Assembly (NCBI GenBank): GCA_016285355.1
Contig: JAEEQP010000003.1
Span: 1 to 64,000, forward strand
Reading direction: 5' to 3'
Origin: Bacteroidales bacterium
GTDB taxonomy: Bacteria > Bacteroidota > Bacteroidia > Bacteroidales > F082
DNA length: 64,000 nt
The notes below the pieces were generated by a model. It worked only from the letters and a program-made list of their open reading frames with translations. It made no database searches and was not told where the DNA came from. Numbering within the stretch: position 1 is the first letter of the stretch; each line of letters opens with the position of its first letter. Positions 1 to 64,000 of this stretch are shown here, one piece after another. The position numbers and the translations under genes are program-made.

Positions 1-382
1 TGTCCCACATCCGTTTGGCGCGTTCGTCTTGAATGGGATGCAAAGGAGGATAGTCGTAGCCGAAATAGCATTTGCCCTCCACTTCGATGGTTCCTGGCAA
101 TTCTGCTTTGGCCACCGACTCATAAAGTGCTATTGTTCGTTTGCGCATCTCTATCATCTGTTGCATCATGGCTTCGTTGAAACCCCTGAGCAGTTGCAAA
201 TAATAGTCGTCCATCACGAACATTTCGTTTAAGATGGTTTTTCTGATGCTTAAAAGGTTTTGTATGGTTACTCTTCCTGTTTCCATACCCCACAAGCCTT
301 TCTCGCTCTGCCGCTGACAGTCGAGGATCATGTACTCCACCTTCCTGACGGGCTGCGAGTTGTAAATTTCTTGTATGGTCAT
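1..382 (-). CDS. Hypothetical protein, C-terminus cut by window edge
   Basis: The reverse frame is open from an ATG at 382 to position 1 without a stop, so at least 127 residues are visible and the C-terminus lies outside the window. The protein begins MTIQEIYNSQPVRKVEY, has a Met/Arg-rich, probably helical stretch around residues 65-90, then a segment reading GYDYPPLHPIQDE. There is no signal peptide or membrane segment, so it is probably cytoplasmic. I do not recognise the family. Its upstream region contains a 44-bp element that recurs in the leader of the gene starting at 2856, which suggests shared control. It is called real because the reading is continuous and protein-like, while the forward frames here give only short ORFs. 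Confidence 0.6.
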   Translation of the reverse strand, partial: MTIQEIYNSQPVRKVEYMILDCQRQSEKGLWGMETGRVTIQNLLSIRKTILNEMFVMDDYYLQLLRGFNEAMMQQMIEMRKRTIALYESVAKAELPGTIEVEGKCYFGYDYPPLHPIQDERAKRMWD

Positions 383-399
383 AAAGCGTTGCGATTTAA

Positions 400-443
400 C
401 GCTGCAAAGAAAAAGAAAGCCTGTGCCGAATTGCAGCATAGGC
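400..443 (-). promoter_or_regulatory. 44-bp upstream element, copy A
   Basis: This copy matches the element at 2913-2956 at 38 of 44 positions by eye. It lies 18 bp upstream of the start codon at 382. On the plus strand it contains an inverted repeat, GCCTGTGC at 419-426 and GCATAGGC at 436-443, closed by one G-T wobble. The function is unknown; an operator or an RNA leader element shared by two minus-strand genes would fit. Confidence 0.4.
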
Positions 444-485
444 TTCGTAAATTTCCAAATAAAGATAATCAGAGTATTTCAAATG

Positions 486-1703
486 TCAAGAACAGGATTG
501 TTCATTTATGGATTTGGCTTTATTAACAATATCACAAAACGCCTTATAAACAACATCATAATCGTCTTTATAATCGTCTTCTTCAAAACCTTTAAATATC
601 TGTTTTGGTTGAGCTTTATCGTTTATTTCAAATAATTGTAACTCTTTTTTTAGTTTTTCTAAAACACTCTCGTTTTCATCTGCTGAATTATCATCGATGA
701 AGAAACCACAATAGAAACTGACTGTATTAACTCCTGTATGATCAGCTCCCATATAAACAGTTACTTGTCTTCCATACACATTACTGATTGTCACATCAGT
801 AATATACCATCCGTTTTCGTCGTGTTTTTTGTTTGGCTGCAATCCAGAATACTTCTTTCTTGTTTGTTCTCGCCAACTTTCAAAGATTATTTGTCGATAA
901 CTTTCCAACAGAGCCTTCATTTGAGAAGAGAGGTCATCCAATTCTAGTGCTGACTTTTGGATATTCCTTATTTTGTCTTTCGCACTTTCGCACGTCAAGT
1001 TAAAATGATGTTCAATAAATCTGTTTAATTCCATGTTCATTGGTTTGTCTGTATTTCTAATTTTGAATAATCCCTCGAGGTAATCAATATATTGAATGAT
1101 AGCTGTCTGAAGAAACAATTCATTGTATTTGATATTTGGTAAAACTTTGTCTTTCAGCCATGGTAAAATGTCATAGCAAAAGGACAAATTTACATATCTT
1201 GAACGAAAACTGTCTTTATATTCGCCCCATGACTGCAACTCTGGCTCTTTGGGGTATTGGGATAGATAGACGACGTAAATGTCCTCTTCTCTATAGTTTC
1301 TTAATCCTTCTTTTGTTTTGTTGATATATCTTGAAATCTGTGTTTCCTGGTCTACTGCATTGTATATTTTATTTTCAAAAATAATGGCATAGTCATTATC
1401 TCTAACCCATAAATCAATGCGTTCTTTTTCTTGGGTAATCTGCGGAGATTCAATAGTAATTCTACCGAAATCTCCTGATTGCTTTTCTTTAATTAGGTCT
1501 ATTAAAGAAGTCAAAAAAACATATTTGCCATTATCGTTTTTATAAGACAATAAATGCATCAAAATTCGGCTGTGTGCGTTTTCATTGATGTGCAACTGAT
1601 CTACCAAATTTAAATGAAAGGGCAGCTTTTTCTGTTCTTCTTCTTTGATTGAGGAAAACTCAGATGCAAAATTCAATAAATCAGATAATTGTTGTTCATT
1701 CAT
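486..1703 (-). CDS. PD-(D/E)XK nuclease superfamily protein (PDDEXK_4-like)
   Basis: This 405-residue soluble protein has the look of the PDDEXK_4 family (PF14281), restriction-endonuclease-fold proteins often found in accessory regions. Visible motifs are ENAHSRIL (residues 41-48), where E41 fits the early acidic residue; RIDLWV with D97; and IIFENKI with E110 and K112, together matching the D-(x)n-E-x-K nuclease core. A following DQETQISRY (118-126) is also typical of the family. The C-terminal third is charged and has no recognised motif. No partner methylase or helicase is adjacent, so a classical restriction system is not shown. The nuclease fold is well supported by motif order; substrate and role are unknown. 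It sits in a minus-strand accessory cluster. Confidence 0.7.
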   Translation of the reverse strand: MNEQQLSDLLNFASEFSSIKEEEQKKLPFHLNLVDQLHINENAHSRILMHLLSYKNDNGKYVFLTSLIDLIKEKQSGDFGRITIESPQITQEKERIDLWVRDNDYAIIFENKIYNAVDQETQISRYINKTKEGLRNYREEDIYVVYLSQYPKEPELQSWGEYKDSFRSRYVNLSFCYDILPWLKDKVLPNIKYNELFLQTAIIQYIDYLEGLFKIRNTDKPMNMELNRFIEHHFNLTCESAKDKIRNIQKSALELDDLSSQMKALLESYRQIIFESWREQTRKKYSGLQPNKKHDENGWYITDVTISNVYGRQVTVYMGADHTGVNTVSFYCGFFIDDNSADENESVLEKLKKELQLFEINDKAQPKQIFKGFEEDDYKDDYDVVYKAFCDIVNKAKSINEQSCS

Positions 1704-1738
1704 GTTTAATTGTTGCTATTTTATTGTTGTTCTGAATA

Positions 1739-2083
1739 TTAATTCAATCTATTCCACTGATGATACCCACCCGAAGGGCAGTCCAATGCATTGGGCGACT
1801 TTGAGGCATACAACAGGATGCCACATTTCTTGCATTGATAGACATCGGTGCCTATCGGACATAAATCTTGCCAATTGTGGTAGCCTCCAGCAGTGCATCC
1901 CAAAGGAGATGGGGCGTTCTTGCTTTCAACGAGAAGACCGCATTTCTTGCATCGGTAGTTTTCGCAACCGACTTCGCCGAGGTCGTTCCAATCGTGGCAG
2001 TTTCCAGCCCGACAATTGAACGCATTGGGCTGTCGCTCTGTTTTAATCAGAATACCACATTTCTTGCATTGGTAGTTTTTCAT
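1739..2083 (-). CDS. Triple zinc-ribbon-like small protein
   Basis: This 114-residue protein is almost entirely three tandem units of about 35 residues. Each opens with Y-[QR]-C-K-K-C-G-[IL]-L and continues with a Pro, a single Cys and a His-x-Trp (for example YQCKKCGILLYASKSPNA, then C, then HQW). A CxxC-Cys-His set per unit suggests one zinc site each. The frame runs upstream to 2257, but that would overlap the next gene. A -7 box on this strand at 2137-2144 (TACCTTTG) favours a start inside 2083-2107; ATG 2083 gives MKNYQCKKCG. The alternative ATG at 2107 adds eight residues. I know no name for this repeat; nucleic-acid or protein binding is inferred only from the zinc-ribbon pattern. Confidence 0.6.
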   Translation of the reverse strand: MKNYQCKKCGILIKTERQPNAFNCRAGNCHDWNDLGEVGCENYRCKKCGLLVESKNAPSPLGCTAGGYHNWQDLCPIGTDVYQCKKCGILLYASKSPNALDCPSGGYHQWNRLN

Positions 2084-2136
2084 GGGCGGCCAAATCGGAT
2101 TTTGCATTAGGCATAAAACCAATATGATATTTGCAG

Positions 2137-2144
2137 CAAAGGTA
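2137..2144 (-). promoter_or_regulatory. -7 box for the zinc-ribbon gene
   Basis: TACCTTTG on the minus strand matches the Bacteroidetes TAnnTTTG box. A TTTG lies at 2160-2163, but the 15-bp spacing is shorter than usual. It supports a start downstream of 2137. Confidence 0.4.
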
Positions 2145-2184
2145 AACATTTCTATGAAACAAACAGGGGTTGATAAAAATGTAA

Positions 2185-2856
2185 TTATTTGGCTATCCAG
2201 TATTCCCTCAACAGTCTTTCGAACTTCTTTTTCCCGTTTCCGTTTCTGTGATGCCATGAGGCAGGGTGGGCAGGATGATTGACAAAATCAATCGGGATAG
2301 TATAAGACAATCCATTCGATTCCAAGTGTTTCCTGAATTCCGAGTGTGCATATTTACTGACGAATATAACCACATCAGGACGGTCAAGGTCGATAATTCC
2401 GCATAATGCGCTACCTGCCACATCACGGTCTAATTGGGTGCAATCTTTTTTGAATGATCTATTGTTTTTCCTCACCGTGGCTGGACGCAGAAAATAATTA
2501 TAGAACATGGCCTCCTCATAGACATGCTCGCAAAGTGTTTCATTCAACACTTCATTCATGGATTTGTATAACCTATCAAAAGTCTTATACCCTTTGAAGT
2601 TGCTTACATCTTTCTTCTTTCCTTCTGGTATCAAATGTTCTTTGTCCGCTCCCGAATACCACGCTTTTGGGTCCTTAAACACGCTGTCGACATCATCGTC
2701 AAAGTAGTTGCTTTCCCCAACTATCAATAGCTTTTTATGCTTCTTGCTGTTCCAATAATTGTCCAAAGAAGCAGGAACGAGTTCGGGAAATCTTACGAAG
2801 ATGCCTTCCCCGACAATTGAGCCTTTACCGATGTTTGCATATCTGTTGTTTTCCAT
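2185..2856 (-). CDS. Uncharacterised protein, possible uracil-DNA-glycosylase fold
   Basis: This 223-residue soluble protein starts MENNRYANIGKG. Two places recall the uracil-DNA glycosylase superfamily: a hydrophobic strand ending in a Gly-Glu loop, LLIVGESNYF (residues 43-52), where motif 1 would lie, and a C-terminal NHPAHPASW where the HPS-type motif 2 would lie. Between them a strand reads DRPDVVIFVSKYA, also usual for that fold. The match is by pattern only; the catalytic Asp/Asn is not clear, so it may be a non-catalytic relative. Its leader carries a -7 box at 2956-2963 and the 44-bp element at 2913-2956. The gene downstream begins about 100 bp after its stop. Confidence 0.5.
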   Translation of the reverse strand: MENNRYANIGKGSIVGEGIFVRFPELVPASLDNYWNSKKHKKLLIVGESNYFDDDVDSVFKDPKAWYSGADKEHLIPEGKKKDVSNFKGYKTFDRLYKSMNEVLNETLCEHVYEEAMFYNYFLRPATVRKNNRSFKKDCTQLDRDVAGSALCGIIDLDRPDVVIFVSKYAHSEFRKHLESNGLSYTIPIDFVNHPAHPASWHHRNGNGKKKFERLLREYWIAK

Positions 2857-2912
2857 TTTTATTGGTTTTATTGTGTTAAGAGTTTGTTGTATTTGTCAAT
2901 TTGACCGTTTTT

Positions 2913-2956
2913 CGCTGCAAAGAAAACAAAAGCCTGTGCCAAATTGTTGCGTAGGC
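2913..2956 (-). promoter_or_regulatory. 44-bp upstream element, copy B
   Basis: Second copy of the element at 400-443. Here it lies between the predicted -7 box (2956-2963) and the start codon at 2856, so it would be transcribed as part of the 5' leader. The inverted repeat is kept with wobble pairs (GCCTGTGC at 2932-2939, GCGTAGGC at 2949-2956). Confidence 0.4.
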
Positions 2957-2963
2957 AAAAATA
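2956..2963 (-). promoter_or_regulatory. -7 box for the gene at 2185-2856
   Basis: TATTTTTG on the minus strand, a full match to TAnnTTTG, 100 bp upstream of the start codon. No clear -33 TTTG was found at the right distance. Confidence 0.45.
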
Positions 2964-2998
2964 AAAAATCAAAAATGATGTAATTCGTATATTATTTC

Positions 2999-3006
2999 TA
3001 TTTTTG
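2999..3006 (+). promoter_or_regulatory. -7 box for the T9SS cargo gene
   Basis: TATTTTTG, 30 bp upstream of the ATG at 3036. Together with the box at 2956-2963 it makes this a divergent promoter region. Confidence 0.45.
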
Positions 3007-3035
3007 TTCCCAAACTCATCTAACAGCATAGTATC

Positions 3036-4172
3036 ATGAAAACCCTCAAACACCTCTTCCTGATTATCATCGTCTTGTTCTCCTGCCGCGCAGCCCTGGC
3101 GCAGGACTACATCCTCGATTGCTTCCATTCCGATGACAACGTCGACCGGATGCAATTCTTTTACAACGCCAACAACCTATTGGAATCGTGCCATTCCATT
3201 TCCAACGCTGGCGGCGAGATTGACGACCTCATCGACTCGCTCTATTACGACGAGCGCGGCAACGTGATCCGCATCGACTTCTTCCAATACTACGAGAACG
3301 AATGGATCTTCCCGAGCTACGTCACCTACACCTACGACGACAGCAACCACCGCCTTACCCGCACCAACTACAATGACTGGGGCAGCGGCTTCGAGTTGCA
3401 AGGCATCTACACCTATTTTTATGATGGCGACCTGCTCACCAACTACGAGATGACCCTCGGCGGGATGTTGCTCATGCGTGGCACTTACACTTACGATGTC
3501 AATGGCAACTGCACGCAATGCCTCGAAGAATACAACGACGCTTGGGGCGGCACTGGCTGGAGCAACTCCGCCCTCGCCACCTATACCTACGATGCGTCCG
3601 GCAACTGCACTAACGAGGAGTCTTCCTATTGGGAAAACGGATGGGTGCCTGACTCAAGCATAGAAAGGGTTTTCGACGACAACGGCAACTGTTTGCAACG
3701 TGTAAAGCATAGCGACGGCATGATTGTCGACCGTGTGCGCTACAACTATGACGAAGTCTGCACCATCGACAACGTCATCATGCCTTATCACCCGGAGCCC
3801 AACTACAAGTGGGAACAATTCGCCCATCGTCCCATCAGTTATGCCTGGGAAACCGTCAATGATGGCAGCCAGCTCGTCTATGTCTGCGACTACATCTTTG
3901 AATACAGGACTTTTGAAGGCATACCTCAAAATGACATACCCACTTCGGACATGATGACCATCTACCCCAACCCCACCCAAGACGAGATGACCCTCAGCCT
4001 AGAAGGCCTTCGCCGTTATGAGATCATCGACATGAATGGACAAAACGTCAAGCAAGGTCAAGCCAGAGGAAACCGTCACACCATTGATGTGTCCGACTTG
4101 GCTTCAGGTCTTTATCTGGTGAAAGCCTACAACGGACAAACGTGGAGCATCTGCAAGATGGAAGTCAAATAA
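3036..4172 (+). CDS. Secreted T9SS cargo protein with YD-like repeats
   Basis: This 378-residue protein starts with a signal peptide (MKTLKHLFLIIIVLFSC, cleavage likely after ALAQ near residue 23). The middle has repeats built around Y-[TD]-Y-D-x-x-G-N-C (YTYDVNGNCTQC, YTYDASGNCTNEE, RVFDDNGNCLQRV), recalling the YD/RHS-type beta-hairpin repeats of secreted proteins. The last 70-75 residues (MTIYPNPTQDEMTLSL through ASGLYLVKAYNG) are a type A T9SS sorting domain, so the protein should cross the outer membrane and be anchored or released. Function is unknown. It is convergent with the EamA gene, which stops 2 bp beyond. A -7 box is at 2999-3006. Confidence 0.8.
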   Translation: MKTLKHLFLIIIVLFSCRAALAQDYILDCFHSDDNVDRMQFFYNANNLLESCHSISNAGGEIDDLIDSLYYDERGNVIRIDFFQYYENEWIFPSYVTYTYDDSNHRLTRTNYNDWGSGFELQGIYTYFYDGDLLTNYEMTLGGMLLMRGTYTYDVNGNCTQCLEEYNDAWGGTGWSNSALATYTYDASGNCTNEESSYWENGWVPDSSIERVFDDNGNCLQRVKHSDGMIVDRVRYNYDEVCTIDNVIMPYHPEPNYKWEQFAHRPISYAWETVNDGSQLVYVCDYIFEYRTFEGIPQNDIPTSDMMTIYPNPTQDEMTLSLEGLRRYEIIDMNGQNVKQGQARGNRHTIDVSDLASGLYLVKAYNGQTWSICKMEVK

Positions 4173-4174
4173 GG

Positions 4175-5059
4175 TCAGGCTTTCTTTTCCGTCAAAATCA
4201 TAAACAGGATAGCGAACAGAATCAATGCGACGCCGAAGGCGACATTAAGTGTGAAAGCTTCGTGAAAGACCAACGTGCCGATGACGATGGCAGTCAGCGG
4301 CTCAAGGATGCCAAGGATGGAGGTCTTGGTGGCACCAACAGCTTTGCTCGAAGCCGCCAAGGTGATGGTGGCAATAGCCGTAGGCAAGATAGCCAACCCC
4401 AAAACATTCAGCCAACTGACCGCATCGGGAACGGCATTGAGATGCACGCCGAATCCCGACAAGGCAAACAACATCACCGAGCCTATCAAGAAGCAATAGA
4501 AAGTCAAAGTGAGGTTGGGGATGGCCTTGACTTGTTGGCTCAAGTTGACAATGACAATAAATAAGGTATAGCACAGTCCCGAGGCCACCACTAGAGCAAT
4601 GCCACGCCAGTCGATGAAACCGCCTCCACCTTTGAGCGAGAGCAAAATGGCGCCCGCCACGCCCGCGAAGATGGAAATCCAAGTCTTCCAACTCGGAAAC
4701 TGCCCGAAAAACATCATAATCAGTGCGACCATGATAGGATAGACATAGAGAATGCTCGTGGCGATGCCCGATGGGATGCATTTGTAAGCTTCAAACAAGG
4801 TGATGCTGCATCCAGTAAACAGAACACCAAGAATGGTCATTAGTCCGAACTGCTTCCAAGTGATGCGAATCTGCCGTTTCGCAACAAGCATATAGGCCAA
4901 CATCAACAACGTGGCAACTCCATAACGATAAAACAGCAACGAGTTGACATCCAATCCCTTGTTGATGACGGGCACGCCAAAAAGCGGGTTCATGCCGTAG
5001 GTGATGCCCGAGACGATGCCCGCTAAATAACCCCAACGAAGTGTATTCTTGTTTTGCAT
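4175..5059 (-). CDS. EamA/DMT-family membrane transporter
   Basis: This inner-membrane protein of about 294 residues has ten hydrophobic segments arranged as two five-helix halves, the EamA (drug/metabolite transporter) layout. The N-terminal half carries GITYGMNPLFGVPVI and YRYGVATLLMLAYML; the second half has LGILEPLTAIVIGTLVFHE, where the Glu-Pro after a Gly-x-x is a family hallmark. Length fits the family (about 290-300). ATG at 5059 is preferred (MQNKNTLRWGYLAGI); the frame allows an ATG at 5074 as well. The substrate cannot be told from sequence. It is monocistronic, convergent with the T9SS cargo gene and divergent from rpsP, with a REP-like palindrome directly upstream. Confidence 0.85.
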   Translation of the reverse strand: MQNKNTLRWGYLAGIVSGITYGMNPLFGVPVINKGLDVNSLLFYRYGVATLLMLAYMLVAKRQIRITWKQFGLMTILGVLFTGCSITLFEAYKCIPSGIATSILYVYPIMVALIMMFFGQFPSWKTWISIFAGVAGAILLSLKGGGGFIDWRGIALVVASGLCYTLFIVIVNLSQQVKAIPNLTLTFYCFLIGSVMLFALSGFGVHLNAVPDAVSWLNVLGLAILPTAIATITLAASSKAVGATKTSILGILEPLTAIVIGTLVFHEAFTLNVAFGVALILFAILFMILTEKKA

Positions 5060-5080
5060 TCTAACTATTCTCAAGCCGGC

Positions 5081-5128
5081 GTTTCGACAGGCTCAACGGC
5101 CTAGGTCCCTGAGCCCGTCGAAGGGCCG
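5081..5128. repeat. REP-like palindromic element, copy 1
   Basis: Inverted arms TTCGACAGGCTCA (5083-5095) and TGAGCCCGTCGAA (5110-5122) flank a 14-bp loop; the right side continues into AGGGCCG. A second copy with the same arms lies at 25581-25638 in another intergenic space. It looks like a dispersed intergenic repeat, possibly forming an RNA hairpin. Confidence 0.6.
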
Positions 5129-5208
5129 ACCCATAAAATCGGCGGCAAAATTAGGCATTGTCGGGCGATTTCCGAAACGGGGAAAAAGAAAAATTTGTTC
5201 CCACCTGA

Positions 5209-5238
5209 TTGTCAGTCCAATAAAAAGTTGTACTTTTG
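5209..5238 (+). promoter_or_regulatory. rpsP promoter
   Basis: TTG at 5209-5211 and TACTTTTG at 5231-5238 are 19 bp apart, close to the Bacteroidetes primary sigma consensus. The leader to the rpsP start is about 55 nt. Confidence 0.6.
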
Positions 5239-5299
5239 CAGCCGAAACCTCGGGTAGGTTTTAGTTAATTCATTAAAAATCAACTTAAAACATTAAATT

Positions 5300-5857
5300 A
5301 TGCCTGCAAAGATTAGATTGCAAAGACATGGCAAGAAGGGTCAGCCCTTCTATCACATCGTAGTTGCCGACTCTCGCGCACCACGTGATGGTAAATTCAT
5401 TGAGAAATTAGGCACCTACAACCCGCTCACCAACCCCGCTCAGATCAACATCAAGTTTGACAGAGCCCTGTATTGGTACAGCGTTGGCGCTCAGCCCACC
5501 GACACAGCCCGCTCGCTGCTCAGCAAGACCGGCGTCATGATGAAGTATCACCTGATGCGTGGCGTCCAGAAAGGCGCTATGACCGAAGAGCAAGCCGAGA
5601 TCAAGTTCCAGAACTGGATGAAGGAGAAGGAAGCCAAGTCCGCCAACCTCGTTAAAGCCAACGAAGAGAAGGCCCGTGGCGAGAAGAAGACCCGTCTGGA
5701 AGCCGAAAAACAAGTCAACGAGACCCGCGCCGCCGAGCTCGCCAAAAAGAGACTCGCTGAAATGGAAGCCAAGAAGGCCGCTGAAGCCGAAGCCGCTGCT
5801 GAGGCTGCTGCCGAGGAAGCCCCAGCCGCCGAAGCTGAAGCTCCTGCCGAAGCCTAA
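5300..5857 (+). CDS. rpsP: 30S ribosomal protein S16 with long acidic/Ala tail
   Basis: This is S16 of the small ribosomal subunit, needed for 30S assembly. The first 85 or so residues are the canonical fold: [40 protein letters not shown] and the [11 protein letters not shown] segment. The total of 185 residues is about twice the Escherichia coli length. The excess is a Lys/Glu-rich coiled-coil-like helix (about 95-150) followed by an Ala/Glu-rich tail to the end. Such tails are usual in Bacteroidetes S16, so it is not a misfusion. It stands alone between its own promoter and a strong terminator at 5882-5911. Confidence 0.97.
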
Positions 5858-5881
5858 TCGGAATATTTCAGAAAAACATGA

Positions 5882-5911
5882 AAAACCGCTCAGTTTGGGG
5901 CGGTTTTTTTA
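5882..5911 (+). terminator. Rho-independent terminator after rpsP
   Basis: AAAACCGC (5882-5889) pairs with GCGGTTTT (5900-5907), followed by a T run. A -7-like box for the next gene (5910-5917) overlaps its end. Confidence 0.8.
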
Positions 5912-5917
5912 TTTTTG
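5910..5917 (+). promoter_or_regulatory. -7 box for the hemerythrin-LuxR pair
   Basis: TATTTTTG begins inside the T run of the rpsP terminator, 26 bp upstream of ATG 5943. No -33 TTTG at standard spacing was found. Confidence 0.35.
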
Positions 5918-5942
5918 CAATCGTTTTCAACGACATGACACT

Positions 5943-6635
5943 ATGAACAAAATACCTTTTTTCTCCGAGAACACAAAACTCTATGAGCTGATTGCCGACA
6001 ACCCAAAACTGCTACAACTGCTACCTCGTTTCGGTATTCGGTTAGGTTTTGGCGACCGCAGCGTAGCCGAGGTATGCCAGCAGAACCATGTGAGCGCAAG
6101 ACTTTTCCTGCAAGTTTGCAAGCTGCATCTCGACCCCAACACCTCTGTCCTCATGGCCGATCCAGACGACGATGACCTCACCTGTCTCCTTTTTTACCTC
6201 AATGCATCGCACCGTGATTATTTAGACGAGCGTTTCCCGCATATCGAGTGCCACCTCAGCCGCATTACAGAAGCCGCCGGACTGAAATATGGCAACATGC
6301 TCGACCATTTCTACAACGAATACAAGCATGAGATGGTGAGGCACTTCAAATATGAGGAAGAAGTAGTGTTCCCTTATATCAATGCGTTGCGCAAGGGCGA
6401 AAAAACGGACTACAGCATCGACCAGTTCCGTCACAACCACAGCAACATAGAGGATGCCCTTGAGGACATGACCAACATCCTTATCAAGTACCTGCCAAGC
6501 AACATCCTGCCTTCGGAGCGCATCTGCATCGCCACTGACATCATGGAGCTCTCTGCCGATCTCATCAGCCATTCACTCATCGAAGAACACATCCTCGTTC
6601 CATACGTCGCATTCCTTGAAAACGCCAAGCCATGA
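5943..6635 (+). CDS. Hemerythrin HHE domain protein
   Basis: This 230-residue cytoplasmic protein has a di-iron hemerythrin (HHE) four-helix bundle after an N-terminal ScdA/YtfE-like helical domain (residues 10-62, LYELIADNPKLLQLLPRFG). Candidate iron ligands are H90, H122 or H129, E138/E140 in KYEEEVVFPY, H164/H166 in FRHNHSN, and H210/E214-H216 in SHSLIEEH. Relatives bind oxygen or nitric oxide or repair iron-sulfur centres; which applies here is not shown. The frame is open further upstream inside rpsP, but ATG 5943 gives the natural N-terminus (MNKIPFFSENTKLYELI). The stop overlaps the next gene's start by 4 bp (ATGA), so the two are translationally coupled. Confidence 0.85.
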   Translation: MNKIPFFSENTKLYELIADNPKLLQLLPRFGIRLGFGDRSVAEVCQQNHVSARLFLQVCKLHLDPNTSVLMADPDDDDLTCLLFYLNASHRDYLDERFPHIECHLSRITEAAGLKYGNMLDHFYNEYKHEMVRHFKYEEEVVFPYINALRKGEKTDYSIDQFRHNHSNIEDALEDMTNILIKYLPSNILPSERICIATDIMELSADLISHSLIEEHILVPYVAFLENAKP

Positions 6636-7222
6636 GTAACCGCGTCATCATTTGTGAAGCCTCAGAAATCATCACGGCTGGGCTCTATGAAATCATCCAA
6701 AGCATCGTGGGTTTCGATGTCATCATGCGATTGGACTCACCCGAAGACCTTTCGGAAAAGTTGCTGGTCTCAGATACCAACATCCTGATAATAAACCCAT
6801 TGTTACTCGGTTTCAGCGGTCAAAACCTACTCTTGCAACTGACCAAGGAAAACCCACAGCTAACCTGCATCGCCTTGATAACCACCTATTGGGATGAGTC
6901 GATACTGAAAAGGTACGATGGAGTCATCGGAATCAATGACAGCAAGTTGAAAATCATCAACAAGCTGAACCAAGTAGCCCAAAACGACAAAGGCGAGAAA
7001 TCCGACGACGTGGAGCTCTCGAAACGTGAAATTGACGTGCTGGTGGCCGTAGCCAAAGGCATGATGAACAAGGAAATCGCCGACCTGATGAACATCTCCA
7101 TCCACACCGTCATCTCGCACCGCAAAAACATCACACGCAAGACCGGTATTAAGTCTGTCTCGGGTTTGACGGTTTATGCCCTCCTCAACAATTTGATTGA
7201 CGAGAACGAGGTGTACAAATAA
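6632..7222 (+). CDS. LuxR-family response regulator-like transcription factor
   Basis: This 196-residue protein has an N-terminal receiver-like domain (1-120) and a C-terminal LuxR-type helix-turn-helix (about 128-190: ELSKREIDVLVAVAKGMMNK, then ISIHTVISHRKNI, the usual recognition helix). The receiver is atypical: after MSNRVIICEAS no clear acidic pocket or phosphoacceptor Asp stands where expected, so it may act without phosphorylation. It overlaps the hemerythrin gene by 4 bp, and this pairing suggests the hemerythrin is a sensor or stress protein whose signal is read by this regulator; that link is inference from gene order only. Confidence 0.85.
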   Translation: MSNRVIICEASEIITAGLYEIIQSIVGFDVIMRLDSPEDLSEKLLVSDTNILIINPLLLGFSGQNLLLQLTKENPQLTCIALITTYWDESILKRYDGVIGINDSKLKIINKLNQVAQNDKGEKSDDVELSKREIDVLVAVAKGMMNKEIADLMNISIHTVISHRKNITRKTGIKSVSGLTVYALLNNLIDENEVYK

Positions 7223-7250
7223 GGGTTCCTGGAATAAATGATTTGAGACG

Positions 7251-7382
7251 CTATCGTTTGTCTTGCACAAAAGGCTTCAACCCTTGTGCGGTTTCGGCTT
7301 CGGCGGCGGTGATATGTTGGCCTCCGTTGACGAGGTCGATGAGAACGTAGCGGTCATACCGTCCGCACAGCCAATGCTGATT
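7251..7382 (-). pseudogene. Possible C-terminal remnant of a decayed gene
   Basis: On the minus strand about 43 codons end with a TAG at 7251-7253. The peptide includes GRYDRYVLIDLVNGGQH and TAAEAETAQGLKPFVQDKR, which reads like a genuine protein C-terminus, but the frame is closed by a stop at its upstream end. I do not recognise the parent. With the hydrophobic peptide at 7408-7518 it may be the trace of one or two lost genes. Confidence 0.25.
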
Positions 7383-7407
7383 CTAACTCGGTGACTTTGT
7401 TTGTCAC

Positions 7408-7518
7408 TCAGACAAATTTAACACTCTTTGTCATGACGATGGTATCGACCGCCACCAACAAGATGACAGCTTTCAACGGTGAAATGAGGATGGTCGAATA
7501 GGCCGCAATATTGTTCAT
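7408..7518 (-). pseudogene. Short hydrophobic peptide or truncated membrane gene
   Basis: An ATG at 7518 opens a 36-codon reading ([18 protein letters not shown], then a hydrophobic run, stop at 7408). The opening resembles the first helix of phage-type holins, in which a Ser-Pro-[LI]-Lys-Ala motif precedes the membrane segment. It ends abruptly, so it is either a decayed N-terminus or a very small membrane peptide. It lies upstream of the other remnant on the same strand. Confidence 0.25.
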
Positions 7519-7561
7519 AGTTGCAAAAATAGACTTTTTTGAAAGAAAAAATCTTTTTCCA

Positions 7562-7591
7562 TTTGACCAATCGAATTATTACTTACCTTTG
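7562..7591 (+). promoter_or_regulatory. pckA promoter
   Basis: TTTG at 7562-7565 and TACCTTTG at 7584-7591, separated by 18 bp, match the Bacteroidetes promoter well. The start codon is 28 bp downstream. Confidence 0.7.
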
Positions 7592-7618
7592 CACATCATT
7601 TCAACTAAACTAACAATT

Positions 7619-9250
7619 ATGGCAAAAAACATCGAAGAAATCAAAGCCGCATTGGCATCTTATGGCATCACCGGCGTAAAGGACGTTTATTATAACCCAA
7701 GCTACGAACAGCTCTTCAAGGACGAGATGAATCCCGCCCTGACCGGCTACGACAAGGGTGTTTTGACTGAGCTCAACGCCGTCAACGTGATGACTGGTAT
7801 TTATACTGGCCGTTCGCCCAAGGACAAATATATCGTCATGGACAAGAACTCGAAGGACACCGTGTGGTGGACCACCGAGGGCTACAAGAACGACAACCAC
7901 CCGATGAGCGAAGAGGTGTGGGCACAGGTGAAAGACCTCGCCAAGAAGCAACTCTCCGGCAAGAACCTATATGTGGTCGATGCCTTCTGCGGCGCCAACA
8001 AGGATACCCGCATGGCCGTCCGCTTCATCATGGAAGTGGCTTGGCAGGCCCATTTCGTGCTCAACATGTTCATCAAGCCCACAGCTGAGGAACTGGCCGA
8101 ATTCAAGCCCAACTTCACCGTTTACACCGCTTCGAAGGCCAAGGTCGACAACTACAAGGAACTCGGCCTGAACAGCGACACCTGCGTGGCCTTCAACGTG
8201 AGTAGCCGCGAACAAGTGATTCTGAACACCTGGTACGGTGGCGAAATGAAGAAAGGCATGTTCTCGATGATGAACTACTACCTGCCGCTGCAAGGCATCG
8301 CCGCCATGCACTGCTCCGCCAACACCGACATGAAGGGCGAAAACACCGCCATCTTCTTCGGCCTGAGTGGCACCGGCAAGACCACCCTCTCTACCGACCC
8401 GAAACGTCTCCTTATCGGTGACGACGAGCACGGCTGGGACGATGAAGGCGTGTTTAACTTCGAAGGCGGCTGCTATGCCAAGGTCATCAACCTCGACAAG
8501 GAAAGCGAGCCCGACATCTACAACGCCATCAAACGCGATGCCCTGTTGGAGAACGTCACCGTCGACGCCAACGGCAAGATCGACTTCAAGGACAAGAGCG
8601 TGACCGAGAACACCCGCGTCTCCTACCCCATCGAACACATCGAGAAAATTGTGAAGAACGTGCGTCCCATCTCGGCTGGTCCTGCTGCCAAGAACGTCAT
8701 CTTCCTCAGCGCCGATGCTTTCGGCGTGTTGCCTCCTGTCAGCATCCTGACACCCGAACAGTGCAAGTACTACTTCCTGAGCGGCTTCACCGCCAAGTTG
8801 GCTGGCACCGAGCGCGGCATCACCGAGCCCACCCCGACCTTCAGTGCCTGCTTCGGCCAAGCCTTCCTTGAGCTGCACCCGACCAAGTACGCTGAGGAAT
8901 TAGTGAAACGCATGGAAAAGAGCAACGCCAAGGCTTACCTCGTCAACACAGGCTGGAACGGCACTGGCAAGCGTATCTCCATTAAGGACACACGCGGCAT
9001 TATCGACGCCATCCTGGATGGCAGCATTGAGAAGGCCCCGACCAAGATGATCCCGTACTTCAACTTCGAGGTGCCGACCGCATTGCCTGGTGTCGACCCG
9101 AACATCCTCGACCCACGCGACACCTACACCGACAAGAACGCATGGGAAGAGAAAGCCAAAGACCTTTCTGGTCGTTTCATCAAGAACTTCGAGAAGTTCA
9201 CGACGAACGCGGCGGGCAAGGCTTTAGTGGCTGCTGGACCGAAACTTTGA
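7619..9250 (+). CDS. pckA: Phosphoenolpyruvate carboxykinase (ATP)
   Basis: This 543-residue enzyme interconverts oxaloacetate plus ATP with PEP, CO2 and ADP (EC 4.1.1.49). In gut Bacteroidales it commonly runs in the carboxylating direction to feed fumarate and succinate formation. The ATP-type family is shown by the P-loop [13 protein letters not shown] (about 248-260), the following GDDEHGW metal-binding motif, [10 protein letters not shown] near the N-terminus and [14 protein letters not shown]. Length is normal (530-545). ATG 7619 was chosen over an upstream in-frame start at 7511 because it matches the family N-terminus ([12 protein letters not shown]) and follows the promoter. A terminator follows at 9287-9320. 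A degenerate second copy of the last codons plus terminator is found at 10784-10930. Confidence 0.97.
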
Positions 9251-9286
9251 TGGGTTTCACGCAGAATACGCAGAATTATGAGAATG

Positions 9287-9320
9287 ACGAGCCGCTCCGT
9301 TGGGGCGGCTCGTTTGTTTG
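9287..9320 (+). terminator. pckA terminator
   Basis: ACGAGCCGC (9287-9295) pairs perfectly with GCGGCTCGT (9305-9313), followed by TTTGTTTG. The same hairpin recurs at 10903-10930. Confidence 0.75.
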
Positions 9321-9343
9321 AATTGCAACTGCAAAGAATGAGA

Positions 9344-10627
9344 TTATTTCCCCAGTAGCCAATCGCAAGCTTCTATGCAATGGATAGTTTTGCCATCCAC
9401 CACAAGATCTTGCGTCTCGCCATACATCATCACTAAAGTCAAATGGTCACATCGGGTTAAAGTCGATCCTTTCAACAAGCCTCCTATCTCACGGTTGTAA
9501 AGTCGTTTGGTGGGATTGCGGAAATCGTATGTAACCTGAACGAGCTCAACGACCCGGTTGCGATCGGTTAAGGCAAAGTCAACTTCAAAGGATTTTGGTT
9601 GTTTAATGTAATACAGCTGGTCCGATTCGTACTGCATCCTGCGCATTAGCTCAATGGCGACGATGTTTTCCAAACGCCAACCTAAATTTTCCGTCAGCAA
9701 AGCGTCTTCGTGGTCGTCCACAAAAGCCGTATCAATGGCATAACATTTTCGGCTGGTTTGTCGGTCAGTGCTTTTGTAGGAAAATCGTGGAATAATGCGC
9801 AGCAGATAGGCTTCTTCAAGATAGGAAACATAGTTCTTTACCGTGTGTATGGATCTGATTTGGTAGTCTTTTTTCAGCGTGGCAAATGAAAGTTCTTGGC
9901 AGAATTTGTCAAGCGTGGCGTTGGCCATCTGCCGCAAGGTGGTCTTGTAGCGGATTTTGTAACGTTTGCAGATGTCTTTTGTAAGGATTGCTTCAAGTAG
10001 TGACATGATGTAACGCCGTTGGTTCTTCATGCGTATCGTTTCAGGGAAACCACCTTGTTTCATATATTGCTCCAAGGCATGGAGTCTCAATCCAGATGCT
10101 TTTGTGGTAAAAGTCGTAATGTCAATGCCTTTCGCAATGCAATACTCATGGAATGAGAAAGGGAACAACTCAATTTGGTTGTATCTTCCTGTGAGGTGGG
10201 TTGCCAGGTCGCTGCTCAACAAGTTGGCATTGCTTCCAGTGATGACCAAATGCAGTTTCTGTCGCAGCAAACGGTTGACAAACAAGTGCCATTTTGGTGC
10301 GTTCTGTATTTCGTCCATGAACAGACAGTCAAAATTGCCGTATAGGTTGTACAGAGCTTTCAGAATGTCGTTTAAGTGTTCGGCGTTCAGATTGGCGAGG
10401 TTTTCATCGTCAAAATTGACGTATGCGAATTTACGTTTGCTTTCCATCAGCACTTTCTGGCACAATGTTGATTTTCCGCAACGTCTCACCCCAATGACAA
10501 TTTGGACAAGAGGGCTGTCCAAGTCGATTTCCGTTTCTTCTTTGCGTGTGACGAATTGGGAAAAGTCGGTTTCCCGAAGCTCGTTCATTTGGTCTCGCAA
10601 TATGACCTCAAAATCCTTTATTTCCAT
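9344..10627 (-). CDS. AAA ATPase with DUF4143 domain
   Basis: This 427-residue cytoplasmic protein belongs to the large AAA_14/DUF4143 family that is expanded in Bacteroidales. Walker A is GVRRCGKST (46-54), Walker B CLFMDEIQN (101-109) and the sensor-like strand ITGSNANLL (129-137). The C-terminal part (from about 330: LENIVAIELMRRM, SFEVDFALTDR) resembles the restriction-endonuclease-like DUF4143 end, with D and E residues but no complete nuclease motif. Cellular role is not established for the family. Three 33-bp direct repeats lie just upstream of its promoter, and the gene is bracketed by pckA's 3' end and a diverged copy of that end, so it appears to have arrived by recombination. Confidence 0.88.
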   Translation of the reverse strand: MEIKDFEVILRDQMNELRETDFSQFVTRKEETEIDLDSPLVQIVIGVRRCGKSTLCQKVLMESKRKFAYVNFDDENLANLNAEHLNDILKALYNLYGNFDCLFMDEIQNAPKWHLFVNRLLRQKLHLVITGSNANLLSSDLATHLTGRYNQIELFPFSFHEYCIAKGIDITTFTTKASGLRLHALEQYMKQGGFPETIRMKNQRRYIMSLLEAILTKDICKRYKIRYKTTLRQMANATLDKFCQELSFATLKKDYQIRSIHTVKNYVSYLEEAYLLRIIPRFSYKSTDRQTSRKCYAIDTAFVDDHEDALLTENLGWRLENIVAIELMRRMQYESDQLYYIKQPKSFEVDFALTDRNRVVELVQVTYDFRNPTKRLYNREIGGLLKGSTLTRCDHLTLVMMYGETQDLVVDGKTIHCIEACDWLLGK

Positions 10628-10646
10628 CCTAGATTCAAATTTGACG

Positions 10647-10676
10647 CAAAAATAGTAATAATCTTTTAATTACAAA
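10647..10676 (-). promoter_or_regulatory. Promoter of the first AAA ATPase gene
   Basis: On the minus strand TTTG (10673-10676) and TATTTTTG (10647-10654) are 18 bp apart. The start codon is 20 bp beyond the -7 box. The tandem repeats begin 4 bp upstream of the -33 box. Confidence 0.65.
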
Positions 10677-10680
10677 CATC

Positions 10681-10770
10681 AAACTGCACTTTTTGGAAGG
10701 TTTTTTGTATTCTAAACTGCACTTTTTGGAAGGTTTTCTGTATTCTAAACTGCACTTTTTGGAAGGTTTT
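10681..10770. repeat. Three tandem 33-bp repeats upstream of AAA ATPase 1
   Basis: Units start at 10681, 10714 and 10747, each with AAACTGCACTTTTTGGAAGG followed by TTTT; the first two continue with nearly identical tails (TTGTATTCT and CTGTATTCT). The third is cut after 24 bp. No spacer sequence lies between units, so this is a tandem array and not a CRISPR. It abuts the -33 box of the divergent ATPase gene. Confidence 0.85.
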
Positions 10771-10783
10771 GAAAATATCTCCG

Positions 10784-10930
10784 TACGACCAACGAGGCTG
10801 GCAAGGCATTGGTGGATGCTGTACCGAAACTTTGATTGGTCTCACGCAGAAATCGCAGATTCAACGGAGTTAATCCGCTGAAATCGCAGAACTATGAGAA
10901 TGACGAGCCGCTCTGATTGGGGCGGCTCGT
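10784..10930 (+). pseudogene. Diverged duplicate of the pckA 3' end and terminator
   Basis: The last codons read T-T-N-E-A-G-K-A-L-V-D-A-V-P-K-L-stop, against [20 protein letters not shown] in intact pckA. After the stop both continue with a similar CACGCAGAA stretch and the same hairpin (ACGAGCCGC at 10903-10911, GCGGCTCGT at 10922-10930). This copy has an extra stretch of roughly 25 bp between stop and hairpin. Only about 16 codons are kept, so it is a fragment, not a second gene. The hairpin may still terminate transcription. Confidence 0.8.
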
Positions 10931-10963
10931 TTTCCTTTATTCATAACAATTTCTATATATAAA

Positions 10964-11941
10964 CTAATTCAACCTAAAACTAAATGGCAACACATATGAA
11001 TCACTTATAGCTTTTCCTTGTTTCTTACCCGGATGCCATTGGGGCATTGCTTTAACGACCCGAACTGCCTCCTCGTCACATCCGCCACCAATTCCTTTTT
11101 CAACCTTAACATTTGAAATCGACCCGTCTGTTTCGACAATAAAACTCACGAACACACGACCTTGTATGCCATTTTCACGAGCTTCTTGGGGGTATTTGAG
11201 ATTTCTGCCGATAAACTCCCACATTTTTTGTTCACCGCCCGAGAAAGAAGGTTTAACATCTAACTCTTCATTATCTTTTTGAACATCATCAATGTTATTT
11301 TCGGTTGATTTCATATTCTCTGAATTATCAGCTTTGCTCTGTTTTTTCTTCACTAACTCTATGTTTGTTTTTTGATCCCTCAATGATAATAATTTGGTTA
11401 ATGCATTTCTCTCCACTCGATCTGATTCCACATCACTCATTGCTTTTATTTTATTGAAATCTCCCAAATAAACAAATTTGCTCAATTTCACCATGTCTTT
11501 TTCTGTAGTTTTTATAGGTGTTAGATACTCATTCTCTTCCATTGTGAGTATTAATACATATCCTGACTCGTCTTTTGGCTCATCATTTGATTCCCAAATG
11601 TAAACAAGTCCATCTCTCACTCGGTATGAAAACGGAACAGTTTCAGTAGCCTCTGCATTTATAGCATCTCCTAAGCCACCAGTAGAGGTATTTATGGTAT
11701 ATATACAAACCTGAACACCCATACCACCCGTTTTGACATCATCAAAAATAAAAAACATGGTAGAAAACACCCATGCTGGAGTTCCATAGACTGCTACTTG
11801 TTTAGGCCTCTCAAAATTACAAATATACACAGATCCTTTTTTGATGTTTTTCCCCTTACTTTGAGAAAACAACAAAGATGCATTAAATAACAAAAGTACT
11901 ATCATTACTCCAATCGAAAACAGTTTTACTGCATTTTTCAT
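10964..11941 (-). CDS. Secreted/periplasmic protein with TonB C-terminal domain
   Basis: This protein of about 325 residues begins MKNAVKLFSIGVMIVLLLFN with a signal peptide or N-terminal anchor ending near FSQS. The centre (about 190-235) is charged and low in complexity. The last 85 residues form a TonB_C domain: FIGRNLKYPQEARENGIQGR, VFVSFIVETDGSI and a final AMPQWHPGKKQGK. TonB domains normally contact TonB-dependent outer-membrane receptors; in Bacteroidetes this module also occurs at the end of many exported proteins. There is no ExbB/ExbD nearby. The N-terminal 190 residues are of unknown function. ATG 11941 is preferred over the in-frame start at 11974 because the hydrophobic signal follows directly. 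Confidence 0.8.
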   Translation of the reverse strand: MKNAVKLFSIGVMIVLLLFNASLLFSQSKGKNIKKGSVYICNFERPKQVAVYGTPAWVFSTMFFIFDDVKTGGMGVQVCIYTINTSTGGLGDAINAEATETVPFSYRVRDGLVYIWESNDEPKDESGYVLILTMEENEYLTPIKTTEKDMVKLSKFVYLGDFNKIKAMSDVESDRVERNALTKLLSLRDQKTNIELVKKKQSKADNSENMKSTENNIDDVQKDNEELDVKPSFSGGEQKMWEFIGRNLKYPQEARENGIQGRVFVSFIVETDGSISNVKVEKGIGGGCDEEAVRVVKAMPQWHPGKKQGKAISDSYVLPFSFRLN

Positions 11942-12387
11942 TTTCTTTTCCCTAAATACGTTAATCGGGCGCAACTTTTACTGCCTATAGTTTCCCAAAT
12001 TCAGCAGATTACACACAATAAGAAGGCTAGGAAACTTGAAATGCACCTATTTCGATTGATAGGCTCTGGAAAACCCTTGAAGTAAAATAGATACGTTTAC
12101 CTAGCCTATATGCATCATCATAAAACTGAATGAATACAAATCAGGCTAGCAAACTTTGTATCTTATACCCACTTCAAAATTTTCCAGATTTTATCAATCG
12201 GATACAAGCACAAATTGCCTTCAACCGTTCGGATTTCTCCCCGAACAATCAGCGGCAAATATACAAAGATTTTGGAATCGCAAGGATTTTTGAAAGATTT
12301 TTGAAGAATTTCATTACGAAACAAATCTAATCCATCAATCTGGACTGCTTCGTTCCTCGCAGTGACGCGAAGTGCGTCAAAAAGCCA
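11942..12387. other. Intergenic region of about 450 bp, no gene seen
   Basis: It separates two divergent genes. It contains a possible minus-strand promoter (TATATTTG at 12256-12263 with TTG at 12281-12283, 17 bp apart) that would give a leader of about 300 nt for the TonB-domain gene, and a small palindrome GACGCGAAGTGCGTC (12364-12378) in a stretch reading CTGCTTCGTTCCTCGCAGTG that resembles dispersed intergenic repeats. The forward reading at 12130-12330 shows no protein-like pattern. Confidence 0.4.
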
Positions 12388-12455
12388 TAAAAACCGCGTT
12401 ATCCCTGCGCATTGTCAAAGATTTTGGCATTTCTATACCTGCGCATTGTCAAAAA
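12388..12455. repeat. Left flanking direct repeat of AAA ATPase 2
   Basis: A 57-bp core (12399-12455) is identical to 13839-13895; the similarity extends left to 12388 with two mismatches. Inside the core, CTGCGCATTGTCAAA occurs twice, at 12405 and 12439, a 34-bp period. It ends 16 bp before the start codon of the ATPase. Confidence 0.9.
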
Positions 12456-12459
12456 TGCT

Positions 12460-12467
12460 TATTTTTG
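12460..12467 (+). promoter_or_regulatory. -7 box for AAA ATPase 2
   Basis: TATTTTTG ends 4 bp before the start codon, implying a very short leader or leaderless message. It lies just after the 34-bp-period repeat, so the repeat occupies the promoter region. Confidence 0.4.
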
Positions 12468-12471
12468 CGGC

Positions 12472-13830
12472 ATGATTTTCAAGAGAAAGATATACGCCAA
12501 ATTGCTTGAATGGAAGCAGTCGGCCAAGGGAACCAAAGCCTTGCTCGTGGAAGGAGCGAGACGTATCGGCAAGTCCACCATCGTGGAGCAGTTCGCCAAG
12601 ACGGAATACAAGTCCTATATCCTCATCGATTTCAATGACGTGAGTGCCACCGTGCTCAATGCTTTTGAGAATTACCTAAACGACTTGGACGCTTTCTTCT
12701 TGATTCTCAGCGCAGAATACGGCGTAACGCTCCACCGCCGCGAGTCGGTCATCGTCTTTGACGAGGTGCAGCGTTATCCCAAAGCGCGGCAATCCATCAA
12801 GAAGTTGGTAAAGGACGGTCGCTATGATTATATCGAAACAGGTTCACTCATTTCCATCCGCGAGGCTGTGAAGGACATCACCATCCCTTCCGAGGAACGT
12901 TCCATCAAGATGTATCCAATGGATTTTGAGGAGTTTGCAATGGCTTTCGGCGACGACAACCTCATTGCCTACATCCGTCAGTGCTTTGCCGAACAGAAGC
13001 CTTTGGAGCGCAACCTGCACAACAAGGCCATGTTCCGTTTCAAGCAGTATCTATTGGTGGGCGGGATGCCGCAAAGCGTTTCGGCTTTTGTGGAAAATGA
13101 CTGCAATTTCGCCTTGGCCGACCAAGAGAAGCGCGACATCTTGGCCTTGTATCGCAACGACATCATGCGCATCGATGCCCAATACCGCTCGAAGGTGTTG
13201 GCCATTTTCGACCAAATTCCAGCCTTCCTCTCGCGGCACGAGAAGCGGGTGATACTTTCCGACATCGCCAAAGGCTCTTATTTCGACCAATACACAGACA
13301 CCTTTTTCTGGTTGGGCGACTCCATGATGGTGAACGAATGTTTCAACACCACCGACCCCAACGTGGGCTTGGGCCTGAACGAAGACCGCACCCTCATCAA
13401 GTGCTACATGGGCGACACGGGGTTATTGGTGAGCCATGCCTTCAGCGAAAACGAGATTGCCGACGAGCAATTGTATAAGCAAATCCTCAACAACAAACTT
13501 TCGCTCAACCAAGGGATGCTCTATGAAAACGTCATTGCGCAAATGTTGGTGGCCAACGGACACAAACTGTTTTTCTATACGCATTACAACGAGGAAAAGC
13601 ACCGCAACGACATCGAGATTGACTTCCTGATTTCCAACATGAGCAAAATCAAGTACAAGATTTACCCGATTGAGGTGAAATCTTCCGCAAGATATTCGAC
13701 TGCCTCGTTGGACACTTTTGTGCCAAAGTTCCACGAGCGCGTAGATTGGGCCTATATCATCCATCCGAGGAACCTCACCGTAAATGAAAAACGGATTTCC
13801 ATACCACCTTATATGGCAATTTGCCTGTAA
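12472..13830 (+). CDS. AAA ATPase with DUF4143 domain, flanked by direct repeats
   Basis: This 452-residue cytoplasmic ATPase is of the same broad family as the one at 9344-10627 but clearly diverged. Walker A is GARRIGKST (28-36), Walker B VIVFDEVQ (93-100), and IETGSLISI (121-129) is the sensor-like strand. The C-terminal part (from about 350) includes YENVIAQMLVANGHKLFFY, EIDFLISN and YPIEVKSS, and this E-(x)n-D-(x)n-E-V-K series is a fair match to a PD-(D/E)XK nuclease core. ATG 12472 was chosen (MIFKRKIYAKLLEW); an upstream in-frame reading would run through the repeat. Identical 57-bp repeats flank the gene, and its stop codon lies inside the right-hand repeat's extended homology, suggesting that gene plus repeat moves or recombines as a unit. 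Confidence 0.88.
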   Translation: MIFKRKIYAKLLEWKQSAKGTKALLVEGARRIGKSTIVEQFAKTEYKSYILIDFNDVSATVLNAFENYLNDLDAFFLILSAEYGVTLHRRESVIVFDEVQRYPKARQSIKKLVKDGRYDYIETGSLISIREAVKDITIPSEERSIKMYPMDFEEFAMAFGDDNLIAYIRQCFAEQKPLERNLHNKAMFRFKQYLLVGGMPQSVSAFVENDCNFALADQEKRDILALYRNDIMRIDAQYRSKVLAIFDQIPAFLSRHEKRVILSDIAKGSYFDQYTDTFFWLGDSMMVNECFNTTDPNVGLGLNEDRTLIKCYMGDTGLLVSHAFSENEIADEQLYKQILNNKLSLNQGMLYENVIAQMLVANGHKLFFYTHYNEEKHRNDIEIDFLISNMSKIKYKIYPIEVKSSARYSTASLDTFVPKFHERVDWAYIIHPRNLTVNEKRISIPPYMAICL

Positions 13831-13895
13831 AAACTGCATTATCCCTGCGCATTGTCAAAGATTTTGGCATTTCTATACCTGCGCATTGTCAAAAA
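13828..13895. repeat. Right flanking direct repeat of AAA ATPase 2
   Basis: Same orientation and same 57-bp core (13839-13895) as the left copy, offset by exactly 1440 bp. The extended homology starts at the TAA stop codon of the ATPase. It again contains two CTGCGCATTGTCAAA motifs 34 bp apart. Confidence 0.9.
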
Positions 13896-13930
13896 AACCA
13901 ACTTTTCTGTACATGATGTGACTTTTTTGG

Positions 13931-13938
13931 TATTTTTG
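13931..13938 (+). promoter_or_regulatory. -7 box for the secreted protein/GH27 pair
   Basis: TATTTTTG, 59 bp upstream of ATG 13998. No -33 TTTG at standard spacing. Confidence 0.4.
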
Positions 13939-13997
13939 CACCTTATATAATTAATAAGCAAAATCAAACCAATTAATCATCATTAAAATTCAAGACA

Positions 13998-14786
13998 ATG
14001 AAAAAAACTATCAGAAGAATCGCCCCTGCAATGCTCGTCCTCGTAGCATTGACCACCCTTTCGTTCATGGCCAAAGACGGCGTCATCCTTAGGTTGAAAC
14101 CCCAACAAGGCAAGACCTACACCATGACATCAAAGACAAACATGATGACCATGATGGAAGTACAAGGCCAAACCATGAACATGTCGCAAATCATGGAGTT
14201 CAGACAGACTTTTACTCCAAAAGAAGTCACTGACAACCAATGCGTGATTGAGACACAACTGGAAGCCATCAAAATGAGCATCTCGCAGATGGGCATGAAG
14301 CTTGAGTACGACTCCGAGCATCCCGAAAAAACCAGTCCCATGCTTGCCGGACAGGTCGCTGAAATGGAGAAATACCTGAACAAACCCGACACAGTCACAT
14401 ACGATTTTATGGGCCATGTCATCGACTCGCTTAAACTTGAAATGAGCGAATTGGGCACCGCCATCGTCGAGCTTCCTGAAGAAGAACTGACCGTGGGCAG
14501 CTCATGGACTTTCAACAAGACACAAAATGTCAGTGGTACAGAACTGAATACCAAAATGACTTACACTGTTACCGCCATCTCAAAGAAAAGCGTTGACGTC
14601 GACATCGCTGGCACTATTGAATCCACCAAAGCAACTGGCACTTATACTGGCACAGGCAGCATCAATCCTCAAACAGGCCTAATCAGCCAAGGCAACACTA
14701 AACTCAACCTTTCAATGACCCTCAACGAGCAAGGTTTGAGTATTCCTATGACCATGGTTGGAACTACAACCGTTGAAGTGAAATGA
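13998..14786 (+). CDS. Exported protein, DUF6263-like
   Basis: This 262-residue protein has an N-terminal signal segment (MKKTIRRIAPAMLVLVALTT). The remainder is beta-rich with an unusual Met-rich stretch at about residues 45-65 (MTSKTNMMTMMEVQGQ). The layout, L-K-P-Q-Q-G-K-T-Y near the start and V-G-S-S-W in the middle, followed by repeated T-[YF]-T-[VG] strands, resembles the DUF6263 family of Bacteroidetes envelope proteins, whose function is unknown. The gene lies 17 bp upstream of an alpha-galactosidase and probably shares its transcript. Family assignment is by resemblance only. Confidence 0.6.
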   Translation: MKKTIRRIAPAMLVLVALTTLSFMAKDGVILRLKPQQGKTYTMTSKTNMMTMMEVQGQTMNMSQIMEFRQTFTPKEVTDNQCVIETQLEAIKMSISQMGMKLEYDSEHPEKTSPMLAGQVAEMEKYLNKPDTVTYDFMGHVIDSLKLEMSELGTAIVELPEEELTVGSSWTFNKTQNVSGTELNTKMTYTVTAISKKSVDVDIAGTIESTKATGTYTGTGSINPQTGLISQGNTKLNLSMTLNEQGLSIPMTMVGTTTVEVK

Positions 14787-14803
14787 TTTAAAGCAAACAT
14801 AGT

Positions 14804-16015
14804 ATGAAACAATGGTTTGCATTCCTCGTTTTGATGCTATTGGCTTTCCCCACTGTAGCGCAAAAGCCCAAGCCACAGCCCCTCACCCAAGAGGAATTTG
14901 AGGCCTTATGCCCCACTCCGCCCATGGGCTGGAACAGCTGGAACAAGTTCGGTTGCAATGTCAGCGAACAACTGCTGATGGAAGCCGCCGATGCCATGGT
15001 GGCTTCGGGCATGAAAGACGCGGGCTATGAGTTCATTGTCGTGGACGACTGCTGGCAAATCGATCGCGATGCCGACGGCAACATCGTCTGCGACCCTGAG
15101 CGTTTCCCGCATGGAATGAAATACGTCGCCGACTACATCCACTCCAAAGGGCTGAAATTCGGCCTCTACTCCTGTGTCGGCACACATACTTGCGCTGGTC
15201 GTCCTGGCAGTATGGGTCACGAGTACCAAGACGCGCTCTACTATGCCCGCAACGGCGTGGACTACCTGAAATACGACTTCTGCAACAACCGTGAGACCAA
15301 CTCCAAGACCGCTTACACCATCATGCGCGAGGCCTTGAAGGCGGCGGGGCGTCCCATCGTGTTCAGCATCTGCGAATGGGGCAGCACCCAACCTTGGGAA
15401 TGGGCGAAAGGTATCGGTCACCTTTGGAGAGCCACGGGCGATATCATCAATATGTGGGACGGACGCGAAGACTGGGGCGGACATGGTATGGTGAACATCA
15501 TTGACTTGGTGCAAGACCTCTACCCCTACAACGGCCCCGGCCACTGGAACGACCCCGACATGCTTGAGGTGGGCAACGGCGGCATGACGACCATCGAAGA
15601 CCAAAGCCACTTCTCGATGTGGTGCATGTTGGCGGCTCCGCTGATGGCGGGCAACGACCTCAACAACATGAGTGAAGACACCAAGCGCATCCTCACCAAC
15701 AAGGATGTCATCGCCATCGACCAAGACCCGCTCGGCATCCAAGCGCATCTCTCCATCGCCATGGGCGACCGTCAGATTTGGGTGAAACAATTGACCAATG
15801 ACGAATGGGCGGTGTGTTTCTTCAACCGTGGTGACGATGCATGGAACCTCAACTTCAACTGGGGCGACATTCCCGAGCTGCGCAAGGCGGGCGGCAACTA
15901 CAGCGTTTACGACCTGTGGCAGCATAAGACCATCGCAAAGTCAACGGCGAAGAATGTGGTTTCAAGCATTCCTTCTCATGGCGTGCTGATGGTACGGTTG
16001 GCACCTGTCAAGTAA
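14804..16015 (+). CDS. Exported alpha-galactosidase, glycoside hydrolase family 27
   Basis: This 403-residue exported enzyme should remove terminal alpha-linked galactose from oligosaccharides, glycans or galactomannan. It has a signal peptide (MKQWFAFLVLMLLAFPTVAQ) and the GH27 (beta/alpha)8 signatures: TPPMGWNSWNKFGC at 38-51, DDCWQ at 81-85, the nucleophile Asp158 in YLKYDFCNN and the acid/base Asp213 in WRATGDI. A beta-sandwich C-terminal domain follows from about 310. Length is normal. There is no SusC/SusD pair nearby, so it is not part of a visible polysaccharide locus; its only partner is the preceding small exported protein. A terminator follows. Confidence 0.93.
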   Translation: MKQWFAFLVLMLLAFPTVAQKPKPQPLTQEEFEALCPTPPMGWNSWNKFGCNVSEQLLMEAADAMVASGMKDAGYEFIVVDDCWQIDRDADGNIVCDPERFPHGMKYVADYIHSKGLKFGLYSCVGTHTCAGRPGSMGHEYQDALYYARNGVDYLKYDFCNNRETNSKTAYTIMREALKAAGRPIVFSICEWGSTQPWEWAKGIGHLWRATGDIINMWDGREDWGGHGMVNIIDLVQDLYPYNGPGHWNDPDMLEVGNGGMTTIEDQSHFSMWCMLAAPLMAGNDLNNMSEDTKRILTNKDVIAIDQDPLGIQAHLSIAMGDRQIWVKQLTNDEWAVCFFNRGDDAWNLNFNWGDIPELRKAGGNYSVYDLWQHKTIAKSTAKNVVSSIPSHGVLMVRLAPVK

Positions 16016-16038
16016 GTGCCCGACTACATCCAAAAGAG

Positions 16039-16070
16039 AAAGCCCGCTGAATTGTTTCGGCGGGCTTTGT
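16039..16070. terminator. Terminator between GH27 and dnaN
   Basis: AAAGCCCGC (16039-16047) pairs with GCGGGCTTT (16060-16068). It can serve GH27 on the plus strand and may also act on dnaN's convergent transcript. Confidence 0.7.
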
Positions 16071-16077
16071 TGTTGAG

Positions 16078-16125
16078 GGGGATTTCAAATCCCCAATTCG
16101 GGCCAGTCGGATTGCAAATCCGACT
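16078..16125. repeat. Two palindromes with GGATTTGCAAATCC-like cores
   Basis: GGGGATTTCAAATCCCC (16078-16094) is followed by AGTCGGATTGCAAATCCGACT (16105-16125). The same core type occurs in four hairpins at 30290-30414, so these belong to a dispersed palindrome family placed at gene 3' ends. Confidence 0.6.
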
Positions 16126-16138
16126 GAACTACAAGCTG

Positions 16139-17263
16139 TTAGTTCAGCATGACCGGCATGAGCAGCATCAGCAGGTCTTCGGCCTCGTTCTCGTTTTCGA
16201 CAGGCATGATGATGCCCGCACGGTTGGGTGCCGACATATCAATCTTAATCGTCTCGGAGTCGAAGTTGCCCAGCATCTCTTGCAGGAAGCGCGAGTTAAA
16301 ACCAATTTCCATGTCGTCGCCTTCGTAGCTACACGTGAGGCGTTCCTTGGCTTCATTGTAGAAGTCAATGTCCTCGGCGGTCAATGTAAGCTCTTGTCCC
16401 ACAATGCGGAAACGCACCTGATGCGTGGCCTTGCTGGAGAACACTGCCACACGGCGGATGGCCGAAAGGAAAACCTGACGGTCGATGGTCAGATGGTTGG
16501 GATTCTGCTTCGGGATGACGGCATCATAGTTGGGGTAACGGCCTTCGATAAGACGGCAAATCAGCTGATAGTCACCGAACACAAACGAAGCGTTGGTCTT
16601 GTTGAACTCAATGCGGACAGGCTCGTCGGACAAAGTACCAAGGATGTTCTTCAACTGGTTGATGGGTTTCTTCGGCACGATGAACGAGGCCACCACATCC
16701 GACTTGACATCCATCCTTCTGTAACGCACCAACTTATGCGCATCAGTGGCCACGAAAGTGAGGTAATTCTCGGTCATTTCCATCAGCACACCCGACATGA
16801 TGGGACGAATCTCATCCATACCTGTGGCGAAAACGGTCTTTTCAAAGCCCTTGGCCAGCACATCGGCGGGAATCTCCCAAATCGAAGTATCCGCCATTGC
16901 AGGCAGTTGCGGGAACTCGTCGCTCTTATGACCAGCCAATTTATAACGGCCTTCGCCAGCAATCAGCTCGACAGACAAAGTGTTGTTATCCACAGAGATG
17001 GTAATCGGAACATCGGGGAAGTTCTTCATGATTTCGAGCAGCAGACGTGCGGGAATCGTCACCTCGCCTGTGCCGTCCACCATATCCGGCACCATGCTGA
17101 CCGTCATGGTCACATCGAGGTCGGAGGTCGTGATCTTCAGTTCGTTCTCGGTCAACTGAAACAGGAAGTCGTCCAAGATGGGCAGGGTGTTCTTCGAACC
17201 GATGACACCGCCCAACGCTTGGAGATTCTTCAATAACTTAAGGCTTGATACTATGAATTTCAT
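16139..17263 (-). CDS. dnaN: DNA polymerase III beta subunit (sliding clamp)
   Basis: This 374-residue ring-forming processivity clamp tethers the replicative polymerase to DNA. The N-terminus MKFIVSSLKLLKNLQALGGV and the motifs KNTLPILDDFLF and LTTS-like ITTSDLDVTM are typical of the bacterial clamp. DAHKLVRYRR falls in the second domain, and the C-terminus ending in LLMPVMLN fits the M-P-[MV]-R/L-type clamp end. Length is normal (365-380). It is the last gene of a minus-strand run and is not beside dnaA or recF here. Confidence is high. Confidence 0.96.
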   Translation of the reverse strand: MKFIVSSLKLLKNLQALGGVIGSKNTLPILDDFLFQLTENELKITTSDLDVTMTVSMVPDMVDGTGEVTIPARLLLEIMKNFPDVPITISVDNNTLSVELIAGEGRYKLAGHKSDEFPQLPAMADTSIWEIPADVLAKGFEKTVFATGMDEIRPIMSGVLMEMTENYLTFVATDAHKLVRYRRMDVKSDVVASFIVPKKPINQLKNILGTLSDEPVRIEFNKTNASFVFGDYQLICRLIEGRYPNYDAVIPKQNPNHLTIDRQVFLSAIRRVAVFSSKATHQVRFRIVGQELTLTAEDIDFYNEAKERLTCSYEGDDMEIGFNSRFLQEMLGNFDSETIKIDMSAPNRAGIIMPVENENEAEDLLMLLMPVMLN

Positions 17264-17358
17264 ATAGTTAGAGTGTTTGATATTTTTCCGTTTTGAATCG
17301 GTAAAAGTACAAATAATTGCGACATGCAGACCTTTTTTGTCGAAAAAAATCTCATTTT

Positions 17359-20300
17359 TTAATATGTCCCGACGCTCAAGCCAGCATATTTCAGGCGGTT
17401 CAGGAAATCGAGCATCGACTCGTAGGGCACCGCGACATATTGGAAACGCTTGTCGTTCTTAGTCCTTGTGCGGTGCTTCTCTTTCGTCTCGCCCAACCTT
17501 TGGTTGATGTCGGAATAGGTGCAATGCACTTGGAACTGTCCGTCGCCGCTGTTATAATTAATATAGGTCTGGAACATGTCGTCCTGGAAATAATAGGTGA
17601 TGTTGCCCAACCGCCGGTCAAAGACCACGCAACCATCCACATACTTGTTGACGATATACTTCCCAAAGTTGCCCAAACCAATCTTGCCCACCGAGACAAA
17701 GGCGTGAAGTTGGTCGTTCCAAACCATCTTCAAGTCTGGAATAACGATGGTATTGCAGTAGAAATCAGACGATTCCATCTTTGGATAGCCTTCCAATTCG
17801 ATGGCCTGTTGCAGCACTTCCGTCTTCACTTCGTTGTTTTCGGAGCGGAAATACGGTACATATTGCGTTTGCGTCAGGTCGATGGAACTGCCGTTGACAT
17901 TAGCATACACCTCAGCCATCGCTTCCATAGCCTTATCGTCGAAAATCGGGGCCTTGAACACATTGAGGCCTTGCAGCGTCAGGCTGTCGTTGGGATATTG
18001 CTTATAGTCGCCGTGCACGACAAACTGGGCCAAAGGCGTTTCAAAGCCCAAGCCGAAGCTCCCATGTCCACGGATGACACCACGCGAATCCAAACCAATA
18101 TAGGAATCGTATTGCGTCGTGTCGGTCACAATAAAGCGCAGGCTGTCAGCATTATACCACAACATACCGCTGATTGGAGCCGTTTCGTCAAGCTCTTTCC
18201 TACCGTCCTTTGGCGTGAGGAACGAACCGAAATAGCCACCGTCGATGGCCAATTCATAATAGAGACCATTCGTCATCCGAGGCTCATCTTCACGAATGCG
18301 CTCCATGTCGATGGGAATGCGAATTTCAGAAGGATTGATTGTCGTCGCTGAGGCAAACCAACGGTTCAGGGCGGCAATAGAATCTTGCGTTTTGACAGGC
18401 TCAACGACCTCACCAAAATCAAGCAGGGCAAACTGGCCGTCGTAATAGCCGAACTCATCGGTAGCCTTCAAAGTCAAGTGACCTTGAAAGCCAAATTGCT
18501 TGCTCAGCTTAAACTCCGAGGCATCAGAAATATGCGCGTAACCATGCGTAATGCCCTCAACAGGAACAATGGTATCCACCCGAACCGGGGTTCTCATTCC
18601 TTCGGCATTGGTATAGTTCCAAGTGCCTTGCGCATCGTAGTAATTGCGGCTGTGGATATTCACAACGGCATCTTTATAAAGGTGGAATTGATTCAACGTG
18701 TCGGCCAGCAATTCACCACTAATAGGCTCCAACTTCGACTCCGAATTTATATTCACATCATGCGTGTAAGGGAACACCGCCGCATCTGCCACACGGATGA
18801 TTTTCACGTCGTGCGCATGAATCACATAATTGGTCATGTCGTATTCCGCACTCATGCTGTAAAACTCCAAAGAATCTTGTTCAGGCACAAGCGAAATGAA
18901 CTTGGCCGCATTGCTGTGAATGGCAAGAAGTTCCTCGTGGGTGGTTGCATTGGCATAATCGCCGAAACTCTCCACCGGGTTATACAAGTGCAGGCTGTTA
19001 GTCGCCATATCCCATTCGGCCTCCTTCAACGAACAGACGTATTGGTTCATCGGGAAGTCGAGGTTACTGTCTTGGTTAAGATAGTCATATTGAACCTTTT
19101 GCGCATCAAAATCAACATTGGCGCGGTAGTTGGTCGCGGCAAAAGCTATGCTGCTGGTATCGGCGGAATAAAGGAGGAACTTGGCCGAATCGGCCACGAA
19201 AGTCCTGGAATCCAAAGCGAAATGGTCAGAATCGAACTCCGTGAGGCCGAAGCGCAACTTTCCGTCAGCCGAATAGCCCTCAGGCGAAAGCGAGGTTTTG
19301 CCCGAGAAATAGGTGTCGCCATACATGCAGATGGGGTTGTCGATAGTCTCTGTAGTCAGTTCAGGCTTGCCGACATCCCATTTCATCCTCAACGCAGTGG
19401 CATTGGCTTTCGGATATTTTGTGCCATTAGCCAAAGGCTCCAACCTGAACTGGTTGGTGATGGCTGTCACTGAGTCCAAATAGAACATGAAGCGGTCGCC
19501 ATCAAACGTAGCCGTCTGATAATCAAGCTTTCCAACGCCAAAGAAACCATCCTCGGAAAGATGCACCTTATGATGGAAATGCCCTGAACCGTCAAACATC
19601 GGGTAAGTATCTGATTCTCCGTTGCCAATCTGATGCTCAAAGCCTAACGAATAGTCATCCATGACCACTAAAGGCTCCTCAATAGTGGGCAAAACGCCAC
19701 CCGACACCAAATAGCCCTCAAACTTCACCTTACGCATTGAAAGGTCGTTAAGGCTGTCGACGACAAAAGGATACAAGCTGTAATAGAACTTTCCTTCCAA
19801 ATCATCGGCGGTCATCACCGAATCGACACTGCCGGGATGAAACACGCCGCCATTGATTTTGCGATAAAACTTGAAGCCCTCTGCCTCGCTGTGGAAAATG
19901 GGATAATCCGGCGTTTCGTAACGGCTCGACTTATTGTCGCCATGGTCAATCTCCAACCGTCCCCGCAACTTCTCCAGCGTTCCGTTGACAGGAATAATCT
20001 GACGGTCGCGCTTAGCATAAAAACGCAAGGAGTCCACCTTGGTCATATTGATAGTGAAGTCTTTATATGAAAACTCACAATCCTTGGTGAAAAACTCGAA
20101 CATGCCTGCCAAAATACCGCCCGAAAACTTGAAATTGCGGTCCTTTGTAAAGACCAGACGGCCTCTATCAGGCACGATGACCACGCGCTTGCGGTCGCTC
20201 AATGAGATAGCAGAACCCTTCACGCCTTCGATTTGACTGGTGATGCCGAAAACCAGCAAGTCGTTGGTAGCCAAATCGAGACGCGCATTAGGCTGACGAT

Positions 20301-21945
20301 TTGTCGTGTAGGTATGCAGCTTAATCACATCAAAATCAATGGTTTCGCGATACGACTCAATCACATCGAAGAAACGTGGCAGAGCCGTTGCCCATTTGGT
20401 TTCGATGTCATACTCCATGAAGCCCTCGGCCTGAAGCTTCAATATCAGCGAAATCACCTGCTCAATAGGATAGCCTAAATACGAGGCCAAATCACCGGTA
20501 TGGAAACGCACTTGACGTTCCACGTTGTCAAAGCCCTTCAAGAATTTCTCAATGCGAATCATGGGATGCGTGCCGTCGAGGCCTTGCAACTTGTTGAAAT
20601 CCTCAAAACGGAAATAATTCACCGACACCACATCGCCCTCACTGTTGGGATTAACGCCCTCCATGCGGCGGAAATCCACTATGGGCGAATCAATATTCCA
20701 GTACATCGCCTCAATGAACAAGTCAAGCCCATGGAAATAATCGTGGAAAGGTCCGTCGCCGAAATTCTTGCCCTTCTCCTCGCGGAAAAACATCATCTTT
20801 CGGGTCTTGTTATCATACCTGAAACTCAGGTTGTTATGATAGATAGAATCCTCTTTTATGCCTGTCACCGAATCCGTCAGATACAGACGCATCGCCACAT
20901 GGTCGGAAACCAAGACCTCGTCCTCCGACATCACAAAACGCTTCGCCACGGCTTTCATGACCTCCATGCCATTTTGCCGAAAATGGAACATGGCCTTGTT
21001 GTCGACACCACCGAACACATCCACCTGATTGCCCATCATGCCGATGCCGCCTTCAAAATCAATGTTTTTCATCAAATCTTTAATCGCATAATCAGAACGA
21101 TACGATTTGACGCGAGGGTACATCGTCTTTTCGTTGGGCGCATTCACTAATACCTTGTCCTCATAACGGCACAAGATGGCTTGGTTGAAATGTCGCTTTT
21201 CGTAAAACGTCACCGAATCAATGGCATACTCCGAACGATTCAGGTCAAGCGTGTAATAATCTGGCAATGAAACATATACTTGGTCTGCATCGATGCCGAA
21301 ACGCGACCAGTCGGCGCGACCGCCCATGCCTTCCCAAAGGTTGTCGTCCAAATAAAAGACCCCTTTCGTCTGCTTGATGGCTGATTCGTCCTTTTGCGAA
21401 GCCAATACCAGCGTACCGTCCACCGTCAACTCAAACTTATCATTTGAAGGAAAGCCCAACAACGCATCTCGGACAAGCCACTTGGAATTGCCCTTGGCCG
21501 TCAGCACCTTATCGACAAAAATGTTTCGGCAAGCGGAAAGGTACTTGTCCATTCCATTCATCGACTTTTGCGTCTTCGCATCGGTATAATGCAGCCAATT
21601 ACCTACATCCTTATGGGTCATGCCCGCTGTCGGAATCCTTTGCAACACATCCACGAAGTTGAAGATGTTGGGGTATGCTCGGGTGCCACTTTTAGAATGA
21701 TACAACTCACAAAGCTGAATCATCGTATTGATTTCAGCATCAGAGTAGTAGCTATCCAATACCCCACGAAACGCCTTCATCATTTTGGCGGCCTCGTCAC
21801 GATCCTGTTTAGAAGTGGACGTGTTCAGATAGGCCAACAATTGGTCATAAAAAGCGTCTTTTTCTGTGGGGAAAAAGGCTTGGGCAAAAGTCGAGGCTAC
21901 ACCCAAAAAGAGCGAAAAAACGGCGATAAGGATTCCTTTCTTCAT
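17359..21945 (-). CDS. Large exported protein of unknown function (1528 residues)
   Basis: The protein starts with a signal peptide (MKKGILIAVFSLFLGVASTFAQ) and then runs 1,500 residues without a membrane segment, so it is exported to the periplasm or cell surface. The first 180 residues look helical (AEINTMIQLCELYHSKSG); most of the rest is beta-rich with many short D-S-[LV]-x-F/Y strands (TKVDSLRFYAKRD, VDSVMTADDLEGKFYYSLYP, EQDSLEFYSMSAEYDMTNYV), a repetitive style suggesting stacked beta modules. It has no T9SS sorting domain: the C-terminus reads LNRLKYAGLSVGTY. I do not recognise the family, but proteins of this size and style occur in Bacteroidales. It lies 23 bp downstream of prmA on the same strand and is probably co-transcribed. 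Confidence 0.8.
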   Translation of the reverse strand: MKKGILIAVFSLFLGVASTFAQAFFPTEKDAFYDQLLAYLNTSTSKQDRDEAAKMMKAFRGVLDSYYSDAEINTMIQLCELYHSKSGTRAYPNIFNFVDVLQRIPTAGMTHKDVGNWLHYTDAKTQKSMNGMDKYLSACRNIFVDKVLTAKGNSKWLVRDALLGFPSNDKFELTVDGTLVLASQKDESAIKQTKGVFYLDDNLWEGMGGRADWSRFGIDADQVYVSLPDYYTLDLNRSEYAIDSVTFYEKRHFNQAILCRYEDKVLVNAPNEKTMYPRVKSYRSDYAIKDLMKNIDFEGGIGMMGNQVDVFGGVDNKAMFHFRQNGMEVMKAVAKRFVMSEDEVLVSDHVAMRLYLTDSVTGIKEDSIYHNNLSFRYDNKTRKMMFFREEKGKNFGDGPFHDYFHGLDLFIEAMYWNIDSPIVDFRRMEGVNPNSEGDVVSVNYFRFEDFNKLQGLDGTHPMIRIEKFLKGFDNVERQVRFHTGDLASYLGYPIEQVISLILKLQAEGFMEYDIETKWATALPRFFDVIESYRETIDFDVIKLHTYTTNRQPNARLDLATNDLLVFGITSQIEGVKGSAISLSDRKRVVIVPDRGRLVFTKDRNFKFSGGILAGMFEFFTKDCEFSYKDFTINMTKVDSLRFYAKRDRQIIPVNGTLEKLRGRLEIDHGDNKSSRYETPDYPIFHSEAEGFKFYRKINGGVFHPGSVDSVMTADDLEGKFYYSLYPFVVDSLNDLSMRKVKFEGYLVSGGVLPTIEEPLVVMDDYSLGFEHQIGNGESDTYPMFDGSGHFHHKVHLSEDGFFGVGKLDYQTATFDGDRFMFYLDSVTAITNQFRLEPLANGTKYPKANATALRMKWDVGKPELTTETIDNPICMYGDTYFSGKTSLSPEGYSADGKLRFGLTEFDSDHFALDSRTFVADSAKFLLYSADTSSIAFAATNYRANVDFDAQKVQYDYLNQDSNLDFPMNQYVCSLKEAEWDMATNSLHLYNPVESFGDYANATTHEELLAIHSNAAKFISLVPEQDSLEFYSMSAEYDMTNYVIHAHDVKIIRVADAAVFPYTHDVNINSESKLEPISGELLADTLNQFHLYKDAVVNIHSRNYYDAQGTWNYTNAEGMRTPVRVDTIVPVEGITHGYAHISDASEFKLSKQFGFQGHLTLKATDEFGYYDGQFALLDFGEVVEPVKTQDSIAALNRWFASATTINPSEIRIPIDMERIREDEPRMTNGLYYELAIDGGYFGSFLTPKDGRKELDETAPISGMLWYNADSLRFIVTDTTQYDSYIGLDSRGVIRGHGSFGLGFETPLAQFVVHGDYKQYPNDSLTLQGLNVFKAPIFDDKAMEAMAEVYANVNGSSIDLTQTQYVPYFRSENNEVKTEVLQQAIELEGYPKMESSDFYCNTIVIPDLKMVWNDQLHAFVSVGKIGLGNFGKYIVNKYVDGCVVFDRRLGNITYYFQDDMFQTYINYNSGDGQFQVHCTYSDINQRLGETKEKHRTRTKNDKRFQYVAVPYESMLDFLNRLKYAGLSVGTY

Positions 21946-21968
21946 CTATTCAAATTATTAGAAACCAA

Positions 21969-22796
21969 TTATTTAATAAACTCAGCAGCCACCCAATTGT
22001 TGCGGCTCAAGTGGCGACAATAGCGCAAACCGAGACGCTCAGCCTCCGCTTTGATGCTGTCCAAATCCTCGCTGTAGAAACCGCTGAAGAAAATGTGTGC
22101 ATCAGGCTTCATAGCCGCCACATAATAATGCATGTCGCGCAAGAGAATGTTGCGGTTGATGTTAGCCAAAACCACATCGAAACTACCATTTATTGACAAT
22201 GCATCGCCAAGGACAATTTCAATGTCGGAAATATCGTTCAACTCACAGTTAGTAAAGGCGTTACGATAAGCCCACTCATCATTGTCGATGGCCACGGTAC
22301 GTGCCGCACCGAGTTTCTTGGCGAGGATGGCCAAAACGGCAGTACCGCTCCCCATATCGAGGACTTCTTTCCCATGAAAATCAGTCTCCAACATCAGGGA
22401 AATGATTTGAGCAGTCGTCTCGTGATTGGCCGTGCCGAATGACATCTTGGGCTCAATCACCAAATCGAACTCAAAACTTGGGTAAGGCTCATGGAAAGGT
22501 GCTCGCACGCGACAACGTTCGTTGACCACCACCGGCTGATAGGAAGCCTCCCAAAGCTCATTCCAATCATTATCGGGCATCTCCTCCACTTTCAGCAGAT
22601 GAACGTCAAAGAATGATGGGTTAGACAACAAGTTCTCCACAGCGAGGTCATCACGGTTTTCGGCTGAGCAATAGGCTTTTAGGTATCGGTCCTCATCCAT
22701 GAAGGAGTCAAAACCGATTTCAGCCAGCATCGTCACCAGCATGTCGCGCTGAATATCAGAACTCGGTGCCGTAAATGAATACTCGAATGTCTTCAT
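21969..22796 (-). CDS. prmA: Ribosomal protein L11 methyltransferase
   Basis: This 275-residue S-adenosylmethionine-dependent enzyme methylates lysines and the N-terminus of L11. The Rossmann signature DMGSGTAVLAILAKKLGA lies at about 143-160, the acidic residue binding the ribose in AIDNDE follows, and VLANINRN is the N-[IV]-N catalytic-type motif seen in PrmA. An N-terminal substrate-recruiting domain (residues 1-90) starts MKTFEYSFTAPSSDIQRDM. Length is slightly below the E. coli protein (293), as usual in Bacteroidetes. It is followed closely by the 1528-residue exported protein. Confidence 0.92.
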   Translation of the reverse strand: MKTFEYSFTAPSSDIQRDMLVTMLAEIGFDSFMDEDRYLKAYCSAENRDDLAVENLLSNPSFFDVHLLKVEEMPDNDWNELWEASYQPVVVNERCRVRAPFHEPYPSFEFDLVIEPKMSFGTANHETTAQIISLMLETDFHGKEVLDMGSGTAVLAILAKKLGAARTVAIDNDEWAYRNAFTNCELNDISDIEIVLGDALSINGSFDVVLANINRNILLRDMHYYVAAMKPDAHIFFSGFYSEDLDSIKAEAERLGLRYCRHLSRNNWVAAEFIK

Positions 22797-22811
22797 TTTC
22801 TTTGTCTATAA

Positions 22812-22892
22812 ACACGAATTACCAAAAATTAATCACGAATTATCAATAATAAATTAATGAGAAATTCGTGGCAAATTCATGGTAATTCGTGT
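22812..22892. repeat. Inverted repeat between tpiA and prmA
   Basis: ACACGAATTACCA (22812-22824) and TGGTAATTCGTGT (22880-22892) are perfect inverted repeats of 13 bp; the inner part carries further CACGAATT/AATTCGTG arms. The total is AT-rich. It may act as a terminator after tpiA or be an intergenic repeat element. Confidence 0.6.
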
Positions 22893-22902
22893 CAACTATC
22901 AT

Positions 22903-23682
22903 TTATTCTTCCCCAATGTGTGAGGCTTGGTTGCAGATGGAGATAAAGTCATCCGCCTTCAACGAAGCACCGCCAATCAGGCCTCCATCGACATCAGGCT
23001 GCGAAAACAGTTCGGTAGCGTTTTTGGCGTTGCAGCTACCTCCATAGAGAATGCGGATGTCGTCTGCCGTGGCCTCGTCATAGTGCTCCTTAATCAGCGA
23101 GCGGATATAGGCGTGCATCTCTTGTGCCTGTTCGGGTGTGGCAGTCTTGCCTGTGCCGATGGCCCAAACAGGTTCGTAGGCGATAATGGTGTCATAGATG
23201 GCATCACCATCCAAGTGGAACAAACCCTTTTCCAGTTGCTCCTTGACGACCTCAAAATGACGGCCAGCTTCGCGCTCTTCAAGCACTTCACCCACACAAT
23301 AGATAGGAGACATATTGTTCTCGATCAAGCGGTTAATCTTATCGGCAAGGATTTCATTGGTCTCGCCGAAGTATTTTCTTCTCTCGCTGTGACCCACAAT
23401 GCAATAGTCCACGTCGATGGATTTCAGCATTTTGGCCGACACCTCGCCTGTGTAGGCACCCTTTTCGTAAGCACTGCAATTCTGTGCACCCACGTTGAAA
23501 CGCTGCTCATCGAACTCATAGTCCGTCAGCATTTCCAAATATGGCAACGGCGGGCAAATGATGATTTCACAATTCATTTCGTCTTGTTCATCCAAACGAT
23601 CAAGGATGTCGTCTACCAAAGTTTCGGCCTCATCAAAAGTGAGGTTCATTTTCCAGTTTCCTGCTACGATTTTGCTTCTCAT
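22903..23682 (-). CDS. tpiA: Triose-phosphate isomerase
   Basis: This 259-residue glycolytic enzyme interconverts dihydroxyacetone phosphate and glyceraldehyde 3-phosphate (EC 5.3.1.1). The substrate-binding Asn/Lys lie in VAGNWKMN (6-13), the electrophile His in IVGHSERRKYF, the catalytic Glu in AYEPVWAIGTG, and the phosphate-binding loop in ILYGGSC. ATG 23682 (MRSKIVAGNWKMN) is chosen over the in-frame start at 23712, whose extra residues fall in AT-rich leader sequence. It has its own promoter at 23760-23789. Proximity to the BT_3928-like and DUF1599 genes matches an arrangement known from Bacteroides. Confidence 0.96.
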   Translation of the reverse strand: MRSKIVAGNWKMNLTFDEAETLVDDILDRLDEQDEMNCEIIICPPLPYLEMLTDYEFDEQRFNVGAQNCSAYEKGAYTGEVSAKMLKSIDVDYCIVGHSERRKYFGETNEILADKINRLIENNMSPIYCVGEVLEEREAGRHFEVVKEQLEKGLFHLDGDAIYDTIIAYEPVWAIGTGKTATPEQAQEMHAYIRSLIKEHYDEATADDIRILYGGSCNAKNATELFSQPDVDGGLIGGASLKADDFISICNQASHIGEE

Positions 23683-23691
23683 AAAGTTATA

Positions 23692-23731
23692 ATTTAAAGA
23701 TTTAAGATTCAAAAATTTAAAGATTCAACTG
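23692..23731. repeat. AT-rich short direct repeats upstream of tpiA
   Basis: Overlapping copies of AAGATTCAAAAATTTAAAG-like sequence lie here; a similar run (ATTCAAAATTTAAAATTC) lies at 25540-25572 upstream of the thioesterase. They look like low-complexity intergenic tracts recurring in the genome. Confidence 0.4.
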
Positions 23732-23759
23732 ACTTAATATCGATTGATTTTATAAAGGC

Positions 23760-23789
23760 CAAAATTACAAATAATTCCCATTTCCCAAA
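23760..23789 (-). promoter_or_regulatory. tpiA promoter
   Basis: On the minus strand TTTG (23786-23789), an 18-bp spacer and TAATTTTG (23760-23767) form a good Bacteroidetes promoter, giving a leader of about 70 nt. It makes tpiA independent of the esterase gene upstream. Confidence 0.65.
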
Positions 23790-23799
23790 AACATACACC

Positions 23800-24768
23800 T
23801 TATTTAACTCTGATTTTCTGACCAGTCCAAAGTTTCTTGTCTTTACTTATATTATTGAGTTTGCACAAGATAGACACTGTAGTATTATTTTCCACAGCAA
23901 TCGAGCTCAACGTATCACCTTTCTTAACAACATAATACTTCTTTTGACTTTCCTTATATCTCAGCATATCAATAATTTGAATATCAGATCTATACTCAAG
24001 ATCATCGTAAGCGGACATCAACATTTCCTTAGAAATGGTGTAATCCTTGTTCACCGGACGCATAGGATCTGTCAGAGAATGGGAAAACAGCCAATCGTAA
24101 GTCTGTTGCAAATAAAAGACGCGAACAAGACTAGTATGGTTCACTCTTTTCAATTTATTGAAAATCAATCTACTGGTATCACCACAAAGACACATGGAAT
24201 CCACCACTCTTTCCGAGCGGTTGACTGGCACCGCCTCATCAGCCATGCCATGAATAATCCACAAAGGCACCTCATTCAGACCGCAAAGCGATTTCGCCGT
24301 CGCCCCGCCACATAACGCCATGGCCGCAGCCACCTTGTCGGGATAAGTTGCCACAAAGTCCAAAGTCCCAAAACCGCCCATGCTCATACCAATCACATAA
24401 AAACGGTTGGTGTCGACGCGATAATTGGCTTTCACCCAATCATATAGTTCCATCAATTTCACAGGTTTCCAGGCTGTTTTTGACTGCGGCGCAATCACTA
24501 TCGCATCAATCTCGCGTCCTCTCTGCAATGCATTGATGCAACCATAATGACGGACTATACTCAAATCGTCGCCACTAAGACTTCGACCATGAAGGAACAA
24601 TATCACAGGCTTCTTTTCAGGTGCAGTGGCGTAATCTTCAGGCAAATAGAGCCAAAAATTGTAGTTGTCCTCAATGACATTGCGGAAAGCCACCAACTGT
24701 GCCTTTGAAGCCAACGGCAGCAAACACAGCATTAAGAACAATATCTTTTTTGCAATTCCCATCTTCAT
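23800..24768 (-). CDS. Exported alpha/beta-hydrolase with C-terminal LysM domain
   Basis: This exported protein of about 322 residues has a signal peptide (MKMGIAKKILFLMLCLLPLA, cut after SKAQ). The central alpha/beta-hydrolase domain shows the oxyanion-side strand VILFLHGRSLSG, the nucleophile elbow GMSMGGFG, an Asp in IHGMADEAVPV and a His in RVNHTSLV, a full Ser-Asp-His triad as in esterases of the feruloyl/dienelactone type. The last 45 residues are a LysM module (YVVKKGDTLSSIAVENNTTV, then KLWTGQKIRVK), which binds peptidoglycan or other N-acetylglucosamine polymers. The combination suggests an esterase held at the cell wall. ATG 24768 is preferred to a TTG at 24777. It follows the thioesterase by 9 bp. 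Confidence 0.82.
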   Translation of the reverse strand: MKMGIAKKILFLMLCLLPLASKAQLVAFRNVIEDNYNFWLYLPEDYATAPEKKPVILFLHGRSLSGDDLSIVRHYGCINALQRGREIDAIVIAPQSKTAWKPVKLMELYDWVKANYRVDTNRFYVIGMSMGGFGTLDFVATYPDKVAAAMALCGGATAKSLCGLNEVPLWIIHGMADEAVPVNRSERVVDSMCLCGDTSRLIFNKLKRVNHTSLVRVFYLQQTYDWLFSHSLTDPMRPVNKDYTISKEMLMSAYDDLEYRSDIQIIDMLRYKESQKKYYVVKKGDTLSSIAVENNTTVSILCKLNNISKDKKLWTGQKIRVK

Positions 24769-24777
24769 AAATATCAA

Positions 24778-25539
24778 TTATTTATCCTCAAAAACAAGCC
24801 TGCACCGACAAACTTCTGTCTCCTCACAGGTTTGCGGATTGGCTTTCACCAGTCGTACACAGCACTCGTTCTCTGTTATTTGTTCACGATAGAAACTCAG
24901 TTTATCCCCTTGGTGCGCCTCCGCAACGTATGCAATCTCAAAACGCTTGAGGTTATGCTCACGATACCATGCAATATCCCACAAATCAAGCACATGCTCG
25001 ATGTATTTCACCGAGTTGACATGCCCATTGATGTCAATGTCGTTGTAATTGACGTCAATCGTTTTCACCAAGATGGTGTTTTCCGACATCTTCACGCGAC
25101 CGCCCTTTTCAATCGGGCAAGGCTTTTCGGTTTCAATCCAGTTTTTGATGGCACCATTATCGATGGCATAAATGTCGGTAGGTTGGCGCGTCTCCGTGTC
25201 AATCATCGCCCAAATGGAGCGTCCATAACCATAAATGCGGCCATTGCCGTCCGAAACGCAGAAATTACGGCTCGTAAAGAACCGCATCGCGCTTTCCACC
25301 CAAGTCTCGATAGTGAAATGGTCATATTGTGAAGGCATCTCCGTCACCTCGATGGCCAAACGCGACAACACCCACGAGCGGTTGATGGTCATCAGGTATT
25401 TCATGCCGAAACCACGGTCAGTGGAATGGAAGTCGGCGGCATTGAGCATCTGATTGCCCAAATGCCCCAAAAACATCCGTCCCGAGAAATCGCAGTGGAA
25501 CGGCTCAGCCATGAATTCGTATGTTCCGATTTTATTCAA
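24778..25539 (-). CDS. Acyl-ACP thioesterase (FatA/FatB-type)
   Basis: This 253-residue tandem hot-dog enzyme should release free fatty acids from acyl carrier protein. The N-terminal half contains NKIGTYEFMAEPFHCDFSG, GFGMKYL and SWVLSRLAIEVTEMP; the second half has NYNDIDINGHVNSVKYIEHV, holding the catalytic Asn-x-His set. Similar proteins are known in Bacteroides. The first codon appears to be TTG at 25539; the alternative ATG at 25512 would remove the conserved K-I-G-T-Y segment, so TTG is preferred. It is closely followed by the esterase-LysM gene and preceded by a REP-like palindrome. Confidence 0.88.
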   Translation of the reverse strand: MNKIGTYEFMAEPFHCDFSGRMFLGHLGNQMLNAADFHSTDRGFGMKYLMTINRSWVLSRLAIEVTEMPSQYDHFTIETWVESAMRFFTSRNFCVSDGNGRIYGYGRSIWAMIDTETRQPTDIYAIDNGAIKNWIETEKPCPIEKGGRVKMSENTILVKTIDVNYNDIDINGHVNSVKYIEHVLDLWDIAWYREHNLKRFEIAYVAEAHQGDKLSFYREQITENECCVRLVKANPQTCEETEVCRCRLVFEDK

Positions 25540-25580
25540 GATTCAAAATTTAAAATTCAAAGATTCAAGATTGTGTCGGC

Positions 25581-25638
25581 ATTTCGACAGGCTCAATGGC
25601 CTTAGCTTTTGCAGGTCCCTGAGCTTGTCGAAGGGCCG
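25581..25638. repeat. REP-like palindromic element, copy 2
   Basis: Arms TTCGACAGGCTCA (25583-25595) and TGAGCTTGTCGAA (25620-25632) surround a 24-bp loop, and the right end AGGGCCG is shared with copy 1 at 5081-5128. The loop is longer here. It lies between the permease stop and the thioesterase start. Confidence 0.6.
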
Positions 25639-25642
25639 TTTC

Positions 25643-26710
25643 CTATGTAATTCTCACTCTCGGGTCGATGAACCCATAAATGATGTCAACTACAATATTG
25701 ACAATAATAAGCATGACTGCAATGAGCAACACCGCACCCATGATGACTGGAAAATCGTACTTGTCCAACGCGTCGACCACCACCACACCGATGCCCTTCC
25801 AGTCGAAGACATACTCCACGAAGACCGCACCTGCCAACAGGGAAGCAAACCAGCCCGAGACCGCTGTCACGACAGGATTCAAGGCATTGCGCAAGGCGTG
25901 GATGCAGATAACACGGAACGGTTTCAAGCCCTTGGCTCGCGCCGTGCGTACATAGTCCATCGACATGGCCTCAAGCAAAGAGGTACGTGTCAACTCCGTC
26001 ACCACGGCCAAAGGTCGCATTCCCAAAGTCAATGCAGGCAAGATGAGGTTCCGCAAACTCAAGAACTCTCCCCTACCGTATTCATCAACGCTGTAGAGGC
26101 TACCTGTCATGCTCAAGCCTGTGTAATGTTCCAACAAAAAGCCGAAAATCCAAGCCATCAAGATGGCCGCAAAGAACGAGGGCAACGACATGCCTATAGT
26201 AGTGATGAAAAGCGTCAACTTGTTGAGGAACTTGGTGTTAATGACCGCCGTCAAGATGCCGATAACCAAGCCCAACACCATCGCGATGGAAATGGACACT
26301 GCAGCCAAAAGCAAAGTGTTTGGGAATGCCTCACCGAGAATGTCTGAGACTTTTCGTTTGCTTTGGTACGACATTCTTAAATAAGGTGCTTTCAACACAA
26401 TTGCCGTAGACCCAATGGCAGCGATTTTAGTGTAATGTCCAATCTTTTCCAACTTCTGTTGACCTTTTGAAACATCGTAAAACGAAATAGGCACCAAGTC
26501 ATTCAAGTAATCAACATATTGTTTTCCAAGGCTCTGGTTCATGCCCAATTCCTCACGGATGGCATTCACTGAGGCCTCATCGGCACGCTGACCGAGCATC
26601 ATTTGGGCAGGGTCACCGGGTAGGATGTTGAACAGGAAGAACACTAATGTCGCGACACCCCAAAGCACCGCGATACCGTACAACAACTTCCTGATAATGT
26701 AACTGCCCAT
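25643..26710 (-). CDS. Opp/Dpp-type ABC transporter permease
   Basis: This 355-residue inner-membrane permease is of the binding-protein-dependent family that imports peptides or nickel. The N-terminus (MGSYIIRKLLYGIAVLWGV, FNILPGDPA) is the family hallmark; six membrane segments follow, and the coupling helix lies in EAMSMDYVRTARAKGL, with the EAA-type G residue. The region 90-125 has an insert longer than in E. coli DppB. No second permease, ATPase or binding protein is next to it, so its partners must be elsewhere. It lies 4 bp after the BT_3928-like gene and probably belongs to the same transcript. Confidence 0.88.
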   Translation of the reverse strand: MGSYIIRKLLYGIAVLWGVATLVFFLFNILPGDPAQMMLGQRADEASVNAIREELGMNQSLGKQYVDYLNDLVPISFYDVSKGQQKLEKIGHYTKIAAIGSTAIVLKAPYLRMSYQSKRKVSDILGEAFPNTLLLAAVSISIAMVLGLVIGILTAVINTKFLNKLTLFITTIGMSLPSFFAAILMAWIFGFLLEHYTGLSMTGSLYSVDEYGRGEFLSLRNLILPALTLGMRPLAVVTELTRTSLLEAMSMDYVRTARAKGLKPFRVICIHALRNALNPVVTAVSGWFASLLAGAVFVEYVFDWKGIGVVVVDALDKYDFPVIMGAVLLIAVMLIIVNIVVDIIYGFIDPRVRIT

Positions 26711-26714
26711 TGCG

Positions 26715-27950
26715 TCAGAAAACTTTCAAAGCCTTAGAAAAGTCAACGGAACTCCATTTGTCCTTTACCAAACCATTGTCCAACCAAATCAAACCCGGAT
26801 TGGAACGCACTATCGGCTTAATTTCCAGTTCGTCAGCATAGTACACTTCGTAAAGGAAATCATATTTTGAGCGGAGTTGTTCCACGTATTCAGGTTCGTC
26901 AGCCACCGTCCAAACCACGGTAAAGTCATGCTTTTCAGCAGTTTCCGTAATTTCACGAATCTTTTCCCATTCTTTTTCAGTCACCTTGGCCAAATCGTGT
27001 GATGTGAACATCAACAAGTTTTCAGTCGTGAGAATATTCTCAGTGACATCGTTGCCATCCTCATCCAAAGCACTGAATCCTAGGAAATTGCCTCCGCCTT
27101 CCACCCTTTGGTCGACAAACTCCCACTGCGACATCCACACTGAGTCGTTCCAAGGATAATTTGGTGAGAGATATTCCTTCATCTCGCCAGTGGCTTTGTT
27201 CCTGTACGTCAGGTAAATCTTGCTCTCTTCCGCCGTTTCTGTAGTCAACTGTTTACCCACCTTCCAATTCATGAAATCGACGACAGGCAAATGACGATAA
27301 TTGTAAATCTCAAAGCCCAAAAACGCCACTGCATAAACACAGCCAATGATAAACTGGATGCTCGGTTTAAGTTTGCTTTCCAACCGTTTATTATTCAGTA
27401 TCAGCGGAATAAGCACGGCATCAATAACCAAGTTCTTGTAGAAAGTCTGCCAGTTGCTCATCTTGATGGCCGTACCGAAACAGCCGCAATCGGGCACAAG
27501 GTCGTACAAAGCATCGAAAAGCGTCGTGGTGGTAAAGAACAACATCAATAAAGTCGCGCCCAACACGGCCAACCGTGGGAAAATCTTTGTTATCAGGCAG
27601 ATGCCTACGATAAACTCCGCCAAAATCATCAGCATGGCCAGCACCAAGGCAAAGTCGTTCAACCAAGTCATGCCGTAGACCGCGAGATAGTCCAGCATCT
27701 TGTATTTCGTCCCCAATGGGTCAACGCCCTTTGTGAAGCTACTGAAAATGAACAAGGCACCCACCAACAGGCGACAAACCGTCAAAGCCGATGGGCTGTA
27801 CTTTTTACTGAACACCAAGGAACCCAGCAAGTTAAGCAGCAAAATAGCGAGAAACCAAAGATGGTAGTCAGGTAAAAAATAAATCCCCACCGCTGAGGCC
27901 AACGCCACGCCAATACTGACCCAAGGAATAATCGTATTCTTTTTCATCAC
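26715..27950 (-). CDS. BT_3928-like membrane protein (DoxX/MauE-like domain)
   Basis: This 411-residue protein has about eight membrane helices in its first 215 residues and a soluble C-terminal part. The membrane part resembles DoxX/MauE proteins: RLLVGALFIFSSFTKGVDP, then LAEFIVGICLI, and the Cys pair in VPDCGCFGTAIKM, typical of MauE-type electron-transfer or disulfide proteins. The C-terminal domain (about 285-411) looks thioredoxin-like in layout (LLMFTSHDLAKV, FTVVWTVADEP, PGLIWLDNG) but lacks a CxxC pair. NCBI-style annotation calls this the BT_3928 family. Its start overlaps the DUF1599 stop by 4 bp. The redox role is inference. Confidence 0.8.
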   Translation of the reverse strand: MMKKNTIIPWVSIGVALASAVGIYFLPDYHLWFLAILLLNLLGSLVFSKKYSPSALTVCRLLVGALFIFSSFTKGVDPLGTKYKMLDYLAVYGMTWLNDFALVLAMLMILAEFIVGICLITKIFPRLAVLGATLLMLFFTTTTLFDALYDLVPDCGCFGTAIKMSNWQTFYKNLVIDAVLIPLILNNKRLESKLKPSIQFIIGCVYAVAFLGFEIYNYRHLPVVDFMNWKVGKQLTTETAEESKIYLTYRNKATGEMKEYLSPNYPWNDSVWMSQWEFVDQRVEGGGNFLGFSALDEDGNDVTENILTTENLLMFTSHDLAKVTEKEWEKIREITETAEKHDFTVVWTVADEPEYVEQLRSKYDFLYEVYYADELEIKPIVRSNPGLIWLDNGLVKDKWSSVDFSKALKVF

Positions 27951-28495
27951 TCTTTTTCGCTCAGCAGTATCAAGGCGAACACTGCATAGTTAATCATATC
28001 GTAATAGTTGGCGTCAAGGCCCTCGGAGACAAGGGTTTTGCCGCCGTGGTCTTCGATGCTTTTGGTACGCAACACCTTGCTCATAATCAGGTCGGTGATG
28101 GAGCTGACGCGCATGTCGCGCCAAGCTTCAGAATAATCGTGGTTCTTTCGCGTCATCAGCTCGTAAGCCTCGTTGGTAACCTTGTCGTACAAAGCCGTGG
28201 CTTCCTCAGCAGTCAAATCAGGCTGGTCAACCACACCCAATTGAAGTTGTATAACACCCATAGCCGCATAGTTGACGATGCCGATAAACTCAGGCTCGAT
28301 GCCTTCGTCCACTAACTGTTCATTCGTCGTTTGTAACGTCCTAATTCTCTTAACCTTAATAAAAATCTGGTCGGTAATGGACGGCGTTCTCAATATGCGC
28401 CAAGCCGGGCCATAATCTTTCATCTTATCGACAAACAACTTGCGGCATTGCGCCAACACCGCATGAAATTGGGATTTTGTATCTTTTGCTGACAT
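27947..28495 (-). CDS. DUF1599 domain protein
   Basis: This 182-residue cytoplasmic protein consists of two similar halves: FVDKMKDYGPAWRILRTPSI in the first, MTRKNHDYSEAWRDMRVSSI in the second, each followed by a helix with a D-Q/L-I-x-x-K-V motif and an N-Y-A segment (GIVNYAAMG, DMINYAVFA). This internal duplication defines DUF1599, whose function is unknown; the all-alpha layout with conserved acidic residues recalls nucleotide pyrophosphohydrolase-like folds, but that is inference. It is coupled to the BT_3928-like gene by an ATGA overlap and starts 14 bp after the AlbA_2 gene's stop. Confidence 0.88.
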   Translation of the reverse strand: MSAKDTKSQFHAVLAQCRKLFVDKMKDYGPAWRILRTPSITDQIFIKVKRIRTLQTTNEQLVDEGIEPEFIGIVNYAAMGVIQLQLGVVDQPDLTAEEATALYDKVTNEAYELMTRKNHDYSEAWRDMRVSSITDLIMSKVLRTKSIEDHGGKTLVSEGLDANYYDMINYAVFALILLSEKE

Positions 28496-28509
28496 ATTTT
28501 AATTTGTTA

Positions 28510-30123
28510 TTATTCTAATACTTTCCATTCACCTTTGGTTCTTGACCCAACACGCTTGATTTTATTCATCTTTTGCAACGATGACATATCACGTTTAATG
28601 GTTTTCAGCGAAACACTAAGTTTTTGTGCAAGACCTTCCATCGTAATGCTACCATCTTCCTTCAACAATGTCAAAATGGCTTCTTGCCGTTTAGTTAAGC
28701 CTGTTGAATCAAAGTTTTCCTTATGGACATTCTTTGGGTCATTCTTTAGGTCTTTCTTTGGGTCATTCTTTGGGTCATTTTTGTGGACATTCTTTGGGTC
28801 ATTAAACGATTCCGAAGCAATGCTATTTACATGAATATCAATATTTTCATACAACACATTCTTTGGGTCATTCTTTGGGTCATTCTTTGGGTCATCAAGC
28901 GTCTCAATCTCCAATCTGACCGTGGTTCTTTCAGGATTATAAGTCACTTGATAATGCGGTGTCACTCGCAAAATACTCTGCCAACTGTCAACAGCCTGCG
29001 GAATGCCCATACCAGCGCGTTCCACCTTGTCAATCAAAGCGAACATTTTCATAATGACGCTGTTTCGAGAGTCGGACACGCCACCGCTTAACGCCACTTT
29101 CAGACCAATACGAATATCGCCAGGATTGGAAAAAGAATAAAAATTCTTCGCTTTGATGATCACAACGCCCTGCCGTCCGTAATGGTCAGCATGTACCAAA
29201 GCATTTAGTAACAACTCGCGCAAGGCATCATGCAAAGGTGTCTCATCGATTCGAGAAGAGTTCCTCATGACAAAAGGCCTAGGAAGACTATCCGTCAACT
29301 TGGGGAAAACCTTGAAAAAGAAATCAAACAGGTTGCCGCTCCACTCGCCAGAACTGGAAACGATGCGATTGCTCCAGCGGGCATTGTCGTCCAATCGCTC
29401 TTGATAATCAAGAAAATAATTCGGAAACTCGCGCAAAATCTCATACTCGTAACCGAACATCAGCAAGCCCGCCACTGTCGGATGCATTTTTTGGTCCTCA
29501 TCAGATAGGCTCATTGCACCGATTCTGCGCATAAACAATTCATCATCAAGCCCAAGCCAAATATGATTGGGATGGAACGAAGCGAAACGGTTGCGATAAG
29601 CGTGGACACTCTCCATATCAAAAACCGTCATATCCATATTCGCCAAAACCCTCATATCGGCACCGACAATGGATGCGTCACGATACATAGCTGCCACCTG
29701 ATCCTTGTTGCAATGGTAATCGCCTTCACCATTGCGCCGATACGAGCCTCGCATTGGGTCAGTACCAACAAAAACAGGTTTCATCGTTCTGTCAGCCCGA
29801 GGCACATCGATTGCAATGACCGTCCTTCCACTTTGTTCAATCACCTGAACACATTGGTTCGTAAGGACATTCACGTTAATTTTCTGAGGATTATTGATGG
29901 TATTCCAAAAGTCAGAAACCAACTTTTCAGCATCATCAACCCCAATAATCTCCAAACTACGGTCTTCCTTCTCCTTCACTCCAAGCAAAATCACGCCACC
30001 ATCCGTATTGGCAAAGGCGGAATACGTCTCCCAAAGGCTGACCGGCAGTCCGTTGTGTGCCTGTTTGGCCTCAAGCCGATTGTCTTCGCGATATTGCTGG
30101 ATATTTTGCAGGTTGATTCTCAT
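28510..30123 (-). CDS. AlbA_2/Schlafen-type ATP-binding regulator with DPKN repeats
   Basis: This 537-residue protein starts with an AlbA_2 (Schlafen-like) domain (about 10-125: EAKQAHNGLPVSLWETYSAF, ANTDGGVILLGVKE), followed by a GHKL-like C-terminal helicase-associated region (ALRELLLNALVHADH, SNPGDIRIG) as in ATP-dependent DNA-binding relatives. Residues 412-475 are a linker of repeated D-P-K-N tetrapeptides encoded by a 12-bp unit. The end (about 480-537) is a winged helix-turn-helix (LTKRQEAILTLLKEDGSI, then LSVSLKTIKRDMSSL) of the DeoR type. A DNA-binding regulatory role is likely; the target is unknown. A -7 box is at 30140-30147 and 23-bp direct repeats lie 73 bp upstream of the start, possible operators. 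Confidence 0.83.
   Translation of the reverse strand: MRINLQNIQQYREDNRLEAKQAHNGLPVSLWETYSAFANTDGGVILLGVKEKEDRSLEIIGVDDAEKLVSDFWNTINNPQKINVNVLTNQCVQVIEQSGRTVIAIDVPRADRTMKPVFVGTDPMRGSYRRNGEGDYHCNKDQVAAMYRDASIVGADMRVLANMDMTVFDMESVHAYRNRFASFHPNHIWLGLDDELFMRRIGAMSLSDEDQKMHPTVAGLLMFGYEYEILREFPNYFLDYQERLDDNARWSNRIVSSSGEWSGNLFDFFFKVFPKLTDSLPRPFVMRNSSRIDETPLHDALRELLLNALVHADHYGRQGVVIIKAKNFYSFSNPGDIRIGLKVALSGGVSDSRNSVIMKMFALIDKVERAGMGIPQAVDSWQSILRVTPHYQVTYNPERTTVRLEIETLDDPKNDPKNDPKNVLYENIDIHVNSIASESFNDPKNVHKNDPKNDPKKDLKNDPKNVHKENFDSTGLTKRQEAILTLLKEDGSITMEGLAQKLSVSLKTIKRDMSSLQKMNKIKRVGSRTKGEWKVLE
28718..28900 (-). repeat. In-frame 12-bp repeat tract coding D-P-K-N
   Basis: Plus-strand TTCTTTGGGTCA-type units (minus-strand GACCCAAAGAAT) recur in two clusters, one near 28730-28805 and one near 28858-28895, with a non-repetitive stretch between. 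Units are 12 bp, so gain or loss keeps the frame and changes only linker length. Confidence 0.8.
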
Positions 30124-30139
30124 TATTATAGTTTGGCTG

Positions 30140-30147
30140 CAAAAATA
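30140..30147 (-). promoter_or_regulatory. -7 box for the AlbA_2 gene
   Basis: TATTTTTG on the minus strand, 17 bp upstream of the start codon. No TTTG at 18-19 bp was seen. The 23-bp repeats start about 50 bp further upstream. Confidence 0.5.
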
Positions 30148-30195
30148 ATAAGAAAACGCTTGTCGGCGACAGAAATGACAAGATTTCTGTTCTCA

Positions 30196-30257
30196 TTCGG
30201 TGTTTTCGACACGTTTTATTCGGTGTTTTGGCGGTAATTTGTTCGGTGTTTTCGACA
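30196..30257. repeat. Three direct repeats with 23-bp spacing upstream of the AlbA_2 gene
   Basis: TTCGGTGTTTT starts at 30196, 30219 and 30242; the first and third continue with CGACA, the second with GGCGG. The regular 23-bp spacing (about two helical turns) suits binding sites on one face of DNA. Confidence 0.75.
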
Positions 30258-30289
30258 TTAACCGCGCATTAGAAAAAAGGAATTAGTTT

Positions 30290-30414
30290 GTTCGGATTTG
30301 GAATCCGAACGCATTGAATATCAGCATTTGTAATGCGAAACTATTATCTTGTTTATTGTATTATCGGATTGCAAATCCTTATATACAACATGGCTGGATT
30401 TGCAAATCCAGCCG
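30290..30414. repeat. Chain of four small palindromes 3' of the SUMF1 gene
   Basis: GTTCGGATT/AATCCGAAC (30290-30310), GCATTTGTAATGC (30324-30336), GGATTGCAAATCC (30367-30379) and a perfect 22-bp palindrome centred on GGATTTGCAAATCC (30393-30414). They share their cores with the pair at 16078-16125. The last lies about 65 bp beyond the SUMF1 stop codon and could terminate its transcript. Confidence 0.6.
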
Positions 30415-30479
30415 AACGGGGGGCTGCCCTACCCTATTCCGCCATGGCATCTGTAGCTTATGGCCAGTACACAAGGGTA

Positions 30480-32681
30480 TCACTGGGGAAGAACAAGGCG
30501 AAAACCGATGCTGAAGTCCCTGATGTCGGGGTCGTCGCTGAACCGGATCGACACTCGGCAGTGCCTCGCGATGTTGCCCCAGCTACCGCCGCGCAGCACG
30601 CGGAAGGAGCCATTTGAAGGGCCTATAGGATTGGTTTGTGTACTGTTACTATAGCTATCGTACCAGTCCTGACACCACTCCCAAACATTGCCGCTCATGT
30701 CGTACAAGCCAAGCTCGTTAGGGTTTTTGCCCTTTACGGGGTGCGTTTTACTGCCACTGTTGTCGGTGTACCACGCCACACTGCCAATATTGCTACTTCC
30801 AGCATATTTGTATCCGTTACTCCTTTTCCCTCCTCGAGCGGCATACTCCCACTCGGCCTCAGTAGGCAGGCGGAATTGCTTGCCAGTAAATCGATTCAGT
30901 TTGGTGACAAATTCTTGTATATCATTCCAACTTACTCTATAGGCAGGATAATCGTTCCCTCTTCCATTATCATTTACCCAACCACCATTGTAGGAAGGTT
31001 CCGTTCCCATCACCGCCTTCCACAAGGCTTGGGTCACTTCCGTTTCACCCATATAATAATTGCTCAATGTAACGCTATGCACTGGTTTTTCATCACTATA
31101 TGCATCATTACCCTGCTCGGAGGTCGCACCCATTTGGAACGTGCCGCCTTCAACAAGTTTCATGGTGAAACTCACACCGTTCACAGTAAAGGTTTCCTCG
31201 TCCTTTGCCAAAGCCAGCATCTGTATGCTGTGGCTATAGCTACCGCTTTCGCTTACATTAATAGTATAGGTGTAATCGCGGTAATCAGTGGCGGTGGCCT
31301 TCAAACTGTGGCTGCCGTAAGTGAGCTGGTAAGTGCCAGTGGCTGAGCCTACCTTTTGTCCATCAATCTCCAATTGAGCATCGGGCACATTGCAAGTGAA
31401 CTGTATTTCCTTGCCGTTGCTCAGGGTGACTTGTATTTGTTTATGCTCACCTTTGCTTAAGGTAAAGGAATCAGTATAGTCGGCATAGCCGTCTTTGGTC
31501 AGCCTTATCTGGTGGCTGCCAATGAGCAAATCAGGCACTGCCTTCGGCGTAACCCCAATATCCTTACCATCGATATAGAGTTTGCAGAAGTTGGGGGTGC
31601 TTTCCACGTTCAACGAGCCATAGATGGGTTTGGGCAAGGGTAAAGGGATGGTACGTCCTGCCATGCTGGCGGTAATCTCTTGCGTGGTCATGCTGGTTTC
31701 ATGGTTAGCTTGCTTGCACTCTATCTTGTAAGTGCCGCTGCCCAAGCGTCCTGTCCAGGTGCGGGTACCTTTTTTCTCGTTGTTCACCCAGATTTCGGCT
31801 TCGGCATCCACTTTCAGGGTAACTTCTGCAAAGTCGGCTTCCAAAGTTGGATCAAGGCTGGTGGTCTCGTTGTCTTTAACAGTCACGGTTTCGGTGTAGG
31901 TGTCGTACATCTCCTTGGCGATGCGCACGGTGTGTTGCCCGCTCTTCAAAGCTTCGCTCTTGCAGGGCGCACGTCCAATGAGGGCATTGTCGACATAAAC
32001 GCTCGCACCTTGCAAGGCATCATTACCCGCCACCTCAATCCAGCCGAAGTTGGGACGCAACGTCACCGTCACTATTTCCGTGCCGTTGGGCTCGTCGATA
32101 GTCACGTTGCCGGCGTCGGTATGATAATTTGGCGCCTGCACACGCCACGAATAGGTGCCACAATTAGTCCACTTCATTGCACTGCCATCGGCACCCACTG
32201 TCCACAATTTGTCGTCCACTTCAAGGGTGGCATTGGCTGGAGAGATTTGGAAGGCAAGATACTGCTGCCGCACTTGGTTTTCAGGGTCGGGTCCTGGCTT
32301 CTTTGTGATGTCAAGCACCATCTCGTAAGTGCGTTCTGCTTCTATCTCAATAGGGTAGCGATAATCGCGCAGCACACCAAATTTCTGGTGCTTAATAGTA
32401 ATCTTTCTTGCTGCCCGAGGCACCCAAACCCACAATTCACCTGTTTCCTGCTTCGCGTCAACGATGCCCAAAGTGCCACCTTCAAAGGTAAAGCCTGTTT
32501 CTGTTGTCACTATTTTTATAAGTGCAGCTACATCGCCATTCTGGTCAATGCGTTTGCCTTCGAGACTCGATGCCGTCATGTCCATCGGCAGGGCTTTGAA
32601 GGACTTCACGGAGATACTTTGTCCGAGCAATGCACCCGCAGACAACATCAAAAAGGCAATCAAAAAGTATAGTTTTTTCAT
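30480..32681 (-). CDS. Exported PEGA-repeat protein with C-terminal SUMF1 (C-type-lectin-fold) domain; candidate DGR target
   Basis: This 733-residue exported protein has a signal peptide (MKKLYFLIAFLMLSAGALLG). Residues about 150-480 hold several PEGA-type repeats (VYVDNALIGRAPCKSEALKS, LYIDGKDIGVTPKAVPDL, LEIDGQKVGSATGTYQLTYG), which are surface beta domains. Residues 500-733 form a formylglycine-generating-enzyme-like (SUMF1) domain: VEGGTFQMG, GETEVTQALWKAVMG, FRLPTEAEWEYAARGG, GLYDMSGNVWEWCQDWY, RVLRGGSWG. The active-site Cys pair of true FGE enzymes is not evident, so binding is more likely than catalysis. The last 40 residues differ from the family's usual Asn-rich end at exactly the Asn positions, each codon ending in C (see the variable-region entry). 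Divergent from folP. Confidence 0.9.
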   Translation of the reverse strand: MKKLYFLIAFLMLSAGALLGQSISVKSFKALPMDMTASSLEGKRIDQNGDVAALIKIVTTETGFTFEGGTLGIVDAKQETGELWVWVPRAARKITIKHQKFGVLRDYRYPIEIEAERTYEMVLDITKKPGPDPENQVRQQYLAFQISPANATLEVDDKLWTVGADGSAMKWTNCGTYSWRVQAPNYHTDAGNVTIDEPNGTEIVTVTLRPNFGWIEVAGNDALQGASVYVDNALIGRAPCKSEALKSGQHTVRIAKEMYDTYTETVTVKDNETTSLDPTLEADFAEVTLKVDAEAEIWVNNEKKGTRTWTGRLGSGTYKIECKQANHETSMTTQEITASMAGRTIPLPLPKPIYGSLNVESTPNFCKLYIDGKDIGVTPKAVPDLLIGSHQIRLTKDGYADYTDSFTLSKGEHKQIQVTLSNGKEIQFTCNVPDAQLEIDGQKVGSATGTYQLTYGSHSLKATATDYRDYTYTINVSESGSYSHSIQMLALAKDEETFTVNGVSFTMKLVEGGTFQMGATSEQGNDAYSDEKPVHSVTLSNYYMGETEVTQALWKAVMGTEPSYNGGWVNDNGRGNDYPAYRVSWNDIQEFVTKLNRFTGKQFRLPTEAEWEYAARGGKRSNGYKYAGSSNIGSVAWYTDNSGSKTHPVKGKNPNELGLYDMSGNVWEWCQDWYDSYSNSTQTNPIGPSNGSFRVLRGGSWGNIARHCRVSIRFSDDPDIRDFSIGFRLVLPQ
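30510..30578 (-). other. Candidate DGR variable region in the SUMF1 gene
   Basis: Reading after G-G-S-W, the codons are GGC AAC ATC, then CAC, ATC, TTC AGC GAC GAC, ATC, and GAC TTC AGC, separated by fixed codons for A-R, C-R-V-S, R, P-D and R. In many SUMF1 proteins all thirteen of these positions are Asn. Here every one is NNC. Mutating only the two adenines of AAC codons in a template would give exactly this. The flanks (GGTAGCTGG upstream, ATCGGTTTTCGC downstream) are the expected conserved edges. No template repeat or reverse transcriptase was found in this window. Confidence 0.65.
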
Positions 32682-32708
32682 CTGTCCGATTTTTCAAGTA
32701 TGGAAGTG

Positions 32709-32716
32709 CAAAATTA
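32709..32716 (-). promoter_or_regulatory. -7 box for the SUMF1 gene
   Basis: TAATTTTG on the minus strand, 28 bp upstream of the start. No standard -33 element was found. Confidence 0.4.
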
Positions 32717-32756
32717 AAGTTTTTAGTCCGAAAAACAGCATTTTTCAAAAAAGTAG

Positions 32757-32764
32757 TAGTTTTG
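32757..32764 (+). promoter_or_regulatory. -7 box for folP-cdaA
   Basis: TAGTTTTG, 19 bp upstream of ATG 32783, which fits the short leaders common in this phylum. Confidence 0.45.
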
Positions 32765-32782
32765 CGCAACAATTTGCCAATC

Positions 32783-33631
32783 ATGTTTGCCATCAAATCC
32801 CGCAACCGAACCCATAATTTCGACCGTCCTGCCATCATGGGCATCCTCAACCTGACCCCCGATTCATTCTCCGATGGAGGCCGTTACAACCAGATGGACA
32901 AGGCTTTACAACATTGCGAGCTGATGATTGCCGATGGTGCTGACTTCATCGACATCGGCGGCTGCTCCACGCGACCCAACAACGCCATCGCCACGGAAGA
33001 CGAAGAGCTGGAACGCGTCATTCCGATTCTGAAAGCTATTAGAAAGGCTTTCCCTGAAGCTTTGATTTCCATCGATACATTCAGGAAAAACGTGGCCGAA
33101 GCCAGCATCAATGAAGGTGCCGATCTCATCAACGACATTTCAGGCGGACTTTTCGACGCGGAGATGCTGTCTTACATTGGCCAAAACCATATTCCCTACG
33201 TAATGATGCACTGCGTAGGCACGCCTGAGACCATGCACCAATATGCCTTAGATGGCGACATCCACCAGACCGTGATGGACTTCTTCGCCCAACAATGCAA
33301 GACCTTGGAAGCCTACGGCGAGCAACAAATCATCCTCGACCCTGGTATTGGTTTCGGTAAGAGCCTTGAATCTAACTATAAGCTACTCAACGACTTGAAC
33401 CGTTACCGCTACAATAATCTCCCCATTCTCATCGGCATTTCGCGGAAGTCATTAATATTTAAGGTATTGGGCACCACACCTCAGGCTGCCGAAAATGGGA
33501 CGACCGTTTTGAACACCATTGCACTACTTAACGGAGCCGACATTTTACGTGTCCATGACGTGAAAAATGCCAAAGAAGCCATCAAATTGGTCGGGACTTT
33601 TTGTAATTTTGCCGCAAATTTCAAACCATGA
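32783..33631 (+). CDS. folP: Dihydropteroate synthase
   Basis: This 282-residue enzyme joins p-aminobenzoate to 6-hydroxymethyl-dihydropterin diphosphate in folate synthesis (EC 2.5.1.15); it is the sulfonamide target. Signatures are MGILNLTPDSFSDGG at about 20-34, FIDIGGCSTRP, ISIDTFR, INDISGG, DPGIGFGKS and ILIGISRKS. The frame is open back to 32630 inside the divergent SUMF1 gene, but ATG 32783 (MFAIKSRNRTHNFDRPAIMG) follows the -7 box and gives a normal length. It overlaps cdaA by 4 bp (ATGA). Confidence 0.95.
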   Translation: MFAIKSRNRTHNFDRPAIMGILNLTPDSFSDGGRYNQMDKALQHCELMIADGADFIDIGGCSTRPNNAIATEDEELERVIPILKAIRKAFPEALISIDTFRKNVAEASINEGADLINDISGGLFDAEMLSYIGQNHIPYVMMHCVGTPETMHQYALDGDIHQTVMDFFAQQCKTLEAYGEQQIILDPGIGFGKSLESNYKLLNDLNRYRYNNLPILIGISRKSLIFKVLGTTPQAAENGTTVLNTIALLNGADILRVHDVKNAKEAIKLVGTFCNFAANFKP

Positions 33632-34407
33632 TTGACCTTTTCATTCAAGTCCGGATTTTCGACATCATCGATATATTTTTGGTGGCGTTGCTTTTCTACT
33701 GGTTCTACCGCATCCTGAAAGGTACCTCGGCCATCAGCATCTTTTTGGGCATCGTAGCGATTTTCCTCATCTGGCAGGTAGTCAAGGCCTTACAGATGGA
33801 ACTGCTGAGTACCATTCTTGGAGCTTTCGTCAGCGTGGGTTTCATCGCACTCATCATCATTTTCCAACCGGAAATCAGGCGGTTCCTGTTCACCATTGGT
33901 ACTCAAGCGCAAGAGCGGAAATTCCTGCAAGGATTAAAGTTTCTGAGGGTCGGAGGCAATGCCAACCTTAATGTGGAGGCCATCACCAAAGCCTGCCAAA
34001 ACATGTCGGACATCAAACAAGGTGCGCTCATCCTTCTGGCAAGAAAAAACAATCTGGAGGATATTGTCTCGACAGGTGTAGTGGTCAATGCCGACATCAG
34101 CAATCCGTTGATAGAGAACATCTTCTTCAAGAATAGCCCTCTGCACGACGGTGCCATGATTATCCGTAATAACCGCATCATTTCCGCCCGCTGCATCCTT
34201 CCAGTGACGCAGAAGACCAACATCCCAGGGCATTACGGTCTGCGTCACCGCGCCGCCATCGGTGTGACCGAAGTCAACGACTGCATCGCACTTGTCGTTT
34301 CAGAGGAAACTGGCAACATCAGCATGGTGGTTGAAGGCGAAATCCGCACCATCAAGCCTTTGGAATTGAAGGAAAGGATTGAAAAGGAGCTGAAACTTAA
34401 TTCTTGA
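33628..34407 (+). CDS. cdaA: Diadenylate cyclase
   Basis: This 259-residue membrane-bound enzyme makes cyclic di-AMP from two ATP. Three N-terminal helices (IDIFLVALLFYWFYRILKG, ISIFLGIVAIFLIWQVVKAL, LGAFVSVGFIALIIIFQPEI) are followed by a DisA_N catalytic domain with the DGA motif in SPLHDGAMII and the RHR motif in GLRHRAAIG. Length and topology match CdaA. Coupling to folP is common in Bacteroidetes. No glmM or cdaR partner is adjacent. The 3' end overlaps the convergent lipoprotein gene by 11 bp. Confidence 0.95.
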   Translation: MIDLFIQVRIFDIIDIFLVALLFYWFYRILKGTSAISIFLGIVAIFLIWQVVKALQMELLSTILGAFVSVGFIALIIIFQPEIRRFLFTIGTQAQERKFLQGLKFLRVGGNANLNVEAITKACQNMSDIKQGALILLARKNNLEDIVSTGVVVNADISNPLIENIFFKNSPLHDGAMIIRNNRIISARCILPVTQKTNIPGHYGLRHRAAIGVTEVNDCIALVVSEETGNISMVVEGEIRTIKPLELKERIEKELKLNS

Positions 34408-35266
34408 TTTCAATAAACCGATCGTCGTCGTCAGCGTAGCGCAACTGCTTCTTGTAAGGGTCGTAACGCAGCAACAATTGATAGGCATATCCCTTCTTTT
34501 TCAGCGCATTCCCGACATAGCTGTTCAACATATAATCATAGGTGTAGCCTGCGTAGAGCTTGCCCAAATACACGGCATAGTTGTAGACATCTTTAAGCTC
34601 CAGTGTATCAATGGTGTAGTTATAGTCTATTTTCTGCGCCCAAAACGAATAGTCCGTCTTGGAATCGAAGCCGTCCATGAGGTTGTGTTCACAAAACAGT
34701 ACAGGTTTCCAGTCGCCGTCGTTGACCTCAAACCACGAAGCCACATTGACCGTGTTCAAGGCATGTTTGTAACTGAATTCTTCTGTGTCGCTGAAAAGAT
34801 AGTCCTCATACTCCGTGATGCGTCCCGAAATCTCCATTCGCGAAAGCATCACTAGCCAATGGGTTGAATCAATTTGCACATTATCAATGTCTTCAGGCAC
34901 ATAAACCTCAACGCCATAATCGCCCATCGCCTTTGCGTAAGCATTATACATGACATCGAGGAACAAGTCCTGACTGAAGCCGTTCAAAACCTCGGTTTTC
35001 TTGCCCAACTGCGTGTTGTATTCCGTTTTCACCTCGGCCTGTTCGGGGAAATAGACCGCCGCCTCGATATAGGGTCGCTCAGCCATATACTTTTTGGCCA
35101 ATTTCAACTCCGTCTGGCAGCTCGTAAGCAGCAATCCTATCATCACAAAACCCACAAAACTTACAAAACTTGTTCTTTTTGAGAAGTGGGAAAGCTTGCC
35201 AACCGGCAGCTTTCCGGCATCGCACGGTTGTGCAGATGCCGCACAATTTTCATTAAACTCATTCAT
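34397..35266 (-). CDS. Putative lipoprotein of unknown function
   Basis: The protein has up to 289 residues with a lipobox-like segment: a hydrophobic run VMIGLLLTSC places the lipidated Cys at about residue 50 of the longest reading. The first 30 residues of that reading (through KLPVGKLSHFSK) are unusual for a signal peptide and overlap a perfect-arm hairpin at 35189-35215, so translation may really start further in, or the repeat has changed the N-terminus. The mature part is soluble, Tyr/Asp-rich and about 240 residues (YMAERPYIEAAVYFPEQ, VYNYAVYLGKLYAGYTYDYM). I do not recognise the family; it resembles envelope lipoproteins found only in Bacteroidetes. The stop overlaps cdaA convergently. 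Confidence 0.7.
   Translation of the reverse strand: MNEFNENCAASAQPCDAGKLPVGKLSHFSKRTSFVSFVGFVMIGLLLTSCQTELKLAKKYMAERPYIEAAVYFPEQAEVKTEYNTQLGKKTEVLNGFSQDLFLDVMYNAYAKAMGDYGVEVYVPEDIDNVQIDSTHWLVMLSRMEISGRITEYEDYLFSDTEEFSYKHALNTVNVASWFEVNDGDWKPVLFCEHNLMDGFDSKTDYSFWAQKIDYNYTIDTLELKDVYNYAVYLGKLYAGYTYDYMLNSYVGNALKKKGYAYQLLLRYDPYKKQLRYADDDDRFIEIKN
35189..35215. repeat. Hairpin inside the lipoprotein N-terminal reading
   Basis: GGAAAGC (35189-35195) and GCTTTCC (35209-35215), with inner TGCC/GGCA arms, form a strong stem and small loop. It lies in the segment coding K-L-P-V-G-K-L and may be an inserted repeat. Confidence 0.5.
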
Positions 35267-35302
35267 GGTTTTGTTCGTTTTGAAAGTTTTGTGATAAAAA
35301 GT

Positions 35303-38035
35303 TTAAATGTTGTCAAACAAATCCATCTGCACGCCATCACCCTTGGGTTCCACAATCTCCAACGGTACATCAGCGGGATTGACCACTACCTTTTCGGTAT
35401 TTTCTTCAGTTTCAGCAGGTTCTTCGCTTCTTTCCTCACTCGGCTCAGGCTGGAACGGTTCAAGGAACTCCCAACTGTCAATCTCTCGCGTCGACAGACG
35501 TTTGCCCTTGGCCTTGTAGCTCTTGATGCCGATAAACTCCTCCACGTTGACCTCATCATCGGGGAAACTGTTGCCCGCATCACTGACCTTATAGCTCAAT
35601 TTCAGTCGCGGCATATCATCGACACTGCGTCCCAAATACTTTGCGTCAGGATGCTCTCCAATGAAGGAAGCGCGGGCATTCAGTTTGGTCTCGGCTTCAA
35701 TGCAGAAACGCTTCAGGTACATCTTCTGTGTCTCGCCTTCTATGTAGACGACGGAAAAGATTTCGTCCGGGTCGAACTTGCGGATTTCCACCATGTCGTC
35801 GTCAAAGTGGGTGTTGAGGTCGAAACCCGAAATCTTAAACTCGCCATTGCTGAAAATCTGCAAGATACGATCTTCACCCTCGAATGCGCCAAGGTATTGT
35901 CCACGTTTGTCAGCATTGAGTCGGCGCACGGTATCATCGTACCAGATTTCGCGTGCATCAAGCGTGGAGACACCTTCCCCACCCTTCTTGATTTCCTTGA
36001 CCTCGTATTTGGTGAGCAGGTTACCACGTGTGTCACGACCTTTCACGTTAAGGTCAGCGAACTTGTAGTCGACGGTCTTCTGCTTCTTATTGAACAGCAC
36101 AAGCGTCACCTTGATTACTTCAGCTTCGCCATTCGGGTTGGACGAGAAATAGCGCACCTTTGAGCCGGGTTTGCCCTGAGTGAGGTCGTATTCCTTATCA
36201 CGAGTGACACCCTTTACGGCGAAACGCTTCACATAGTGCGGTGCACCATTCTTGCCGTCGCGATAGACGACATTGTAAGTCGTGCGGTCGTCGTTTTTAT
36301 GGAACACATCCACATGGATAACCTTTTGACCCACAAAGAGTTTCGGTTGCAATTTAACCACAGCATATTTGCCATCCTCGTGGAAAACGATAATGTCATC
36401 CATGTCGGAGCAGTCGCACACATATTCGTAGGCTTCCTTGTTCTTCTCGCGCTTCAGGCCTTCGCCAGTGCAGACAAAACCTTCCTCCTTATTAACATAC
36501 AACTTTTCATTATTGGCCGCCACGGCCACAGCGGAAATATTGTCAAAGTTACGGATTTCAGTCTTGCGTTCGCGACCTTCGCCATATTTCTCCTTGATGT
36601 GCAGGAAATAGTCGATGGTGTAGTCCACGATATGGTCGAGGTTGTACTTAGCCTCTTCCATACGCTTCTCAATATCAGCCAGTTGTTCGTCAGCTTTCTT
36701 AATGTCAAACTTGGAAATCTTGCGGACAGGCTTCTCACAGAGTTTCTCCACATCCTCGCGGGTAATTTCGCGTTTCAGCAGTTTGCGATAGGGGTCGAAG
36801 CGGCGTTCAATGCCAGTGAGTTGGTCGTCCCAAGTCTCGTAGTCCTTGTTTTCCAACTCCTTATAGATACCTTTCTCGAAGAAAATCTTCTCCAACGAAA
36901 TCCAGTGCCAACTGTTCTCCAACTCCTCAATGAGAATGCGCAACTCCCAACTGAGGAGTTCCATCGTACGGTCTGTGCTAAGTCTCAAGATTTCGCTCAC
37001 ACCCATAAACGCTGGATGCTGGTTGACGATGACGCAGGCGTTGGGAGAAATAGAGACCTCACAGTCGGTGAAAGCATAAAGCGCGTCTATAGTCTGGTCA
37101 GGCGAAACGCCAGGATTAAGATAAATCACGATTTCGCACTGCTCGGCGGTGTTGTCGTCGATTTTCTTAATCTTGATCTTACCCTTGTCGTTGCACTTCA
37201 CGATACTATCGATGACACCGCCTGTGGTGGTGCCGTATGGTATCTCACTGATAACAAGAGTTTTCTTATCCTGTTGGCTGATTCTCGCACGGATGCGCAC
37301 CTTGCCGCCACGCAGACCGTCGTTGTAGTTGGTCACATCCATCAAGCCGCCTGTCGGGAAGTCGGGATAGAGCGTGAAAGGCTCGTCGCGCAGATAGGCC
37401 ACGGAAGCGTCAATCAGTTCATTGAAATTGTGTGGCAGGAACTTGGAAGCCAAACCCACAGCAATGCCTTCGGTACCTTGCGCCAACAGCAGTGGGAATT
37501 TCACTGGTAGAGAAACCGGCTCCGCGTTACGGTTGTCGTAGGAGCGCGTCCAGTCCGTGGTCTTATGGTTGAAGACGACCTCTTTGGCGAACTTGGAGAG
37601 TCTCGCCTCAATATAACGCGGGGCAGCGGCATCATCGCCAGTGAGGATGTTGCCAAAGTTACCCTGCGTATCCATCAACAAGTCTTTCTGGGCAAGTTGC
37701 ACGAGGGCATCACCAATAGAAGCATCGCCATGCGGGTGGTACTTCATCGTGTTGCCCACGATGTTGGCCACCTTGTTGAAACGTCCGTCGTCAAGTTCGT
37801 CCATCGAATGCAGAATGCGGCGTTGCACAGGCTTCAGTCCGTCCTCAATGGCAGGCACGGCGCGCTCCAAAATGACATACGAGGCATAGTCGAGAAACCA
37901 GTTCTCAAACATGCCTTTCAGCGGTATGACATGATGTTCATCCTCTTGAACCTGAGCGTCTTCAACGCCTTCAAAAGTCTCATCCATCGGCTGCTCGTCC
38001 AAAGGTTCGTTTTCGGTCTTGTCTTCGATATCCAT
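35303..38035 (-). CDS. parC: DNA topoisomerase IV subunit A (ParC-type)
   Basis: This 910-residue subunit of a type IIA topoisomerase unlinks daughter chromosomes together with ParE. The breakage-reunion domain shows DGLKPVQRRILHSMDE, the quinolone-region helix KYHPHGDASIGDALV and the catalytic Tyr in AAPRYIEARLS (about 140). A C-terminal beta-propeller-like part follows from about 500 and an acidic tail (PEPSEERSEEPAETEEN). The GyrA-box (QRRGGKG) is absent, which favours ParC over GyrA. Bacteroidetes ParC proteins are this long. The N-terminal 35 residues are very acidic. parE is not next to it here. A -7 box is at 38055-38062. Confidence 0.88.
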   Translation of the reverse strand: MDIEDKTENEPLDEQPMDETFEGVEDAQVQEDEHHVIPLKGMFENWFLDYASYVILERAVPAIEDGLKPVQRRILHSMDELDDGRFNKVANIVGNTMKYHPHGDASIGDALVQLAQKDLLMDTQGNFGNILTGDDAAAPRYIEARLSKFAKEVVFNHKTTDWTRSYDNRNAEPVSLPVKFPLLLAQGTEGIAVGLASKFLPHNFNELIDASVAYLRDEPFTLYPDFPTGGLMDVTNYNDGLRGGKVRIRARISQQDKKTLVISEIPYGTTTGGVIDSIVKCNDKGKIKIKKIDDNTAEQCEIVIYLNPGVSPDQTIDALYAFTDCEVSISPNACVIVNQHPAFMGVSEILRLSTDRTMELLSWELRILIEELENSWHWISLEKIFFEKGIYKELENKDYETWDDQLTGIERRFDPYRKLLKREITREDVEKLCEKPVRKISKFDIKKADEQLADIEKRMEEAKYNLDHIVDYTIDYFLHIKEKYGEGRERKTEIRNFDNISAVAVAANNEKLYVNKEEGFVCTGEGLKREKNKEAYEYVCDCSDMDDIIVFHEDGKYAVVKLQPKLFVGQKVIHVDVFHKNDDRTTYNVVYRDGKNGAPHYVKRFAVKGVTRDKEYDLTQGKPGSKVRYFSSNPNGEAEVIKVTLVLFNKKQKTVDYKFADLNVKGRDTRGNLLTKYEVKEIKKGGEGVSTLDAREIWYDDTVRRLNADKRGQYLGAFEGEDRILQIFSNGEFKISGFDLNTHFDDDMVEIRKFDPDEIFSVVYIEGETQKMYLKRFCIEAETKLNARASFIGEHPDAKYLGRSVDDMPRLKLSYKVSDAGNSFPDDEVNVEEFIGIKSYKAKGKRLSTREIDSWEFLEPFQPEPSEERSEEPAETEENTEKVVVNPADVPLEIVEPKGDGVQMDLFDNI

Positions 38036-38054
38036 TATGCGTTTTCTAATGGTG

Positions 38055-38062
38055 CAAAGGTA
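38055..38062 (-). promoter_or_regulatory. -7 box for parC
   Basis: TACCTTTG on the minus strand, 20 bp upstream of the start codon; a TTTG at 38079-38082 is 16 bp away, slightly short. It lies just upstream of, or overlaps the end of, the BatA gene. Confidence 0.5.
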
Positions 38063-38071
38063 CGAAAAAAA

Positions 38072-40096
38072 TCACTTCCAAAACCGCAAAACAGCAATCT
38101 CTCCCAACAAAGCCAAAAGCGCAATCAGCGCAAAAATCTTCCATTGCGAGGAGTGGTGCGCCATAGCTTCCACAAGGTCTGCGGTAGCGAAATCAGAGGT
38201 GTCCAAGACAGCGGCCACATCGAAACCAGCTTGAGCAAAGGACTTGCTCACTTCATCGCGGTCCACAAAGTCCATTTTTGACTCCACTCGGCTTTCGTTC
38301 CAAGCCGTGACACGATTCACCGAGTCGTTAACTAACAATTCATAGAAGCCCGCTGCGGGCAGGTTGTCGTTCAAATAGAGATAGACCTTGCCATTCCTCA
38401 CCTCCGAGGCAGGCATCTGCTCAAAACTGCGGTCGGCATTGGCAAAGAGGAAACGGTGGTCGCCTTCAAGGCTCATATCTTTCAATACCAGCATCTTATC
38501 CTTACCTATTGTGTACGAAAGCTTGTTCAATTGCCCGCCCAGCAGAGCCATCTTAACCATCATCGGGACAAAAATCGAATGGTCGGCAAGGTCGCTCCAC
38601 TTCGAGTCTAAGGCAGTGGTCATGACGAAAGCCTGCCCCTGCCCTACCGTTTCTGAAAACAGCATCGGGTCGCCGTTCTGCATCATGAGCAAAGTGGTCG
38701 GAATGCCGTTGCTCCTCATGCGCAAATGTTTCCTGACCTTAGGCAAGTCAGCATGTTGGGGCATATCAAGGATGACATCACTGAAAAACTCATGCCGCAG
38801 TGCCAAATCTTCAACCACCGTGGCGTTGGTGTCAAGTTCCATGGCCGAGAGGCCCAACTTGTTTAACAGAAAAGCGTTGTTCTTCAAATCATCTTTCGAG
38901 GGAAACACAAGCAGTGCCGCGCCATCAGCAACGTTATCCAACAAGGTCTGCTGCAATGTCTCATTCAGGTTGGCAGTCTCGTTGACGATGATAAACTGTG
39001 CCTTGGCAAGTTGGTCCAAGTCGAAGCGCGAAGGCTCCATCAAGGTATAGCGGAATTGTTCGTCGTCCTCAAAAAGCAAGGCACAACTCGTGGCCTCGCT
39101 GCCCAACTCAATCACGGAAAGGCTTGGCTTTACACCCAAAACGAAGTCGTAAGTGTCATCAAAGATGATGGGATGGTCGTTCAGTGACACGCTACAGCGT
39201 TGGTCGCCAGTGCCGTCCACCACAAACTGCATAACGATGTCCTGCGTACCGTTTTTCTCCAAATCGACAGTCGTGGAAGCGGCCATCGCTCCGTTCATAT
39301 TGAAGGTGACAGGCAGGCCTTTGACTTCTTTGTCGCCCTGATTGACGATGCGCACATTGAGGTCGTTGGTCAAACCAGGCTGCACGATAGGCGAAGCCAA
39401 CCAAACGGAATCAATGTAGAGGTTGATCGTGAACTCAGGCGTCATTGGGACCACCACCACTTGCATGGTGCTGTCGGCTTTGGCTGCGGACAAATCGAAG
39501 GTGTTTCTTTGAAAATCAGAATAAACGAAAAGCGTTGAACCGGCAAATCCGTGTTGTTTGCTCAACATTTCGAAACGGTCCATCACCTCGCCCATGGACA
39601 CAGGCGCACCATCGGGATTCATGCGGTCGAGTTGGTCGAGCATCTCCTCTTGGTTCATCGGGTATTCGTTCTGAATCTCAAAACTGTTCGTCATCAGCAG
39701 GTATCGGTTGGAGGGATTGAGTTTGTGCACCAAATCCCGCGCCGACTGCCGCGCATCCTCAATCAAAGTGGTGCGCTGTGACTGTCCCTTCATACTCATC
39801 GAATTGTCAATGTAGACTCCGACCAAGCTTTCCGCCGTGTTGACATTCAGTTGTTTCTCAGGTCGATACGGAAAAGCGAAAGCCAATACCAACGCTGCAA
39901 TGAACAAGCAACGTAATAATAAGGTGACGAGATATTTCAGTTTCCGCGTCTTGGCATTCTCCTGTTGGATGCTTCGCAACACCGCAGTATTGCTGAAATA
40001 CACCAACTTGTGCCGCCTGAAGTTGAACAGGTGGATGACAATCGGAATCAGCAGGGCAAGCAAGCCCCATAGCATATTGGGATAAAGGAATCGCAT
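38072..40096 (-). CDS. BatA-domain membrane protein with von Willebrand A-like domain
   Basis: This 674-residue inner-membrane protein begins with the BatA N-terminal signature (MRFLYPNMLWGLLALLIPIV, IHLFNFRRHKLVYFSN), a second helix at about 57-78 (LLLRCLFIAALVLAFAFPYR), and then a vWA-like domain whose MIDAS D-x-S-x-S is seen in VYIDNSMSMKG. A long beta-rich part follows and a last helix (IFALIALLALLGEIAVLRFW) ends the protein. In Bacteroidetes such proteins occur with MoxR/BatA/BatB aerotolerance-type operons, but none of those partners is adjacent here. The role is unknown beyond envelope assembly or stress, which is inference. It follows the acyl-CoA ligase divergently-spaced on the same strand with its own -7 box. 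Confidence 0.85.
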   Translation of the reverse strand: MRFLYPNMLWGLLALLIPIVIHLFNFRRHKLVYFSNTAVLRSIQQENAKTRKLKYLVTLLLRCLFIAALVLAFAFPYRPEKQLNVNTAESLVGVYIDNSMSMKGQSQRTTLIEDARQSARDLVHKLNPSNRYLLMTNSFEIQNEYPMNQEEMLDQLDRMNPDGAPVSMGEVMDRFEMLSKQHGFAGSTLFVYSDFQRNTFDLSAAKADSTMQVVVVPMTPEFTINLYIDSVWLASPIVQPGLTNDLNVRIVNQGDKEVKGLPVTFNMNGAMAASTTVDLEKNGTQDIVMQFVVDGTGDQRCSVSLNDHPIIFDDTYDFVLGVKPSLSVIELGSEATSCALLFEDDEQFRYTLMEPSRFDLDQLAKAQFIIVNETANLNETLQQTLLDNVADGAALLVFPSKDDLKNNAFLLNKLGLSAMELDTNATVVEDLALRHEFFSDVILDMPQHADLPKVRKHLRMRSNGIPTTLLMMQNGDPMLFSETVGQGQAFVMTTALDSKWSDLADHSIFVPMMVKMALLGGQLNKLSYTIGKDKMLVLKDMSLEGDHRFLFANADRSFEQMPASEVRNGKVYLYLNDNLPAAGFYELLVNDSVNRVTAWNESRVESKMDFVDRDEVSKSFAQAGFDVAAVLDTSDFATADLVEAMAHHSSQWKIFALIALLALLGEIAVLRFWK

Positions 40097-40113
40097 CTCT
40101 TAAAATGAGGCTG

Positions 40114-40121
40114 CAAAAGTA
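40114..40121 (-). promoter_or_regulatory. -7 box for the BatA-domain gene
   Basis: TACTTTTG on the minus strand, 18 bp upstream of the start and within the short gap after the acyl-CoA ligase. Confidence 0.4.
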
Positions 40122-40128
40122 AGCAAAA

Positions 40129-41898
40129 TCAGGCGAACATCTTTTCGATAACGTCCTTGTACTTGTTGGTAATCACCTTGCGTTTTGCCTTCAGCGTCGG
40201 CGTGAGCAAGCCGTTGGCAATGCTCCATTCGTCGGCAAGCAGCACCTGCTTCTTGACCTTCTCGGTCTCGCCCAAACCTTTGTTCAGCTCGTTCACTTCC
40301 TTGGCATAAAGCTTCACCACCTCCGGATTCTGGATCATTTCCTGGTTTGTCGTGTAAGGAATCTTCTCCTCAGCGCACCATGCCTTGAGGTCGGTGAAAC
40401 TCGGGATGATGAGGGCACCGGCAAACTTCTGGTTCTCGCCCACCACCAAAACCTGTTCAATCAACTTAGACGAAGCGAACTTGGCTTCAATGACATCGGG
40501 GTTGATGTACTTGCCGCCCGAAGTCTTGAACAAACTCTTGATACGTCCAGTAATCTTCAGTTGGTTGTATTGGTTGAGCTCACCCATGTCACCAGTATGG
40601 AACCAGCCATCCTCGTCGATAACCTCTTTGGTCAGTTCGGGATGTTTGTAGTAGCCCATCATCACGTTGTGGCCACGGCAAAGAATTTCACCACTATCGG
40701 CAATCTTCACTTCAGTGCCAGGCAACGGCTGACCCACATAGCCCACTTCGCGGCCATGTGGACTGCGGTTGCTCACGGTGATTACAGGCGAAGTCTCAGT
40801 CAAACCATATCCTTCAAACACCGGCATCTTGATGGCCGAGAAGAAGCCCGCTATCTTATGTGAGATGGCAGCGGCACCCGACACAATGATGTCGAAGTTC
40901 TCAGCACCGATATTAGCCCTAATCTTGCTGTAGACCAACTTATCGGCAAGAGCCAGCTTCTTATCATAGAACCAATTGCGGTTTTCGGCCTCAATCTTGT
41001 AGCGCTCGCCAAGGTGCAAAGCCCAGAAGAAAATGGCTTTAGCAATGCCCTTTTGTTTCTTGCCTGACTGGTAGATGGCATCATAGAAACGTTCCAATAC
41101 ACGTGGCACGGCACACATCATCGTGGGATGGATGTCGCGCATGTCACTGGCGATGGTACCTAAGCTTTCGGCATAATAAATCGACATGCCGCGATATTGG
41201 TAGCAATAGTTCAGGGCACGCTCGTAGGCATGGCACACCGGCAAGAAGCTGAAGGCCTTGTTGGACGTGTCGCTGATGGTATAGTGGAAGTTCGGGAATT
41301 GATTCATCAGGTTGTGGTGAGAGAGCATCACGCCTTTTGGGGTGCCTGTCGTACCTGAAGTATAGATGATGGTGGCGCACTCCATTTCGTCGACGGCAGC
41401 CTTGCGCCGTTCAAGCTCTTCGACATGGGGGTGCTCTTTACCTAACTGGAGCAACTGGTCGAAATAGGGATATTTCTCGCGGTCGACCATGGTATAGACC
41501 AACTTCACATTGGGCGCATCGGGCAAGATATTGGTCACCTTGTTCATCACGCTGAGGCCATCGATGATGACCATCTTGGCATCGCAGTCGTGCAGAATAT
41601 AACGATAGTCTTCCTCGCTGATGGTGGGATAGACCGGCACGTTGATGGCTCCGATTTGGCTGATGGCCATATCGAGCATGTTCCATTCAGGACGGTTGGT
41701 CAATATCATGGCGACCTTGTCGCCTTTCTCGATGCCCAACTCGATGAGGGCATAACTCAGTGCGTCGGCATGTTCCTTATAAGATTGTGAGCTATAATTT
41801 ATCCATTGGCCGTTCTTTTTTCCAGCGAGGGCCACTTGCTGGTTGGGATACTTCTCCACGTAGTTCTGAAGAAGGTCGAAAACTCTTTTTATTTCCAT
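40129..41898 (-). CDS. Long-chain acyl-CoA synthetase (AMP-forming)
   Basis: This ligase of about 589 residues activates fatty acids with ATP and CoA (FadD/AMP-dependent synthetase type). The phosphate-binding loop is IIYTSGTTGTPKGVMLSHH, followed by VFEGYGLTETSPVITV, the DGWFHTGDMGEL motif, and GRIKSLFKTSGGKYINPDVI at the hinge to the C-terminal domain. The final PTLKAKRKVI contains the lysine expected to catalyse adenylation in many members. Length (about 600) is usual for Bacteroidetes. The reading begins at a TTG at 41904; ATG 41898 (MEIKRVFDLLQNYVE) is preferred. A -7 box is at 41954-41961. Confidence 0.92.
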   Translation of the reverse strand: MEIKRVFDLLQNYVEKYPNQQVALAGKKNGQWINYSSQSYKEHADALSYALIELGIEKGDKVAMILTNRPEWNMLDMAISQIGAINVPVYPTISEEDYRYILHDCDAKMVIIDGLSVMNKVTNILPDAPNVKLVYTMVDREKYPYFDQLLQLGKEHPHVEELERRKAAVDEMECATIIYTSGTTGTPKGVMLSHHNLMNQFPNFHYTISDTSNKAFSFLPVCHAYERALNYCYQYRGMSIYYAESLGTIASDMRDIHPTMMCAVPRVLERFYDAIYQSGKKQKGIAKAIFFWALHLGERYKIEAENRNWFYDKKLALADKLVYSKIRANIGAENFDIIVSGAAAISHKIAGFFSAIKMPVFEGYGLTETSPVITVSNRSPHGREVGYVGQPLPGTEVKIADSGEILCRGHNVMMGYYKHPELTKEVIDEDGWFHTGDMGELNQYNQLKITGRIKSLFKTSGGKYINPDVIEAKFASSKLIEQVLVVGENQKFAGALIIPSFTDLKAWCAEEKIPYTTNQEMIQNPEVVKLYAKEVNELNKGLGETEKVKKQVLLADEWSIANGLLTPTLKAKRKVITNKYKDVIEKMFA

Positions 41899-41953
41899 AT
41901 TCAAATCGTTTTGAATTATGTCGATTCTTTCGAGTCAAGGCATAAAGAAAGTG

Positions 41954-41961
41954 CAAATATA
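41954..41961 (-). promoter_or_regulatory. -7 box for the acyl-CoA ligase
   Basis: TATATTTG on the minus strand, 55 bp upstream of ATG 41898. No clear -33 element. Confidence 0.4.
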
Positions 41962-42010
41962 AGAAAAATATACTTGCACTCACTTTTTTGAACCAGAAAC
42001 GGGATTTTTT

Positions 42011-42286
42011 TCAATCTTTCGATTTCTTCCGTTTCCTCAACAGATAGGCTCCGCCAAGGGCGGTCAACAACAAGACTCCGTCACCAAGGGGAGTGTACAA
42101 GTATTCATCCCAATCAGTTCCCTGATAAGGAACAGGTACCGTAAATTCAGAATCTTTTATTCTTATATTTCCCCCGGCATCTTCGTCCATAAGAAACACC
42201 TGGGCCTTAATTGGATTCGTCAAAACAAGTAACAAACCTATTACAGCTATGAATCTCTTGATCATATTATTTGTTCTATTTTTCAT
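42011..42286 (-). CDS. Small exported protein with C-terminal membrane anchor, coupled to the giant gene
   Basis: This protein of 91 residues starts MKNRTNNMIKRFIAVIGLLL with a signal peptide ending near PIKAQ. A short acidic mature part follows (FLMDEDAGGNIRIKDSEF), then a C-terminal tripartite end: a P-L-G-D-G motif, one hydrophobic helix (VLLLTALGGAYLL) and a basic tail RKRKKSKD. That layout resembles CTERM-type protein-sorting signals such as the PID-CTERM of Bacteroidetes; whether it is processed is unknown. An upstream ATG at 42313 overlaps the giant gene's TGA as ATGA, but AAGGAGGT at 42293-42300, six bases before ATG 42286, makes the internal start more likely. Strong Shine-Dalgarno sites are uncommon in this phylum. 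Confidence 0.65.
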   Translation of the reverse strand: MKNRTNNMIKRFIAVIGLLLVLTNPIKAQVFLMDEDAGGNIRIKDSEFTVPVPYQGTDWDEYLYTPLGDGVLLLTALGGAYLLRKRKKSKD

Positions 42287-42292
42287 CTTCTG

Positions 42293-42300
42293 ACCTCCTT
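42293..42300 (-). promoter_or_regulatory. Strong Shine-Dalgarno site before the small exported protein
   Basis: AAGGAGGT on the minus strand is a near-complete anti-16S match, 6 nt before ATG 42286 and 10 nt after the giant gene's stop. It decides the start and suggests the small protein is made at a high rate from the giant message. Confidence 0.6.
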
Positions 42301-42309
42301 GTTGTTGAC

Positions 42310-42540
42310 TCATTCTACAATAATCTTTTGAACCTTGGTCTCAGTTGAATTCACTAAGCGGAGCATGTACATACCTTTCGCCACGACCGGGAATGTCAAT
42401 CGGCTCTGGCCGCCTGTCAACTTACCATGCCACAAGATGCGGCCTTGCAAGTCAATGAAATCAAGCTCGCCTTCGCCTGTCACCACCCACTGCGAACCAT
42501 CGAAGAAGGCGAATGAGTGTTCTACATGCTCTTCCACGTC
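42310..42540 (-). other. T9SS type A sorting domain of the giant protein
   Basis: The last 75 residues form the conserved beta-sandwich: SFAFFDGSQWVVTG, then GELDFIDLQGRILWHGKL, SRLTFPVVAKGMYMLRL and a final K-V-Q-K-I-I-V-E. This matches the C-terminal signal of T9SS cargo; no T9SS machinery gene lies in this window. Confidence 0.85.
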
Positions 42541-45500
42541 GGTCACATTAAAGACGATGTAGAAGCGTGAGTAGTAGTCATCCTTATGGCCTTCGAAGGT
42601 GTAAGCGTTATTGGCCAGCATGTCGTATTGCACACCTCTAAGGTTGTCAATCAAGTAGAGCGAAGTAAAGTCGCCGTTGGCCGTGTTCCACTTTATCGTG
42701 AAGAAGTCGTCCTCCTTGGCCTCGAACCACAACGGCACACGTTGTGTACCCTCCTTGGCGAAGAGTGCCGAATAGTGCTCTTGATCATGATAGCCATAGA
42801 ACATACCGTTGCCATTGCGCAACTCGGGCAATTTCATCGCGCCGCCCCATTCGGGACGCTCAAACTCGACGACAGTAATATCGCTGCAACCATGGTCGCT
42901 GCTCAGGAAGAGGTTGACCAAAGGATATTCCGGACGCCATTCGTCATCACGGAAATGTCCATCGAAATCTCCTGTAGCACCCAACACTGACCTCGGCGCA
43001 ATCATTGTCTTGTTGAAATTCAACACTTGATTGGTGGAATCTGCCAACACAAAGAAGGCTTGGTGCGGATGCAAATATTGACCCGCGTATGCGCCATTCT
43101 TTGACCCATTTCTCGGATATACAAGGAATGCACTTTCAGGATAGTCCCTGTAACCATCGGCATCATAAATATAATAGAACGCTTCAGCTCCAAGCTCATT
43201 CGCCTCTGCAAATTCATCAAAATTCATGTAGCCGTGGAATGGGTTGCCCACCAAATTCCAACCAGTGCAGAATGTTCCCTCTTTCGTAAGTTTGATAGAC
43301 GCTTCCGAGTTGAGTGTACCGTGACTCTGCAAGAAAGTCGGGATGGAGATGGACGCCATATAGCCTTTACCTATGATTAGCGAGTTCTCGTTCTTGTTCA
43401 AATAGTCTTCCTTACCATAATTATTCGGGTCGCCATAATAGTCCAAATGGTGGTGAGGTTCATCACTGTGCCAGTGGTTGGGGCCATTACGCTTGAAGTT
43501 GACCCAGTGGTATTGAGGCTCGTACCAAGTGAAGAGGTCCATACCGTAAGGATAACGGTTCTTGAGCTCATTGCCCACCAAATAAGCTTCGTCGCTGTTA
43601 GAATTCAAAATGAACAAGTTGTTCAAGTTGGCATCAAACAGGTTACCACGACTGGTCGGGAAATAACCATCGAAATCGGAATACTCCTTCATCCAATACC
43701 GATTGTCTCCTTTATCACCATCATTGAGCCAAGTAAACTCAGTGTCCGTATTTTTCCACGGGTTGTTGTAGTGACCATCATTGTAGTAATTAGGATAATT
43801 AGTACTATTAGGATCATAGGTATTCTCATTATGACCTTGATAATTAAATCCCAACGGAGCATTACTCAACGGTGTGGAGAACATGTGCCAGTCACGCGGC
43901 AAGTCTTGGATGCCTAATCCATTCACGCCAGCGGTAGACTGCGCATGTCTACGAGAGTTGTCGAAGGTGATACCCACGTATGTGTTCTCGTAATTCGCCA
44001 AGCCACCCACCGACTTGATGGATGCATGTTCGTAGATACTCACCTTGCTTTGGGTGATTTCATTTGATGCAACGTTGACACTATTCACGTCGCCATAGAT
44101 GAACAAGTAGTCATTGTTTGTCGCGATTGCCTTGGTGCGAGCCAGTGCAGCATCCACTTCAACGCGATCACGGGCAGGGCCACCATATTGGAAGATGGAA
44201 TCGCCCAAATAGGTACCCATGCTGCGGAAGTCACCTTGGTGAGCAAGGTCACCGTCGAACTCACTCAGCATCAACACAGGAAGGTCGCCGTTGATTTCCG
44301 ACAAGCCCGGACGTGCCCAACGGGCATACTTATGACCCGTCTTGTTGTTGACGTCCACCCATTCGTTCAACAGCACGAACATGGTAGTATCAGCTTTGTT
44401 GCTTTGTACTTTGTTGTCGGCATACATGTAGCCAAGCTCGTCGGAAGTGATGACAGGGGCATAATAGCCACAATGAGCACCAACAACCCCAGTGCCTTGG
44501 TATCTCGTCATTACATAGCAGCTGTCGACTTTGGCATTTGATGTGTTGGCTCCTACGATACTGTCATAGGTCGATTCACCCAAGTTCTCAGGAGTAATCG
44601 AAGCCACATAACAGTTCTTCATCGTCGCCGATTCATTTTTACCTAACAGACCTCCTGTGACAACACCGGTAACAGCGCCATCGATGCTCAAGCCCGCATG
44701 GACGAACGAGTTGTTGATCTTACCTGATGTGGCTTTACCCACCAGACCACCCATCGTGGAACTAGCACCCACCGTCACGTCAGACGCAGCCATCGACGAG
44801 TGGACCTCGCCAGAGGTCATCTGTCCGACCAAACCGCCAGCGACAACGTTCAATCGAGCCTTTTGCGTACCGATGATTTCCATAGCAGCTTCACTGTTAG
44901 AGACCATGGCGTTGTTGCCCTCAAGGGTGCCAACCAAACCACCGATGTTGTAGGTCACTGTTTCCTCATTGCCGATGTCGATGGTATGCACAGGGTGAAT
45001 CTCTCCGCTCACCAAGAAGGTACGATTCACTGTGCCGTTAACACTGCCAAACATACCGTAGTCGTTGAGTTTGTATTGTTTATCACCCTTACCAAGGAAT
45101 TCGACATAGATATTGGTGAGGAGGTGGCCGTTTCCATCGAAAGTACCGGCAAACGACTGTTTACTCGGATCACCAACCGGCACCCACACATACTGTATCA
45201 TGTCGTAAACATCCTTGATAGTTCCTGTTTTGGCTGTTTCAAGGCTCACTATCTTACCCGAAAGGTTGTCTGCCGTCTGTCCATTCCTGCCATTCACCAC
45301 ACTGATGAGCCAAGCAAGACCTTTTTCAGAAGAAATCGAGATGTTGCCGTCAGACGCTGAATAGCCTTCTGGCTTTTGTCTCACCACATTGGCCCATGTC
45401 CAGCCGAAATACACTGTTCTGCTCGGGTCATGACTAAAGTTCTCGAAATAGGTGGTTCTCTTGGTAGCTTCACTCTGGTCGCTATGTCCGTTGACGAAGA

Positions 45501-48500
45501 ACCAATCCAAGTCATCGTAGAAGTTGTTGTTCGTCCATACAGTCTGAGCCACCTGATTCGAATTAGTCACCGTATTATAGACTTCCGCCACAGCCGAGAA
45601 GGTGTTGGTCTCGAAGGTGGGATCAGCATTGCCTCTCGGACTCGTCACTCCGATATTGGTGTTTTCATCCAAACTGTGGGTGATGTAGAGGTGCTTGTGG
45701 AAAGTAGGCAGGAACACATTGCTCTTGATAGTATCAGTATGATTGTCGTCGATGCGCAAGAATTGCTTGTTGCCAGTGATGTACACCGTGTCTGTCACGT
45801 TCACCGTGGCACCGATGTCATTGCCATCCCTATCCACGCTGCCGTCCACATAGATGGCACCGCCGTGACGGAAACCTGTCTCATGAGCATAGGCAGTGTT
45901 ATTATTATGCAGATTCAGATAGGCAGTGTCGTAGAACGCATTGGTGTACCAATACGCTGCATCGGTACTGTTGTAACCACGCATCAACACGGTGCTGTCG
46001 CCGAGGGTGAGCATCGACCCTGAACGAGTTATGATCAAAGGCTCGGTGACCAAGTCCATTTTAAACCTATGGCAAGCTGTAGGCAAATTTGACGAAGTAT
46101 CTGTAGGAATCTCGTGCATAATCACATCTTCCCTCGTGTATTTGTACAGACCGTCCAATACCACAGCTTTCATGGTAAGAGTATCTTCAACTTGCACGTC
46201 GACCATGGCACCATAGTTTGCACCAGGACCGGCATTTGACACCACAGGATACCAAGGCGATTCAGGCGTTTGAGGTGTTGCAGGCGTTATAGTAGCCTCA
46301 TCCACCCAATATTCGCCCGTGCCATAGTCAATCTTATGGTTGCTCATCTTGTGGCCGCCCGGGTAACGGAAGAGCTTCAGCGGGAGCTTGTGGTTAATGC
46401 CGTTGCCATTAGTGTTGGGTAGAGTATCACCTCTCACGATTTCCTTCTCGTCCGCAGCCGACAGTGCGCCGACCACATAGATGATGTCGGTCTCGTAAGA
46501 AAACTTATCCACGGGATACTGCTCATTGACGATACCAGAGTTTGTAGTACCATCATTCACCTTTCCAAAGATGGTCTTCTTGGGTTTGTTGGGATAACGT
46601 CCTGCCTCAATGTCCACGGACTTCAAGACGTCTCTACCCCAGCCACGGGTACCATCAACATACCAACGACGTTCGTTCTTGGCAGCCACCCAGTAGCGGT
46701 ATTCCTGAACATCGTTCCTGCCATGGGCGAGCAGGTATGGATGGAGGTAAGGATGCTGATTCGTTTTGGTGTATTGAGCACCATCATCAGTGAAAAAGTT
46801 GTAGGGAGTGTTGTAGCTAAGGAAGCCACCGTCCGACAAGTTGCCTTCGGTCAATTCCGGGATAGCCGTATAATCCGAGTATTTCGGACGAGCATAGGCA
46901 AAGCTCTCTTCGAGGTAATACGGCTCGTAGGCATCGCCTCTCATACGGAAGAAGCCTTCCAATTGGCCGTATCTGGTTTTGCCGTCAGTTTCGTCCTTGT
47001 AACGCACTCTCAGCTTCGACTTGTCGTTGAAGATAATGACGTTCTCATAGGCTGTCGCCAAGAGTACAGGAGTAGTAGTAGCGCCATTAGTAGTCAAACG
47101 GTACAAACTGGCCTCTTCTGGCGAGTCGCCTTGAATGCCAACCACATCCCAAGTATCTTGTGCTCCCATGTGGTTATAAGCCGATTCGGTGCCTGAAGGC
47201 AGATACACGCTCTTGACCAACTTGACGGTATCAATCATAACTGAATCATACTGGGCACCTGAACCCAACACAAGGCCGCTGGCATTGGCGACATACAAGC
47301 CATCATAAATCTTCTCAATACCAAACTTTCGATTCACATTAGGAACGCTGATGTCGTAGGCACCAGAAAGGTTCATGTTGATATTCTCAAGCACAACGGT
47401 GCCGCCACGCTGGATAGTAGTCAATGTACGAGTGGCTTGCGTCAGCTCGTCGCCTGAGTTGCGGGCGCCGTAGTTCCTGACGAGGATGTTGTGGCTTTCC
47501 TCACCCGCCTCACAGTTGTTGCCGCTGCCGTAAATGCCGCCGCCATTGCTGCCGATGTACATGTAAGGATTGTTAGTTGATCCAACATTGTGTTCCGAGT
47601 CGTAGCCCGTACCGTCGATGTAGATGTTGCTATAGCCTGACACGGCATACTTGCCCCAAGTTGAGTCATGAACCATGTCGGCACCGGCATACACATTGCC
47701 AAAGATGTTGAGCGAGTCCATAACGATTGTGGCTGGTTTATGGATGTTGGCTTCGCCTATCTCTGTCAGGTTTGCACTCTCGATGGCGTTCTTGCCAATC
47801 AGGATGCCCACAGAGCCACCAACAAGACCGCCACGCTCCGGGTCAGTTATGATGCCTTCGATGTCGCCACCATAACCTGCGCCAAACACATTGCCTCTGA
47901 CGGTGCCTCCACTCATGTTGATAAAGGAAGCCCATTTATCAGCCTGGCCATCACTAACACTGTCGATGGAGTTGTGGCTACATCCGTACAAGTTGCCACA
48001 GATGGTGCCGCCCCACATGTTGACCCAACGCGGTGCCTTGTTCGGACGGGCCGCAGGAATGTCGCGGCTGCCGCCAAACACATGGTCGTGGACTATACCG
48101 GCTGACATGTTCACCACCTTATAGTCACTCACCACACTACGGCTTCCGCCGCCATACACGTTATTCCAAACCACGGGCGTGTAATACTTTCCTTGACTGT
48201 TTTTTCTTTCAGACTGCATGATGTTGACCGTAGCGTGTCCAAACACCTCGCCTGCTGTCGGGCTGACAGTGCCGTTTGTCTGAATGAGGCCACGACCGCC
48301 GCCATACACATTGCCGTGCAAGAAGTCTTCGTTTTCTTGACCTATGACGCCACCCTTCACATCAACGAGGGTGTTCTGTCTCACGTGGCCGTCCTCGCCG
48401 CCTCCGAACACCGAGCCATAAATCATTGCGACGCTGTCGATAGTCACATGAGTGTTCTTGACGTAAGCCAATTCCTTATACTCCTCATGTTCATCATCGG

Positions 48501-51500
48501 CGATAATGCCGTGGCCTGAGCCAAACACATTGCCATAGTCCCTATAATTGTAGTTGTTGCTACTACTGCCTTCGCTGGCGAAGCCGATGATACCGCCAAC
48601 AATGTTGACAGTGGCCAAGCCAGTATTCTGGACATTGGCATCGCCCACCGACGAGAGGTTGCCGCCACCATACACGCTACGGACGATACGACCGCCATAG
48701 ATATTGACGTAGGTGTTGATGCCCACCCTACCGGCAGTTTCGCTGTATTTCCATGTAGTGTCAGCTTCTGGTGTACCTGGATTTGTAATGCTTGCAATAT
48801 ACTGATCTACACCACGACCACCGCCATACACATTGCCGTGGTAGTAGTTAGTGCACGGATCTAAATTGGCACCGTCAGCATAGCTCGCACCACCGATTTG
48901 TCCACCATACACATTGACGTGTGTGTTTTGTAGTACGTGGCCGTCCTCACCTGAGCCGAACACCGAGCCTTCAATCCAAGTCATGAAGTTTCCTTCTCTT
49001 TCCTTGATGTTCACCGTGGTTTCTTTCACCTGTGCCAAGCGGGTATAGATGTGGTCGGACGGACCTGCGATGCCCTTGCCACCACCATACACGTTACCGC
49101 CCACGCGCTCGTCAGGATGGGTCGGGTCAAAGGAATGGCCGATGACAATATTGCCTGTCTGCCCGTTTTCATCATCGCCACCGATGTTGACGGTAATGAA
49201 GCCGTGGCCGTCGCCGTCTTGCATGTCAAAACCTGAAGGATAATCCAAATCATTGACACCAACCGAACCCAATCGACCGCCGCCAAAGACCGAACCAAGC
49301 ATGGTGCCTTTCCTGACGTTGATGGTAACGTTGCCACCCACACGGCCGGTGGCTTCGTGTGCTGCTTCGTAGTTGCGGCCTCCACCGAAGATGTTACCGT
49401 CCCAAGTGGTAGTACCCCAAGTGCCAAGGGTGCCGCCGTTCATGTCAATCAGTGCATCACCGACCACATGGCCGTCCTCGCCTCCACCGAAGATGGAACC
49501 GAACACGAGGGCCTCGTCCTTCACTACAACATGGGTGTTGTTCACCTTGCCGAAGTCCTTGTAAATGTAGGCAGGCTGTCCCATACCGCCGCCATACAAG
49601 TAGGCATTGACGCCGCTCATGTCCAAAGGACCAAGTTTGCCGCCGCTCATTTCAACGTAAGTATTGCCCGTGGGCTTGCCATTGGGATCAGTGGTATAAT
49701 TGCCGTTTTCGTCAACGGTGCCTATGCTGGCCAATGCACCTCCGCCGTAAATCTTGTTGCGGATTAAAGGTTCTTTGCCACTCTTGTTCTTGATATAGAC
49801 TGTGTCGTTGCCGAACACGCGGCCCACTTCGGGCCAGAGGTGTTGGCCATTGGTAGTCACACTACTCTCGCTGCCCAAACCACCGCCATAGACTGAGCCA
49901 CTATAGAACAACTCGGCCAATTCGTCGTCATCCATTGTATTACCAGGCTCGCCACGGTAGACACCGATGACACTGGCGCCCTCGATGGTCACTTTGGTGT
50001 CTTTATAGACACGGCCCGACCTGCCGCCGCCAAACACATTGCCCCACACAAACGCGGTATCAGCCACGCCACCCACATTGACTTCGGTATTCTTCACCCA
50101 AGCCAAGTTACTCCTAATGGAATCGGTATAAGCTCCAAAACTAGGATCGGTTTCACTCGTTGGGATGGTGGTGGGGATTGCCATGTCGGGCTTCAGGTCG
50201 TAACCCATAGCACCGCCGAAAACATTGCCGCCGTATTGGCCTACCCATGCCGTGATGGGTTGGTCGTTGGCATCATGGCCATCCGTGGTCTTATGGTCCA
50301 CGCCGATGGTGCCGCCCGTCACGGTGACGAAGATGTGACCGTGGTCGGTACCCGCAATGGTATCACCGTTTACATCGACACCCGTGGAGGCCAAACGACC
50401 GCCACCATAGATGTTGCCGTACATTAAGCCGCCACTCATGTTGACATGGATGTTGCCTTCCACGCGGCCTGCGGTGAGATTAGAGGCCTTGAAGTTACGT
50501 CCGCCACCGAAGATGTTGCCGTCCCAAGTGGTGGTGCCCCATGTGCCGAGGGTGCCGCCGTTGAATGTCACATTGGCATCGCCCAACACGTGACCGTCGG
50601 AGCCACCGCCAAAGAGCGAACCGTGAACATGAGGCGAGGTTTGCTGACCACTTGAATTGGTTCCATTCTCAACGATGACATGGGTCTCGTTCACGTTGGA
50701 GTATTCCTTATAAGCACCAAAATGGTCGGAAGTGATGTCGACATCGACACCTTCGGAGCCGCCGTAGACGTAAGCATTGAGGCCAGTCATGTCCAAAGGA
50801 CCTACCTCGCCGCCCGTCATGTGGACGGTGGCAACGCCTTTGACCTTGGTGGTGGTGGTGCCGTTGATTTTCACCATACCGACGCTGGCCAACTCGCCGC
50901 CGCCGAAGACATTCTCCAACACTTGACCGCCTTCAATGTTGACAAAGGTATTGCCATACACACGACCTGCAATCTCCACTGGGCGCTTGTAGAGGCCGTT
51001 TGCAGTGGAGTCGTTGGCGTAATCGCCTTCAAACCTAATGTCGTTGCTGCCGAAGCCTGCGCCATACACGCTGCCGAAGTGGTAGTGATTCTTGTTGGTG
51101 GTGCCGTTGTAGTTGGGATGTTTCACATCTGTTCCGATGGTGCCGCCCTTGATGTTGACAGTGGCATTGTCGCGCACGGTGCCGAACTGGCCGCCGCCAT
51201 ACACCGAACTCTTGATGATGGTGGGCACTAAATCATCCTCCTGACTGATAGTCAGTTCGGTTTCCTTCGCCTTGCCCAAGGAAGGCCATCTGGGATTGAC
51301 GTTGCCGTTGAGCAGGGTGATACGACCCATGCAACCCGTGAACACGTTGCCACCAATGGTAGCCTCAAGTGTCTTTCCCGGATGCTGTATGGGGTCGGGG
51401 TAATAAACATATTCGTGGGGGTTGCCGATGGTGCCGCCGCTGACGTTGACGGTGATATAACCGTGGTCGGAGCCATCTTGGAATTGGCCGTAATTAGGAT

Positions 51501-54500
51501 CGTCGGGTTGGGAGAAGTGTGTACCCACCGAAGCCAAACGACCGCCGCCGTAGATGGAGCCGAGCATAGTGCCGCCCTTGATGTGGACATTGATATTGCC
51601 GCCCACTACGCCAGCCGTGAGGGCCTCACCCGAGAAGCCACGACCACCGCCGAAGATGTTGCCATCCACGTATGAGACACCGGTGGTGCCGATGACAGGA
51701 CTCGATATGAGGTTGTTCTCATCGTCGTAAGCGTTTTGGACAGTGACCGTCGCATTGCCCATCACATGGCCTTCCTCGCCACCGCCGAAGACAGAACCAT
51801 AGACGTAGCCGCCGCTGACTTCCACCGTGGCCGTTTGCACATTAGTCCAGGTGTTGAAGTTGGTGCGCGGGTCGCCCTTGCCAGCGCCGAAGATGTAGCA
51901 GGTGACGGGGTGCAAGTCAATCTGGGCCAAGGTGCGCGGCACGCCGAGGGTGCCGCCACTCATGGTGACGGTGGCTTCGCCGCCCGATTTATATTCGATA
52001 CCATTGGAATAGTCGAAATGGCCCACGTCGGTGGTTTCGCAGCCGCCATAAATGTTGGTGAGGATATGGCCACCCTTGACAATCACCGTGGTGTTGCCAT
52101 ACACTTTGCCCGACTCTCGATTCCAAACGGTGGAATCGGCGGTGTAATTATGATTTCTTACAATGTAAGGATAGTAACCCGAACCACCGCCAAACACGTT
52201 GCCGAACCAAGTCTTGCCGTCGGAAGGAACGGTGTCTTGACTCAAAAGCACAGGGTCGAAAGGCTTGTAAAGGGTAACTTCGTCATCTGTTCCGCTGTTA
52301 TAGGTTTTACCATAGTCCCAGCTGACACATTCGGCCAAAGCGTCATTCGTAGCCACATCGTGGAGATCGGAATGTTGCGTGAAATAGGTATTCGGGTTGA
52401 AGAACTGGTTAGTGCCATAGTACAAAGAATCCTTGTCATCATAATGGCCTGCGCCAATCTGTCCGCCTTTGATGGTCACCTTGGTATCGTTCAGCACGTG
52501 GCCGTTCATGGCGCCACCATACACAGAGCCTTTCACCCAAGCCGAGCGACTGACGTTGCCCGATTGGAAAAGCGTGTCGGAGATAATCACCTGAGTTTCG
52601 CCAACAGTGCCCATGAGGTCAATCAATCGCTTGTTGTTATGGACTCCTGGTGTAGTGCTACTGGGGTTGATGATGGGATAATTTGCAGGATTGCCACGCT
52701 CACCCTCGCCGCCGCCAAACACGTGGCCGACGTCGGTGTTGAATCTGAGGTTGTACTTGTCTGCGCCATTGCCTCCCACGAGGGTGTAATCCATCAACAT
52801 CCTGTCGTAGCCGATTTGTCCGCCGCTGACAGTGACCTTGGTCTTGCCCGTGCCCTCTTTCAGCGTGATATTGCCAATGGTATATGGTGTGGGATGATCC
52901 GGATCAACATTAACAGAGTTATAAAGCGGATCCAGAACATTGTCCCATTCAAACTGGCCTACGTTGCCTACTTCGCCGCCGCCGAAGACGGAGCCGAGAA
53001 TTTTGGGACGACCGATAAGTTCGCCATTCTTAACAGAGTCGGTAACGATAATCTCGGTGTTTTTGACCAAAGAGACGAGCAATGCCGAAGCTTTCGGGTG
53101 ATTGGCAATGCCCTCCATGCTGCCCTTGCCGCCGCCAAACACATCGCCCATGGGATGCTTGGTAAAGTTCTGGACGAAGGGCATAGTCACTGTAGTTCCA
53201 CCCGGATACGTTACCTGCACCGGAGTGTCGTTGCCAATCGTGCCGCCGTTCACTTTGACGAACACGTTACCGTATTTCGCGCCGTTTTCGCCCTCTTCGT
53301 CGGTGAGTATGTTGCCGTAGAGGTCGACACCCGTCAAGGCAAGACGACCGCCGCCGAAGATGGAGCCGTAGATTTGGCCGCCGCCCATGTGGACGGTGAT
53401 GTTGCCGCGCACACGGCCGGCGTTGTAGTTGGCTTTACTGTAGTTGCGGCCTCCACCGAAGATGTTGCCGTCATAACTTGTGGTGCCTTCGGTGCCCATA
53501 AGTCCGTTATAATAATAGGTATGGACATCGCCCAACACGTGGCCGTCCTCGCCACCACCGAAGGTGCTGCCCCACAAGCGGTTGGTATGGGTGCCGTTGT
53601 CCATGGACATATTCACCGTTACGTAGGCGTTGTTCACGTCAGCGAACTCGTAATAGAGGCCGCTATAAGGGCCAAGCTCCGGATGATGCGCATAGTCGAT
53701 ATAGTCCTCTTCGACGCCTTTTCCGCCGCCAAACACATAGCCATCAATACCGTTCAGGCCGCAGGGGACGTTGATGGAGTCGGCTTCAGAGGGTTCGACA
53801 ATATTACCTGACCTGTTCATGAACATGGGTGCCGGACCCACCTGGCCGCCGAAGATATTCACCATGGCCACGCCGGTGGAGTCAATGTGTGTTTGGCTTT
53901 GTTTGGGGATGTAGTCTTTGACTACTGTTTGGGTTTCGTCTGTCCAGATGACATCTCTCAAGCCCACGCTAGCCAACTCGCCACCGCCATACACGCTCCA
54001 AAGCACGTGGCCGCCGCTGATGGTGACGTTGGTGCTGTCTTTGACTAAGGCTGCGTTACGGTCGGTATCGAGACCCTGGCCACCGCCAAACACTCTACCG
54101 CCGGAAGTATGGACAATGGAGTCTAATAAAGTCGGATTGGGGTCGGGATTGGGACGGACTTGCTTTTTGACGTAACCGATGGTGCCGACCGTGCCGTCGT
54201 TCACATTGACATCAGTGCACTGCAGTACACAACCCAACTGGCCGCCGCCATACACATCGCCCAACACATGAGCGACGTTGACCGTCTCAACCGAATGGTC
54301 TTGGTTTTCTTTGGTCACCTTGTCGAGGTTGACCTGGGTGTAGATTGTGGTGGAGAATTGATCCCAGTTAAGTTCGGGATGGTTGGCGTCGACGATACCG
54401 CGACTGCCGCCGAACACATGGCCGCCATAGCTGAAGGTCTTGGGCACTTGCACTCCTCCCTCCTCAACGGTATAGTGACCATCGACATCCGAAAGCAGAC

Positions 54501-57500
54501 CAATCTTACCGTTGATGTTCACTCGGGCGAGGGTTTGGGTACTGTCGGCATCGTATTTGAGACGGATGCGCGGAGGACCCACGGTGGCCAACGAGCCGCC
54601 GCCGTACACGTTGCGGTGAATAAGACCGCCGTTGATGGTGACATTGGTAAATTGAGTCACCGAGCCTGCAGCATTACTGTATTTTTCTACTCCGTTATCT
54701 TTGTACATGGTCAAGCCAGAGCCGGCACCGTACACATTGCCACGACCCACCCAATGGAAGTGGTTCAGGTCACTGGTTCCAACCAAGCGGGATGCATAGG
54801 CTGGGTTTTTGTATTCATTGCCAATCTCGCCATCGTTGACGACGACATCGGTGCTCCAGCGCACGTGGCCGTCTTCACCACCACCATACACCGAACCATA
54901 TAAGCGCGGGCTGTTTGCGTTGGGCGTAGCTAACGTGTCTTCACCAATGGTGACATGGGTGTGGTTGACATAGGCCAAGAAGAACTCGGGATAGTAGAAA
55001 ATGCGGGGTGAGAGGAGCTGCGGCACGTTGGGGGCTGGTTCGCCACGACCGCCGCCGAACACGCTGCCCGTGGGCAGGTCGTCCTTTTCACCATTGATGG
55101 TGCCGATTTCACCACCGAAGACATTCACGTAGGTGTGGCCTGAGTTGTCGAGGTAGCCTTTCATTTCTGCTGCGTTCTCTTGGGTCCAATGCTCGCCGTA
55201 GCCAGCTTCTTGGTAAACACCCGGACCACTGGCATAGTTGGCCTTGCCCACCGAGGCGCGGTTGCCGCCGCCATACACGTTGCGCACCACATAGCCGCCG
55301 TTGATGGTGACAGAAGTATTGTTGTACACCTTGCCAGCCGAGACGCTCGTGATTTCTTTTGTCTCAGAGCCGGTTTGGATGGGTTGGCCTGTCTCTGGAT
55401 CTACTCCCCATGTGTAAATGGTTTCTTCATAGGTATCGCTGCCTTTGCCACCGCCGTAGATATTGTGTCCGACGAGGCCATTATTGAAGGTGATCTCGGT
55501 GTTGTTGTTGACGTGGCCGTTCTCGCCGCCGCCATAAAGGGCACCAGCGATGCAACGCTTAGTTGCATACGTCCAATCACTTATTGTAGGATAGAACTTG
55601 TAGACATAGTCTATACCAAGATTATTGGCTTCCGGTTTGTAGTTCTCTGGAGTGGCATTGGGGTCGGTATAGTTGACCACGACCACAGTGCTGTCCACAT
55701 TGGCGCAGTGGGCGTAGATGTAGCGCGGGCCTGCAATGCCCTTGCCGCCGCCATACACGTCGCCGTTGTCCTTACGGGCTTTCTTGAGGGCATCCTTGGC
55801 GTCAAAACTGGTATTGTTGTAAACAACCCATTGATTACCATCCTTGATATAGGGAACCAAAGTGGTTTCTTCTCCAACGGTTTCTTCAACAATGGCAACC
55901 CATTGATTACCATCCTTGATATATGGAACCATCTGATTACCTTTTTCAACCCACGGACCTATGAAGTCCTTTCCAGCGATGCCGATACGGCCTCCCTTGA
56001 CGTTGACGGTGGCGATGCCGGTGCCGTTTTCGTAATCGAACTGGTAAGGCCAGCTGATGTTGAGTGGGTGATAAAATTGGGAGCTTGTCACGGAATCGTG
56101 CTTGATGGAGTCGGTGATGTGACCAACAGAGGCCAACTCGCCGCCGCCATAGACGCTCTTCTGGATCCAACCTCCGTCGATGTTGACCTCGGTGTTGCCA
56201 AAGACGCGGCCTGCCAAGCCCATAGGCGTGTAGGGGGTGATGGAGGTTGCCGTGGTGTAGTCCGAACTACCCATGCCCGAACCATACACGTCGCGCCAGA
56301 TGGTGCCGTTCGTAATGGTCACTGTGGCATCTTTGGCCACGGTGCCCAACATGCCACCACCATAGACATTGCCCCTGATTTGGGTGCTGCTGCCGCTCAC
56401 GTTGACGTTGGTTTTCTTAGCCTTGGCTAACTCGGGCCATACGGGGTTTGGATCACCGTTCAACAGGGTCAAACGACCCATGGAGCCGCCAAAGACGTTA
56501 CCGCCTATGGTGTTGTCGTAGTAGTGATAGATCGACTCATCGTCGTTGCCGATGATGCCGCCTTTAATGTTCACCATGATGTTGCCATGTTTGTTGTCGG
56601 TATTGAGTTGGCCGTATTGCGGGTTGGGAATCGTTTGTTCTGGATGTTCCGGATCGGGGGTAATGGTCGGGCTGACGTTGTAAAGACCTACCGAAGCCAA
56701 ACGACCTCCGCCGTAGACGGAACCAAGCAAATGGCCGCCAGTCACGTTCACCACGACATTGCTGCCGACGTTACCTGCCGAGAGTGCCAAACCATCGTAG
56801 CCACGGCCACCACCAAAAATGTTGCCGTCCCAAGTGGTTTGACCCGTCGTGCCAAGCGAATCGGCACTGAAGTTCACTATGGTGCTGTCGAGCACGTGAC
56901 CGTCTTGCGAACCACCGAAGATGGAACCGTAGATTCTCGCATCGCCGCTCACGTTGACGATAGCCTTATCGACATTGGCAAAGTTCCAATAGGCATCATT
57001 GCCATCCACAACCTTGCCTCGACCGCCGCCATACAAGTAGGCATTCAAGCCAGTACCATCCAAGGGACCAAGTTCGCCGCCCGTCATGGTGACAGTGGCC
57101 ACACCCGTGGTGTCGGTAGTGAGGTCGCCACTACCCACAGAACCCAACATACCGCCGCCATAGATGCAGTTGTGAATCTTGCCGCCGGAAATGTTGACGC
57201 TGGCGTTGCCCGAAACCCATCCCAAGGTATCTGACCTTACATCACCTTGGCCGCCGCCATACACGCTACCGCACAACAAGTTCAAGTCGTAATAAGGTAT
57301 GTTCAGGCCGGGAATGATGGAATCTATCATCTGTCCTCCTTCACCTTCAACCTTGTGTACACTCATCACGCCAATCTCGCCGCTGACCATGTTCACTTCA
57401 GTATGGCCGAGGACGGAAGCCTCTTCGCCGCCGCCAAACACGTTGCCATTGACGGTGACACTTGGCCAATTGGTAAGCGTACTGGGATTAGGATAATCTG

Positions 57501-60500
57501 AAGGAATAAGGTTGGACATGTTGCTTTCAACGTAGCCAATATTCACCTGTGGGTTAGAGGTAACAGTAGCGGTAGCACCTTTGGCACCGCCATACACATT
57601 GTTCCTGATAGGACCATACACAACAGTATTACCATTAACAGTCCTTTCTTTCTTGACGATATGGATCAGATTGATAACAGGAGAGATAGGCGTTTGTTTA
57701 ATAGTTTGCTCGCCTTGCGTCACAGAGATTGAGTCGGGAGTGTAAGCTGTTATTTGGCCTGCGCCGTAGATGTTGGTGATGTCTAACGGGCATTGTCCTT
57801 CATCGTCCATCACATTGACCGTAATGATACCTTCAATGTTGCCATTGACATCGCTGCCTCCAAACACATTGGTGATGGTGCCGCCATAGAGGTTCACGGT
57901 GACATTGCCGCCCGTGCCAGCAAGCTGTGGATGCGCCGCCATGAAATCTAATACCTCTTGCGAATAGCCACCAGGGTTGCCTTCTTCATTCCAATCCGTG
58001 GGATATTTCTTGATATCGGCAGGATGGCCCTCCGCACCTTCCGATCCACCAAAGAGGTTTCCAACGATGCCGCCATAAACGTTGACGGTGACATTGCCAT
58101 AATGGGTGGCTTGATGTGAACCGCCATAGAAGTTACCGTAGATGTCAGGGCTTTCGGGATTACATTCAAGCGTGGCGTATATATCTCCAATCTCTGGAGA
58201 TTCGTTACCACCACCGTAAGTATGACCAATCACGACCGGGCATTCGCCTTCTTTGTTGATCACCAATTCGATGGTGTTGATGTTGCCGTAGCTGTCGCTA
58301 CCGCCATACAACTCGCAGATGATACCGCCGTTGATGGTTGTAGCAGCTGTGCCGTTGATGTTGGCCGGTGTGGCCTGGTTACCGTAGCCGCCGCCAAACA
58401 CTTGGTGCATACGACCGCCAAAGATGTTGACGTTGGCATTGGTTTCGTAGCTGTTTTCTGGAGAACCTATTGATGCAGCTTTGCCACCGCCATACACCTT
58501 GTAAATGGTGTTTTCGCTGCACAAATACACATTCACTGTGGCCTCCTTGTTGGCATTAGGCAGGTAGTCCACCAAATCGCTGCCACCGTAGACGTTGTAG
58601 ATGGCATAGTTGATGAATGGATCATCCTGGTTCTGTTGTAACTCGTTCAGCCAAGCAAGGGTATCAGCAGCTGTGCTGCCCTGTGGAAACTCAGGAATGG
58701 TCGGACAAGCATCTGCAGTTGTGTGATGCGTCCTAAAAACGTTCACCGTGACATTGCCGTAAGGCGTGCCTTCAAACTTGTTGGCGCCAAACACACTGGC
58801 CGTGCCCACGAAAGTGGCATCGCCCTGAACAGTAGAAGCAATGGCATCGCCACCAGGTGAAATCAAAGTGCCCTTACCGATGTTGACCACGGCATTGCCT
58901 TTGGTGGTGTTCGTTTCAGAGCCTAAATAGGCACGCTCTCCGCCGCCATAGACGTTACCCTTCAAGGTGCCGCCCATGATGTCGACCCGTGTGTCGCCAT
59001 ACACGCGACCAGCTAATTTACCAGGTGTATAATCCGAAATGAAAGCTGTCGAGTCGTTATGGAAAATGCTTATACTTTCATCGGGGTCATCGCAGCCGTA
59101 GCCAGCGCCATACACACCGCCAAATGAGAACGGGTTGTTTGCACCGGTTCCTGCATCCACAATAGAGCCGATGGTACCGCCATAAACTTTGACATAGGTG
59201 TCATTAGCCACTGAGCCTTGCTCGGAGCCGCCAACCACCTTATGATATATGGTGCCGCCGTTGATGGTAATGTCGGATGACCATGAACGAGCCATAGAAA
59301 CCCAGTGGGGACGTTTCAAATCCACCTCACCTTGACCACCGCCATACACGTTGCCGGTGCAGGTTTGTATCAGGTTGCCGTGTTCATCAAATTTGGTCCA
59401 AGGGCTTGGGATGGGGGTAGCACCCGCTTGTAAAATAACGACGGGGTCATCATAATCATCGTCAAGTATTGCATTATGTTCTTCCGGCGTTCCGATGATG
59501 GGATTGCCACTGATGGTGATGGTAGCCATACCAGTGTTGGGAATAAATGGCGATTTTGCATTAGTACCTGTTCCTGTAGTGGTCCACCAGCCGATGCTGG
59601 CCATCTCGCCGCCGCCGAACACGCTGCCTTGATGTCTGGAATTGCCGTCAATGGTAATCGTGCTGTTGGTGACACGACCTGCAAGGATATCCATGTAGTT
59701 CTCGATGTCGCCTCGACCGCTGCCGAAGACGTCACCGACACTGTAGAAGGTGTTCAACAGATCTTCCAAAACAGTAGTACCGATTTGGGTTGGGGTGTCG
59801 TTGGTGCCAATCACCTTGATGTCGGTGTTGCCATGATCAGCGATAACGAAACCTGTGACCGTGGGATCGAAGACACCGTTCTCGTCCACACCGGTGAGGG
59901 CCAAGCTACCGCCGCCATAAATGGAGCCCTTGATGCTACCACCCGTCATGGTGACGTAGGTGTTGCCACCCACACGACCGCAGGTCGGATAGATACGGAA
60001 TTCATTAACGATTGAATCGGCAGTGTAAGTCACATCCACAAAGTCGCCACTACCCTTTCCGCCGCCATAGATGTTGCCGTCATAACCGGTGTTGCCGATG
60101 GTGCCGACGAGGCCACCTTGCATCTTCACTCTGGTGTGGTAATTGACGTGGCCATCTTCGCCACCGCCATACACTTCGCCAAACACCGTACCATTTTGGA
60201 TGGTGACACTCGTGCTGTCAACGACGCAGTATTTCTTGAAATCGTCAGACTTCATACCCTTACCAGCACCGAACACACTACCGCCGTAGCTAAAATAAAT
60301 GGTCGTGTCATGTGCGGCATAGCCTACACCAAATGGAGCAAGGGTGTCTCCCGCAGTAATGAAAATACTATTGTTGACATCGCTACCCTTACCGATATTG
60401 CCGTTGACGATGGTGACTTTGGCACGGTTCAGGGATTTGCCACCGGTTCCAGTCACGTTGCCTGAGTTATTGCCAGTAAGGGTGTCACCCACCAAAGCCA

Positions 60501-63500
60501 GATTGCCGCCGCCAAACACGTCGCCGTGAATGGTACCGTTGTTGATGGTGACCTCTGTGGTCTCCATAACGCTACCGGCATACAGGCTGTATTTATCGAC
60601 ATTGCCAACTTTGTATGTACTGATACCAGAACCTCCACCAAACACGTTACCACGTGACATCCAGTATAAAGAGTTGGGATCGTTGCTGCCCACCGAGTTT
60701 GCAGCAGCGGAAGGACTCACGAACTCTACGCCAATCTCACCCTTATTCACGGTGACATCGGTGGTGTGGCGCACGTGACCGTCCTGACCTCCACCATACA
60801 CCGAACCGTGGAGTGTGGGACCATTGCCGGCAGTGCCGCCAATGTTGACTTCTGTGTTGTTGACGAAACTCAACAGCGACTCGATGCTGGCTTGCACGTC
60901 GCAGGCAGCTTCAACGAGGCCACGGCAGCCGCCAAACACGGAACCGTATGGAATGTTGTCCTTAATGACATCTTTTGGATCCTTTACATTCTGACTGTTC
61001 GCAACGGGCAACATGCCAAGGGTGCCGCCATTGATGTTGATGGTGCATTTTCCACTATTGGCAATGGAGTCGGCCATGGCATTGCCAGTTTCGAGCAGGT
61101 TGCCGGCTTGGTCAATAGGATAACCCAAATAGTTACCCTTACCAACCGAAGCGGTATTGCCGCCACCGAAGACGCTACGCACCACATAACCGCTATCGAT
61201 GGTGATGTTGGTGTTGCCATACACCTTGCCGGAGGTGATGCTATAGACTTTCTGGTTCTGATCATTTGTGTATTTGTCCTTACCCTTGCCGCCGCCGTAC
61301 ACAGCGTGACCAACGAGGCCCATGGTAAGCGTAATGTTCGTATTGTTGTTGACATGGCCGTTCTCACCGCCGCCATACACAGCACCGGTGATGCAACCCA
61401 ACGCGCTGTAGGCATAACCCTCCTCGTTCATGTAGCAGGCGTACTCAAAGTCTTCCGTGTACGATTTGTAGGTTTCTGGTGTGACATCATTGTTGGGGTA
61501 TTCGATGCTAATCCAAGTGGTATCAACGTTGGCAAGGTGGGCGTAGGTGTAGGCTTCGCCCGACTTGCCCTTGCCGCCGCCATACACGTCGCCGTTGTCC
61601 TCGCGGGCATCCTTGATGGCATCCTTGGGCTTAAAACCGCTTGGGTTGTAGAGCTCCCATTGGCCTTCATTGTTCTGGTAGGCAACCCAATTACCATTAT
61701 TATCTTTGACGAGGGCAACCGATAAGTTTTCATCGACCTTGACGTATGGAACCAACTGGTTGTTAGTGCCGAATTTAACCCATGGACCCATGAAGTCCTT
61801 GCCGGAGATACCGACACGGCCTTTTGTGACGTTGACCTTGGCCTTGCCGGTGTTCGGTTTGTACTTGAACGCGACAGGCCAGCTCAAGTGGTAATTGGTT
61901 CCTGACTGGTGTTCAATAGCCGAAAGAGGCAGACCTACCGAAGCCAGCTCGCCACCGCCATACACGCACTTCTTGACCCAGCCGCCATCAATGTTCACCT
62001 CGGTGTTGCCTTCCACACGTCCTGCCGCCTTCAACGGGGTCACCTGCATGTTTCCATTAACAGGATGGGTGTAATTGCCTGCACTTGCATTCGAGTGTTC
62101 CTCGTCACCACGACCGGCACCATACACATTACCCCAAACAGTGCCGCCGCCAACAGTGACCTTGGCATCAGCAATCACAGTGCCATACTCGCCTCCTCCG
62201 TAAACATTGCCACGGATGGTGGTTTTGTTGGTTGTTGCCGTCTGGCTGATGTTAATGGTAGTGCTCCTCACCTGACCCAACTTCGGCCACAGTTTGTTGT
62301 ACGAGCCGTCCAACAAGGTAAGACGACCCATAGAACCGCCAAAAACGTTGCCGCCGAAGGTATGGTCGGCGTGGGTATAGATGGACTCATGGTCGTTACC
62401 GATGCTGCCGCCAGTAATGCTGATGGTGACTTTGCCTCGGTCGCCCGATTGCTGAATCACACCATATTGTGGATTCGGGATCATTTGGCCCTGATTATTC
62501 GGGTCTTCAATCTCGGCAGGCTCAAGGTTGATGCCCACCGAGGCCAAACGACCACCGCCATAGATGGAGCCAAGCATGGTGCCTCCAGTGATATGCACAT
62601 CGACTTTACCGCACACCGCGCCTGCGGTGAGAGCATGACCCGAGAAGCCACGACCGCCGCCAAACACGTTGCCGTCAACGTAGGAATAGCCCCAAGTGCC
62701 GATGAGGGTGGTCTTGTTTTCAGCCTGACCCACATTCACCGCCACATCGCCAAGCACGTGGCCGTCTTCGCCACCGCCAAAGATGGAGCCGAAGATGGTG
62801 CCGCCGGTGATGTTCACTTCCACCTCGTCCACATTGGTCCAAGTGTTGAACTGGGTACGGGTGTCGCCCATGCCTGCGCCGAAGAGGTAGCATGTGACGG
62901 GGTGTCCCTTAATCTGCGCGATGGTGCGCGGCACGCCGAGGGTGCCGCCGCTCATCTCGATGGTGCATTTGCCCTTCACATCGGTGGTCTCGTTGCCGCC
63001 ATAAACGCTGGTGAGGATGTGGCCTCCCGTGATTTCGACATGGGTGTTGCCGTTCACCTGACCAGCCGAGCGACGCCATACGCCGGGTGCGATGGGATAG
63101 TAGCCCGAGCCGCCGCCAAACACGTTGCCGAAGAACGAGTGGCCGTTGGAGCCTTCCATCGAAGCGGTATGATAGTCAGGATTGTCAGGGTCATTGTTCG
63201 GGTGAGATGTGCTATCGGCATAATAGTCGTACACATAGTATTTCGTTTCTGTTCCTACCACTTTGCCGTATTCCCAAGCATCACATTCGTGGAACTGGGC
63301 GGCAATTTCATTAATATCGGCTTCAACGCCCGATTGCACTGCATTAATGGCTTGTGTCCACTTTTCTTCAGAATAAGGTGCGTCAAACGTACCCGCCAAA
63401 ACGCCGTTAATCTCTTCCTTGGAAACAAGTCCAGTGCCAATCTGTCCGCCCATAATCTTCACATAGGTGTCGTTCAACACCAAGCCATTCTCGCAGCCAC

Positions 63501-64000
63501 CATACACCGATGCGGTGACTAAGGGTGATGCACCCGATGTTGGGTTGCTGATTTCGAGATAGGTGCTGCCCACCACGCCCATTGCAATGGCTTTAGGATA
63601 AGTGATGGAGTCGCCCAAGCCTTGTCCGCCGCAGAAAATCCAGCCACGGTCGTCGTCATCGGGGTTGTGGTCGCCCCAAGGCATCAGCGATCCGAGAAGT
63701 CCGACATTGCCGCCGCTCATTTTCACGGTGGTCAAGCCGGTATTGGCTTCGCAAGCCGTGGGAACGGGCACTTTGGTCCCCGTATGTGGTCCAACTGTAT
63801 AGGTAATCGTATCAGAAGCCGTGAAGATGCCCACCGAGCCCATTTGGCCACCGCCATAGATGCTACGCTCGATGGTGCCGCCCGTCATATCGACGGTGGC
63901 GTTGCCCGCCACCAAACCGGCAATCACTTCCGTTTCGAAGCCCATGCCGCCGCCGTAGACGGAGCCTTCGACGTGGCCGGCCTTCATGTTCACATTCGTT
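42310..64000 (-). CDS. Giant modular surface protein with T9SS sorting domain, 5' end cut by window
   Basis: The frame is open from the right edge to a TGA at 42310, at least 7,229 residues; the true start lies outside. From the N-terminal side, about 5,470 residues (64000-47500) are some 105 modules around [SN]-[VI]-[YF]-G-G-G, each about 50 residues, with T-x-V-x-[IM]-x-G-G-x-[IV] strands between, as in a right-handed beta-helix. Then a less repetitive 800-residue part, four or five GLUG repeats (44600-45070: GGLVGTLEGNNAMV, GGLVGQMTSGEVHS, GGLVGKATSGKINNS), a Tyr/Asn-rich beta domain, and a final T9SS type A sorting domain (VVAKGMYMLRLVNSTETKVQ). Export through the outer membrane is well supported; adhesion or matrix formation is inference. 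I know no family name for the Y-G-G-G module. Confidence 0.9.
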   Translation of the reverse strand, partial: TNVNMKAGHVEGSVYGGGMGFETEVIAGLVAGNATVDMTGGTIERSIYGGGQMGSVGIFTASDTITYTVGPHTGTKVPVPTACEANTGLTTVKMSGGNVGLLGSLMPWGDHNPDDDDRGWIFCGGQGLGDSITYPKAIAMGVVGSTYLEISNPTSGASPLVTASVYGGCENGLVLNDTYVKIMGGQIGTGLVSKEEINGVLAGTFDAPYSEEKWTQAINAVQSGVEADINEIAAQFHECDAWEYGKVVGTETKYYVYDYYADSTSHPNNDPDNPDYHTASMEGSNGHSFFGNVFGGGSGYYPIAPGVWRRSAGQVNGNTHVEITGGHILTSVYGGNETTDVKGKCTIEMSGGTLGVPRTIAQIKGHPVTCYLFGAGMGDTRTQFNTWTNVDEVEVNITGGTIFGSIFGGGEDGHVLGDVAVNVGQAENKTTLIGTWGYSYVDGNVFGGGRGFSGHALTAGAVCGKVDVHITGGTMLGSIYGGGRLASVGINLEPAEIEDPNNQGQMIPNPQYGVIQQSGDRGKVTISITGGSIGNDHESIYTHADHTFGGNVFGGSMGRLTLLDGSYNKLWPKLGQVRSTTINISQTATTNKTTIRGNVYGGGEYGTVIADAKVTVGGGTVWGNVYGAGRGDEEHSNASAGNYTHPVNGNMQVTPLKAAGRVEGNTEVNIDGGWVKKCVYGGGELASVGLPLSAIEHQSGTNYHLSWPVAFKYKPNTGKAKVNVTKGRVGISGKDFMGPWVKFGTNNQLVPYVKVDENLSVALVKDNNGNWVAYQNNEGQWELYNPSGFKPKDAIKDAREDNGDVYGGGKGKSGEAYTYAHLANVDTTWISIEYPNNDVTPETYKSYTEDFEYACYMNEEGYAYSALGCITGAVYGGGENGHVNNNTNITLTMGLVGHAVYGGGKGKDKYTNDQNQKVYSITSGKVYGNTNITIDSGYVVRSVFGGGNTASVGKGNYLGYPIDQAGNLLETGNAMADSIANSGKCTININGGTLGMLPVANSQNVKDPKDVIKDNIPYGSVFGGCRGLVEAACDVQASIESLLSFVNNTEVNIGGTAGNGPTLHGSVYGGGQDGHVRHTTDVTVNKGEIGVEFVSPSAAANSVGSNDPNSLYWMSRGNVFGGGSGISTYKVGNVDKYSLYAGSVMETTEVTINNGTIHGDVFGGGNLALVGDTLTGNNSGNVTGTGGKSLNRAKVTIVNGNIGKGSDVNNSIFITAGDTLAPFGVGYAAHDTTIYFSYGGSVFGAGKGMKSDDFKKYCVVDSTSVTIQNGTVFGEVYGGGEDGHVNYHTRVKMQGGLVGTIGNTGYDGNIYGGGKGSGDFVDVTYTADSIVNEFRIYPTCGRVGGNTYVTMTGGSIKGSIYGGGSLALTGVDENGVFDPTVTGFVIADHGNTDIKVIGTNDTPTQIGTTVLEDLLNTFYSVGDVFGSGRGDIENYMDILAGRVTNSTITIDGNSRHQGSVFGGGEMASIGWWTTTGTGTNAKSPFIPNTGMATITISGNPIIGTPEEHNAILDDDYDDPVVILQAGATPIPSPWTKFDEHGNLIQTCTGNVYGGGQGEVDLKRPHWVSMARSWSSDITINGGTIYHKVVGGSEQGSVANDTYVKVYGGTIGSIVDAGTGANNPFSFGGVYGAGYGCDDPDESISIFHNDSTAFISDYTPGKLAGRVYGDTRVDIMGGTLKGNVYGGGERAYLGSETNTTKGNAVVNIGKGTLISPGGDAIASTVQGDATFVGTASVFGANKFEGTPYGNVTVNVFRTHHTTADACPTIPEFPQGSTAADTLAWLNELQQNQDDPFINYAIYNVYGGSDLVDYLPNANKEATVNVYLCSENTIYKVYGGGKAASIGSPENSYETNANVNIFGGRMHQVFGGGYGNQATPANINGTAATTINGGIICELYGGSDSYGNINTIELVINKEGECPVVIGHTYGGGNESPEIGDIYATLECNPESPDIYGNFYGGSHQATHYGNVTVNVYGGIVGNLFGGSEGAEGHPADIKKYPTDWNEEGNPGGYSQEVLDFMAAHPQLAGTGGNVTVNLYGGTITNVFGGSDVNGNIEGIITVNVMDDEGQCPLDITNIYGAGQITAYTPDSISVTQGEQTIKQTPISPVINLIHIVKKERTVNGNTVVYGPIRNNVYGGAKGATATVTSNPQVNIGYVESNMSNLIPSDYPNPSTLTNWPSVTVNGNVFGGGEEASVLGHTEVNMVSGEIGVMSVHKVEGEGGQMIDSIIPGLNIPYYDLNLLCGSVYGGGQGDVRSDTLGWVSGNASVNISGGKIHNCIYGGGMLGSVGSGDLTTDTTGVATVTMTGGELGPLDGTGLNAYLYGGGRGKVVDGNDAYWNFANVDKAIVNVSGDARIYGSIFGGSQDGHVLDSTIVNFSADSLGTTGQTTWDGNIFGGGRGYDGLALSAGNVGSNVVVNVTGGHLLGSVYGGGRLASVGLYNVSPTITPDPEHPEQTIPNPQYGQLNTDNKHGNIMVNIKGGIIGNDDESIYHYYDNTIGGNVFGGSMGRLTLLNGDPNPVWPELAKAKKTNVNVSGSSTQIRGNVYGGGMLGTVAKDATVTITNGTIWRDVYGSGMGSSDYTTATSITPYTPMGLAGRVFGNTEVNIDGGWIQKSVYGGGELASVGHITDSIKHDSVTSSQFYHPLNISWPYQFDYENGTGIATVNVKGGRIGIAGKDFIGPWVEKGNQMVPYIKDGNQWVAIVEETVGEETTLVPYIKDGNQWVVYNNTSFDAKDALKKARKDNGDVYGGGKGIAGPRYIYAHCANVDSTVVVVNYTDPNATPENYKPEANNLGIDYVYKFYPTISDWTYATKRCIAGALYGGGENGHVNNNTEITFNNGLVGHNIYGGGKGSDTYEETIYTWGVDPETGQPIQTGSETKEITSVSAGKVYNNTSVTINGGYVVRNVYGGGNRASVGKANYASGPGVYQEAGYGEHWTQENAAEMKGYLDNSGHTYVNVFGGEIGTINGEKDDLPTGSVFGGGRGEPAPNVPQLLSPRIFYYPEFFLAYVNHTHVTIGEDTLATPNANSPRLYGSVYGGGEDGHVRWSTDVVVNDGEIGNEYKNPAYASRLVGTSDLNHFHWVGRGNVYGAGSGLTMYKDNGVEKYSNAAGSVTQFTNVTINGGLIHRNVYGGGSLATVGPPRIRLKYDADSTQTLARVNINGKIGLLSDVDGHYTVEEGGVQVPKTFSYGGHVFGGSRGIVDANHPELNWDQFSTTIYTQVNLDKVTKENQDHSVETVNVAHVLGDVYGGGQLGCVLQCTDVNVNDGTVGTIGYVKKQVRPNPDPNPTLLDSIVHTSGGRVFGGGQGLDTDRNAALVKDSTNVTISGGHVLWSVYGGGELASVGLRDVIWTDETQTVVKDYIPKQSQTHIDSTGVAMVNIFGGQVGPAPMFMNRSGNIVEPSEADSINVPCGLNGIDGYVFGGGKGVEEDYIDYAHHPELGPYSGLYYEFADVNNAYVTVNMSMDNGTHTNRLWGSTFGGGEDGHVLGDVHTYYYNGLMGTEGTTSYDGNIFGGGRNYSKANYNAGRVRGNITVHMGGGQIYGSIFGGGRLALTGVDLYGNILTDEEGENGAKYGNVFVKVNGGTIGNDTPVQVTYPGGTTVTMPFVQNFTKHPMGDVFGGGKGSMEGIANHPKASALLVSLVKNTEIIVTDSVKNGELIGRPKILGSVFGGGEVGNVGQFEWDNVLDPLYNSVNVDPDHPTPYTIGNITLKEGTGKTKVTVSGGQIGYDRMLMDYTLVGGNGADKYNLRFNTDVGHVFGGGEGERGNPANYPIINPSSTTPGVHNNKRLIDLMGTVGETQVIISDTLFQSGNVSRSAWVKGSVYGGAMNGHVLNDTKVTIKGGQIGAGHYDDKDSLYYGTNQFFNPNTYFTQHSDLHDVATNDALAECVSWDYGKTYNSGTDDEVTLYKPFDPVLLSQDTVPSDGKTWFGNVFGGGSGYYPYIVRNHNYTADSTVWNRESGKVYGNTTVIVKGGHILTNIYGGCETTDVGHFDYSNGIEYKSGGEATVTMSGGTLGVPRTLAQIDLHPVTCYIFGAGKGDPRTNFNTWTNVQTATVEVSGGYVYGSVFGGGEEGHVMGNATVTVQNAYDDENNLISSPVIGTTGVSYVDGNIFGGGRGFSGEALTAGVVGGNINVHIKGGTMLGSIYGGGRLASVGTHFSQPDDPNYGQFQDGSDHGYITVNVSGGTIGNPHEYVYYPDPIQHPGKTLEATIGGNVFTGCMGRITLLNGNVNPRWPSLGKAKETELTISQEDDLVPTIIKSSVYGGGQFGTVRDNATVNIKGGTIGTDVKHPNYNGTTNKNHYHFGSVYGAGFGSNDIRFEGDYANDSTANGLYKRPVEIAGRVYGNTFVNIEGGQVLENVFGGGELASVGMVKINGTTTTKVKGVATVHMTGGEVGPLDMTGLNAYVYGGSEGVDVDITSDHFGAYKEYSNVNETHVIVENGTNSSGQQTSPHVHGSLFGGGSDGHVLGDANVTFNGGTLGTWGTTTWDGNIFGGGRNFKASNLTAGRVEGNIHVNMSGGLMYGNIYGGGRLASTGVDVNGDTIAGTDHGHIFVTVTGGTIGVDHKTTDGHDANDQPITAWVGQYGGNVFGGAMGYDLKPDMAIPTTIPTSETDPSFGAYTDSIRSNLAWVKNTEVNVGGVADTAFVWGNVFGGGRSGRVYKDTKVTIEGASVIGVYRGEPGNTMDDDELAELFYSGSVYGGGLGSESSVTTNGQHLWPEVGRVFGNDTVYIKNKSGKEPLIRNKIYGGGALASIGTVDENGNYTTDPNGKPTGNTYVEMSGGKLGPLDMSGVNAYLYGGGMGQPAYIYKDFGKVNNTHVVVKDEALVFGSIFGGGEDGHVVGDALIDMNGGTLGTWGTTTWDGNIFGGGRNYEAAHEATGRVGGNVTINVRKGTMLGSVFGGGRLGSVGVNDLDYPSGFDMQDGDGHGFITVNIGGDDENGQTGNIVIGHSFDPTHPDERVGGNVYGGGKGIAGPSDHIYTRLAQVKETTVNIKEREGNFMTWIEGSVFGSGEDGHVLQNTHVNVYGGQIGGASYADGANLDPCTNYYHGNVYGGGRGVDQYIASITNPGTPEADTTWKYSETAGRVGINTYVNIYGGRIVRSVYGGGNLSSVGDANVQNTGLATVNIVGGIIGFASEGSSSNNYNYRDYGNVFGSGHGIIADDEHEEYKELAYVKNTHVTIDSVAMIYGSVFGGGEDGHVRQNTLVDVKGGVIGQENEDFLHGNVYGGGRGLIQTNGTVSPTAGEVFGHATVNIMQSERKNSQGKYYTPVVWNNVYGGGSRSVVSDYKVVNMSAGIVHDHVFGGSRDIPAARPNKAPRWVNMWGGTICGNLYGCSHNSIDSVSDGQADKWASFINMSGGTVRGNVFGAGYGGDIEGIITDPERGGLVGGSVGILIGKNAIESANLTEIGEANIHKPATIVMDSLNIFGNVYAGADMVHDSTWGKYAVSGYSNIYIDGTGYDSEHNVGSTNNPYMYIGSNGGGIYGSGNNCEAGEESHNILVRNYGARNSGDELTQATRTLTTIQRGGTVVLENINMNLSGAYDISVPNVNRKFGIEKIYDGLYVANASGLVLGSGAQYDSVMIDTVKLVKSVYLPSGTESAYNHMGAQDTWDVVGIQGDSPEEASLYRLTTNGATTTPVLLATAYENVIIFNDKSKLRVRYKDETDGKTRYGQLEGFFRMRGDAYEPYYLEESFAYARPKYSDYTAIPELTEGNLSDGGFLSYNTPYNFFTDDGAQYTKTNQHPYLHPYLLAHGRNDVQEYRYWVAAKNERRWYVDGTRGWGRDVLKSVDIEAGRYPNKPKKTIFGKVNDGTTNSGIVNEQYPVDKFSYETDIIYVVGALSAADEKEIVRGDTLPNTNGNGINHKLPLKLFRYPGGHKMSNHKIDYGTGEYWVDEATITPATPQTPESPWYPVVSNAGPGANYGAMVDVQVEDTLTMKAVVLDGLYKYTREDVIMHEIPTDTSSNLPTACHRFKMDLVTEPLIITRSGSMLTLGDSTVLMRGYNSTDAAYWYTNAFYDTAYLNLHNNNTAYAHETGFRHGGAIYVDGSVDRDGNDIGATVNVTDTVYITGNKQFLRIDDNHTDTIKSNVFLPTFHKHLYITHSLDENTNIGVTSPRGNADPTFETNTFSAVAEVYNTVTNSNQVAQTVWTNNNFYDDLDWFFVNGHSDQSEATKRTTYFENFSHDPSRTVYFGWTWANVVRQKPEGYSASDGNISISSEKGLAWLISVVNGRNGQTADNLSGKIVSLETAKTGTIKDVYDMIQYVWVPVGDPSKQSFAGTFDGNGHLLTNIYVEFLGKGDKQYKLNDYGMFGSVNGTVNRTFLVSGEIHPVHTIDIGNEETVTYNIGGLVGTLEGNNAMVSNSEAAMEIIGTQKARLNVVAGGLVGQMTSGEVHSSMAASDVTVGASSTMGGLVGKATSGKINNSFVHAGLSIDGAVTGVVTGGLLGKNESATMKNCYVASITPENLGESTYDSIVGANTSNAKVDSCYVMTRYQGTGVVGAHCGYYAPVITSDELGYMYADNKVQSNKADTTMFVLLNEWVDVNNKTGHKYARWARPGLSEINGDLPVLMLSEFDGDLAHQGDFRSMGTYLGDSIFQYGGPARDRVEVDAALARTKAIATNNDYLFIYGDVNSVNVASNEITQSKVSIYEHASIKSVGGLANYENTYVGITFDNSRRHAQSTAGVNGLGIQDLPRDWHMFSTPLSNAPLGFNYQGHNENTYDPNSTNYPNYYNDGHYNNPWKNTDTEFTWLNDGDKGDNRYWMKEYSDFDGYFPTSRGNLFDANLNNLFILNSNSDEAYLVGNELKNRYPYGMDLFTWYEPQYHWVNFKRNGPNHWHSDEPHHHLDYYGDPNNYGKEDYLNKNENSLIIGKGYMASISIPTFLQSHGTLNSEASIKLTKEGTFCTGWNLVGNPFHGYMNFDEFAEANELGAEAFYYIYDADGYRDYPESAFLVYPRNGSKNGAYAGQYLHPHQAFFVLADSTNQVLNFNKTMIAPRSVLGATGDFDGHFRDDEWRPEYPLVNLFLSSDHGCSDITVVEFERPEWGGAMKLPELRNGNGMFYGYHDQEHYSALFAKEGTQRVPLWFEAKEDDFFTIKWNTANGDFTSLYLIDNLRGVQYDMLANNAYTFEGHKDDYYSRFYIVFNVTDVEEHVEHSFAFFDGSQWVVTGEGELDFIDLQGRILWHGKLTGGQSRLTFPVVAKGMYMLRLVNSTETKVQKIIVE
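44600..45070 (-). other. GLUG-repeat segment of the giant protein
   Basis: Five units carry G-[GM]-[LF]-[VLG]-G at intervals of about 25-30 residues: YGMFGSVNG, GGLVGTLEG, GGLVGQMTS, GGLVGKATS, GGLLGKNES. They follow AGTFDGNGHLLTNIYV, the usual lead-in to GLUG repeats in surface proteins (PF07581). Confidence 0.8.
47480..64000 (-). repeat. Protein-coding repeat region with about 105 [YF]GGG modules
   Basis: My hand count of Y/F-G-G-[GSAC] cores is about 105 in the visible part. Two module types alternate: G-N-V-F-G-G-G-x-G, and S-V-Y-G-G-G-[ER]-L-A-S-V-G or G-G-G-E-D-G-H-V. Larger blocks repeat too: about 62560-60480 parallels about 56720-54570, and about 63450-62300 parallels about 52500-51300, with a further partial copy near 51560-50900. 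Copies have diverged, so the array is old rather than freshly amplified. Confidence 0.85.
55824..55932 (-). repeat. 72-bp internal duplication in the giant gene
   Basis: CAACCCATTGATTACCATCC and the bases after it occur at 55824 and again at 55896, nearly identical for about 36 bp. They code two copies of V-P-Y-I-K-D-G-N-Q-W-V within one spacer. Unlike the diverged larger blocks, this one looks recent. Confidence 0.75.

What the first reader, a model, noticed from the sequence alone, without database searches (positions are those of the whole stretch)
30510..30578. Codon signature of a diversity-generating retroelement target, with no reverse transcriptase nearby
Seen: the last 40 codons of the PEGA/SUMF1 gene have NNC at thirteen positions where comparable SUMF1 proteins usually have Asn (AAC): G, N, I, H, I, F, S, D, D, I, D, F, S. 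The codons between them are the usual fixed ones. Known: DGRs mutate adenines when copying a template repeat into a variable region at the 3' end of C-type-lectin-fold genes, and AAC codons in the template yield NNC in the target. Inference: this gene is, or was, diversified in trans by a DGR elsewhere in the genome, making a variable surface-binding protein with a PEGA stalk.
Basis: partly seen in the sequence, partly recalled or inferred. Interest (0 to 1): 0.82.

Follow-up and report, generated by a model that had tools for sequence, protein, structure and literature searches.

The report
Orphan target of a mutating retroelement
The tail of this gene, probably from a gut bacterium, was almost certainly rewritten by a retroelement that randomises protein binding sites; the machinery is not in this stretch, and a short sequence after the gene resembles an address label that may let such machinery find its targets.

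Summary
Confirmed: the PEGA/SUMF1 gene (30480-32681, minus) has NNC at all thirteen named codons (30510-30578). Templates of real diversity-generating retroelements (DGRs) in relatives have Asn codons there: all thirteen sites in 5 of 12 templates, twelve in the other 7. A fourteenth site (30507-30509) is probably variable. In 22 homologues the thirteen sites average 2.9 bits of entropy, the other eleven columns 0.9. The best solved relative is a Treponema DGR variable protein. Some relatives' DGRs target PEGA-SUMF1 proteins (4 of 8 scanned). The window holds no reverse transcriptase or template and no whole genome is held, so a live trans target and a relic cannot be told apart. In 15 relatives the gene is missing from this spot. 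Unexpected: in 10 of 11 relatives' DGRs, DNA just after the variable region is complementary to DNA just after the template, with covarying pairs. The window gene has this element's end motif (30455-30460); its pairing partner is unknown. My searches found no description of such pairing.

The parts
30480..32681 (-). PEGA-SUMF1 gene, 733 aa: signal-peptide-like start, PEGA stalk, C-terminal SUMF1/FGE-type (C-type-lectin fold) head
   Evidence: Pfam PEGA E 1.7e-39 (3 stretches), FGE-sulfatase 507-730 E 3.8e-51. The signal peptide is my reading of the translation.
31212..32681 (-). PEGA stalk (about residues 1-490), shared with proteins that carry other heads
   Evidence: Homologue P0123 is identical up to residue 488 and then carries a different head; other domains on the same stalk in the listed homologues
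30480..31190 (-). SUMF1 head with the variable region
   Evidence: Best PDB sequence match is the Treponema DGR variable protein, 2y3c, E 1.3e-44
30483..30611 (-). Inferred variable region (VR); ends placed by homology with template/VR pairs in relatives
   Evidence: Template/VR pairs share sequence from about GGCTC to the stop-codon region
30510..30578 (-). Span of the thirteen variable NNC codons
30507..30509 (-). Probable fourteenth variable codon (ATC, Ile725)
   Evidence: Asn in 5 of 12 templates; entropy 3.14 bits in 22 homologues
30457..30482 (-). Candidate target address element D (stop codon plus 23 nt, ends TAAG, followed by CT)
   Evidence: End motif 22 nt after the first base of the stop; elements of this kind are complementary to the template 3' flank in relatives. 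TAAGCT occurs in this interval after only 2 of 669 other open frames. Best score against known template flanks is only 7: the window's own partner is not known.
28510..30123 (-). Schlafen/AlbA-type gene in the same insertion spot
   Evidence: Pfam SLFN_AlbA_2 E 6e-13; no match over 60 aa at E 1e-10 in the 15 neighbour stretches

Best explanation
The gene encodes a (probably exported) binding protein: a PEGA stalk with a SUMF1-type C-type-lectin head whose variable loop was rewritten by a DGR. A template repeat with Asn codons at the 13-14 sites is copied by an adenine-error-prone reverse transcriptase and the copy replaces the 3' end of this gene, so each AAC becomes NNC and the framework stays. 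Because neither template nor reverse transcriptase is in the 64 kb, this is a remote target (served in trans) or a stranded one. Shown here: the codon signature, hypervariability across homologues, homologous templates and DGRs with PEGA-SUMF1 targets in relatives, and the end motif of a target element after the stop. Inferred: the transfer from a template to this gene, ligand binding, export.
For: 13 of 13 NNC. Templates with Asn at these sites and almost only A differences to their own targets. Window tail against foreign templates: A changed far more often than other bases. Cis targets L170, L173, L177 and L178 are PEGA+SUMF1, 4 of 8 scanned. Entropy 2.93 versus 0.89 bits; 99% of residues at the sites are NNC-encodable against 75% in the rest of the heads. 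A DGR variable protein is the best solved relative. Target-element motif after the stop. In G111 a VR on another contig matches the template at 59 of 59 non-A positions with 18 of 31 A changed, so remote targets of this type exist if that genome is binned correctly.
Against: No template or RT in the window. None of SUMF1 type in the nearest relatives: 0 of 28 by strict template pattern; in a template DNA search of 30 genomes, 8 had a match, but only G001's was more than a 22-base piece, and that is a VR. The exact inferred template 24-mer is absent from viral contigs and genome contigs. Homologue P0122 differs by one residue outside the VR and has the same VR. A search for the template flank predicted from the window's element found only a chance match.
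Confidence: 0.88

Rival explanations
1. Relic or hitch-hiker: the gene was diversified elsewhere or earlier, arrived here as a target alone (or lost its DGR), and is now frozen. This is a rival on activity, not on DGR origin.
For: The gene and its Schlafen-like neighbour occupy a spot (DHPS-DUF1599) where none of 15 relatives has them; 14 of the 15 keep both flanking genes. No SUMF1-type template in the nearest relatives. P0122 has an identical VR. T. denticola precedent: a target gene read as a leftover, or acquired alone (PMC4891356, passages).
Against: The target-element motif is still present. P0123, with the same stalk, carries a different head and VR, so diversity exists in the group. 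Genomes made of many contigs may miss template loci.
Confidence: 0.42
2. Ordinary positive selection on a lectin-like binding loop, without any DGR.
For: Binding loops can evolve fast (general knowledge).
Against: It does not predict NNC at every site, or templates elsewhere with A at the varying positions and almost only A differences to their targets.
Confidence: 0.03
3. Codon-usage artefact: a C-rich third position makes NNC look special.
For: C is the commonest third base in the gene, 228 of 720 other codons.
Against: Matched residues use NNC at 48% (143 of 298); 13 of 13 has p about 4e-5 to 7e-5; homologue variability does not depend on codon bias.
Confidence: 0.01

Closest known systems
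Treponema denticola TvpA and its remote target genes (PDB 2y3c; PMC4891356)
   Same: SUMF1-like lectin-fold variable protein, VR at the C-terminus, seven VRs for one template and a target read as leftover or acquired alone (passages); best solved match, E 1.3e-44
   Different: Here the head sits on a PEGA stalk in a Bacteroidales-like genome; no RT or template found; the target element was not compared
Bordetella phage BPP-1 DGR (mtd/TR/avd/brt)
   Same: Adenine-specific template-to-VR copying; an element just downstream of VR is needed for efficient homing (PMC3240598, passages)
   Different: BPP-1 uses a self-complementary GC-rich hairpin. In the SUMF1-type DGRs here the downstream element is complementary to the template's 3' flank. 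BPP-1 itself scores 13 (p 0.009) against 16-26 in ten of eleven here.
Trans-acting DGRs of Thiohalocapsa PB-PSB1 (PMC10907252)
   Same: Remote targets matching a distant template at all non-A sites (passages); same logic as G111 C41 here
   Different: Different targets and organism; no pairing element in the passages read
Modular DGR targets of the global survey (PMC8144416)
   Same: Multi-domain targets with a C-terminal lectin-fold VR; the authors suggest intragenic recombination of domains (passages)
   Different: The word PEGA is not in its main text (supplements not seen); P0001/P0123 is a concrete candidate head swap

Membership tests
DGR target (variable protein) | VR at the 3' end of a C-type-lectin-fold gene | tested here: met
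   By sequence. The predicted structure of the tail was of low confidence.
DGR target (variable protein) | Differences from a template concentrated at template adenines | tested here: met
   Only against templates of relatives: L173 19/35 A versus 7/58 non-A; L176 16/31 versus 8/62; L177 15/31 versus 9/62. Own template unknown.
DGR target (variable protein) | Excess variation at the template-A codons among relatives | tested here: met
   2.93 versus 0.89 bits, 22 tails aligned without gaps, 4 dropped. Between species, not within one population.
DGR target (variable protein) | Target-site element just after VR | tested here: inconclusive
   End motif and spacing present; pairing partner unknown, best score with known flanks 7; a BPP-1-type hairpin was not searched for.
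Complete DGR in the window | Reverse transcriptase with DGR-type motif nearby | tested here: not met
   tblastn with five RTs
Complete DGR in the window | Template repeat nearby | tested here: not met
Complete DGR in the window | RT and template elsewhere in the same genome | not testable with these tools
   No whole genome held
Formylglycine-generating enzyme (true FGE) | Both active-site cysteines in the RGGS...C...C motif (their role is recalled, not from a call) | tested here: not met
   Read from the alignments: only the second Cys has a counterpart (C708); the first falls at the variable positions

The most novel reading that the evidence does not exclude
SUMF1-type chromosomal DGRs of this bacterial group find their targets through a nucleic-acid address: about 26-34 nt after the variable region are complementary to the stretch right after the template, in register from the template's last base. 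The template RNA (or its cDNA) would anneal there, perhaps with the target strand priming copying at the template end. Any gene that acquires a lectin-fold tail plus this address could be diversified in trans, and the window's orphan gene keeps such an address (30457-30482), predicting a template that ends ...CCCCAG followed by CTTATGGCC.
Probability: 0.5. Interest if true: 0.82.

Novelty: new variant of a known kind. Interest (0 to 1): 0.62.

Why it matters
How the DGR copy enters its target is called incompletely understood in a 2026 paper (PMC12875486, passages). A covarying pairing between the template's flank and the target's downstream DNA gives a concrete, swappable determinant to test, and a way to recognise remote and orphan targets from sequence alone. 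It could also link an orphan target such as this one to its template.

Tried and rejected
Exact AAC-template 24-mer: 0 in viral contigs and genome contigs. Strict template pattern: 0 of 28 near genomes. SUMF1-type template pattern: 0 in viral contigs, 10 of 173 family genomes, 2 of 393 order genomes. VR DNA of the window: matches in 15 of 149 family genomes, among the near group only in G001.

Predicted template junction CCCCAGCTTATGGCC: 1 of 173 genomes, inside sequence without a template. The same prediction for the orphan VR of G001 (up to 2 mismatches) found its own element and two two-mismatch sites, 3 matches against 5 for the reversed control. So the pairing idea has not yet found a new template.

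DGR pairs near RTs of the close group (L020, L046, L051, L053, L054, and the weaker L056) have templates of other types, and their flanks show no complementarity (scores 5-7).

L178 is the exception among 11 cis DGRs: score 7, own element third in rank; by eye it has a 7-nt match between two small loops. L060 (G125) has a template-type flank in direct orientation and no element.

Motif test, 52 distinct tails: motif after 11 of 12 VR-like tails (the window is one of the 12), 6 of 6 ambiguous, 5 of 22 'non', 0 of 12 templates. The Fisher test there used only the first and third class. The 5 'non' positives (L065, L068, L070, L083, L171) look by eye like variable regions with other codons, decay or a deletion, but I did not move them.

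Structure prediction: stalk confident, most of the variable tail pLDDT below 50, so no fold search was run. The palindrome core GGATTTGCAAATCC occurs once in the window, so it is no local repeat family.

Full report
WHAT IS THERE. The gene at 30480-32681 (minus) encodes 733 aa: a signal-peptide-like start (my reading), PEGA repeats and a C-terminal FGE-sulfatase/SUMF1 domain. Its tail reads RGGSW GNI AR H CRVS I R FSDD PD I R DFSI GFRLVLPQ. The sites were chosen after the fact, so I looked for independent evidence.

HOMOLOGUES. Searching with residues 1-500 gave 653 proteins, of which the best 120 were listed. Among these (P0122 left out as the same protein) my motif found 26 C-terminal SUMF1-type tails; 22 align without gaps and were counted, 4 (P0124, P0127, P0144, P0236) were dropped for other spacing. 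SUMF1 heads whose tail does not fit the motif, such as P0126, P0128 and P0133, were not counted. Mean entropy is 2.93 bits at the 13 sites and 0.89 at the other 11 columns (Mann-Whitney p = 2e-4). One of those eleven, just before GFR, has 3.14 bits and is probably a fourteenth variable site. At the 13 sites 99% of residues can be encoded by NNC, against 75% in the rest of the heads.

P0122 has one change, outside the tail. P0123 is identical up to residue 488, then its head differs at 69 of the 236 positions from residue 498 on, 8 of them gaps. Its head is closest to that of P0186 (82% without the tail), while the window head is closest to P0130 apart from P0122 (80%). This looks like a head swap. 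Listed homologues join the same stalk to SUMF1 and to quite different domains.

TEMPLATES AND REVERSE TRANSCRIPTASES IN RELATIVES. No whole genome is held for the window. A genome-contig scan gave 14 loci, most titled Bacteroidales, Bacteroidia or Bacteroidetes MAGs, two with deer in the isolate name, and one Glassbacteria. A SUMF1-template pattern occurs at 12 sites in 10 of 173 genomes of the family group of G001 (0 for the reversed control) and in 2 of 393 of the order group. At those 12 sites (the 12 loci), 9 have an open frame nearby with the DGR-type motif IGNLTSQ; tblastn also finds RT sequence beside L172 (with a stop inside) and L174; none was seen on the 10-kb L084 contig. Two of these RTs were scanned and match Pfam RVT_1. 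Template and cis target differ almost only at A: L176 13 A and 0 others, L177 15 and 0, L173 12 and 1. Four of the 8 targets scanned are PEGA plus SUMF1 (L170, L173, L177, L178); L177 and L173 align with the window protein over nearly full length at 42-43%.

Against these foreign templates the window tail differs mostly at A: 19 of 35 A and 7 of 58 others for L173 (all seven at third positions), 16/31 and 8/62 for L176, 15/31 and 9/62 for L177; Fisher p = 2e-5, 1e-4 and 7e-4. The other nine templates have 9-18 non-A mismatches. The best solved relative of the head is a DGR variable protein of Treponema denticola (2y3c, E 1.3e-44), ahead of FGEs (E 4.5e-28).

THE MACHINERY IS NOT HERE. Five DGR RTs give only chance tblastn matches in the 64 kb, and no template-like copy exists. 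By the neighbour protein P0242 the closest genomes are G129, G089, G109 and G034, 81-85%. The near group lacks a SUMF1-type template (0 of 28; 30 genomes by DNA search, 8 with a match, all 22-base pieces except a VR in G001). RVT_1 proteins are found in 15 of 24 near genomes; the DGRs I could show among them have other templates. In the genus group, RTs at 44% identity or more occur in 6 of 99 genomes (G082, G100, G106, G111, G113, G121). The G001 orphan VR (L002) has 13 of 13 NNC and the element motif, but no template was found in G001. In G111 a VR on contig C41 matches the template on C34 at 59 of 59 non-A bases with 18 of 31 A changed; two more remote VRs differ at 8 and 10 non-A bases. 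So remote targets of this type exist if G111 is binned correctly.

LOCATION. In 14 of 15 relatives the DHPS and DUF1599 genes both lie in the fetched neighbourhood (in L112 DUF1599 was not found), and none of the 15 shows the PEGA-SUMF1 or Schlafen-like gene there (matches over 60 aa at E 1e-10). The gap holds other frames in some: one of about 530 aa in L104-L106 and a lipoprotein-like frame with a FISUMP match below the curated cut-off in L111. The window's pair is therefore a local insertion, or was lost repeatedly elsewhere.

AN ADDRESS ELEMENT. Comparing sequence beyond the template with that beyond the VR, I saw that the DNA just after the VR is close to the reverse complement of the DNA just after the template. 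In the first ten cis pairs nine score 16-26 (2000 shuffles: 99th percentile 10, maximum 14; same-orientation control 6-9). An eleventh pair, L191, scores 19 (maximum of 500 shuffles 16). Across eleven, the own element ranks first in 10; the summed score is 202 against a permutation mean of 93 and maximum of 160 in 20,000. For the ten positive systems I set the register by the element's end motif, so flank positions 1-4 pair largely by construction; the test is positions 5-9, which pair in 10 of 10 with three or four pair types each. That is covariation between stretches hundreds of bases apart or more. The template flanks share an invariant GGAT core (13 templates). Three further templates (L172, L174, L190) had no cis VR within my thresholds and are not in these counts. 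L178 is the exception. Six DGR pairs of other types do not show it (scores 5-7), and BPP-1 gives a weak 13 (p 0.009).

The element ends TAAG or TGAG followed by C; the motif starts 20-34 nt after the first base of the stop. Among 52 distinct SUMF1-type tails in fetched loci it follows 11 of 12 VR-like tails (the window among them), 6 of 6 ambiguous ones, 5 of 22 others and 0 of 12 templates. After other long open frames it occurs in 12 of 669, and TAAGCT in 2 of 669. The window has TAAGCT at position 22 (30455-30460), the same spacing as the G001 orphan. The window's element shows no match to any known template flank (best score 7), as expected if its own template is unknown, so only end motif and spacing support it.

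HOW IT PROBABLY WORKS. Shown by sequence: a DGR-type variable tail, and covarying complementarity in relatives. Inferred: the template RNA or its cDNA anneals to the target just after the VR. The pairing starts at the template's last base, which would suit a primer placed there, but nothing here separates priming from recognition. A rival is that the element is recopied from the flank at each event, which would also keep them matched. BPP-1 needs a self-complementary hairpin at this place (PMC3240598, passages); how the cDNA enters the target is described as incompletely understood (PMC12875486, passages). I saw no description of this pairing in the listings or in the passages; no paper was read whole, and the library omits most subscription journals, so it may be known.

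VERDICT. The reading as a DGR target is well supported; live versus stranded is open. Targets away from or without their DGR are known (T. denticola, PMC4891356; Thiohalocapsa, PMC10907252), so the gene itself is a new member of a known kind. The address element, if it holds, is a new variant.

Noticed in passing
window 42310-63993 (minus): A frame of 7227 codons, reaching almost to the window edge, Gly-rich with repeated GGG-containing motifs and a tail that looks by eye like a secretion-sorting domain; no Pfam match in three pieces.
   Followed up: partly
window 30300-30420: Between the two inserted genes lie palindromes, for example GGCTGGATTTGCAAATCCAGCC at 30392-30413; its core occurs once in the window.
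   Followed up: partly
window 28708-28907: The 3' part of the Schlafen-like gene contains tandem 12-nt units of the TTCTTTGGGTCA type.
   Followed up: no
G003:C6 27152-53489 (L183, L184): Nine long open frames with the same PEGA-type stalk motif and different C-terminal parts, several Sel1-like by eye.
   Followed up: partly
L060 (G125:C36): A variable-region-like tail followed by a template-type flank in direct orientation and without the complementary element; no RT of this type in that genome.
   Followed up: partly
L178 (G082:C39): The one cis DGR without the long complementary element; by eye both sides have a small hairpin whose loops share a 7-nt complementary stretch.
   Followed up: partly
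L204 (phage BPP-1): The prototype DGR shows a weak, GC-rich complementarity between template flank and VR downstream DNA (score 13, p 0.009, uncorrected).
   Followed up: partly
L111 6963-8360: In G002 the same DHPS-DUF1599 gap holds a lipoprotein-like frame with a weak Fib_succ/FISUMP match below the curated cut-off.
   Followed up: partly
L020, L046, L051, L053, L054: DGR template/VR pairs of non-SUMF1 types in near relatives, with only A differences in the scored 70 bases.
   Followed up: partly
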